35,486 nucleotides of DNA, taken from NCBI GenBank assembly GCA_903959175.1, contig CAJBVW010000160.1, positions 1 to 35,486 of the forward strand. The letters run 5' to 3'. The notes beneath the pieces are model-generated. The model did no database searches. It worked only from the letters and a program-made list of their open reading frames with translations, and had not been told where the DNA came from. Source of the DNA: an uncultured Pseudomonadota bacterium (GTDB lineage Bacteria > Myxococcota_A > UBA796 > SXON01). Positions 1 through 35,486 of the stretch are shown piece by piece (within the stretch, counting starts at the first letter, position 1; every line of letters starts with the position of its first letter). The position numbers were made by a program, and so were the translations under genes.

Positions 1-432
1 CAGAGCGCCCCGCTCTTCCTGGCCTGCTTCTTCCTCTTCGACGTGCCGCTCCCCACACGCGCGTCGACCTGGGCGCTCACCCTCCTCTCGCTCCTGCTCG
101 GCCACGCGACCAACTACGGGCTCTCTTTCCTGGTCGGCGTCGCGAGCCTGCCGCTGCAGAACATCTCCGGCCTCACCCACCTCAAGGGCACGCTGGTGTC
201 GGTGTTCTCGGGGGCGCTCATCCCGCTCGAGCTCTTCGGCCCCGCGCTCCGCCCCATCGTGTACGCCCTCCCCTTCCGCGGCATGGCGAACACCCCTGCC
301 ACGCTGTTCCTCGAGCGCGCGGAGGCCGGCCCCCTCCTCCTCCAGCAGGCCGCATGGGCCCTGGCCCTCACGTTCGTGGGCACTCTCGCGTGGCGCGCCG
401 CCGCCCGCAGCCTCACGGTCCAGGGCGGATGA
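1..432 (+). CDS. ABC-2 family permease, C-terminal part (5' end outside window)
   Basis: The reading frame is open from base 1 and ends with TGA at 430-432, so only the last 143 residues are present. The fragment is mostly hydrophobic, with about three to four membrane segments. It contains the run SGALIPLELFGP followed by a short LPF motif, which resembles the permeases of the uncharacterised ABC-2 group often annotated COG4587. That family works as a pair of unlike permeases with one ATPase, exporting an unknown substrate through the inner membrane. The next gene, a permease of the partner type, starts inside this stop codon (ATGA overlap), which fits a translationally coupled operon. The ATPase is expected just upstream, outside the window. 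Family assignment is by motif memory; the substrate is unknown. Confidence 0.8.
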   Translation, partial: QSAPLFLACFFLFDVPLPTRASTWALTLLSLLLGHATNYGLSFLVGVASLPLQNISGLTHLKGTLVSVFSGALIPLELFGPALRPIVYALPFRGMANTPATLFLERAEAGPLLLQQAAWALALTFVGTLAWRAAARSLTVQGG

Positions 433-1208
433 CCCGCCTCGTCCGGCTCTTCCTCGCCCAGCGGCTCAAGACGCGGCTCGCCTACCGGCTGGACTTCGCG
501 ATCAACGCCGTCGGCGACGTGCTCCTCGCCGGCGTCGGCCTCGTCTTCCTCGGCACCCTCTTCGCCCACGTCGACGCGCTCGGGACCTACACCCGCGCCG
601 AGGTGCTCTTCTGCTGGGGCTTCGCGGAGACCGTCGTGGGGCTGTTCTTCGTGGCGTTCCAGGGCCTCTGGGTGCTCAACCAGCGCTACATCGTCGGGGG
701 TGACCTCGACCGGGTGCTCCTGCGCCCCATCGACCCCTACGCGCAGGTGCTCCTCGACAACGTCTCCTGGGAGGACCTGCCGATCGCGGTCCTCGGCGCC
801 GCCGTCATGGCCGCGGCCGCGCCCGGCCTCGGTGATGTCCCCGCGTGGCACTGGGCGCTGCTGCCCGTCCTGCTCGTCAGCGGCGCGTGTGTCCTCGGCG
901 GCGTGCTCACCGCCGTCTGCTCCGCGGGCTTCCACCTGCATCATCGTGGCACGGCCGTCGGGCTCGTCTTCCAGCTCTCGACCTTCACCCGCTACCCGAT
1001 CGACCTGTTCGCGCTCCCCCTCCGCCTCCTCCTCACCTGGGGCCTCCCCCTGGGCTTCGCCGGCTTCTACCCTGCGTCCTTCCTCATGGACCGCCCGGAG
1101 TGGCACGCGTACGCCCTGGCCCAGCCCTTCGTCGGGGCCGCCGTCCTCGCGCTCGGCTATGGCGCGTTCCGGTTCGGGCTCACGCGCTACGCGTCCACCG
1201 GCAGTTAG
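429..1208 (+). CDS. ABC-2 family permease, partner of the preceding gene
   Basis: This 259-residue inner-membrane protein begins MTRLVRLFLAQRLKTRLAYR, with about six hydrophobic segments after a basic N-terminus. The cytoplasmic stretch GGDLDRVLLRPIDPYAQVL is characteristic of permeases annotated COG3694 (ABC-2 / DUF990 type), where a Leu-Asp-Arg-x-Leu-Leu-Arg-Pro motif follows the second or third helix. The ATG at 429 overlaps the TGA of the upstream permease by four bases. A longer open frame runs upstream from 354, but it would overlap the neighbour by 79 bases and adds an Arg-rich non-membrane sequence, so the coupled ATG is preferred. The gene ends convergently with the chromate-transporter homologue, sharing the four bases TTAG (1205-1208). 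It probably forms a heteromeric exporter with the first gene and an ATPase outside the window. Confidence 0.85.
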   Translation: MTRLVRLFLAQRLKTRLAYRLDFAINAVGDVLLAGVGLVFLGTLFAHVDALGTYTRAEVLFCWGFAETVVGLFFVAFQGLWVLNQRYIVGGDLDRVLLRPIDPYAQVLLDNVSWEDLPIAVLGAAVMAAAAPGLGDVPAWHWALLPVLLVSGACVLGGVLTAVCSAGFHLHHRGTAVGLVFQLSTFTRYPIDLFALPLRLLLTWGLPLGFAGFYPASFLMDRPEWHAYALAQPFVGAAVLALGYGAFRFGLTRYASTGS

Positions 1209-1726
1209 CGTAGGAAGAACATCCCGATCCCCATCGCCCCCGCGATCACGACCGCCGGGTGCACCTTGAGCACCAGCGCCACGAACGCCGCCAGCGCGAT
1301 GACGCCCGCCGGCACGTTGCGCACCCCGTCCGGCGCGAGGCTCCACGCCGTGTACGCCAGCAATCCGACGACGGCCGGCCGCACCCCCGCCATCGCCCCG
1401 GCGACCGACGGCGCGTCCCGGTAGCGGGCGTACAGCGCCGCCAGCCCGAGCATCATCGCGATGCTCGGTAGGTTCAACGCCGCGAGCGCGACCACGCACC
1501 CAAGCCACCCACCTGCCTGCATGCCGACGTGCGCGGCGAGCTTCACCGCGATGGGGCCGGGCAGCGCGTTGCCGAACGCCAGGGCGTCCAGCAGCTCGGC
1601 GTCGGACATCCAGCCGTAGCGGTCGACACACTCGTGGCGGATGAGCGGGATGACCGAGGGCCCGCCGCCGAAGCCGAACAGGCCGATGCGCAGCCAGGCG
1701 GCGCCGAGGTCGACCCAGACCGGCAC
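1205..1726 (-). CDS. chrA: Half-size chromate transporter (CHR family) homologue
   Basis: The 173-residue product has the N-terminal CHR hallmark FGFGGGP (residues 17-23) followed by an arginine-containing loop, the NALPGPIA segment near residue 52, and about five to six hydrophobic helices. CHR proteins export chromate or related anions across the inner membrane. Full-length members have two homologous halves, and short members like this one normally occur as adjacent pairs of opposite topology. No second half is present on either side: tcdA lies directly upstream and an ABC permease converges downstream. The start is GTG at 1724-1726, immediately after the tcdA stop codon at 1727-1729, so the two genes are probably cotranscribed. 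The family call is firm; activity on chromate cannot be judged. Confidence 0.88.
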   Translation of the reverse strand: MPVWVDLGAAWLRIGLFGFGGGPSVIPLIRHECVDRYGWMSDAELLDALAFGNALPGPIAVKLAAHVGMQAGGWLGCVVALAALNLPSIAMMLGLAALYARYRDAPSVAGAMAGVRPAVVGLLAYTAWSLAPDGVRNVPAGVIALAAFVALVLKVHPAVVIAGAMGIGMFFLR

Positions 1727-2506
1727 CTACTCCTCGCGGTCGGCGGAGAGCACGGGGCGGCCGAGGAGGCGGTTCACCGCGGTGCCGGCCATCATCAGGC
1801 CGAACATCGAGGGCACCCACGACACCGAACCCTGCACGACGTTGCGCTTGTCGCAGCTGTGGTGGTCGTTGTCAGTGGGGCAGATGCAGTGGAACGCGTC
1901 CGCGACCTCCTGGTCGAGCACGTTCGGCTCCTCGTCGGTCCACACGGCCTCGATGCCGCCGTTGATGCCGCGCGCACGCAGCTCCTTGCGGACCACCTTC
2001 GCGAGCGGGTCCTTTTGCGTCCGACTGATGTCGGTCACGCGGATCCGCGTCGGGTCGGTGCGGCCGCCCGCGCCCATGCACGCGATGACCGGCTGGTTGC
2101 GGGCGACGCAGGCCTCAAGCAGGTGGATCTTCGCGGTGACGTTGTCGATCGCGTCCAGCACGTAGTCGTAGCCGGGCGCGAGCAGCCGCTCCGAGGTGCT
2201 CGCCTCGAAGAAGACCTGCTCCGGGACGATCGTCGCCTTCGGGTTGATCGTGCGGCACCGCTCCGTCATGATCCCCACCTTCGCGGCCCCGACCGTGCGG
2301 CGCGTGGCGTGGAGCTGGCGGTTGAGGTTGGTGAGGCACACCTGGTCGAAGTCGACGAGGGTGAGGTGCCCGACGCCGGCGCGCACGAGGGCCTCGGCCG
2401 CGTAGCTGCCGACGCCGCCCAGACCGACGACCATCATGCGGGCGCCGCCGAGGCGGTTCCACGCGGGGGTGCCGAGGAGGAGCTCCGTTCGCTGGAAGGG
2501 GTGCAT
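1727..2506 (-). CDS. tcdA: tRNA threonylcarbamoyladenosine dehydratase (TcdA/CsdL, ThiF-E1-like)
   Basis: The 259-residue cytoplasmic protein begins MHPFQRTELLLG and has an E1/ThiF-type nucleotide-binding motif VVGLGGVGSYAAE (glycines 28, 30, 31, 33). It then shows the VDFDQVCLTNLNRQ stretch, the DAIDN loop, and the TcdA-specific run DPLAKVVRKELRARGI. The C-terminal SWVPSMFGL segment is also typical. TcdA uses ATP to cyclise t6A at position 37 of ANN-decoding tRNAs to ct6A. Length matches the family (about 250-270 residues). The ATG at 2504-2506 is preceded by a G-rich run on the minus strand. The sulfur-transfer partners CsdA and CsdE that accompany it in enterobacteria are not seen nearby. 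Confidence 0.95.
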   Translation of the reverse strand: MHPFQRTELLLGTPAWNRLGGARMMVVGLGGVGSYAAEALVRAGVGHLTLVDFDQVCLTNLNRQLHATRRTVGAAKVGIMTERCRTINPKATIVPEQVFFEASTSERLLAPGYDYVLDAIDNVTAKIHLLEACVARNQPVIACMGAGGRTDPTRIRVTDISRTQKDPLAKVVRKELRARGINGGIEAVWTDEEPNVLDQEVADAFHCICPTDNDHHSCDKRNVVQGSVSWVPSMFGLMMAGTAVNRLLGRPVLSADREE

Positions 2507-2551
2507 GCCGCCCCCTTACCGCACCGGCCGGCGCTGCGCCGGAGCGACGCC

Positions 2552-3310
2552 CTACTGCGGCGCGGCGGTCCAGCTCCCGACGATGCGGACGGAGTCGCCG
2601 GAGTCGCGGTGCGTCGTGTCGAAGCTGGCGCCGATGGTGTCGCCGGAGGTGCCGGTGCCGTCGTACGGGGTGCGGGCCTCGGTGCCGTCGAACGTCATGA
2701 TGAGCGCGCCGGAGACGGTGCCGCCGCGCACCGTGCCGTCCATGTCGAAGGCGATGGGGTCGAAGCCGAAGTCGCCGAAGACCGCGCACACGCCGGAGCC
2801 GCTGAGCACGCCGGACTCGAGGTTCACGGAGACGGCGGTGGAGCAGTGGTCGTCGAAGCTGCCGTAGTCGGCGGTGTCGACGATGACGTCCGCCTCGAGC
2901 GTACCCGCGTACACCCACGAGGTGATCGCCGGCTCGAGGATCGTGATGTCGACGGAGGAGGCGTACGTCTCGCCGTCGACGGTGACCTCGACCTCGACCG
3001 TGTGGGCGCCGGAGGGGAGGCCGCTCGCCTCGGTCTGCGCGCCCTCGCCGTGCCAGGCGCCGATGGTCCACGAGACGCTGTCGGCCTCGGTGGCCTTGGC
3101 ACCCTTCTTGGTGTTCACCTTCAGCGGGATGGCGGTGTCGGCCTCGAACTCGGCGCCCGCGTCGGGCGAGGTCACCGTGATGGTGACCTCCTTCGCGGCG
3201 GCCTCCTGCTCGAGGCGCTCTTTCTCGGCGGCGTCGGTTTCGGTGTCACCGGAGCAGCCCGCGAGGGCAGAGAGGGCAAGGAGGGAGGAGACGAGGACGA
3301 CGACGCGCAT
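2552..3310 (-). CDS. Predicted lipoprotein, Ig-like/beta-rich, function unknown
   Basis: The 252-residue product starts MRVVVLVSSLLALSALAGC, a standard lipoprotein signal with lipobox L-A-G-C and lipidated Cys19. A short Lys/Glu-rich linker follows. Residues about 40-120 look like an Ig-fold domain, with the alternating beta pattern VTITVTSPDAGAEFEAD and later a GAHTVEVEVTVDGE strand typical of bacterial surface Ig-like modules. The second half is acidic, Gly/Ser/Thr-rich and beta-like, with two cysteines near residues 169 and 187 that could pair. No catalytic motif was recognised. A GTG nine bases further upstream (3317-3319) could also serve as start. The protein should be anchored to the outer or inner membrane facing the periplasm. 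Its neighbours do not suggest a specific role. Confidence 0.8.
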   Translation of the reverse strand: MRVVVLVSSLLALSALAGCSGDTETDAAEKERLEQEAAAKEVTITVTSPDAGAEFEADTAIPLKVNTKKGAKATEADSVSWTIGAWHGEGAQTEASGLPSGAHTVEVEVTVDGETYASSVDITILEPAITSWVYAGTLEADVIVDTADYGSFDDHCSTAVSVNLESGVLSGSGVCAVFGDFGFDPIAFDMDGTVRGGTVSGALIMTFDGTEARTPYDGTGTSGDTIGASFDTTHRDSGDSVRIVGSWTAAPQ

Positions 3311-3340
3311 GACGACCACCGGATCCCACCGATCGTAGCA

Positions 3341-4135
3341 CTACCCCAGCGCCGCGCACAGGGCCGCGAGCGCGCGGCCGACGCTGGCGTCCCCCAGGCG
3401 GTCGGCAGGGAGCACGCCGAGATCGACGACCTGGATGGCGCGCCGGCCCGTCGGGGGCGTCGGGGGGTCGGGCAGGCGCTGCGCGTCCGCGTCGGGGCCC
3501 GCGCGCAGCGTGAGGTACGGCACCTGCCGGTTCAGCTCGGTGTCGAAGGCGGCGTGCGTGAAGTGGGTGGCCAGCCACTCGGCGTCGAGCGTGGGCGCGA
3601 CGAGGAGCACGGCGCGGAGCCGGTCGCGGAGCCCGTGGGCGTCGTGGAGCAGGCGGAGCACGGCGTCGGCGCGCGCGTGCGCGGCCAGGATCAGGCGGGT
3701 GTCGGCGCGCGTGAGCAGCCGGTCGAGCGCCTCGAGGTCCACCGCGTCGAGCACGGTCGTCTCCAGGCCGTCCACCATCACGGGGGGCGGCTCGAACCAG
3801 ACGAGGCGTACGTTCTCGACGCGGCGGGCGACGGCGCTGCGCGTGGCGTCGTTCCACCCCGCGACCTCAGTCCAGCCACAGTCTGCCCCGAGCCGGAGGC
3901 GCGGATCGTCGACGGCCTCGAGCTGCGCGGGCGTGCCCTCGAAGCCCTCCGCGGGCACGGGGCCCCCGGTGAGCGGGAGGTTGCCGGGCCCGGAGAGGGC
4001 GGCGAGCACCGCGGCGAAAAAGGAGGCGGGGTCCCAGGGCGGGCCCGCGGCGCGGGTGAGCCAGACGACGACCGCGAGCAGGCCGGCGGCGACGGACCAC
4101 AACACGGCGTCGACGAGGAGGAAGGAGTCGGTCAT
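3341..4135 (-). CDS. Membrane-anchored protein of unknown function, coupled to the polymerase-like gene
   Basis: The 264-residue product starts MTDSFLLVDAVLWSVAAGLL; residues about 8-28 form one transmembrane anchor, and the rest is soluble. The region from about residue 110 alternates beta strands and helices (VRLVWFEPPP, TRLILAAHARADAV, RAVLLVAP), reminiscent of an alpha/beta-hydrolase core. However, the expected G-x-S-x-G elbow reads A-H-A-R-A, so no catalytic serine is visible and no function is assigned. The ATG at 4133-4135 overlaps the TGA of the upstream O-antigen-polymerase-like gene (4132-4134). The open frame extends upstream, but that part is Arg/Pro-rich shadow of the neighbour. 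Tight coupling suggests a role linked to polysaccharide assembly, by inference only. Confidence 0.75.
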   Translation of the reverse strand: MTDSFLLVDAVLWSVAAGLLAVVVWLTRAAGPPWDPASFFAAVLAALSGPGNLPLTGGPVPAEGFEGTPAQLEAVDDPRLRLGADCGWTEVAGWNDATRSAVARRVENVRLVWFEPPPVMVDGLETTVLDAVDLEALDRLLTRADTRLILAAHARADAVLRLLHDAHGLRDRLRAVLLVAPTLDAEWLATHFTHAAFDTELNRQVPYLTLRAGPDADAQRLPDPPTPPTGRRAIQVVDLGVLPADRLGDASVGRALAALCAALG

Positions 4136-5532
4136 CGGATGGAGAACGTCCAGGCGGGGATGGGGGTGCCGCCGGGCTCCTTGGCCCGGCGCGCGAGGAG
4201 GTGGAGCGCGGTGTAGACCGCCAGCCACTCCCAGAAGGGCTTCTCGTCGAGGCTGAACTCGACGAAGCTCCAGGCGAAGTATCCGGCCATGCTCGCGGGC
4301 ATCGCCCAGGCGAGCACCTCTGCTTCCGTACCCTTGGTGTCGCGGATGGTCTGCATCGTCATGCGTGCGAGCACGACGACCATCGCGACGAGCTGGAGCA
4401 CGCCGACCAGGCCGCCGTGCGCGACCTGGCCCCAGAAGATGCCGTGCGGGTAGCGGTAGACGGAGTGGTACAGCCAGTCACTGTACTTCTGCAGGTTGTC
4501 GATGTACCCGCCGGGGCCGATGCCGACGCCGTTGGTGTCGAAGAACATGCCGATGCACGCGGCCCAATTCAGCCCGCGCACGTCCTGTGCGAAGAGCACG
4601 TCCACGTTGGCGGAGATGCGGTTCAGGCCCTTGCCGATGTCGCCGATGTCGCCGACCGCCGCGACGAAGAAGAAGACAGCGCCGACGCCGAGGAAACGGA
4701 TGAACCACTTGCGGAACAGCGGCTGGCCGAGGGCGACGAGCATCCCGCCGATGACGATGGAGTAGGCGCCGCCGCGCGAGCCGCTCGTCATCATCGAGAA
4801 GAAGATGAAGAGGGTCGCGAGCATCAGGCCCCACCGCAGCACCGCGCGCCGCTGCACGAGCGCGAAGGCCGCGCAGGTGTGGACCACGAACATGAGGTTC
4901 ATCGCGAACCAGTTCGGCTGCTGGCCGAGGCCGGTCTCGCGGCCGCCGCCCGCCGACGCCTTCCACTGGCTGCCGTAGTCGGTGATGCCAAGCGCGTCGC
5001 CGAAGATCGCGAGGATCCCGATGAGGATGCACGCGCCGATCCAGGCCCAGATCGCCGTCTTCACGTCGTCCCACGTCCGGAGGAACGCGAGGATCACGGT
5101 GGTCGTCGCGAGGATGACGCCGAGGGTGACGACCTCCTTCGCGCCGTCGGAGAACTTGGTGCACCACGCGAGCCCCACGACGGCCCAGGCCATGATGGAG
5201 AGGAACACGCCCTGCCACGGCCACGGCCGCCAGAAGCGCATCCCCGCGAACACGCCGCGGAGGCCGAGCGCGATCAACGCGACGAGGAGCACGGGCTCGA
5301 ACAGTCCGATGCTGATCTTGCCGATGGTGAAGAACGAGGTGGTCCCGGTGGAGATCAACCGTGCCGCCAGCATGCCGCCGACGGCCCAGACCGGGCGATC
5401 CAGGAGCACCGCGCCGACGACGAAGCTCGCCGTGATCAGGACCGGCAGCCGCCAATCGACGACGAACAGCCCGAGCAGCACGAGCTGCACGGCCAGGACG
5501 AGGGCCGGGATGGCGAGACGGCCGACGTTCAT
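4132..5532 (-). CDS. O-antigen ligase/polymerase-like membrane protein (Wzy_C family)
   Basis: This 466-residue polytopic protein has roughly 10-12 hydrophobic segments. Around residue 250 lies the TSGSRGG motif, the S-R-[GA]-[GA] signature of the Wzy_C family (O-antigen ligase WaaL, polymerases Wzy and ExoQ-like). A long polar periplasmic loop follows (about residues 290-375, with IGPGGYIDNLQKYSD), as expected for these enzymes. Such proteins join undecaprenyl-pyrophosphate-linked glycans at the outer face of the inner membrane. Polymerase and ligase cannot be separated by motif. Wzc-, OPX-, WbaP- and Wzi-like genes elsewhere in this window make a polysaccharide polymerase plausible. The start ATG is at 5530-5532. 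It is divergent from the MopE-repeat gene and overlaps the downstream anchored-protein gene by four bases. Confidence 0.85.
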   Translation of the reverse strand: MNVGRLAIPALVLAVQLVLLGLFVVDWRLPVLITASFVVGAVLLDRPVWAVGGMLAARLISTGTTSFFTIGKISIGLFEPVLLVALIALGLRGVFAGMRFWRPWPWQGVFLSIMAWAVVGLAWCTKFSDGAKEVVTLGVILATTTVILAFLRTWDDVKTAIWAWIGACILIGILAIFGDALGITDYGSQWKASAGGGRETGLGQQPNWFAMNLMFVVHTCAAFALVQRRAVLRWGLMLATLFIFFSMMTSGSRGGAYSIVIGGMLVALGQPLFRKWFIRFLGVGAVFFFVAAVGDIGDIGKGLNRISANVDVLFAQDVRGLNWAACIGMFFDTNGVGIGPGGYIDNLQKYSDWLYHSVYRYPHGIFWGQVAHGGLVGVLQLVAMVVVLARMTMQTIRDTKGTEAEVLAWAMPASMAGYFAWSFVEFSLDEKPFWEWLAVYTALHLLARRAKEPGGTPIPAWTFSIR

Positions 5533-5673
5533 CCGCGCGTACAGGGCCCGCTCCGCGAGCGGAAGCCGTTACCGCCCCACCCCGGGCGCGTCAACCTCGC
5601 GGCCCGCCTCGCGGGTCAGGGGCTCGGGCGGGCGAAGCGCCGCGCGGGAGGTGTGCTCGCGCCGCGTCCTTGG

Positions 5674-5679
5674 TACCTT
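5674..5679 (+). promoter_or_regulatory. Candidate -10 element (TACCTT), leaderless start
   Basis: TACCTT fits the TAnnnT pattern and lies exactly six bases before the ATG at 5686, which would place transcription initiation on the A of the start codon. No Shine-Dalgarno sequence lies between them, and no convincing -35 hexamer was found 16-18 bases upstream. The same arrangement occurs before other secreted-protein genes in this window. Confidence 0.4.
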
Positions 5680-5685
5680 CCCGTC

Positions 5686-7707
5686 ATGACGCTGCTCCTC
5701 TCCCTGGCGACGGCCCACGCCGCCACCCTCACCGTCGGCCCAGCCGCAACCTACACGACGATCGGCGCCGCGGTGCGCGCTTCGGCCTCGGGCGACACGA
5801 TCCGCGTCCAGGCAGGGACCTACGCCGAGGATCTCGACCTCCGCGGCCGGAACCTCACCATCACCTCGGCTGACGGCCCCGCGGTCACGACGCTCTCGCC
5901 CACGCTCTCCATCCGGCTGGACGCAGGCACGCTCGAGGGCTTCACGATCTCCCCCGCGCCGTCCACCGCGGTCGCCGTCGCGAGCGGCTCGCCGACCCTC
6001 CGCGAGCTCTACATCCTCGCGCCCTCCGGCGCGGGCGTCGCCGTCTCGGGCGGCTCCCCCACGGTGGAGGAGGTCGGCGTGTGGGACTCCGGGCTCAGCA
6101 GCTTCATCGTGACCGGGGGCACGCCGCGCTTCGTGCGGGCGTTGAGCTACTCGCCGGTCACCTACGGCTTCCAGGTGAAGGCAGCCTCCACCCTTGACAA
6201 CTGCGTGTCCATCGGCGGCGCCTACGGCTTCGTGTTCGAGAACGCGGCCTCGACGGCCACCAACCTCGTGGCGGTCGGCGCGTCCACCAGCGCGACGGCG
6301 GCGCTCGGCCCCGCGGCCACGCTCACGAACTCGGCGTTCGAGGACAACACGCTCCTCCTCCGCTGCTTCTCCGGGAACACCCTCACCTTCCCGAACGGCG
6401 TCGCCTACAACACCGCGGACGCCTCGGGCTGCACCGGCACCCCGCTCGCCTCCGTGCGCGTGTCGGACCCCGCGTTCACGAGCTGGGGGGGCACCCTCCC
6501 CTTCGAGCAGATCGACCTGCACCCTGGCCGTGGCTCGGCGATGATCAACGGCGGGAGCGGCCTGGACGCCGACGGCACCGTGGCCGACCTCGGCGCGTTC
6601 GGCGGCGTCGAGGGCGACTGGACCGACGGCGACGGCGACGACTCCCCCGTGCTCTTCGACTGTGACGACCACGACGCGAACACGGCCCCCGGCGTCACCG
6701 AGCGCGAGGACGACCGCGACAACGACTGCGACGGCGTGGTCGACGAGGACATCCCCGTCGACACCGGCGGCGGCGACACCGACGTGGTGGACACCGGCGG
6801 CGACACCGACGTGGTGGACACCGGCGGCGACACCGACGTGGTGGACACCGACACCGACACCGACGTTCCCGCCGACGGCGACCTCGACGGGGACGGCTTC
6901 CCCGCCTCGGCCGACTGCGACGAGCACAACGTCGCGACCTACCCCGGGGCCCCGGAGAGCACGGATCGCGTCGACAACGACTGCGACGGGCTCGCGGACG
7001 AGGGCACCGCCAGCGGAGACGACGACGGCGACGGTTACGCCGAGCTCGACGGAGACTGCGACGACACCCGCACCGACCGCTACCCGGCCGCGGACGACGT
7101 GGATCAGGCCGACGGCGTCGACAACGATTGCGACGGGCTCGCCGACGACGCGACCGGCCTGGACCGCGACGGCGACGGCCACCTCGACTCCGTGGACGAC
7201 TGCGACGACACCGACGCTTTCTCCAACGTCGACCGCTCCGACCCCACCGACGGCGTCGACGACGACTGCGACGGCCTCGCCGACGACGACGAGCTGCGCA
7301 GCGACCGCGACGGGGACGGCTTCACTCCCGAGCAGGGCGACTGTGACGACGGCGACGCCGGGGTGAACGCCGCGCTCCCGGAGATCAACGACGACTTCAT
7401 CGACCAGGACTGCAACGGGACCGACAACTACGACGCCGACCGCGACGGGGACGCCGCGCCCGCCTCCGGCGGCACCGACTGCGACGACACCCGCAGCACC
7501 GTCTACCCGGGCGCCCCGGAGCTCTGCGGCGACACCGCCGACAACAACTGCGACGGCACGGTCGACGAGGGCTGCGAGGACGACGGCCCCGCTGACGACG
7601 GGGACGGCTGCGGATGCGCTGCGTCCGGCACGAACCCGAGCGCGGCCGTGCTGGGGGCGGTAGCCGTCTTGTTCGCGGGCCGCCGCCGACGTTTACGCGT
7701 CAGGTGA
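5686..7707 (+). CDS. Secreted beta-helix / MopE-repeat protein with MYXO-CTERM-like tail
   Basis: The 673-residue product has a very short signal peptide (MTLLLSLATAHA, cleavage after residue 12). Residues about 15-300 look like a right-handed parallel beta-helix, with a periplasmic copper-binding/pectate-lyase-like opening (TIGAAVRASASGDTIRVQAG). Residues about 315-631 hold six MopE-type units of the form D-x-DGDG...DCDD...YPGAPE...DNDCDG..DE, known as a putative metal-binding motif (PF11617-like). A DTGGDTDVV linker separates the first and second units. The end has a Cys pair (C642-G-C644), a hydrophobic helix and an Arg run (GRRRRLRVR), the layout of MYXO-CTERM sorting signals processed by myxosortase. 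It is probably displayed on the cell surface. No enzyme motif is seen. A GTG at 5653 is an alternative start but has poor spacing to its GGAGG. Confidence 0.88.
   Translation: MTLLLSLATAHAATLTVGPAATYTTIGAAVRASASGDTIRVQAGTYAEDLDLRGRNLTITSADGPAVTTLSPTLSIRLDAGTLEGFTISPAPSTAVAVASGSPTLRELYILAPSGAGVAVSGGSPTVEEVGVWDSGLSSFIVTGGTPRFVRALSYSPVTYGFQVKAASTLDNCVSIGGAYGFVFENAASTATNLVAVGASTSATAALGPAATLTNSAFEDNTLLLRCFSGNTLTFPNGVAYNTADASGCTGTPLASVRVSDPAFTSWGGTLPFEQIDLHPGRGSAMINGGSGLDADGTVADLGAFGGVEGDWTDGDGDDSPVLFDCDDHDANTAPGVTEREDDRDNDCDGVVDEDIPVDTGGGDTDVVDTGGDTDVVDTGGDTDVVDTDTDTDVPADGDLDGDGFPASADCDEHNVATYPGAPESTDRVDNDCDGLADEGTASGDDDGDGYAELDGDCDDTRTDRYPAADDVDQADGVDNDCDGLADDATGLDRDGDGHLDSVDDCDDTDAFSNVDRSDPTDGVDDDCDGLADDDELRSDRDGDGFTPEQGDCDDGDAGVNAALPEINDDFIDQDCNGTDNYDADRDGDAAPASGGTDCDDTRSTVYPGAPELCGDTADNNCDGTVDEGCEDDGPADDGDGCGCAASGTNPSAAVLGAVAVLFAGRRRRLRVR
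6760..6864 (+). repeat. In-frame tandem repeat coding for DTGG(G)DTDVV units
   Basis: One 30-base unit (6760-6789) is followed by two identical 27-base units (6790-6816 and 6817-6843) coding DTGGDTDVV. A GACACC hexamer run continues to 6864. The repeat lies in the linker between the first and second MopE units. Because every unit is a multiple of three, copy number could change by slippage without breaking the frame. Confidence 0.92.
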
Positions 7708-7718
7708 GGCTCGGTCTC

Positions 7719-7747
7719 TTGACGCGCCGATGACGATCGGTCATACT
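7719..7747 (+). promoter_or_regulatory. Sigma-70-like promoter of the small lipoprotein gene
   Basis: TTGACG (7719-7724) is a near-consensus -35. It is followed after 17 bases by CATACT (7742-7747), a four-of-six match to the -10 consensus. The predicted start of transcription is near 7754, giving a leader of about 84 bases before the ATG at 7838. This is the best -35/-10 pair seen in the window. Confidence 0.6.
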
Positions 7748-7837
7748 CTCCGGCGCCGCTTCGAGCTCATCCACATGGGCCCGTTCGCGACCCGGCCGCC
7801 GGTCCGCATTCCGGACTCACCGCAAGAGGAGACTCAC

Positions 7838-7954
7838 ATGTTCAAGCCCGCGCTCGTTTTCGCCTTCGTCGCCGCCCTCGCCGCCTCCCTCGTTGCTTGC
7901 TCCGGTGGCGACACCGGTGACAACACCGAGAACGCCGAGAACGCCGACATGTAG
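7838..7954 (+). CDS. 38-residue lipoprotein
   Basis: The product begins MFKPALVFAFVAALAASLVAC, a classical lipoprotein signal: Lys3, a long hydrophobic core and lipobox L-V-A-C with lipidated Cys21. After processing only 18 residues remain, acidic and Asn/Thr-rich (SGGDTGDNTENAENADM). An AAGAGGAG Shine-Dalgarno sequence lies at good spacing before the ATG. The gene has its own promoter and a strong terminator, so it forms a monocistronic unit, probably highly expressed. It resembles entericidin-type or other tiny envelope lipoproteins only in size and layout; no homology is claimed. The function is unknown. Confidence 0.85.
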   Translation: MFKPALVFAFVAALAASLVACSGGDTGDNTENAENADM

Positions 7955-7991
7955 TCGGCTGCGTTCGCCAGCGATGGCGCACGCACAGGAG

Positions 7992-8032
7992 CCCCCGGGT
8001 CGCGCAAGCGACCCGGGGGTTTCGATTTTTTC
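7992..8032 (+). terminator. Rho-independent terminator
   Basis: A perfect 12-bp stem (CCCCCGGGTCGC at 7992-8003 with GCGACCCGGGGG at 8008-8019) is closed by a GCAA tetraloop (GNRA class). It is followed by TTTCGATTTTTT. It lies 37 bases after the small lipoprotein stop codon. No T-run follows on the other strand, so it acts on plus-strand transcription. Confidence 0.93.
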
Positions 8033-8108
8033 CTTCTGCGTCTCGCGCGAGCGGCTCGGCGCACCTGTCACGCGGCCGCGCACCGCCACCGCGGGGCCCG
8101 ACGATCCG

Positions 8109-8252
8109 CTACCGCCGGCGCCGCACCGGCACGGGCACCGGCATGGGGGGGTTGACCAGCGTGTCGATCCACTCGGCCAGACGGTCGCGCAGGTCATCCA
8201 GCCAAGTGGGCTTGGGGGGCTGGGCGGGGGGGGTCGGTCGGTTGTCGCTCAT
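8109..8252 (-). CDS. 47-residue proline-rich small protein, unknown
   Basis: The product is MSDN followed by a Pro-rich stretch (RPTPPAQPPKPTW), an amphipathic acidic helix (LDDLRDRLAEWIDTLVNPP) and a Pro-Val tail ending in four arginines. The ATG at 8250-8252 has a GGAG Shine-Dalgarno sequence five bases upstream on the minus strand. A TATAGT -10-like hexamer further upstream would give a leader of about 28 bases. An in-frame ATG ten codons earlier (8282) exists but lies too close to that hexamer. The helix could be membrane-peripheral or a protein-binding peptide. No family was recognised. Coding status rests on start signals and composition, so moderate confidence is appropriate. Confidence 0.6.
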   Translation of the reverse strand: MSDNRPTPPAQPPKPTWLDDLRDRLAEWIDTLVNPPMPVPVPVRRRR

Positions 8253-8286
8253 CGCCGCTCCGCGCGCCACGGGGACGCTCATTCGA

Positions 8287-8292
8287 ACTATA
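8287..8292 (-). promoter_or_regulatory. Candidate -10 element (TATAGT) for the 47-residue protein gene
   Basis: Read on the minus strand, TATAGT matches the -10 consensus at five of six positions and lies 34 bases before the ATG at 8252. The expected -35 region (TTCTGC or CTGCAC) is weak. Confidence 0.4.
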
Positions 8293-8296
8293 GCTG

Positions 8297-8326
8297 CCAT
8301 GTGTGCACCGTGCAGAACCCACATGG
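8297..8326. promoter_or_regulatory. Inverted repeat in divergent intergenic region
   Basis: CCATGTG (8297-8303) and CACATGG (8320-8326) are perfect 7-base inverted arms. Between them lies a second perfect inverted repeat, TGCAC-C-GTGCA (8304-8314). Both sit between the divergent small-protein and GT-C-like genes and just upstream of the minus-strand -10 candidate, a position suited to an operator. No regulator is assigned. Confidence 0.35.
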
Positions 8327-8374
8327 ATTCAAGCGCAGAAGGCGCCGCGGGCTCCCGGCATTCCCGGGTCCCAC

Positions 8375-10069
8375 ATGATCCCCTCGCCCCGCCGCTTTTC
8401 GGCGACGCTCCTCGCCGCGCTCGTCGTGTACTTCTTCGTCGTTTCGGTGACGGTGCGCTCGGTGGGCCTCGTCGGGGAGGTCGCCATCGGGTGGGCCCTC
8501 CCCACCCCGCCGACCGTCCTCGTCGCGCTCGACCCGCCCGTGAGCGGCGTCGAGGCCACCGGCCTCCTCCGCGCCGCGCGCACCCGCCCGACTGAGCGCC
8601 TCGTCCTGCCCACCGGCGGCGGGGGCACGGTCGAGGTCCCCCTCGCGGTGAACGCCTACACCGGCGGGATCGCCGATTGGCCCGCCCGGATCGTGCGCGC
8701 CGCGACCGGCTCCCTCGCCGCGGGCCTCGCCGTCCACGTGCTCCTCGGCGCGCTCCTCCTCGCCCTCGCGCACCGCTTCACCGCGCTCCACGGCTCGCGC
8801 ATCGCGGCGGGCGCCGTCGCCGCGGTCCTCGCGACGGACTGGTGCTTCGTCTTCTACCGGAAGGTCCTGGGCGGCACCGAGCTCCTCCTCCAGGCCGCCG
8901 CGCTGCTCGTCGTGTGGGCGCTCTGGAGCCGACGGTGGAAGGGCGGGGCGCACGGCACCACCGCCCTCGCGCTCGGCATCGGCCTCGGCCTCGCCGCGAA
9001 GGCCACCTTCGCGGCCACCCTCGTCGCCTACGGCCTCGCCGCGCTGCTCACCCGCTGGGACCGCCCCGCGACGCTCCCGCCGCGGCGGGTCCAGCTCGGG
9101 CGCCTCGTCGCGATCCCGCTCCTGTGCGTCTCCCCGCTGATCCTGGCGAATGTGCATCAGTACGTCTCGCCGCTGCCCTCCATCGTCTCCCACGACACGC
9201 TCGGTCTCCAGTTCGGCCGGCTCTGGCACGGGTGGACCGGCCCCTCGCCCGCGCGCGAGGGCCTCGCCAACCTCCTCCACTTCTTCGGCAACCCCCTCGC
9301 GTTCTTCGCGGACGCCTACGGCGCGGATCCGGTGCCGCCGGTCTCCGTCCTCCGGCTCGTCGGCTTCTCCGCCACGATCGCCGGGATCGCGCTCGCATGG
9401 CGCCGCCCCGCGGGCCGCGCAGCCCCCGGGGACGCCCTCCTGCGCTTCCTCTCCGTCGCGGTGCCCCTCCAGGTCGGCCTCGTCTCCCTCGCCAACCGGG
9501 ACCTCCACCACCTCGCCCAGATCACCGTCCCGCTCGCCCTGCTCGTCGGCCTCGCGGCCGAGCGCCTCGCCGCCACCGTCGCGCCGCCTCGCTCCCTCCC
9601 GCGCGCCCTCGCGGCCGCCCTCTTCGTCTCGCCCCTCGTGCTCGCCGGCGCGCTCCACCTCGCCGACACCGACCGCGTCGTCGGCACGATCGCCTCCCCG
9701 TCCTTCACCGAGGCCGGCCAGTCCGCGCTGGTCGGGCTCCTGCGGGAACAGGGCGTCACCCGGCTCGTGGCCGTCGACTACGAGCTGTACGGGATGCTCG
9801 AGGCGCGCGCACCGGAGATCGCGGTCACGCACGCGTGGGGCGCCCGCTCCCGCGGGAAGGCGCCGCCGGCCGAGGTGCTGAAGCTCGCCGAGGGTGGCTG
9901 GTTCCTGTCGGTACGCGCGAGCGCTCCGATGCTCTACAACTGGAGCCCTGACGAGAAGAAGGTCGCGGCCGCAGCCGCAGATGCGGGGGTGCTCGCCACG
10001 CCGGTCGGGCGCCTCACCGACGCCACCGGGGACTGGGCGACGCTCTACCGTGTGACGCCGGCGCTATGA
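8375..10069 (+). CDS. Polytopic membrane protein resembling GT-C glycosyltransferases
   Basis: The 564-residue product has a hydrophobic N-terminal anchor (about residues 9-30) and a periplasmic segment of about 80 residues. About nine further hydrophobic segments span residues 110-450, and a soluble C-terminal domain covers about 455-564. This layout, with the loop containing VNAYTGGIADWPAR and the FYRKVLGGTELLL segment, resembles PMT/ArnT-like GT-C enzymes that use polyprenyl-phosphate sugars. The usual acidic catalytic residues near the first loop were not identified with certainty. The ATG at 8375 is chosen because upstream codons are Arg/Pro-rich and uncharged by any membrane logic; its Shine-Dalgarno is weak. 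The gene could instead be an unclassified membrane protein. It ends two bases past the -10-like element of the next gene. Confidence 0.6.
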   Translation: MIPSPRRFSATLLAALVVYFFVVSVTVRSVGLVGEVAIGWALPTPPTVLVALDPPVSGVEATGLLRAARTRPTERLVLPTGGGGTVEVPLAVNAYTGGIADWPARIVRAATGSLAAGLAVHVLLGALLLALAHRFTALHGSRIAAGAVAAVLATDWCFVFYRKVLGGTELLLQAAALLVVWALWSRRWKGGAHGTTALALGIGLGLAAKATFAATLVAYGLAALLTRWDRPATLPPRRVQLGRLVAIPLLCVSPLILANVHQYVSPLPSIVSHDTLGLQFGRLWHGWTGPSPAREGLANLLHFFGNPLAFFADAYGADPVPPVSVLRLVGFSATIAGIALAWRRPAGRAAPGDALLRFLSVAVPLQVGLVSLANRDLHHLAQITVPLALLVGLAAERLAATVAPPRSLPRALAAALFVSPLVLAGALHLADTDRVVGTIASPSFTEAGQSALVGLLREQGVTRLVAVDYELYGMLEARAPEIAVTHAWGARSRGKAPPAEVLKLAEGGWFLSVRASAPMLYNWSPDEKKVAAAAADAGVLATPVGRLTDATGDWATLYRVTPAL

Positions 10070-10070
10070 T
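10065..10070 (+). promoter_or_regulatory. Candidate -10 element (TATGAT), near-leaderless start
   Basis: TATGAT matches the -10 consensus at five of six positions and lies seven bases before the ATG at 10078. It overlaps the stop codon of the preceding gene. No -35 hexamer is evident. If active, it would initiate transcription at or one base before the start codon. Confidence 0.45.
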
Positions 10071-10077
10071 GGGCGCC

Positions 10078-11772
10078 ATGTTGATCCTCGTCGGCGCCGC
10101 CTTCGCCCTCGAACCCGTCGAGCAGGCGGTGGGCATCCACGTCTCCGAGCGCGGCTTCGACCGCCTCGGCGAGGCCATCGCCGGCATCATGCCCGTCGCC
10201 TTCCCCGTCGGCGCGCTCAACGGCGCGCTCGCGTGCGACGAGGCCGATCCGACGCAGGTCCTGGCGTGGTCGCTCGACTCGATGGTGCTCGACCTCGACA
10301 TCCAGGAGGTCGAGCTCGTCCCCTCCCCCGGCCGGCTCGATCTCACCGTCTACGGCGCGCTCTCCTCCTCCTCGACCACCCTCCGCGCCACCGGCGCGTG
10401 CGCCCCGCTCACGTCCCTCGACGAGACGTGCGGCGTCGAGCTCCCGACGGTCGCCCTCGAGATCCACCTCCCGCTCGCCATCGCCTACGCGGACGGCGCC
10501 TTCGACGCGACCGCCGGCACCGTCACCTTCGACCTCGCGCCCATCGGCAACCCCCTCGACGACTGCCTCCTCGCGGACGCCATCGGCACCCTCGTCGGCC
10601 TCGATCCCGAGGCGATCACGCGCATCCTCGAGGACGCCGTGGCCCCGTCGCTGGCGGACCTCGGCGCCACCCTCGAGCCCACGATCGAGGACGCCCTGGG
10701 CGCCCTCGTCATCGACACCACGCTCGCGCTCGGCGAGGGCGAGATCGCGCTCGGGCTCGCCCCCTCCGCGTTCACGCTCGACGATAACGGCCTGTTCATC
10801 GGCCTCGGCGGCACCGTCACGCCGAGCGTCGTGTCCACCTGCGTTCCTGCCGGCGTCGGCCCCAGCGGCGCCGATCCCTGGCCGGCGCTCGTCGGCGTCG
10901 CCCCGGACGGCGCCCTCACCTACGACGCCGCCGCGGTCATCCAGCAGGCCTTCGTCGACCAGGTGCTCTTCGCCGCCTACCAGACCGGCGCCCTCTGCAT
11001 CGACGTCGCCGACCTCGGCGGCGCGCCGCTGGACTCCTCGCTCTTCGCGCCCGTCTTCGGCGACACCTGGGCCGAGCTGTTCCCCGAGACCGTCCCCCTC
11101 GCCCTCGCCGTGCGCCCGCTCGCCGCGCCCACCGCCGGCTTCGCGGAGGACGGCCCCCCGCTCCGCGTCAACCTCGACGGCCTCAACCTCGCCGCCTACG
11201 GCGCGATCGACGGTCGTGAGACGCGCGTGTTCGGCGTCACCCTCGCCGGCTCGATCGGGCTCGATCTCCCCCTGGTGGACGGCACCCTCACCCCCGCCAT
11301 CGTCGTGGACGACTCCCTGCTCTTCGTCGAGGACGACCACGAGCTCCTCCCCGAGGGCTACTCGGACGGCCTCGCCGCCTTCGTCCCGACCATCCTCGGC
11401 TCCTTCCTGCCCGAGCTCCCGTCGGTCGCGATCCCGTCGTTCCGCGGCATCGGCCTCGACTTCATCTGGTGGATGCCCGAGGCCTCGTGGCTCGGCGGCT
11501 ACGCGGTCGTGGACATCGACGATCTCGAGCCCATCGAGCTCTCCGGCTGCGCGGGCGGCGCGGTGGGCTGCGAGGGAGGTAGCCTGAACACCGGCGACAT
11601 CGACATCGCCTCCGAGCTCGGCTGCGACGACGCGAGCGGGTGCGGCGCCGACAGCAGCGGCTGCGCCGGGGGCTGCGAGGGCGGCTCGGGCTGCAACCAC
11701 ATGCCGCTCGGGGTGCGCTTCCTGCCGTTCCTGGTCGCGATGGTGGTGCCGGCGCTGCGTCGGCGGAGCTGA
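10078..11772 (+). CDS. Secreted protein with Cys-rich, membrane-helix C-terminus, unknown function
   Basis: The 564-residue product has a short signal peptide (MLILVGAAFA, cleaved A-F-A). Its long acidic body is rich in alternating hydrophobic strands (LDLDIQEVELVPSPGRLDL, later TTLALGEGEIALGLAPSAF). That pattern suggests a lipid-binding tubular or other elongated beta fold, but no family is proven. The C-terminus is Gly/Cys-rich with about eight cysteines, followed by a hydrophobic helix (FLPFLVAMVVPAL) and three arginines. This looks like a variant surface-sorting or anchoring tail comparable to the MYXO-CTERM layout. An ATG at 10066, overlapping the upstream stop, is an alternative start; 10078 gives a cleaner signal peptide. 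Probably exported to the cell surface. Confidence 0.75.
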   Translation: MLILVGAAFALEPVEQAVGIHVSERGFDRLGEAIAGIMPVAFPVGALNGALACDEADPTQVLAWSLDSMVLDLDIQEVELVPSPGRLDLTVYGALSSSSTTLRATGACAPLTSLDETCGVELPTVALEIHLPLAIAYADGAFDATAGTVTFDLAPIGNPLDDCLLADAIGTLVGLDPEAITRILEDAVAPSLADLGATLEPTIEDALGALVIDTTLALGEGEIALGLAPSAFTLDDNGLFIGLGGTVTPSVVSTCVPAGVGPSGADPWPALVGVAPDGALTYDAAAVIQQAFVDQVLFAAYQTGALCIDVADLGGAPLDSSLFAPVFGDTWAELFPETVPLALAVRPLAAPTAGFAEDGPPLRVNLDGLNLAAYGAIDGRETRVFGVTLAGSIGLDLPLVDGTLTPAIVVDDSLLFVEDDHELLPEGYSDGLAAFVPTILGSFLPELPSVAIPSFRGIGLDFIWWMPEASWLGGYAVVDIDDLEPIELSGCAGGAVGCEGGSLNTGDIDIASELGCDDASGCGADSSGCAGGCEGGSGCNHMPLGVRFLPFLVAMVVPALRRRS

Positions 11773-11806
11773 GCTCCAGCGTCCACCCGCCAAGCGCGCC
11801 CCCCGA

Positions 11807-12841
11807 CTACCGGGAGGCCAACCGCGCGTCGAGCTGCGCCGCGAGGTCCTTGCGGGCCTGCTCGAAGCCGGGCATCGCGTCCGGCGGGAGCTGGCGGCGC
11901 AGGGTGCCGTGGTAGTCGATGGGGTCGACCACGGTGCTGCCACGCTCGAGCTGGTAGTGCAGATGGGGCCCGGTGGAACGGCCGGTGTTCCCCGTCTTGC
12001 CGATCTCGGTGCCGGCGCTGAGCGTCTGCCCGTCCTTGACGACGTTCTCGTTGAGGTGCAGGAACTTGGCGAGCACGCCGTCCCCGTACTGGACCTCGAT
12101 GCAGTTGCCGTTCGCTGCGTGGTTCCAGTTCGTCCGCGTCACGCGGCCGGCGCGGGGCGCCACGATGGGGGTGCCGATGGGGGTTTTGAAGTCCATCCCC
12201 TCGTGCGTCGGGCGGTCCTTCAAGAGGCTCGTGATCTGGTCGTAGTCGGGCAGCGGGCCGTCGATGAGGCGGCGGGGCACCTCCTCGCCGGTGTCCGACC
12301 AGTAGGACGGGAAGCGGTCGCCGGGGGCCTGGTAGCGCCACGCGGAGAAGACCTTGGCGCTCGCGCCGCCGGGCTGGCTCAGGAAGCGGCCGGCGAGCAC
12401 GAGGGGCTCGGCGCCGTCAGGCTGCTCGTAGAGCACCTGCACCGTGTCGCCCTTGTGGAGATCCCGGCGCAGGTCGAGGTCCCACGCGAACAGGCGGGCG
12501 TACACCGCCGCGAGGGCCGCGGGGCTGGCGGCGGTGGCCTCCTGGAAGGTCACGGACATCGAGCTGTTGACGACACCGGTGAAGACCTCGGTGCCGGCGG
12601 CGCGCGCGACGCCGAGGGGCTCCGGCAGCGGCGCGACGAGGGCGACCGGGACGGAGGGGTTGGAGATGGTCGTCTCGTCGCCGATGGGGGCGACCATCGA
12701 CGCGGGCGCCACCGCGGGCGCCTCGTCCGCGCCGCCGTACTTGACCGCGAGCGCGAGGTTCAGCACGAGGCTCGACCCGAAGAGGCCGTAAAGGAGCCAG
12801 GGCTTGCCGCCCGGGGGAAAACGGAGGGACTCGGGGAGCAT
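11807..12841 (-). CDS. M23 (LytM-type) zinc metallopeptidase, membrane-anchored
   Basis: The 344-residue product has an N-terminal anchor (WLLYGLFGSSLVLNLALAV, about residues 14-32). An unstructured Ala/Pro stretch and an intermediate domain like that preceding many LytM domains follow. The catalytic domain (about residues 205-305) has H213 and D217 in HEGMD, the intervening His in KFLHLN, and H293/H295 in HLHYQ. These are the complete M23 zinc and catalytic set, so an active peptidoglycan endopeptidase is likely. It would act in the periplasm on cross-links and could cooperate with the class A PBP gene nearby. The start at 12841 is chosen because GAGG lies five bases upstream. An ATG at 12883 has no Shine-Dalgarno. 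Confidence 0.9.
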   Translation of the reverse strand: MLPESLRFPPGGKPWLLYGLFGSSLVLNLALAVKYGGADEAPAVAPASMVAPIGDETTISNPSVPVALVAPLPEPLGVARAAGTEVFTGVVNSSMSVTFQEATAASPAALAAVYARLFAWDLDLRRDLHKGDTVQVLYEQPDGAEPLVLAGRFLSQPGGASAKVFSAWRYQAPGDRFPSYWSDTGEEVPRRLIDGPLPDYDQITSLLKDRPTHEGMDFKTPIGTPIVAPRAGRVTRTNWNHAANGNCIEVQYGDGVLAKFLHLNENVVKDGQTLSAGTEIGKTGNTGRSTGPHLHYQLERGSTVVDPIDYHGTLRRQLPPDAMPGFEQARKDLAAQLDARLASR

Positions 12842-12846
12842 CGGAA

Positions 12847-12850
12847 CCTC
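12847..12850 (-). promoter_or_regulatory. Shine-Dalgarno deciding the M23 peptidase start
   Basis: GAGG on the minus strand lies five bases before the ATG at 12841. The in-frame ATG at 12883 has no comparable site and lies only 13 bases after a TTGACG sequence (12897-12902) that could serve as a -35 element. Confidence 0.5.
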
Positions 12851-13023
12851 GGACGCGCGCGGAAGGTTGAGATAGATTCTCATGGTTGTATTTACGCGTC
12901 AAGGCTGATCGCGACATTTAGATCACGGTGTCCGGCGCGGTGCCGACGCTGTCGCAGGTTGCCGCAGCCGCGTGACGTCGCCCCGCGACAACGATTAGGG
13001 AGGGTGCTCCTCCGGGGCCACCG

Positions 13024-13752
13024 TTGAAGCCGTTCTTCCCAGCCGTGATCGCGCTCGTCCTGGGCATCGTGCTTGGCGCGTGGCAGCCCCGGGGCGAGCT
13101 CCTCGAGATGCGAACCGAGCTCGACGCGATGAAGACCGCGGGCGGGAAGCCGTGCCGCGCGAGCGCCGCGGACAGCCTGCGCGACCTGCTGCGCGCGCCC
13201 GGCGGAGCCGTCGACGACTCGCGCCGCGTGCGCAACGCCGCCCCCGCCGGCGCGCCGACGGACGAGGGCGTCGCGACCGGAGGAGCGACCGTCGAAGGGG
13301 GCGAGCTCGACCCGAACGCCCCGAGCGTCCCGGTCTCCGACGCGGACGCCTTCGAGCAGGGCCAGGAAGCGATGAGCGCCGCGCTGGACGCCCGCCGCGC
13401 GCAGGCCCTCGCCGCGCTCACCGAGCAGGCGGACCTCGAAGAGGAGGACGTGGCCGCGGTCAACGCGGCGATGAAGCAGATGAACGACGAACTGGGCGCG
13501 CAGATCGACGCGATGGTGACCTCCGCCGTGAGCGACGGAGAGCTCGATCGGCGCGACATGATGGAGTTCGGCGCGGAGGCCCTCGACGTGGTGCTCGCGG
13601 CCGACGACCGCATGCGCGACATCATCCCGCCGGAGGTCTACGCGCAGATCGACGCCTCCGCGGTGGATCCGCTCTCCTACATCTCGGGCGAGACCCTCGA
13701 CACCGTCGCGCGGCTCAAGGACGTGAAGGGCCCGGACTGGGGCCCGGAATGA
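13024..13752 (+). CDS. Membrane-anchored periplasmic protein, first gene of an ABC-2 operon
   Basis: The 242-residue product begins (TTG start) MKPFFPAVIALVLGIVLGAW, a single N-terminal membrane anchor at about residues 4-19. A short acidic/Met-rich helix, a disordered Ala/Gly/Asp stretch, and a long helical region (about 100-170, EQGQEAMSAALDARRAQALA) with coiled-coil character follow. No family was recognised. The TTG at 13024-13026 is inferred because it directly precedes the anchor; its Shine-Dalgarno is weak. The stop overlaps the ATG of the permease gene (ATGA), so it is almost surely cotranscribed with the transporter and may be an accessory periplasmic subunit. Confidence 0.75.
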   Translation: MKPFFPAVIALVLGIVLGAWQPRGELLEMRTELDAMKTAGGKPCRASAADSLRDLLRAPGGAVDDSRRVRNAAPAGAPTDEGVATGGATVEGGELDPNAPSVPVSDADAFEQGQEAMSAALDARRAQALAALTEQADLEEEDVAAVNAAMKQMNDELGAQIDAMVTSAVSDGELDRRDMMEFGAEALDVVLAADDRMRDIIPPEVYAQIDASAVDPLSYISGETLDTVARLKDVKGPDWGPE

Positions 13753-14657
13753 GGCGCTTCGCGGCGGATGTCTGGTGGGTGGCGGTCTACGAGCTGGGCG
13801 AGGCCGTCCGTACGCGGCTCTTCCAGCTCGTGTTGCTGCTGTACGTCGGAGGGATTGCAGGGTCCACCTGGTTCTTCGTCAAGCTTCTCCAGGGGGCCGA
13901 GGAGTCTGCCGCCAGCACGCTCGGCGTGCCCGGGACCGAGCGCCCCGGCGCGATGATGGGCACCTTCCTCCAGAACGCCGAGCTGATCGCGTTCGTCGGC
14001 CGGTTCGCCGGGCCCGCCGCCAACGTGCCCGAGCTCCTGAAGGAGCCCCTGCTCGGCCTCTTCATCGGCATGGTCTCGATGGCGCTGCTCCCCGCGGTGC
14101 TGACGTTCTCGGCCTCCGGCTCCATCGCCGCGGAGGTGAAGAGCCGCAGCATCCGGTACCTCCTCTGCCGCACGGGCCGCCTGCAGATCGGCCTCGGGAA
14201 GCTCGCGGGGCAGCTCCTGATCGCGCTGGTCGCGACCGCCTTGGGCGGCGCCGTCTGCTGGGGGATGGGGATGACGCTGATGATCGGCAACCCACCCACC
14301 GATCTCGCGCTCTCCCTGCTGGAGCGCAGCGCGCGCGCCTCCATCTGGGCGCTGCCCTTCGCCGGCCTCGGGCTCGCGGCGTCGCAGTGGATCCCGTCGC
14401 CCAACGGCGCCCGGGTCGTGGCGGGGAGCGTCATCTTCGCCATGCCGCTCGCCGCGTTCTGGCTTCACCTCAAGTCGGGGACCGACCTGCTCGGGCGCCT
14501 CGCCGACCTCGCCGGCATGTTCATCGCCACCACCGCGTGGACCGACTTCTGGTCCACGGACCCCTCCGTCTTCGCCGCCGCCGCCGTGCGGAGCGTCGTG
14601 CTCGCGGTCGTCTACTACTCGCTCGGGCACGTCATCTTCGCGCGGAGGAACCTATGA
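13749..14657 (+). CDS. ABC-2 type transporter permease
   Basis: The 302-residue protein has a cytoplasmic N-terminal helix (WWVAVYELGEAVRTRLFQ) typical of ABC-2 permeases, and then about six membrane segments with a large first periplasmic loop (about residues 40-100). The SGSIAAEVKSRSIRYLLCR stretch matches the conserved cytoplasmic segment of NosY/NatB-like permeases, where E-x-x-x-x-x-I-x-x-L-L follows the second helix. It should form the membrane part of an exporter with the ATPase encoded next. Its ATG overlaps the preceding stop, and its stop overlaps the ATPase start by four bases. The substrate is not evident. Confidence 0.88.
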   Translation: MRRFAADVWWVAVYELGEAVRTRLFQLVLLLYVGGIAGSTWFFVKLLQGAEESAASTLGVPGTERPGAMMGTFLQNAELIAFVGRFAGPAANVPELLKEPLLGLFIGMVSMALLPAVLTFSASGSIAAEVKSRSIRYLLCRTGRLQIGLGKLAGQLLIALVATALGGAVCWGMGMTLMIGNPPTDLALSLLERSARASIWALPFAGLGLAASQWIPSPNGARVVAGSVIFAMPLAAFWLHLKSGTDLLGRLADLAGMFIATTAWTDFWSTDPSVFAAAAVRSVVLAVVYYSLGHVIFARRNL

Positions 14658-15529
14658 GCGACGCCATCCGCTGCGAGGGGCTGTTCAAGCGCTACCGCAA
14701 GGCCAACGCGCTCGACGGGCTCGATCTCGTCGTGCCCGCCGGGACGATCTGCGGGCTGATCGGGCCGAACGGAGCCGGCAAGACGACGACGATGTCCATC
14801 CTCGCCGGCTTCCTCGCGCCGGACGCCGGCACGGTGGACCTCCTCGGCCGCGGTCGCTTCACCCCGGAGACGCACAGCGGGCGCGTCGGCATCCTCCCGC
14901 AGGACGCCGAGCTCCCCACCGCGTCGACGCCGCGCCAGCTCCTCTCGGTGTGGGCGCGCCTCCAGGGCCTCGACGGACCGAGCACCCGCCGTTCCGTCGA
15001 CGAGGCCCTCGCGGCCGTGCTCCTCCACGATCGCGGCGACGTCCGCATCGCGACGCTCTCCCACGGCATGCGCCGCCGCGTGACCGTCGCCTCGGCGCTC
15101 CTCGGCGACCCCGAGCTCGTCCTCCTCGACGAGCCCACCTCCGGCCTCGACCCCGCCCAGGCGCGCCACCTGCGCGAGCGCATCGCCGCCGAGAAAGGCC
15201 GTCGCACCGTGCTCCTCTCGTCCCACAACCTCGCGGAGCTCGAGCAGATCTGCGACTGGGTCATCTTCATCGACAAGGGCCGCTGCACGCGCTCCGGCGC
15301 GATGGCGACGCTCACCGGGCGCGACCGCGAGGTGTTCGTCCACCTCGCGGCCCCCTTCCCGCCGGGGCGCGGCGCGGTGGTCACCCTGAAGGTCCCCGAG
15401 GGGGTCCCGCCGGAGGACGCCACCTCCGACCTGCTGCGTGCGCTCCTCGCGGAGGGCGCGCGGATCACCGAGGTCCGCCGCGGCGAGTCGCTCGAGCGCC
15501 GTTACTTCGCCGAAGGGGAGGTCGCGTGA
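14654..15529 (+). CDS. ABC transporter ATP-binding protein
   Basis: The 291-residue ATPase has Walker A GPNGAGKT (residues 37-44), a Q-loop at ILPQDAELP, the signature in the form LSHGM followed by three arginines, Walker B LVLLDEPTSGLD, and the H-loop SSHN. The LSxGM form of the signature is usual in NatA/NosF/CcmA-like exporters. The C-terminal extension of about 80 residues (to SLERRYFAEG) also fits that group. The ATG at 14654 has a strong GGAGG (14644-14648) five bases upstream, inside the permease gene, and overlaps the permease stop. It energises the exporter with the preceding permease. Confidence 0.95.
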   Translation: MSDAIRCEGLFKRYRKANALDGLDLVVPAGTICGLIGPNGAGKTTTMSILAGFLAPDAGTVDLLGRGRFTPETHSGRVGILPQDAELPTASTPRQLLSVWARLQGLDGPSTRRSVDEALAAVLLHDRGDVRIATLSHGMRRRVTVASALLGDPELVLLDEPTSGLDPAQARHLRERIAAEKGRRTVLLSSHNLAELEQICDWVIFIDKGRCTRSGAMATLTGRDREVFVHLAAPFPPGRGAVVTLKVPEGVPPEDATSDLLRALLAEGARITEVRRGESLERRYFAEGEVA

Positions 15530-16227
15530 GGCCCGTCGTGCTCCTGCTCGCGCTCTTCGCCGGGCCCGCTGCGGCGGACGCGCCGGACCTCGCCCCCGGC
15601 GTGCCGGAGCTCCTCGGCGCGGAGTCCCGCCTCGACGCCCTCCTCGACACCGCCCAGGCGACCGGCCGCGCCACCGCCCGCCTCCAGGCCGCGTGGACCC
15701 GCCTCCCGAAGCCGAAGACGCCCTGCGCGGACGCCGAGCGCGTCGCCCTCGGCTGGCGCATCGAGCGCTTCGGCAGCGCGTGGCGCGAGGCGAGCCAGGC
15801 CGCGCGCGCCCAGGCCGACCGCGTACGCCGCATCCGCGCCGCCCCCACCGTCGCCCCCCTCGTGGACGCCCGGTGGACCGCCCGGCTCGACGCGCAGCTC
15901 GCCGAGGCCGACGACGCCGGCCTCGGCCTCCTCGAGGCGAGCGCGTGGGAGGCGTCGTTCGTGCGCCCGACCCTGGCCGCGTGCCCCGCCGCGACGCTCG
16001 TCAACACGCCGGGCATCCCGATGCTCGAGACCCCCGTGCGCGGCGAGCACGAGGCCTACGTCGCGATCCTCGCGCTCGGGGACGGCTGGGTGTGCCCCGG
16101 CGCGGCGCGCGCGGAGGAGGCCGTCGTGCTCGTGCCCGGCCGCGCGTGCTGGTCGGCGAGCCCGACCTGCGGCTGCACCCCCGAGACGGTCGATCCCGGC
16201 GCGATCCTCGGGCCCCCGGTCCCTTAG
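15526..16227 (+). CDS. Exported Cys-containing protein, last gene of the ABC-2 operon
   Basis: The 233-residue product starts with GTG (15526-15528), giving signal peptide MRPVVLLLALFAGPAAA with cleavage near residue 17. The GTG overlaps the ATPase stop (GTGA) and follows GGGGAGG at suitable spacing. The mature protein is Arg/Ala-rich and helical over about residues 30-150. The last 70 residues contain six cysteines, including CWSASPTCGC, which could form disulfides in the periplasm. No known domain was recognised. Position in the operon suggests a periplasmic partner of the transporter. The gene shares TTAG (16224-16227) with the convergent TPR lipoprotein gene. Confidence 0.78.
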   Translation: MRPVVLLLALFAGPAAADAPDLAPGVPELLGAESRLDALLDTAQATGRATARLQAAWTRLPKPKTPCADAERVALGWRIERFGSAWREASQAARAQADRVRRIRAAPTVAPLVDARWTARLDAQLAEADDAGLGLLEASAWEASFVRPTLAACPAATLVNTPGIPMLETPVRGEHEAYVAILALGDGWVCPGAARAEEAVVLVPGRACWSASPTCGCTPETVDPGAILGPPVP

Positions 16228-17876
16228 AGCTCTGGCCCCATGCGCCCCGGGGCGACGGCCGCGCCGGCCTCCGGCGGCACCTCGCGCACGACGTACTGGA
16301 ACGCGCTCGCGATGCGCGTGACGGTGGCGGGGCCGCCCTCCATCGCGGGATCGAGCTCCCACGCGCGCTGCCACGCGGCCGAGGCGTCCTCCGTGCGGCC
16401 GAGCCGCTCCAGCGCCCGCGCCCGCGCGGCGTGGGCCTCCGCGCGGTAGGGGCGCTCCACGAGGAGGGCGTCGATCAGGGCGATCGCGTCCCCCGCGCGG
16501 CCCTGGTAGACGAGGCCGTCGGCCCGGGCGAGGCGCCCCTCGAAGTCGGTCTCGCCGAGGCCGGCGAGGGCGGCGCCGGGATCGAGGGCGCGGTCGGCGC
16601 GGGCGTTCAGGCGCGCGGCGACCTCGGGCGGGGCGTGGTCGGCGGCGTCGCGCACGCGGCCCACGGCGACAAGCAGGGCGACCTCGAGCGCGTCCGTCGC
16701 GGCGCCCGGCGCGCGGGTGCGGAGCGCGGGGAGGAGCGCGAGGGCGTCGTCGAAGCGGCGGTCCTGGACGCGCAGGTCGAGGCGACGGCGCACGGGCTCG
16801 ACGGCCTTCGGGTCGGTCTCCTGCCAGTGCGCGAGGAGCGGATCGAGGCCGGACGTGCCCTCCACGGCCTCGGTGACGGCCACCCGCAGCTCTGCCACGC
16901 GTGGGGCCCAGCGGAACTCGGCGGGGAACACCTCGAGCACGGCGCGGGCGTCCGCCGGGCGGCCGGCGGCGAGGAGGGCGCGCGCGGCGGGCTCGAGGAA
17001 GCGCGGATCGTCGGGAGCGCTCTCGCGCAGCTGCTCCCAGACGAGCACGGCCTGGTCGAGCTTTCCAGCGGCGGCGAGGATCGTGGCACGGTCGGCGTCG
17101 AGCACGGGGGAGTGCGGGCGCACGAGCGCGGCGCGGGCGAGGAGGTCGGCCGCCTTGCCGCCGTCCGACGTGCTGCCGAGCTCCCACCGGGCGAGCGTCC
17201 AGAGCGCGAGCGGCTGCCGCGGGTCGATGAGGACGGCGCGCCGCACGGAGTTCTTGCGCGTGTCGGCGGGGTCCTCCGGGGGCGGGAGGATGCCGTAGTA
17301 CATCGCGGCGCCGCGGCCGGTGATGAGCTCGGCGTAGGGGTCCTTCGAGCCGGGGGTGCGCCACGCCTCCGCGACCTCGGCGGACACGGCCACCCCGAGG
17401 CCGGACGCCGCGCCGTCGAGCAGCGCGCCGAAGGCCTCCCACGGGGCCGCGCGCGTGCCGGTCGCGACGGTGGACTCGCAGCCCTCGCCCGCGACGCAGA
17501 GCTCCAGCTCGAACTCCAGCGCGTCGTCCGTGCCGCGGGCGAGGAAGCGGGCGTCCACCAGGCGGCGGCTCACGGGCAGCGACACGAGCACGCTCGGCGG
17601 CGCGGCGTGGCCGGGCACGCGCACCACCACGCCGGGGAGGTCGGAGAGGCCGAGCTCCATCGCCATCGTGGCGAGCCCGCGGAGCTCGTCGTCCCACTGG
17701 AAGCCACGATCGAGCTCCAGGAGCGGGAGGCGGACCTCAGTGAGGACCGGCGCCGTCTTGACGGGGGACGCGGGGGCCGGCGCGGGGGTTAGGCTCTCGC
17801 GCGTACATGCCGACGACATGAGCACCAGCCCGCCGAGCCCGACCGCCTGGGCGACCTTCCGCCGGAGGCTCGGCAC
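16224..17876 (-). CDS. TPR-repeat lipoprotein
   Basis: With a GTG start at 17874-17876 the product is 550 residues and begins MPSLRRKVAQAVGLGGLVLM. This is a good lipoprotein signal leading to S-S-A-C with Cys24. A domain of about 200 residues with beta and helical parts follows. From about residue 215 to the end, helical hairpins match TPR periodicity (PLALWTLARWELG, SPVLDADRATILAAAGKLDQ, AHAARARALERLGRTEDA). TPR lipoproteins act as scaffolds in envelope assembly. The chosen start overlaps the divergent PBP gene by 59 bases. Later starts at 17825 (GTG) or 17819 (ATG) would remove the overlap but destroy the signal peptide. Start confidence is therefore low; the gene itself is well supported. 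Confidence 0.82.
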   Translation of the reverse strand: MPSLRRKVAQAVGLGGLVLMSSACTRESLTPAPAPASPVKTAPVLTEVRLPLLELDRGFQWDDELRGLATMAMELGLSDLPGVVVRVPGHAAPPSVLVSLPVSRRLVDARFLARGTDDALEFELELCVAGEGCESTVATGTRAAPWEAFGALLDGAASGLGVAVSAEVAEAWRTPGSKDPYAELITGRGAAMYYGILPPPEDPADTRKNSVRRAVLIDPRQPLALWTLARWELGSTSDGGKAADLLARAALVRPHSPVLDADRATILAAAGKLDQAVLVWEQLRESAPDDPRFLEPAARALLAAGRPADARAVLEVFPAEFRWAPRVAELRVAVTEAVEGTSGLDPLLAHWQETDPKAVEPVRRRLDLRVQDRRFDDALALLPALRTRAPGAATDALEVALLVAVGRVRDAADHAPPEVAARLNARADRALDPGAALAGLGETDFEGRLARADGLVYQGRAGDAIALIDALLVERPYRAEAHAARARALERLGRTEDASAAWQRAWELDPAMEGGPATVTRIASAFQYVVREVPPEAGAAVAPGRMGPEL

Positions 17877-20364
17877 CGCCGCCCGCTGGGCGGCCGGAGC
17901 GGGCGTGATCGCGCTCGTGGTGGGGGGCGTGGCCGCGGGGTTCGGGTATTCCTGGTTCAACCGGGAGATCCTCTCTACCCTCCCGCCGGAGCTCGGTCGG
18001 GATGCGGAATTCCGTATCCCGTGTAGCGTGCAGGTGTTCGCCGCCGACGGCACGCGCGTCGATCAATTCTACCTCGAACGCCGCGTCTGGGTGCCCATCG
18101 CAGAGCTGCCGCCGCACGTCTGGCGCGCCTTCGTCGCCAGCGAGGATCGCCGCTTCTTCGAGCACGAGGGCGTCGACCCCCTGGGCATCGCGCGCGCGCT
18201 CGTGGTCAACCTCCGCGGCGGCGAGACGCGCCAGGGCGGGTCGACCATCACTCAGCAGCTCGTGAAGAACCTGCTCGTCGGGAAGGAGCGCAGCTACCGT
18301 CGCAAGCTGCGCGAGGCCGTGCTCGCCTACCGCCTCGAGGACGAGCTCGACAAGATGGCCCTCCTCGAGCTCTACGTGAACTACGCGGCGCTCGGCAGCG
18401 GCAACTACGGCGTCGAGGCCGCCGCGCAGGACTACTTCGGCATCTCCGCCCGCGAGCTCGACCCCGGACAGGCCGCCATGCTCGCCGGGCTCGTCCCGGC
18501 GCCCTCGCGCTACTCGCCCCGGCAGGACCCCGAGATGGCGGCGAACCGCCGGGAGACCGTCCTGCGGCTCATGGTGGCCCAGGGCTTCCTCGATGCGGCC
18601 TCGGCCAGCGAATACCTGACCGATCCCGTCCTCGTCCCGCGTCAGTCCCCAGATCGCGGCGCGAACACCGCCTTCCTCACCGAGGCCCGCCGAGAGGTCC
18701 GCCGGATCTTCGGGGCGGACGTGCCCTTCCTCGAGGGCCTGCAGGTCTACACCCCGCTCGTCCCCGCCGTGCAGACGGAGGTCGAGGCCGCCGTCCGCGA
18801 GGGGCTCTCCGAGCTCGAGAAGCGCCAGGGCGCGCGCGCCCCCACCCGGAACATCCCGGCCGCCGCGCGGGACGCCTTCCTGCTTCGCGGCGACGGCCTC
18901 CGCCTCGATCCGCAGTCCGGCGCCTTCCGTGAGCCCGGCGCTGGGGAGTGTTTCCCGGCCCTGGCGGCCGACACGACCGGGGGCGTCACCGCGGGTCCCT
19001 TCCGCTTCACGCTCGCCGCCGCCGACCTCGAGAGCAAGGTCCGCGTCGCGCCGGGCAAGCCCCCGCAGACGCTCGCGGCGGCCCTCCAGCCCGGAGACGT
19101 GCTGGAGGTGTGTGTCCCCGCCGTCGACGCCGATCTCTCCGGCTCCCCGGCCGCGGGGACCGTCCACCGGCGTGTGCGCCCCTGGGCCGAGTCCGCCGCC
19201 GTCGTCATCGAGAACCAGACCGGCAACGTCGTCGCGATCACCGGCGGCTACGACGTCGGCCTCGAGGGCTTCATCCGTGCCACCCAGGCGAAGCGGCAGC
19301 CCGGCAGCGTCTTCAAGCCCTTCGTGTACGCCGCCGCCCTCGCCGCAGGCCACCGGCAGACCGACATCGTCGTGGACGCCCCCTTCGCGCTCCCCGGCAC
19401 GAACGGCCTGCTCTGGCAGCCGAAAAACTACGATGGGAAGTACCACGGCCCCATCCCGCTCCGCAGCGCCATCGCGTTGTCGCTCAACACCGTCGCGGTC
19501 CGGCTCGGCAACGAGGTCGGCATCGAGACCGTGACCTCACTCGCCCGGGCGCTCGGGGTGAACACCCCCCTCCGCCGCGATCTCACCGTCGCCCTCGGCT
19601 CCTCCGAGGTCACGCCGATGGATCTGGCCGTTGGCTACAGCTCTTTCGCGCGGCTCGGCGTCCGCATCGACCCCGTCTTCCTCACCCGCGTGCTCGACCG
19701 CAGCGGCCGCGAGCTCGCGCGCGCAGGACAACGTGTGGCCGTGCCCGGGGCGGGCGAGCGCGAGATGCCAGGCGGCGCGGGGACCCGCGTGATGGACCCC
19801 GGCACCGCCTACGTCATGGTCGACATGATGCGGAACGTCTTCGACGCCGGCACTGCCAAAAAGGGCCGCCGTCCGGGCATGGACTTCGCCGGAAAGACAG
19901 GCACGACCTCCAACTTCGTGGACGCGTGGTTCGTCGGCTACTCCCCCCGCTACACGGTCGCGGTGTGGGTCGGGACCGACGGCACGAGCTCCATCGGAGA
20001 CAAGGAGACCGGCGGAAAGGCGGCCCTCCCCGTGTGGAGCCGCATCATGGCGGCGCTCCCGAACGTCCCGGACGAACGTTTCCCGGTCCCGGACACCGTC
20101 GTCCTCCTCCCGTCGGACAAACGATGGCTGGGCTTTGTCCGCGGAAACACGCCGGACGGCCAGCTCAGCGTCCCGACGCTCGCCGACGGCGCTCCCCTCC
20201 CCCCCTTCGGCCTTTCCTACCCGGAGGCCCGGGCCCCCGAGGCCCCCGAAGTCGAGCTTCTCCCGCTCGCGATCCCGCCCCTCCCCGAGGGAGAGGGCGC
20301 CACCGGAGACGTGGAGGCCGGCGCGGGTGATCCCGAGGTCGCGCCCCCGACCGTAGTCCCGTAG
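17818..20364 (+). CDS. Class A penicillin-binding protein (PBP1A-like transglycosylase/transpeptidase)
   Basis: The 848-residue bifunctional enzyme has a cytoplasmic tail, one membrane anchor (about residues 25-48), and a GT51 domain. GT51 motifs present are SEDRRFFEHEGVD (catalytic E109), GGSTITQQLVKN, RKLREAVLAYRLE and the LDPGQAAMLAGL block. An inserted domain of about residues 330-460 fits the OB-like insertion of PBP1A. The transpeptidase domain has S497-V-F-K500, S555-L-N557 and K693-T-G, all intact. A Pro/acid-rich tail follows. It polymerises and cross-links peptidoglycan at the outer face of the inner membrane. The ATG at 17818 places the anchor correctly but overlaps the divergent lipoprotein gene. 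Confidence 0.96.
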   Translation: MSTSPPSPTAWATFRRRLGTAARWAAGAGVIALVVGGVAAGFGYSWFNREILSTLPPELGRDAEFRIPCSVQVFAADGTRVDQFYLERRVWVPIAELPPHVWRAFVASEDRRFFEHEGVDPLGIARALVVNLRGGETRQGGSTITQQLVKNLLVGKERSYRRKLREAVLAYRLEDELDKMALLELYVNYAALGSGNYGVEAAAQDYFGISARELDPGQAAMLAGLVPAPSRYSPRQDPEMAANRRETVLRLMVAQGFLDAASASEYLTDPVLVPRQSPDRGANTAFLTEARREVRRIFGADVPFLEGLQVYTPLVPAVQTEVEAAVREGLSELEKRQGARAPTRNIPAAARDAFLLRGDGLRLDPQSGAFREPGAGECFPALAADTTGGVTAGPFRFTLAAADLESKVRVAPGKPPQTLAAALQPGDVLEVCVPAVDADLSGSPAAGTVHRRVRPWAESAAVVIENQTGNVVAITGGYDVGLEGFIRATQAKRQPGSVFKPFVYAAALAAGHRQTDIVVDAPFALPGTNGLLWQPKNYDGKYHGPIPLRSAIALSLNTVAVRLGNEVGIETVTSLARALGVNTPLRRDLTVALGSSEVTPMDLAVGYSSFARLGVRIDPVFLTRVLDRSGRELARAGQRVAVPGAGEREMPGGAGTRVMDPGTAYVMVDMMRNVFDAGTAKKGRRPGMDFAGKTGTTSNFVDAWFVGYSPRYTVAVWVGTDGTSSIGDKETGGKAALPVWSRIMAALPNVPDERFPVPDTVVLLPSDKRWLGFVRGNTPDGQLSVPTLADGAPLPPFGLSYPEARAPEAPEVELLPLAIPPLPEGEGATGDVEAGAGDPEVAPPTVVP

Positions 20365-20416
20365 GAGCCGCGCCCGAGCCACGGCCGTGCCTACGCTTCG
20401 GGGGCTGGGGGCGGAG

Positions 20417-20896
20417 ATGGGGTTGTTGTGGTTCCTCGCGGGATGTTGGATCGACCTCTCGGATCTCGACGGGGAGGACCAGGCCGTGTCCTGCTCCGGG
20501 GGGGAGGCCCCGCTGACCTGGTTCCGCGATGCGGACGGCGACGGCTACGGGAGCGACGGCGACCCGCGCGTCGCGTGTGATCCGCCGCTCGGCCACAGCG
20601 CGGTGGGCGGCGATTGCGACGAGGCGGACCCCTCGGTCAACCCCGCCACCCCCGAGATCTGCAACGGCGCCGACGACGACTGCGACTTCCAAGTGGACGA
20701 GAGCGGCGCGATCTGGTGCAACGACGCCGACCTGGACGACCACGGCGACCCGGAGGAGGTCATCTACGCCTGCGAGCAGCCCATCGGGTACGCCGCCGCG
20801 TGCGATGACTGTGACGACGGCGACCCCGCGACCTACCCAGGCGCGGCCGAGGTCACGACGGACGAAGTAGAGAACGACTGCGACGCGCGGCCCTAG
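20417..20896 (+). CDS. Small MopE-type repeat lipoprotein
   Basis: The 159-residue product starts MGLLWFLAGC with lipobox L-A-G-C and Cys10. Its mature part holds two MopE-like units: a canonical one (DADGDGYG...GGDCDEADPSVNP...CNGADDDCD..VDE) and a second that ends at ENDCD, only three residues before the stop, so the final G-x-x-DE part is missing. These motifs are thought to bind metal ions. A GTG at 20387 in frame would extend the protein by ten residues and give a longer signal (MPTLRGLGAE added); ATG 20417 is preferred for its G-rich upstream run. The gene lies 52 bases after the PBP gene without a visible terminator, so read-through is likely. Confidence 0.8.
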   Translation: MGLLWFLAGCWIDLSDLDGEDQAVSCSGGEAPLTWFRDADGDGYGSDGDPRVACDPPLGHSAVGGDCDEADPSVNPATPEICNGADDDCDFQVDESGAIWCNDADLDDHGDPEEVIYACEQPIGYAAACDDCDDGDPATYPGAAEVTTDEVENDCDARP

Positions 20897-20938
20897 CGGG
20901 GAGGCGCGGTACCGCTTGCGTTGCGCGGCGCGGCGCGG

Positions 20939-20962
20939 TATTGATTGATCGTTCAATCAATA
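20939..20962. promoter_or_regulatory. Perfect palindromic operator upstream of the TetR gene
   Basis: TATTGATTGA and TCAATCAATA are perfect 10-base inverted arms around TCGT, ending 13 bases before the ATG at 20976. This size and symmetry are typical of TetR-family operators. TTGCGT (20916-20921) with 17-base spacing to TATTGA (20939-20944) could be the promoter, so the operator would overlap the -10 and the transcription start. Confidence 0.88.
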
Positions 20963-20975
20963 TCGAGCGCCGCCC

Positions 20976-21587
20976 ATGTCCCCTCGCGCCAATTCCCCTC
21001 GTCCCCCTGGGAAGATGAGAGACCACCTGCTGCACGCGGCGCTCCGTGCGTTCGCGGCGGGCGGCTACGAGGGCACCTCGATCAAGCGCGTTGCGGCCGA
21101 AGCGAAGGTCGCGCCCGCCTTGCTCTACCACTACTTCCCGAGCAAGGAGGCCCTCCTCCTCGCGCTCTTCGCGCAGAATCAGGCCCAGATCTCCGCGCCC
21201 TTCCTCGCCATGGCGGCGGTGGAGGACCCGCGCGAGCAGCTCGGCACCCTCCTGCGCCTCTCGGCCACGAGCGTGAAGACGAACCTCGACTTCTGGCGGC
21301 TGACCCACCGCCTACGTCATCACGCGGACGTGTTGGCCAGCCTCGGGGACGGCGTCGCGGCCTGGAACCAGGCGCTCATCGGCGCGTTCACCGCGCTGCT
21401 CACCGCGATTGGCCGCCCCACCCCCGAGGTCGAGGCCCTCCTCCTCTTCGGCGCGATGGACGGTGTGTTTCAGCACTACGTCCTGGTGCCCGAGGGCTAC
21501 CCGCTCGACGCGGTCATCGGGACGCTCATCGCCCACTTCGGCGGGGCCGAGCCCGCCCTCCCCCCCACCCCCACGGCGGCCTCATGA
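20976..21587 (+). CDS. TetR-family transcriptional regulator
   Basis: The 203-residue protein has the TetR DNA-binding domain at about residues 15-62. It shows the characteristic order A-A-L-x-x-F-x-x-x-G-Y-x-G-T-S-I-x-x-V-A, then the recognition-helix region APALLYHYFPSKEALL. The C-terminal ligand domain is helical and includes a Trp/His-containing segment (FWRLTHRLRHHADVL). Such repressors bind palindromes like the one at 20939-20962, so autoregulation is very likely. The ligand is unknown. The stop overlaps the ATG of the methyltransferase-like gene by four bases, which indicates that the repressor also controls the genes downstream. Confidence 0.95.
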   Translation: MSPRANSPRPPGKMRDHLLHAALRAFAAGGYEGTSIKRVAAEAKVAPALLYHYFPSKEALLLALFAQNQAQISAPFLAMAAVEDPREQLGTLLRLSATSVKTNLDFWRLTHRLRHHADVLASLGDGVAAWNQALIGAFTALLTAIGRPTPEVEALLLFGAMDGVFQHYVLVPEGYPLDAVIGTLIAHFGGAEPALPPTPTAAS

Positions 21588-22402
21588 AGCGCATCCACCT
21601 CGTCGAGCTCGAAGATCTCCCCTGGTTCCCGGCCGTCCTGCGGGACGGCGGGACGTCCTACCTCGAGCTGGTGCTCCGCCTGTCCGGGCACGCGCGGATG
21701 CTCGCGCCCACCCTCGCTGCGGCGATGAAGCGCACGGGATCGACCGAGATCGTCGACCTGTGCTCCGGCGGCGGCGGCCCCGTCCGCATCGTGGTGGACG
21801 CCCTCGCCGAGGGTGGCCTCCCGGTGACCGCGCGCCTGACGGACCTCTACCCGAACACGCCCGCCCACGCGCACATCGCCGCCGCCTCCGGCGGCCGGAT
21901 CTCCTTCGAGCGCGCCCCCGTCGACGCGACCGCCGTTCCGGCGAACCTCAAGGGCTTTCGCACGATCTTCAACGCGTTCCACCACTTTCAGCCCGACGCC
22001 GCGCGCCGCATCCTCGCCGACGCGATGCACGCCCGCCAGCCCATCGGCGTGTTCGAGGTGGTCAGCCGGGAGCCCCTGCCGCTCTTCGGGATGTTCACCG
22101 CCCCGCTTGGCGTGACGCTCACGATGCCGTTCTGGCGGCCGTTCCGTTGGCAGTGGATCCTGTGGACGTGGATCGTTCCGATCATGCCTCTCTTCGTCGT
22201 GTGGGACGGCCTCGTCTCCTGGCTGCGCGTCTACGGAGAGGACGAGCTGCGGGAGCTGATCTCCGGCCTGAACGATCCCGGCTACACCTGGGAGATCGGC
22301 CGCATCCGCCTCGGCGATGCCCCCGCGCACGCCACCTGGCTGATCGGCACGCCGGCCGGGGCCGCCTCCGCGCCCGCCGCCGAAGCGGGGGCCGCCGGAT
22401 AA
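21584..22402 (+). CDS. Class I SAM-dependent methyltransferase-like protein
   Basis: The 272-residue protein has the SAM-binding glycine-rich loop VDLCSGGGGP (residues 57-66), an acidic second motif (LTDLYPN), and a FNAFHHF segment where many class I enzymes carry motif IV. After about residue 165 comes a hydrophobic stretch (PLGVTLTMPFWRP, then WILWTWIVPIMPLFVVW) that could associate with the membrane. This makes a lipophilic substrate plausible. The usual fold continues to the TWLIGTPAG end strand. Expression is coupled to the TetR gene. The substrate is not known, and the function as a methyltransferase is inferred from the glycine-rich loop. Confidence 0.78.
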   Translation: MKRIHLVELEDLPWFPAVLRDGGTSYLELVLRLSGHARMLAPTLAAAMKRTGSTEIVDLCSGGGGPVRIVVDALAEGGLPVTARLTDLYPNTPAHAHIAAASGGRISFERAPVDATAVPANLKGFRTIFNAFHHFQPDAARRILADAMHARQPIGVFEVVSREPLPLFGMFTAPLGVTLTMPFWRPFRWQWILWTWIVPIMPLFVVWDGLVSWLRVYGEDELRELISGLNDPGYTWEIGRIRLGDAPAHATWLIGTPAGAASAPAAEAGAAG

Positions 22403-22421
22403 GGGGCCGCCGGAGGCCACG

Positions 22422-23438
22422 ATGGACCAACAGACCCCAAGCCGCGTGCTCGTCACCGGCGCGGCCGGCTTCATCGGCAGCCACGTGGCCGCGCGACTCC
22501 TGTCCGACGGCGCCGAGGTCCTCGGCCTCGACGACCTGAACCCGTACTACGACCCCGCGCTCAAGCGCGCGCGCCTCGCCCGGCTCGTCGCCAAGCCCGG
22601 CTTCCGTTTCGTCCACGCCGATCTGGCCGACGCCGCCGCCGTCCTCGCCGCGTTCGACACCTTCCGCCCCGACGCCGTCGTGCACCTCGGCGCGCAGGTG
22701 GGCGTCCGCTACTCGCTCGTCGACCCGAACGCGTACGTGCAGAGCAACCTCGTCGGCTTCGCCAACGTGGCGGAGGCCTGCCGCCGCTTCCCCGTCGACC
22801 ACCTCCTCTTCGCCTCGTCGAGCTCGGTGTACGGCGCCAACACGCGCCAGCCCTTCGCCGAGTCCCACCCCGTCGACCACCCCATCAGCCTCTACGCCGC
22901 CACCAAACGCGCGAACGAGCTGCATGCGCACGCCTACGCCGAGCGCTTCGGCATCCCGTCGACCGGCATGCGCTTCTTCACGGTCTACGGGCCCTGGAGC
23001 CGGCCGGACATGGCGATCTGGACCTTCACCGCGGCCCTGCTCGCGGGCCGCCCGATCCCGCTCTTCAACAACGGCGCGATGCGACGCGACCTCACCTACG
23101 TGGGCGACGTGGTCGAGGCCGTCGTTCGCCTCCTCCCGCGCCCGCCCGGCGCCGACGCGGGCTACGACACGCCCAACGAGTCCGCCGCGCCGTTCCGCCT
23201 CCTCAACGTGGGCCGCGGCGCGCCGGTCGGGCTCCTCCCCATCGTGCGCGCCCTCGAAGCCGCGTTCGAACGCACCGCGATCCTCGATCTCCGCCCCGCC
23301 CAGCCGGGCGACGTCGCGGAGACCTTCGCCGACGTGCGCGAGCTCTACGTCGTCACCGGCTACCGCCCGGCCACGCCGCTCGACGTGGGGCTGGCGGCGT
23401 TCGCTGCGTGGTGGAAGACGGGCGAGGGCAGGAACTGA
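22422..23438 (+). CDS. NAD-dependent epimerase, UDP-glucuronate 4-epimerase-like
   Basis: The 338-residue extended SDR enzyme has the Rossmann motif G13-A-A-G16-F-I-G19, the LDDLNPYYDPALKRARL segment, the serine run at residues 132-135 and Y158-x-x-x-K162. The block MRFFTVYGPWSRPDMA and RRDLTYVGDVVEAVVR are characteristic of UDP-glucuronate 4-epimerases (CapI/GAE type). These interconvert UDP-GlcA and UDP-GalA in the cytoplasm for capsule or LPS synthesis. Length matches the family. The start ATG has GGAGG eight bases upstream. It lies 19 bases after the methyltransferase-like gene, so it is probably in the TetR-controlled operon. UDP-glucose-type 4-epimerase activity cannot be excluded. Confidence 0.92.
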   Translation: MDQQTPSRVLVTGAAGFIGSHVAARLLSDGAEVLGLDDLNPYYDPALKRARLARLVAKPGFRFVHADLADAAAVLAAFDTFRPDAVVHLGAQVGVRYSLVDPNAYVQSNLVGFANVAEACRRFPVDHLLFASSSSVYGANTRQPFAESHPVDHPISLYAATKRANELHAHAYAERFGIPSTGMRFFTVYGPWSRPDMAIWTFTAALLAGRPIPLFNNGAMRRDLTYVGDVVEAVVRLLPRPPGADAGYDTPNESAAPFRLLNVGRGAPVGLLPIVRALEAAFERTAILDLRPAQPGDVAETFADVRELYVVTGYRPATPLDVGLAAFAAWWKTGEGRN

Positions 23439-23440
23439 AA

Positions 23441-23470
23441 AGGGGGCCGCGGCGCGGTGCCGGGCCCCCT
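23441..23470. terminator. Hairpin between convergent genes, possible terminator
   Basis: AGGGGGCC (23441-23448) pairs with GGCCCCCT (23463-23470) around a GC-rich loop, immediately after the epimerase stop. On the minus strand the stem is followed by TTTTC, so it best suits the lipoprotein gene ending at 23490. On the plus strand no T-run follows. Confidence 0.6.
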
Positions 23471-23489
23471 CGTCAGTCGCGTACCGTGC

Positions 23490-24545
23490 TTAGAGGCGGT
23501 ACATCATGTACTGAAGGGTCGCCACCACGTCGTCGTTCGCGTTGCGCGCGACGCGGAACGTGCTGAACACCACGCGGCCCGCGCCGGCGTTGAAGCTGTA
23601 GAGCAGCGGCACCGAGGTGAGCGTGTAGTCGGAGAGACCCTCCGAGTAGGGGACGCTGCCGGTGACGTGCACGGACACCGAGGCCGAGACGCTCTGGACC
23701 GGCGGCCACACGGGGAGGTCGTAGGTCACGTCGAGGTAGGAGGAGCCCAGGAACTCGGCGAGCGAGGTGTCGCTGACGGCGGCGGTGACGGTCTCGTAGT
23801 CGCCCACCTGGGCGTCGTCCGGGATCTCGTCCGCGCCCACGAAGTCGGCGCGATCGGGCCAGCCGATCTCGACCACGTCGTACGCCCAGTCGGAGGCGTA
23901 GATGCTGCCGCCGTTCTCGACGTAGCTCACGATGTTCGCGATGCGCTGGCTCGGCTCGAGGTTGGTGGCGTCCTCGACGTCGTAGATGACGCCGTCTTCG
24001 ACGAAGCCGCCGTTGAAGAAGATGATGTCGTACTTGGCGAGCTCGTTCGGGTCGTCCAGGAAGTCGGTGAGCTCGGACACGTCGAGGCCGTCCACCAGGA
24101 CGTAGTTCGCGAAGCCCATCTCGTTCAGGACGAGGTTGAAGTCGTCGTAGTCGCCAGTGACGATGGCCACGTCGAGCGCGAGGGGGTCGAAGCAGTCGGG
24201 GTCGGCGATCTCGTAGGTCTCGCCGTCGCCGAGCCAGATGGTCTCGGTGGAGAGGACCTCGGGGCCGTACTGCACGAAGTAGGTGTACTCGCGCTCGGCG
24301 GGGAGCTCGCCGATCTGCCAGTGCCCGTCGACGTCGGAGTAGGCGATCTTGGTGTCGACGATGACGCCGTCACCGTTGACGATGTTCACGTAGGCCTGCG
24401 CGTCGGCCAGCCAAGTGCGCCCGGACGGATCGCAGACGCGGCCCTTGATCGCGCCGTCCTCGATGACGACCGGGTCCTTCTTCTTGTACACGAGGGTGGT
24501 GTCCGAGCAGGCGACGAGGGCGAGAGCGAGCGTGATCAAGCGCAT
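23490..24545 (-). CDS. Lipoprotein with carboxypeptidase-regulatory-like and GATase-like domains
   Basis: The 351-residue product begins MRLITLALALVAC with lipidated Cys13. Residues about 30-115 (GAIKGRVCDPSGRTWLADAQ, later YSDVDGHWQIGELPAE) match a carboxypeptidase-regulatory-like beta domain. Residues about 122-345 have an alpha/beta pattern like class I glutamine amidotransferase folds: DVAIVTGDYDDFN, YDIIFFNGG, IVSYVENGGSIYASDWAYD, and a final GRVVFSTFRVA strand. The only cysteines are 13, 38 and 118, so the GATase-type nucleophile is absent and the domain is probably not an amidase. GGAG precedes the ATG by six bases. The role is unknown; it should face the periplasm. Confidence 0.8.
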   Translation of the reverse strand: MRLITLALALVACSDTTLVYKKKDPVVIEDGAIKGRVCDPSGRTWLADAQAYVNIVNGDGVIVDTKIAYSDVDGHWQIGELPAEREYTYFVQYGPEVLSTETIWLGDGETYEIADPDCFDPLALDVAIVTGDYDDFNLVLNEMGFANYVLVDGLDVSELTDFLDDPNELAKYDIIFFNGGFVEDGVIYDVEDATNLEPSQRIANIVSYVENGGSIYASDWAYDVVEIGWPDRADFVGADEIPDDAQVGDYETVTAAVSDTSLAEFLGSSYLDVTYDLPVWPPVQSVSASVSVHVTGSVPYSEGLSDYTLTSVPLLYSFNAGAGRVVFSTFRVARNANDDVVATLQYMMYRL

Positions 24546-24565
24546 GTGAACTCCACGACGGGGCC

Positions 24566-24571
24566 ACTATA
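24566..24571 (-). promoter_or_regulatory. Candidate -10 element (TATAGT) of the GATase-like lipoprotein gene
   Basis: On the minus strand TATAGT (five of six consensus) lies 20 bases before the ATG at 24545, in the 48-base gap after the sulfatase-like gene. The leader would contain the GGAG Shine-Dalgarno. No good -35 is seen. Confidence 0.4.
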
Positions 24572-24593
24572 GCGCCACCTGCGCCGCCATGGA

Positions 24594-26504
24594 TCATTCG
24601 TCTTCGGGGATTGGCGCGGAAGTCGCGGCCGGAGCCGATCCCAACGCCGCCAGCCGCCCCGCCATCTCCGCGGGACACGACGGGTCGTCGCGCGTGAGGT
24701 CGCGCGTTTCCCCTGGATCCGCGAGGAGGTCGAAGCAGGCGAGCGACGGGAGACGCCGCACGCCGGGGGCGCGGCGGAGCACCTGGACGAGCTTCCGCCC
24801 GCCGCTGCGCACCGCCTGGACCGAGGCCCCGCCACGCTCGAGCTCGATGAAGGCGTCGCGACTGCCGGGGTGTGTGGCCCAGGTCGGCGGCGCGAAGGGG
24901 GGGTCCGTCTCGTCGAGGGCGAACTCGGGGGGCGAGAGCAGCGCGAGGTGGTCGTCGAAGGCGTCCTCGAAGAGGGTGGTGCCCTCCCACGCCGGCGCGG
25001 CTTCGAAGCCGGTGAGGTCTGCTACCGTCGGCGCGAGGTCGATCTGGCGCACCTGCCACGGGACGCGGGTCCCGGCGCGCGCGTTGCCGGGGAGCTTCAC
25101 GAGGAGCGGCACGTGCAGCAGCTCGTCGTAGAGGGTCGCGCCGTCCCAGGCGGCGCCGTGGTCGAGCAGCTCGATGCCCTGGGCCCCGGTGACGACGACG
25201 AGGAGCGGGTCGTAGCGGCTGTCCGCCTTCAGGGCGGCGAAGAAGCGGCCGAGCGCGGCATCCACCCGGGCCACCTCGACGGCGTAGCGGCGGCGCAGGT
25301 CGGCGGACTCCTCCGGCGCGGGCATGGGGTGGGCCTCGCGGGTGTACGCGGTGCCGTCCGGCGGGTCGGGGAAGAAGGGCCCCTGCGGCTCCTGGAGGTG
25401 CACGAAGAGGAAGGCGCGGTCACCGCGGTTCGCGTCGAGGAAGGCGCGGCCCTCGTCGAGGAGGCGCTCGGCGGACGGTCGGTGATGCTCCACGCGCTCG
25501 GTGGGGTCGAAGCGCGCGTAGATACGGGCGCCGAGGCCGTAGAGGGTGAGCCGGGAGGCGCTCGCGGAGGCGCCGAGCGGGTGGTCGGGGGCGAACGGGT
25601 ACCAGTCGAAGCCCTGGTCGAGGCCCCATGTCGTCGTGAGCTCCGGTGTGCCCGGGAGGCCGCCGGTGGCGTAGCCGCCGTCGCGCAGGAGCTCCGCGAG
25701 GGTGACGGTGTCCTCCGGGAGCACGCCCTCGGTCGCGTGGTGCCGCGAGGGGGGCATCGAGGTGAAGATCGAGCCGACGGTGGCGCGCGTCCAGGCGGAG
25801 GCGGCCACGTTCTGCTCGAAGACGACGCTGTCCGCGGCGAGGGCGGCGAGCGCCGGGGTCGGGGCGCCGAGGACCGCGGGGTCGAGGGCGTCCGCGCGGA
25901 GGCCGCTCACGACGATGAGGACGACGTCCGGCTTCTCGGTGAAGGAGGCGGCCTGGAGCCGCCGCGGAGTGAGGGTGGCGAGCGCGCCCGGCGCCGGCGA
26001 CAGCGACAACATCGTCGTGACGACGAGGCCCGCGCCCCAGAGGGCGGCCGTACCGCGAGGGCGTTGGAGGACGCGGAGGGGGGTCTTGGTGAGGAGGTGC
26101 CCGCCGAGCCAGACGACCACCAGGGCGAGGGCGCCGAAGCCCCCCCCGATCGGCCCCATCGGGGCGGCGGGCCCGAGCGCGGCGCGGACGACGACGACCC
26201 CGACGGCCGCGGACACGGCGCCAAACCCGACGGACCACGCCCGCGCCCCCCCGATCCCGGCGAGGCGGCCCACGGGGACGAGCAGCGCGCCGATCCCGGC
26301 CCCGTACGCCGCCCCGATCAGCCCGTAGGCGAGCCACGCGTAGGCGAGCGCCTCGTACTCGGTGGGGCGCATCGTCGAGAGGACGCCGAGGGCCTCGACC
26401 CCGCCGGCGACCGCGCCGCCGCAGAGGCCGCCTGCGGCGCCGTACCAGAGGTAGGCGAGCGGACGCGGCAGCGGGGGCGGCACGCGCGGGGCGGGCACCC
26501 TCAA
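24594..26504 (-). CDS. Membrane-anchored sulfatase-fold protein lacking metal ligands (probable pseudoenzyme)
   Basis: With a TTG start overlapping the upstream stop (TTGA) the product is 636 residues; GTG at 26498 is an alternative. The N-terminal 180 residues hold about five hydrophobic segments. From about residue 193 the alkaline-phosphatase/sulfatase fold is clear: VVLIVVSGLRADAL, SAWTRATVGSIFTS, then VVVTGAQGIELLDHG and GATLYDELLHVPLLV. In active relatives the first block carries Asp where Ser200 stands, the third has S-D-H-G where G-A441-Q442-G stands, and a His stands at Asp454. The metal site therefore seems destroyed, though Thr239 sits at the nucleophile position. It adjoins the Wzi-like gene and may bind rather than hydrolyse glycans. 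Confidence 0.88.
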   Translation of the reverse strand: MRVPAPRVPPPLPRPLAYLWYGAAGGLCGGAVAGGVEALGVLSTMRPTEYEALAYAWLAYGLIGAAYGAGIGALLVPVGRLAGIGGARAWSVGFGAVSAAVGVVVVRAALGPAAPMGPIGGGFGALALVVVWLGGHLLTKTPLRVLQRPRGTAALWGAGLVVTTMLSLSPAPGALATLTPRRLQAASFTEKPDVVLIVVSGLRADALDPAVLGAPTPALAALAADSVVFEQNVAASAWTRATVGSIFTSMPPSRHHATEGVLPEDTVTLAELLRDGGYATGGLPGTPELTTTWGLDQGFDWYPFAPDHPLGASASASRLTLYGLGARIYARFDPTERVEHHRPSAERLLDEGRAFLDANRGDRAFLFVHLQEPQGPFFPDPPDGTAYTREAHPMPAPEESADLRRRYAVEVARVDAALGRFFAALKADSRYDPLLVVVTGAQGIELLDHGAAWDGATLYDELLHVPLLVKLPGNARAGTRVPWQVRQIDLAPTVADLTGFEAAPAWEGTTLFEDAFDDHLALLSPPEFALDETDPPFAPPTWATHPGSRDAFIELERGGASVQAVRSGGRKLVQVLRRAPGVRRLPSLACFDLLADPGETRDLTRDDPSCPAEMAGRLAALGSAPAATSAPIPEDE

Positions 26505-27979
26505 CGTGAGGTCCCGAACGTGGCGACGGGGGTGACCGCGACGTAGACGCGGTGCCGATCCTCGGCGGTCTCGGGCACGAAGTCCACGCCGGTGACGTGC
26601 TCGTAGCTGTACCCGGCCCCGATCCACCCGCCGCGTGGGAGCCGCCACGCGCCGTCCAGCCCTCCGCGCATGCGGTGCTCCTCGGCCATGAACGTGAACA
26701 ACTTGTCGTTGAGGGCCTCCACCACGCCGACCCGCCGCGTCCAGTCCGCCCACCCGCGCACGCGCAGCGGGCCCTCGCCCTCCCAGGCGACCGCGCCGTA
26801 CATCGTCTCGCTGTCGGTGCCGCCGAAGTGCCCCATGACGCGGTCGTCCTGGGTGAAACCGTCGTGATAGACGCGATGCGCGACGTACCAGCGGAAGTAG
26901 TCGTCGAGCAGCCGCGTGTACTCCGCGTTCACGACGATGGGGCCCACCTTCACCGCGCCTCCGTAGAGGTTCCCGACGCCCGCGAGCGAGGGGTACGGGA
27001 TCGGGCCCAGCTTGCGGGCGATCACATCCTCGCCGCCGTACTGCCAGTAGCCCTCCACGTAGTCGACGGGCAGCCCGGTCCAGGCGCCGAGCGGGAGCGT
27101 CACGCGGAAGTCCAGCGCAGCGAGCTCGTTCTGGTCGGCGAGGGTCTGGTCGGGGTCGTCGTAGACGTGGGGCTCGGTGGGAACGAGGAGCTGGCCGAGG
27201 TTGACGGCGGGCCGATCGACCCCGCCGAAGAGCGCGAGGCGCGTGGCGCCGACCTCGATCCAGGGCACCGGCAGCCAGCGCAGATCCATGAGGAGGAGGC
27301 CCGGGCGCTGCACGTCGTCGCGCGGGGCCGCGAGCCAGCCCGCGCCGGCCTCGACCCGGAAGCGGCCGAGACGATCGAGCCACGCGGCCTTGCCGGTGCC
27401 GGGGAGGTGCCCCTCGAGCACGCCGGTGCCGAGCCATGCGGGCCGCGCGTTGTCGGAGAGGAGGAGGGCGCCGTGCCGCCCGGGGCCGAGCCAACGGTCG
27501 CGCTGGCCGAAGCCCATCGAGACGCCGCGCCACGCAACGCCGCCCCAGAGGGTCGCGAAGCGGAGGTTCGCCTCGGCGTCCGGGAGCACGCCGAGCGTGG
27601 CCTCGGGCTCGACGAGCACGGTGAAGGGGCCGGTGTAGAGGGCGCCCGCGGCCCCGACCGCGCCGGAGAGAAGGCCCGGCTCCTCGTCGCCGCGGAGGTT
27701 GTCGGGGACGGCGTCCCCGCCAGCGATCCGCGCCCACGGGCGCACGGCCCAGGTCGGGCGCCAGCCGTCGAGGCTGCGCTCCGGCCCGAGCTCGGCGTCC
27801 ACTCCGGGGCAGTCGGTTGCGAGGCCGCTCGCGACGGCATGCGCCAGATCGATCGGCGCGCGGCGCCCGTCCCCGAGGAACGCGTCGTGACCGCCGGAAC
27901 GCATGCACTCCGCGGCGCGCGCCGAGACGGGGTCCAGCCACGGCTCCGCTGCCGCCGGCAGCGCGAACAGGCCGATCAT
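26501..27979 (-). CDS. wzi: Wzi-like capsule-assembly outer-membrane beta-barrel protein
   Basis: The 492-residue product has a very short signal peptide (MIGLFALPAAA). Its body is typical of the Wzi capsule-assembly family: a helical N-terminal part, then many amphipathic strands ending in aromatic residues (GVAWRGVSMGFGQRDRWLGPG followed by the S-D-N-A-R-P block). Wzi forms a barrel in the outer membrane with a glycan-binding surface and helps attach capsule. Length agrees with known members (about 450-490). The ATG at 27977-27979 has no Shine-Dalgarno but a TACCAT hexamer six bases upstream. The stop overlaps the sulfatase-like gene, so the two are cotranscribed. It could alternatively serve as a barrel partner for the short OPX protein encoded at 31881. 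Confidence 0.85.
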   Translation of the reverse strand: MIGLFALPAAAEPWLDPVSARAAECMRSGGHDAFLGDGRRAPIDLAHAVASGLATDCPGVDAELGPERSLDGWRPTWAVRPWARIAGGDAVPDNLRGDEEPGLLSGAVGAAGALYTGPFTVLVEPEATLGVLPDAEANLRFATLWGGVAWRGVSMGFGQRDRWLGPGRHGALLLSDNARPAWLGTGVLEGHLPGTGKAAWLDRLGRFRVEAGAGWLAAPRDDVQRPGLLLMDLRWLPVPWIEVGATRLALFGGVDRPAVNLGQLLVPTEPHVYDDPDQTLADQNELAALDFRVTLPLGAWTGLPVDYVEGYWQYGGEDVIARKLGPIPYPSLAGVGNLYGGAVKVGPIVVNAEYTRLLDDYFRWYVAHRVYHDGFTQDDRVMGHFGGTDSETMYGAVAWEGEGPLRVRGWADWTRRVGVVEALNDKLFTFMAEEHRMRGGLDGAWRLPRGGWIGAGYSYEHVTGVDFVPETAEDRHRVYVAVTPVATFGTSR

Positions 27980-27985
27980 CGCCGC

Positions 27986-27991
27986 ATGGTA
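27986..27991 (-). promoter_or_regulatory. Candidate -10 element (TACCAT) of the Wzi-like gene
   Basis: On the minus strand TACCAT lies exactly six bases before the ATG at 27979, predicting a leaderless transcript. It shares the TA at 27990-27991 with the oppositely oriented -10 candidate of the neighbouring gene. Confidence 0.45.
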
Positions 27992-27995
27992 GCGT
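27990..27995 (+). promoter_or_regulatory. Candidate -10 element (TAGCGT) of the divergent secreted-protein gene
   Basis: TAGCGT fits TAnnnT and lies seven bases before the ATG at 28003. It overlaps the minus-strand -10 candidate by two bases. GGTGA at 27996-28000 resembles a Shine-Dalgarno but is only two bases from the ATG. Confidence 0.4.
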
Positions 27996-28002
27996 GGTGA
28001 CG

Positions 28003-29058
28003 ATGCTCGTGCCGCTCCTCTCCAGCGTCCTGGCGGCGGCGCCGGCCGGGGCGCTCGGTCCGTTGGAGCGGGAGCTCGCCTGGGCCGCTCCCCTCCCCCA
28101 CGAGCTCCACGCCCCCGACCCCGTGGCGCCCCCGACCTGGGCCGAGCTCCCCGTGGCGCGCACGCTCCACCCCGTCGCCTTCCACTACGGCGCGCGCTTC
28201 CAGGGACTCCTCGCGGACACGATGGGCGGCACGCGAGCCAGCCCGGTGTTCGGCCCCGTCGTCGCGCAGGCGGACGTGCACTGGCGGCTCCTCGCGGCCA
28301 CTGGGCGCGGCCTCCCCCTCGACGCGCTCTCCCCCGCGCAATGGCGCGACACCGCCCTCGCCGGCACCTTCCTCGCGGGCGAGCGCCTCTTCGACGAGAC
28401 CATCGCGCGCGCCCCGGTGCTCCACGGCGCCTACGTCGTGGGCGACACCCTCCTCTCGCCCTCGCTGGAGGTGCGCCGCCGCGGCCCGAAGCAGGTGGAG
28501 GTGAACCATCGGGATGGCGGATCCGCTCGTCGCAACGTGGAGCGAGCTGAGGCCGAGCTCGTGGACGTGCGCCGCGAGCGGAACGCCACGCCCACGCTCG
28601 GCGCCGGCCTCGACTGGGACCTCCGCGAGGAGGACGCCCCGGAGAACGCCCCGCTCCTCCGCTACACCGCCTGGCTGAACCTCACCGAGCTCGGCATCAC
28701 CGGCCTGCGCGTCGAGTTCGCGCCGGCGAGCCTCACCTGGACCGTCTCCGGGAAGGAGCAGCTCCGCCCTCGGCTCTACCTCATCGGGAGCGCGCGCAGC
28801 GACGAGAAGGCGCCCGACCCGGCGCGGCTCTCCGGCGGCGTCATGTGGCTCCTCCCCTGGCGTGGGAACTGGAACCTGCGCGTCGAGCGCATCGTGCCGC
28901 TGCTGGAGGACGACGCGCGGTGGATGGTCACGCTGCGCTGCGAGAACCGCACGGACATCCCCGCGCCGCTCGCGCCGGTGCTCGGAGATCGCGGCCTCGC
29001 CGGCCCGACCCTGCCCTGGGTGACGCAGCGGGGCCCCAACGGACTGACCCGCTGGTAG
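28003..29058 (+). CDS. Secreted protein of unknown function, divergent from the Wzi-like gene
   Basis: The 351-residue product begins MLVPLLSSVLAAAPAGA, a signal peptide cleaved near residue 17. The mature protein has a Pro/His-rich start, a helical middle (AQWRDTALAGTFLAGERLFDE) and an Arg-rich charged segment (about residues 160-205). The second half has alternating strands such as LLRYTAWLNLTELGITGLRVEF and WNLRVERIVPLL. This may be a beta-rich or barrel-like domain, but no family was recognised. Earlier in-frame codons are Arg-rich shadow sequence. Its stop directly abuts the stop of the HEAT lipoprotein gene on the other strand. The divergent start shared with wzi hints at a related envelope role. 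Confidence 0.75.
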   Translation: MLVPLLSSVLAAAPAGALGPLERELAWAAPLPHELHAPDPVAPPTWAELPVARTLHPVAFHYGARFQGLLADTMGGTRASPVFGPVVAQADVHWRLLAATGRGLPLDALSPAQWRDTALAGTFLAGERLFDETIARAPVLHGAYVVGDTLLSPSLEVRRRGPKQVEVNHRDGGSARRNVERAEAELVDVRRERNATPTLGAGLDWDLREEDAPENAPLLRYTAWLNLTELGITGLRVEFAPASLTWTVSGKEQLRPRLYLIGSARSDEKAPDPARLSGGVMWLLPWRGNWNLRVERIVPLLEDDARWMVTLRCENRTDIPAPLAPVLGDRGLAGPTLPWVTQRGPNGLTRW

Positions 29059-29589
29059 CTACTTGAGGGTGCGCAGCGCCGTGTTCGTGCTGTAGCGGAC
29101 GTAGATGTCCTTCGTCGTGTCGCGGATGGCCACGAGCGCGACCAGCGACGCCTTCTTCGCGTCGGCGTCGAGGCCGCCGGCATCGCCGATGTGGCCGATG
29201 GCCCAGATACCCGCGAGCTGCTCGCGGTCGTCCGGCGAGAAGGTGGCGAGGTAGGCCAGGATCGGCAGGACGCCGTCCTTCGCCTCGAGGCGCCCGAGGG
29301 CGTCCGCTGCGGCGCGCTTGACCTTCGGGCTCTCGTCCGTCTGGAGCCGCTCGACGAGCGCGGCCGACACGGTGGTGGCCTCGAGCTCGGCGAGCGACTC
29401 GATGGCGTTGAGGCGGACCTGCTCCGAGGGGTCGGCGAGGACGGCGACGAGCGCGTCCACCACGACGGGGTCATCGAAGTTCTGGGCGATCTTGGCGCCG
29501 TCTTCCCGCATCACGGGGTTCTCGGACTTGATCGCCGTGGCGATCTCGTCGGGGCCGGCGCCGCAGGCGAGGAGGAGGGAGAGGAGCAT
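29059..29589 (-). CDS. HEAT-repeat lipoprotein coupled to the Wzc-like kinase gene
   Basis: The 176-residue product begins MLLSLLLAC, an unusually short lipoprotein signal with Cys9. The mature part is made of HEAT-type helical hairpins, with the classical pattern DPVVVDALVAVLADPSEQVRLNAIESLAEL, written here as DPSEQVRLNAIESL, and then SPKVKRAAADALGRLEAKDG. Four to five hairpins fill the protein. HEAT repeats bind partner proteins. The ATG shares one base with the TGA of the tyrosine-kinase gene (TGATG, 29587-29591), so the lipoprotein is translationally coupled to polysaccharide export. It may scaffold or regulate the export complex from the periplasmic side. This link is inference from position. 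Confidence 0.85.
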   Translation of the reverse strand: MLLSLLLACGAGPDEIATAIKSENPVMREDGAKIAQNFDDPVVVDALVAVLADPSEQVRLNAIESLAELEATTVSAALVERLQTDESPKVKRAAADALGRLEAKDGVLPILAYLATFSPDDREQLAGIWAIGHIGDAGGLDADAKKASLVALVAIRDTTKDIYVRYSTNTALRTLK

Positions 29590-31709
29590 CACGCCCCCTT
29601 CGCGGAGGGCTTGCCGGCGTCGGGAGGGCGCTGGGAGTAGAGCCGGGTGTACGCCCGATAGTTCCCGTATCCGGACGCGGCGGCGCTCACCTTGTTCAGC
29701 ACGACGCCGATGGGCTCGAAGCCGCTGCCCTCGATGCGGCCGCGCAGATCGGTGAGCATGCGGCGGGTCGTCTTCGCGCATTCGACCACGATCACCGTGC
29801 CCTTGGAGGCGCGGCCGAGGTTCAGCGCGTCGCCCACGGCGAGGATCGGCGGCGCGTCCACGAGTACCATGTCGAAGTTGCGGGCGAGCTCCTGCAACAT
29901 CTGGCGGAGGCGGAGGCTCTCCACGAGGCGGCCGGGGTTGGCCGGGAGCGGGCCGGAGGTGAGGATCGAGAGGTTCGCGACGGGGGTGGCCTGGATGGCG
30001 TCCATCAGGGGCATCGTCTGCGAGAGGACCGAGGAGACGCCACGATCGTTCGCGAGGGTCGCGAAGCCCTTGTGCTGCGTGGGGCGCCGGAGGTCGCAGT
30101 CGACGACGACTACGCGCTTGCCGTCGTTCGCGAGGCAGATCGCGAGGTTGGTGCAGAAGGTGCTCTTCCCCTCGCCCGGGATGCTCGACGTGACCGTGAG
30201 GATGTCGATGGGGGAGTCCACCCCGGCGAAGCCGATGCTGTTGCGGATGGCGCGGTAGGCCTCGAACAACGGGTCGGTCGGGGGGAGGTTGTGGATGAGC
30301 TGCGTCGGGCCCTTGAGCTTGTAGACGGGCACCATGCCGAGCACCGGGAGGGCCCAGGCGAGCTTGAGGTCCTCCCCGGACTTCACGGTGTCGTCGACGT
30401 ACTCGAAGAGGAACACGAGGCCGAAGCCGAGGCCCACGCCGACGATGCCGCCGAGCACGAGGTAGACGAGGAGCTTCGGCGCCGCCGCGCGATCCGGGGC
30501 CTTCGCGGGCTCGACGGCCTTCATGTCGGAGACGGTCATCGCCTCGGCGACGGCGATCTGGTACTGCTGCTCGAGCAGGGACTTGTAGATGGTCTCCGTC
30601 GCGTCCGCCGCGAGCTGAAGCTCCGCGATCTTCCTGCCCTTCTCGGGGAAGGTACCGGCCTCGGCGACGGTGCCCTGGACGGCGGAGAGCAGCTCGGCCC
30701 GGCGCTGGAGGAGGCCCGCGAACTGGACCTGGAGGACCTCGACCGCGGGGTCGAGCTCGTGCTGTTCGCGCAGGGCGAGGGTGATCTCGGCCTCGACGCT
30801 GGCGATCTGCTGGTCGAGGTCGACGACGTCGGGGTGCTTCGGCGTCTTGTCGAGGAGCTGGACCTGGCGCTGGAGGCGGAGCTCGGTGAGCTTGCCGCGG
30901 AGCTCGCGGATCTGGGCGTTCGTGGCGACGGAGGACGGGCTCACGAGGTCGACCGACTCGGCGTCGCTCTGCTTGCGGAGCGTGCGGATCTGGGCCTGGA
31001 GGTCGGCCATCTCGGCGTCCGCCGTGACGATCTCGCCGACGAGCGCGCTGGCGCGGGTGACGGCGGCCTTGGTCTCGGCGTCGAGGTCGATGATCTGCTC
31101 GGCCTGCAGGGCCTGCGCGACGTTCTTGAGGGCCTTGTCGAACTCGGTCTCGAGCTTGTCGAGCTCGCTCTGGACGAAGGTGAGCGCCTGGCGCGTCTCC
31201 TTCTTCGCCGCTTCCTGCGAGACCTCGAGGTAGACGGTGACCATCGTGTCCGCGAGGAGCGCGGAGAGCTCGGGGGTCTCCGAGGTGGCGGTGAACACGA
31301 GGATGTTCGTGCCCTGGGCCTGCACGATGGCGATCCAGGGCTGGGCGAGGATCTCGCCGTCGATCCCCGGGATGAGGAGCTTCTCCGCGGGGAGCAGCTC
31401 GCCGTCGAGGTCGCGGAGCTGGAGCCGCCAGATGACCTCGTCGAGCACGGGGCGCATCTGCGCCAGCGAGATCTTCGTCATCATGTCGTCGGAGGAGCCC
31501 GAGAGGGACTGCGCCATCTCGGAGAGGTCCATCTCGCCGAGGATCGACATGGACGCCGAGGACGACTCCACGGCGAGCTTCGCCGAGGCCTCGTACCGCT
31601 TCGGCAGCACCATCGCGAGCGCGCCTGCGCCCACGGTGAAGAACACGACCGCCTGGAGGAAGATCCACTTCCTGCGGAGCAGCGCGGCGTAGACCTTGAG
31701 AAGCTCCAT
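29589..31709 (-). CDS. Wzc-like polysaccharide co-polymerase with BY-kinase domain
   Basis: The 706-residue protein has two membrane helices (about residues 17-36 and 415-440) flanking a periplasmic Wzz-type region with long coiled coils (about 165-400). The C-terminal bacterial tyrosine kinase has Walker A SSIPGEGKST (K515), Walker A' VVVVDCDLRRP (D537, D539) and Walker B MVLVDAPP (D618). A tyrosine cluster follows at Y681, Y684, Y687 and Y691. Such proteins control chain length and, through cyclic autophosphorylation of the tyrosine tail, drive export with the OPX protein. All kinase motifs are intact and the fusion is of the proteobacterial single-chain type. A Wzb phosphatase is not seen in the window. 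It is divergent from the OPX gene. Confidence 0.96.
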   Translation of the reverse strand: MELLKVYAALLRRKWIFLQAVVFFTVGAGALAMVLPKRYEASAKLAVESSSASMSILGEMDLSEMAQSLSGSSDDMMTKISLAQMRPVLDEVIWRLQLRDLDGELLPAEKLLIPGIDGEILAQPWIAIVQAQGTNILVFTATSETPELSALLADTMVTVYLEVSQEAAKKETRQALTFVQSELDKLETEFDKALKNVAQALQAEQIIDLDAETKAAVTRASALVGEIVTADAEMADLQAQIRTLRKQSDAESVDLVSPSSVATNAQIRELRGKLTELRLQRQVQLLDKTPKHPDVVDLDQQIASVEAEITLALREQHELDPAVEVLQVQFAGLLQRRAELLSAVQGTVAEAGTFPEKGRKIAELQLAADATETIYKSLLEQQYQIAVAEAMTVSDMKAVEPAKAPDRAAAPKLLVYLVLGGIVGVGLGFGLVFLFEYVDDTVKSGEDLKLAWALPVLGMVPVYKLKGPTQLIHNLPPTDPLFEAYRAIRNSIGFAGVDSPIDILTVTSSIPGEGKSTFCTNLAICLANDGKRVVVVDCDLRRPTQHKGFATLANDRGVSSVLSQTMPLMDAIQATPVANLSILTSGPLPANPGRLVESLRLRQMLQELARNFDMVLVDAPPILAVGDALNLGRASKGTVIVVECAKTTRRMLTDLRGRIEGSGFEPIGVVLNKVSAAASGYGNYRAYTRLYSQRPPDAGKPSAKGA

Positions 31710-31780
31710 GAACTCCGTGCGCCGGACGGCGGGCGCCGCGTCGGGCGCGGACCCGGGGCCCAGCGCCGTGCGGCCCGCGC

Positions 31781-31810
31781 TCTATAGCCACGCGGTCCCC
31801 TCGGCGGCAA
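31781..31810 (-). promoter_or_regulatory. Sigma-70-like promoter of the Wzc-like gene
   Basis: On the minus strand TTGCCG (31805-31810) is followed after 18 bases by TATAGA (31781-31786). The predicted transcript starts near 31774, about 65 bases before the ATG at 31709. It lies in the 171-base divergent region shared with the OPX gene, which otherwise shows no clear element. Confidence 0.5.
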
Positions 31811-31880
31811 GCCAGCGCCCGACGGCGACGCCGCACGGACTCGCCACGCGCACGGCTCGCGGTCCGGCGCGCATTGGGCT

Positions 31881-32624
31881 ATGCGGTCGGCCATGCGCGC
31901 GCCGCACATCCTGCTCGTCGTCTGTGCGTTCCTGCTGCCGGCATGCATGCCCGCGCAGGCCCCGCCGAACGTGGCCGACACCGAGGTGCCGCTGCGTCTC
32001 CCGGCGGCCGAGGCGTTCACCTTCGGCCCCGGTGACGGCATGCGCATCTGGGTGTGGCGCCACGAGGACCTCACGGTCGACGTGACGATCGCCCCCGACG
32101 GCGCCATCAACTACCCGCTCATCGGGCGCGTCGTGGTGGCCGGGCTCACGTACGAGCAGGTCACCCGCACGCTGCAGGACGCCATCGACGAGTACTACGT
32201 CGACGCCCAGGTGGCCGTGAACATCACCGCCGTGACCAACCAGAAGGTCGTCGTCATCGGCGAGGTGCAGACGCCCCAGGTGCTCCAGGTCGTCAACGAG
32301 ATGTCGCTGCTCGAGGCGCTCACGCGAACCGGCGGCATCAACCCGGACGCGCGCACGAACAACGTCCTCGTCATCCGCGGCGGGGTCGAGAAGCCCGTGC
32401 TCTTCACCGTCAACGTGGACGCCATCTACGGGCGCGGCGACTTCTCCCAGATGGTCTACCTGCAGCGAGGCGACATCGTGTTCGTCCCCGCGAAGACGAT
32501 CACGAACGTCGAGCGCTTCTTCCGCCGCATCCAGGCCGTCCTCGCCCCGGCCGTCTCCGGCTCCGCGATCTACCGGAACATCATCTCCGGCGGCGCCGCG
32601 GGCTCGAACGTCGTCCCGAACTAG
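31881..32624 (+). CDS. Short OPX-type polysaccharide export lipoprotein (Wza-like)
   Basis: The 247-residue lipoprotein has lipobox L-P-A-C at Cys22 (start at 31881; Cys18 if the ATG at 31893 is used). A Poly_export domain follows at about residues 45-120 (FGPGDGMRIWVWRHEDLTVDV, given here as GPGDGMRIWVW, then GAINYPLIG). An SLBB-like domain lies at about 122-200 (VVVIGEVQTPQVLQV, LLEALTRTGGINP). It lacks the extra SLBB repeats and the C-terminal amphipathic helix by which E. coli Wza (about 380 residues) spans the outer membrane. Short OPX proteins of myxobacteria are thought to work with a separate barrel. It lies three bases upstream of the glycosyl-phosphate transferase gene, indicating an operon. 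Confidence 0.92.
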   Translation: MRSAMRAPHILLVVCAFLLPACMPAQAPPNVADTEVPLRLPAAEAFTFGPGDGMRIWVWRHEDLTVDVTIAPDGAINYPLIGRVVVAGLTYEQVTRTLQDAIDEYYVDAQVAVNITAVTNQKVVVIGEVQTPQVLQVVNEMSLLEALTRTGGINPDARTNNVLVIRGGVEKPVLFTVNVDAIYGRGDFSQMVYLQRGDIVFVPAKTITNVERFFRRIQAVLAPAVSGSAIYRNIISGGAAGSNVVPN

Positions 32625-32627
32625 CCG

Positions 32628-34067
32628 ATGCGCCGTCGCGTCGCCTTCGGTCTCGCCGCCCTCGACGCGGCGTCCGCGTTCGCCGGCATCGTCAGCGCGT
32701 GGCTGTTCTGGCTCTGGCTCGCGCCGAACCTCCAGCACCTCGTTCAGGTGCAGCTGTGGGAGTTGTTCCTCCCGAACCCGTGGATGCCCGCGGGCGCGGC
32801 CTACCTCGCCGGCTGGCTGATCGCCCTCCAGCAGCTCGGGCTGCACGACCCCGGCCGCATGGAGAACAGCGTCCGCATCGTGTCGTCCACCACGCGCAGC
32901 GCCGTCTACCTGGCGATGTTCACCCTCGTGGTCAACGCCGTGCTCACCGAGCGCGTCTACCCGAAGGGCCTCGTCCTCCCGCTCATCGGCTTCAGTTGGC
33001 TCTACGTCACCCTCGCGCGCCTCCTCGTCTTCCGCCTCCTGCTGCGGCTCGAGGCCCCGCCGACCGCGGTGAACGCCCTCATCGTCGGCATCGGCGAGGA
33101 CGCCGCGGCCATGGGCGACCGCCTCGTGCGGGACGCGCGCCACGTCTGCACCGTCGCCGGGCACCTCCGCACCGCGATGTCCGGCGCCCCGTCGGTCCCG
33201 CCCGACCGAATCCTCGGCGACATCGGAGACCTCCCCGCGCTCGTCAACGCGCTGGACGTGCGCGTGGTCATCCTCGCGACCCGCACCCTCCCCCGCGAGG
33301 ACGCCATGCGCCTCGCCGTCCAGGCCGACCGCATGGGCCTCCGCGTGCTCCAGGCGCCCTACTCGTGGGGCGTCGTGAGCCCGCGCCTCGGCTTCGCGCG
33401 CATCGGCGGGCTCGACCTCATCGACCTCGCCGGCATCAAGTACCCGACCCTCGGCGAGCAGGTGAAGCGCGGCTTCGACCTCGCGGCCGTCCTCACCGGC
33501 GGGGCGCTCCTCCTCCCCTTCCTGCTCGTGGTGGCGCTCGTCATCCGCCTCGGCGACGGCGGCCCCGCGCTCTACACGGCCAAGCGCCTCGGCCGCGGTG
33601 GGCGCACCTTCGACTTCTTCAAGTTCCGCTCGATGGTCGTCGGCGCCGACAAGATCAAGCACCAGCTCCGCGACCAGAACGAGGCGGACGGGCGGCTCTT
33701 CAAGATCAAGAACGACCCGCGCATCACGCCAATCGGTCGGTTCATCCGCAAGTACTCGATCGACGAGCTCCCCCAGCTCCTGAACGTACTCCGCGGCGAG
33801 ATGAACCTCGTCGGGCCGCGTCCCCTCCCCGCCGAGGATCTCGCGGGGATCGAGCACGATCCCGAGATGCGCTACTGGTTCGAGCAGCGCGGCAAGGTCA
33901 ACCCCGGCATCACCGGGCTGTGGCAGGTGATGGGCCGCTCCGAGCTCGGGTTCGCCGAGATGGTGCGGCACGACATCCACTACATCCAGAACTGGTCCTT
34001 CTGGCTGGACGTGCAGGTGCTGATCAAGACGGTACCGGCAGTGTTGCGGGGCCGTGGCGCGTCGTGA
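32628..34067 (+). CDS. Polyprenyl glycosyl-1-phosphate transferase (WbaP/WcaJ-like)
   Basis: The 479-residue protein has four N-terminal hydrophobic segments, a CoA-binding-like Rossmann region (about residues 145-250, ALIVGIGEDAAAMGD) and a C-terminal bacterial sugar transferase domain. The latter shows KRGFDLAAVLTGG, the membrane re-entrant helix, FFKFRSM, DELPQLLNVLRGEMNLVGPR and NPGITGLWQV, all canonical. The enzyme transfers a sugar-1-phosphate, often glucose or galactose, from a UDP-sugar to undecaprenyl phosphate, starting repeat-unit assembly on the cytoplasmic face. Sugar specificity cannot be read from sequence. It follows the OPX gene after three bases and converges on the phospholipase D gene with a six-base gap. 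Confidence 0.95.
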   Translation: MRRRVAFGLAALDAASAFAGIVSAWLFWLWLAPNLQHLVQVQLWELFLPNPWMPAGAAYLAGWLIALQQLGLHDPGRMENSVRIVSSTTRSAVYLAMFTLVVNAVLTERVYPKGLVLPLIGFSWLYVTLARLLVFRLLLRLEAPPTAVNALIVGIGEDAAAMGDRLVRDARHVCTVAGHLRTAMSGAPSVPPDRILGDIGDLPALVNALDVRVVILATRTLPREDAMRLAVQADRMGLRVLQAPYSWGVVSPRLGFARIGGLDLIDLAGIKYPTLGEQVKRGFDLAAVLTGGALLLPFLLVVALVIRLGDGGPALYTAKRLGRGGRTFDFFKFRSMVVGADKIKHQLRDQNEADGRLFKIKNDPRITPIGRFIRKYSIDELPQLLNVLRGEMNLVGPRPLPAEDLAGIEHDPEMRYWFEQRGKVNPGITGLWQVMGRSELGFAEMVRHDIHYIQNWSFWLDVQVLIKTVPAVLRGRGAS

Positions 34068-34073
34068 GGGTGG

Positions 34074-35306
34074 CTACATTCGCCCGTCGAGCAGGCCCGC
34101 GAGGCGGTCCCGCAGGCGCGAGTACCAGCTCCGGTTGCGCCACGCGTCGACGGTGATCTCGGTGGAGCGGAGCTTGTCCGCCTCGAAGATCGCGACGTGC
34201 TCGGCGGCCACGCCCGCGTCGTAGACGTTCACCTGCACCTCGTCCAACAGCCGGAGAGAGAGACGGTCGACGTTCGCGGAGCCGACGGTGACCCACACGT
34301 CGTCGATCACCATCGTCTTGGCGTGGAGCACGGCCGCGTCGTAACGGAAGATGCGCACGCCACCGGCGAGGAGCGCGCCCCAGCGTAGTCGCCCGGCCCA
34401 GCGGGTGAGCGGGATGTCGGTGGGCCCGGCGACGAGAAGCTCGACCTCGACCCCGCGCGCGCGGGCAGCGAGCAGGGTGTCCATCATCAGCGGATCGGGG
34501 ACGAAGTAGGCGTTGGCGAGGCGGATCGAGCGGCGCGCGGCGGCGATGGACAGGTGGTACATCACGCGCGCGTTGTAGTTGCCCTCGTCCGGAGAGCTCC
34601 AGAACGCCTGTGCCATCACCTGGCCGCACGGGACGAGCTCGGGGAAGTACTCGTCGCCGTAGAGCAACGTCCCCGTGGTCTCGACCCAGTTGTCGATGAA
34701 AGCGGCCTGGAGCTGCGCCACGACCGGCCCCTCCACGCGCACGGCGGTGTCGCGCCAATGGCCCGGGCCCTGGGCGTCCCCCATCCACACGTCGCGGATG
34801 CCCATGCCGCCGGTGAAGCCGACGCGGCCGTCCACCACGAGGATCTTGCGGTGGGTGCGCTGGTCGATCCGCCGTAAGTTGCCCCAGGTGGGCGACCGGT
34901 AGAAGGCGAGCTCGACCCCGGCGTCCCGCATGCGCGCCTGCCGCGCCCGGTCGAACTGGCGGCTCCCGAACCAGTCGAGCGTCACATGGACGCGGACCCC
35001 GGTTCGCGCGCGCTCCGCCAGCGCCTCGACGAAGCGGTCGGCGATGTCGCCGCCGAGCATCATGTAGGTTTCGAGCGTGATCGAGCGTTCGGCCGCGCGG
35101 ATCGCCTCGAGCATGGCCGGGTAGAAGCCGTCGCCGTTGACGAGCGTCGTCACACGGTTCCCCGCGAGGAGCGGGGGGCCGAGGAGCGCGCCGATCGCCC
35201 GGAGGAACACGGGTTCGTCCACGCCGAAGCGTGGCTCGACGGGGCGGCCGATCATGTCGCGGAGGAGCGCATCAACCCTGGATCTAATCCGCTCTTCGCG
35301 GCCCAC
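34074..35306 (-). CDS. Cardiolipin synthase-like phospholipase D protein
   Basis: The 410-residue protein has two complete HKD motifs, H152-x-K154-x4-D159 (HRKILVVDGRVGFTGG) and H328-x-K330-x4-D335 (HAKTMVIDDVWVTVGSAN), each followed by Gly/Asn residues as in active PLD enzymes. The sequence ITLETYMMLGGDIADRF and the Trp-rich middle agree with bacterial ClsA/ClsB-type cardiolipin synthases. There is no N-terminal membrane helix, so it is closer to ClsB-like members. The likely reaction joins two phosphatidylglycerols or a related transphosphatidylation at the inner membrane. The start is GTG (35304-35306). Phospholipase or nuclease activity is less likely. Confidence 0.9.
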   Translation of the reverse strand: MGREERIRSRVDALLRDMIGRPVEPRFGVDEPVFLRAIGALLGPPLLAGNRVTTLVNGDGFYPAMLEAIRAAERSITLETYMMLGGDIADRFVEALAERARTGVRVHVTLDWFGSRQFDRARQARMRDAGVELAFYRSPTWGNLRRIDQRTHRKILVVDGRVGFTGGMGIRDVWMGDAQGPGHWRDTAVRVEGPVVAQLQAAFIDNWVETTGTLLYGDEYFPELVPCGQVMAQAFWSSPDEGNYNARVMYHLSIAAARRSIRLANAYFVPDPLMMDTLLAARARGVEVELLVAGPTDIPLTRWAGRLRWGALLAGGVRIFRYDAAVLHAKTMVIDDVWVTVGSANVDRLSLRLLDEVQVNVYDAGVAAEHVAIFEADKLRSTEITVDAWRNRSWYSRLRDRLAGLLDGRM

Positions 35307-35334
35307 GGCGCCCCGGCGGCACGCATTCGGCTGC

Positions 35335-35486
35335 TCAGCCCCGGCCGAGCGCCTTCTTCAGCGCGTCCGCCATCATGCCGTCCGGCTGCTTGGACACCGC
35401 CGGCGCCGAGGAGCGCATCTGCGGCGCGGACGGACGGCTCCCGCCCCCACCGTAGCCCCCCCGCGGCCCGCCCGGCCCGCCCGGCC
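35335..35486 (-). CDS. C-terminal tail of a Gly-rich protein (5' end outside window)
   Basis: A minus-strand frame open to the window edge ends at TGA (35335-35337). The 49 complete codons code a Pro-Gly-Gly repeat, a GGYGGGG segment, a Ser/Pro-rich linker and a short helix DGMMADALKKALGRG. Such tails occur on RNA-binding proteins, helicases and cold-shock-like proteins, but the main domain is outside the window and no function is assigned. It lies 28 bases upstream of the phospholipase D gene on the same strand, so the two may be cotranscribed. Confidence 0.6.
   Translation of the reverse strand, partial: PGGPGGPRGGYGGGGSRPSAPQMRSSAPAVSKQPDGMMADALKKALGRG

Follow-up and report, generated by a model that had tools for sequence, protein, structure and literature searches.

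The window (the whole stretch of DNA analysed, 35,486 nucleotides) encodes a membrane protein of the sulfatase fold within a group of genes related to surface polysaccharides. The following features are relevant to its interpretation.

4132-5532: weak O-antigen-ligase match
23490..24545, minus strand: downstream gene with a weak CarboxypepD_reg match, 48 bp from the sulfatase-fold gene and found beside it in many loci
24594..26504, minus strand: sulfatase-fold gene (636 aa, TTG start), a membrane-anchored member of the alkaline phosphatase superfamily and predicted pseudoenzyme
25950..26504, minus strand: its membrane-embedded N-terminal part, for which hydropathy indicates about 4-6 helices
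26501..27979, minus strand: wzi-like outer-membrane capsule assembly gene (PF14052, E = 3.9e-30), upstream of the sulfatase-fold gene with a 4-nt overlap
29589..31709, minus strand: Wzc-like chain-length/tyrosine-kinase gene (Wzz, GNVR, AAA_31), indicating a polysaccharide context

The TTG start of the sulfatase-fold gene, at 26504, lies inside the TTGA shared with the wzi stop, and the same 4-nt overlap is found at two further loci (L042 and L043). The three species of the genus agree in the order of wzi, the sulfatase-fold gene and the 23490-24545 gene. The proposal, made earlier from the sequence alone, that the gene is cotranscribed with a Wzi-like gene is supported, as an operon-like gene order, by the upstream PF14052 match, the overlap and this conserved order. 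Most other genomes of the window's family possess one wzi, located elsewhere. E. coli Wzi is described as an outer-membrane lectin (PMC3791409). A search of open-access papers found no account of a wzi-linked pseudo-sulfatase.

Two further genes of the window lie on the plus strand. The gene at 28003-29058, conserved and without an assigned family, is divergent from wzi at a distance of about 24 bp and accompanies the sulfatase-fold gene also in loci that lack wzi. The small protein encoded at 20387-20896 carries MopE-type putative metal-binding repeats (PF11617).

Fold and family assignment

The sulfatase/alkaline-phosphatase framework is well kept, as the sequence-only reading had stated. 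A profile search matched residues 192-499 to PF00884 (E = 5e-30; 105 bits against a cut-off of 25), and the common fold of this family was also found in the structural model. The AlphaFold2 model of the domain, built for residues 180-636 from eight sequences, has a confident core and a pTM of 0.65, with a low-confidence, unresolved loop at 443-462 that carries Asp454. Structure prediction and superposition, which had been proposed as a check, confirmed a sulfatase-like fold: Foldseek matched the model to phosphonate monoester hydrolases and sulfatases (E = 4e-16), with the best Z score of 28.3 for the phosphonate monoester hydrolase 4uph, followed by 26.4 for LtaP, 26.1 for YejM/PbgA (chain 5i5h) and 25.8 for LtaS. 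The full-length AlphaFold model, of low confidence (three sequences, pLDDT 36), places helices at residues 14-166, and we infer an inner-membrane topology.

Phosphonate monoester hydrolases and type I sulfatases are the closest to the window protein both by sequence (4upk, E = 3e-17) and by fold (4uph), but the protein differs from them in being membrane-anchored, in having Thr239 instead of Cys or Ser, and in lacking the metal Asp/Asp/His. The type I (formylglycine) sulfatase motif C/S-x-P/A-S-R is absent from the protein, which has T239-R-A-T at the aligned position. The catalytic, metal-dependent PF00884 set Asp ... Asp-His is likewise not found, its positions being occupied by S200, A441 and Q442, and of the LtaS/EptA-type phosphotransferase set, a Thr nucleophile with Glu/Asp, Asp and His as metal ligands, the Thr is kept and the other three are lost. 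The LtaS model matches weakly (E = 0.019), and the score against the NCBIfam model LapC_YejM_PbgA (19.6 bits) is far below its cut-off of 825.

Active-site residues

The codons concerned, all on the minus strand, are the following.

25905..25907: Ser200, first metal ligand position; Asp in the 34 intact orthologues
25788..25790: Thr239, kept; nucleophile position, equivalent to the formylglycine Cys in 4upk
25641..25643: Glu288; Asn in intact orthologues, E/D/D across the three species of the genus
25383..25385: Gln374; His in intact orthologues (motif EPHDPYF)
25179..25184: Ala441-Gln442; metal ligands Asp-His in intact orthologues
25143..25145: Asp454; intact orthologues have His here, and the three species of the genus all have Asp

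Ser200 precedes GLRAD, Ala441-Gln442 precede a Gly, Asp454 precedes GATLYDE and Thr239 lies in SAWTRAT. Alignment to solved phosphonate monoester hydrolases assigned position 200 to the first metal Asp and 441-442 to the Asp-His pair; positions 374 and 454 are, by motif alignment, what we take to be the substrate-contacting His/Lys of sulfatases. The substitutions described earlier at 200, 441-442 and 454 were correct in residue and numbering, and they fall on the positions at which intact orthologues and solved hydrolases alike have the canonical D, DH and H. The accompanying statement that all metal ligands are replaced holds for three of the four positions (200, 441 and 442) and has to be corrected for the fourth, since Thr239, at the nucleophile/ligand position, is kept. 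The earlier description had also missed the loss of an active-site His, that of the EPHDP motif, where H374 is replaced in Q374-G375.

The damage is concentrated at the catalytic site: five of the six catalytic columns are changed in the window protein, whereas among 50 further columns with hardly any variation in the 34 intact orthologues the number changed is 9 (one-sided Fisher test, p = 0.003). Several of these nine (M371, D375, E444) adjoin catalytic motifs.

The position of the Thr nucleophile, the single-metal architecture and the N-terminal membrane helices are features which the window protein has in common with LtaS/LtaP and EptA/MCR, despite a weak sequence similarity. The ligands of LtaS are Glu255, Thr300, Asp475 and His476 (PMC7576196); the counterparts of E255, D475 and H476 in the window protein are S200, A441 and Q442.

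Intact and degenerate orthologues

The orthologue search covered 58 relatives, most of which hold a full-length orthologue, and the alignment comprises 47 orthologues, drawn from as many genomes of the order. D200, T239, H374, D441, H442 and H454 are retained without exception in 34 of them, whereas 13, in at least three lineages, have lost some catalytic residues and are termed degenerate here. The degenerate state is derived, because most orthologues are intact and other orders of the class hold intact copies too. Homologues with the canonical ligands retained, which the earlier reading had set against a pseudoenzyme, therefore do exist, and in the majority; they make the loss a lineage-specific event and not a property of the family, but they do not rescue catalysis in the window protein, whose site loss stands. 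The intact orthologues of the order (e.g. L065, L069, L089) have the same architecture as the window protein at about 30-48% identity, and some of them also lie beside wzi; they differ in keeping all six catalytic residues, and in many of them a PF01663 phosphodiesterase-like gene follows.

On the tree, catalytic loss of whatever kind requires at least three changes, and the loss of metal ligands at least four. The window's genus forms one clade with the copy of genome G007 (support 86/84), with which it has D454 in common; five copies from another genus constitute a second degenerate clade, and the pairs L051/L055 and L048/L090 are others. Some degenerate copies, such as L090 with all its metal ligands, may still be enzymes.

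Of the 46 copies that were scored, 11 have a neighbouring wzi, and these 11 belong to four families of the order; they comprise 8 of 13 degenerate versus 3 of 33 intact copies (p = 0.0006 on raw counts). The tree holds three independent pairs for this comparison, and we do not claim significance for the association given so few independent events.

We rejected the possibility that the gene had been duplicated and an intact copy retained at another site: no intact orthologue was found elsewhere in the window genome, in which the next matches are distant paralogues, the best being 33% identical. This genome (G000) has many PF00884-like matches, among them two tandem membrane sulfatase-fold paralogues with canonical DHG motifs (C546:2489-5847). 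Scans of viral contigs returned distant sulfatases only.

A possible phosphodiesterase-like partner of intact copies

The PF01663 phosphodiesterase-like gene lies directly downstream of many intact copies, its orthologues being 50-60% identical. Examples of this arrangement are L074:2253-3878, L065, L069, L070, L071, L106 and L110; in L074 a glycosyltransferase follows it.

It can be hypothesised that intact members act together with the protein encoded by this gene, and that the loss of this partner was the cause of the degeneration of the site, leaving only a structural role that was, in some lineages, exercised together with Wzi. An orthologue of the partner is present in 16 of 34 genomes with an intact copy and in none of the 13 with a degenerate one (p = 0.0017), and within the window's family the figures are 10 of 13 and 0 of 9 (p = 0.0005). 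Intact copies from another order (L106, L110) likewise have the partner beside them, and in one clade the intact copies without it branch beside degenerate ones. This distribution suggests that partner loss preceded or permitted degeneration. However, the partner is also missing from 18 intact copies, and the tree provides three independent pairs that differ in degeneracy and six that differ in the partner, of which about one or two are informative in each case, so that common ancestry could explain the pattern; with so few independent events, no significance is claimed for the link. We regard this scenario as a tentative one, with odds somewhat against it. It is compatible with the reading of the window protein as a non-catalytic component, of which it concerns the cause.

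Replacements within the genus and maintenance of the gene

Each of the three species in the window's genus has a degenerate copy, and the replacements differ between them: S, E or D at position 200 and AQ, SH or GQ at 441-442. Common to them are D454, an acidic residue at 288 and the loss of D441 and H374. The sister species retain a few ligands, D200 in G001, and E200 and H442 in G002. As to the check proposed earlier, whether the substitutions are conserved in homologues next to wzi, D454 and the loss of D441 and H374 recur throughout the genus, the replacements at 200 and 441-442 vary, and three wzi-adjacent copies are intact.

Such a combination could also arise in a rewired enzyme, in which E/D288 and D454 would form with T239 a new metal or substrate site, for catalysis with an altered chemistry or specificity. 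The persistent acidity of 288 and 454 in the three species, while the old ligands vary, and the retention of Thr or Ser at 239 in all of them speak for this, as does the tolerance of non-canonical ligands in YejM. The acidic positions do not, however, match known ligand positions, the conserved gains amount to two residues, one of which (454) lies in the loop without model resolution, and D441 and H374, invariant in the 34 intact orthologues, are lost in all three species. We consider a rewired enzyme improbable.

The gene itself is maintained. The three species hold open frames of 636-657 aa, 66-71% identical and in the same synteny, and the dN/dS of the sulfatase-fold gene among them is 0.29-0.39, compared with 0.19-0.31 for wzi and similar to the 0.19-0.35 of wzi, the downstream gene and an epimerase together. 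Usable values were obtained for eight intact pairs, seven of which lie at 0.16-0.29 and the eighth at 0.63. All these dN/dS values are estimates from simple counting, and the genome is rich in GC. A maintained pseudoenzyme, as first proposed from the sequence, is therefore well supported. Early decay, in which the substrate was lost and the gene is drifting towards a pseudogene, could account for the rapid divergence of some degenerate copies (a tip of 1.6 for L058, a dN/dS of 0.51 for L051/L055) and for the G025 copy (L062:5500-7573), split across two overlapping frames by a frameshift or an assembly error, but it is the least probable of the alternatives given the open frames, synteny and wzi overlap in three species, their dN/dS, and the value of 0.09 for the degenerate pair L081/L085, which is 89% identical.

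Proposed function

The window protein is a homologue of enzymes that has lost catalytic residues and whose gene is kept by selection, as expected of a pseudoenzyme, and it is probably inactive. Loss of catalysis in the window's genus, as predicted from the residues, is well supported. A partial site is nevertheless no proof of inactivity, because YejM, with an Arg at the His ligand position, reportedly has Mg-dependent phosphatase activity (PMC7576196).

We propose, with a probability of roughly 0.6, that the window protein serves a Wzi/Wzc surface-polysaccharide system as a membrane component without catalytic activity, being a lineage-specific pseudoenzyme that works in the manner of YejM/PbgA. 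Its ancestor in the alkaline phosphatase superfamily would have been a periplasmic enzyme tethered to the membrane, which used a Thr nucleophile and a single metal site, as found in the branch of lipoteichoic acid synthases, phosphoethanolamine transferases and YejM. Judging by their architecture and neighbours, intact members would be periplasmic enzymes, anchored in the inner membrane, whose substrate is an envelope glycan or lipid that bears phosphate or sulfate. The catalytic site (D200, D441, H442, H374, H454) would then have been abandoned in the window's genus, while the fold, the anchor, the operon and purifying selection were kept. A binding, scaffold or regulatory role is the simplest reading of a protein that has lost its metal site and retained its anchor, fold and operon; such a part could act at the inner membrane and periplasm in Wzi/Wzc polysaccharide assembly. 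The glycan receptor or regulator suggested earlier is plausible by analogy.

The analogue is YejM/PbgA/LapC of enteric bacteria, which has the same architecture of several TM helices and a periplasmic alkaline phosphatase superfamily domain, a partly altered active site, and a regulatory role, in the control of LPS synthesis, that is not clearly catalytic. The essential function of YejM/PbgA resides in its membrane part (PMC6921655). YejM keeps Asp268 and Thr302 (PMC7576196), whereas in the window protein neither metal Asp is left, and its gene belongs to a wzi operon.

A broader proposition, that a membrane phospho- or sulfotransferase from surface-polysaccharide operons was independently made non-catalytic several times in the order, always in genomes without the partner, and that its dead form became a dedicated regulator or glycan-binding subunit of the inner membrane, coupled to Wzi, appears unlikely as a whole, though less so than a rewired enzyme. 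To our knowledge, bacterial pseudoenzymes of the alkaline phosphatase superfamily are mainly represented by the disputed case of YejM. The present family, with intact and several separately degenerated copies of one orthologous group within one order, some beside wzi at the same locus, offers a natural series in which to ask at what point and for what reason a membrane transferase turns into an envelope protein without catalysis, and if a scaffold role predated the catalytic loss. In L055 (5874-8009) and L051 (5776-8010), a different PF01663-like protein with its DH motif kept lies between wzi and the degenerate copy, and a dead and a possibly live member of the superfamily thus adjoin.
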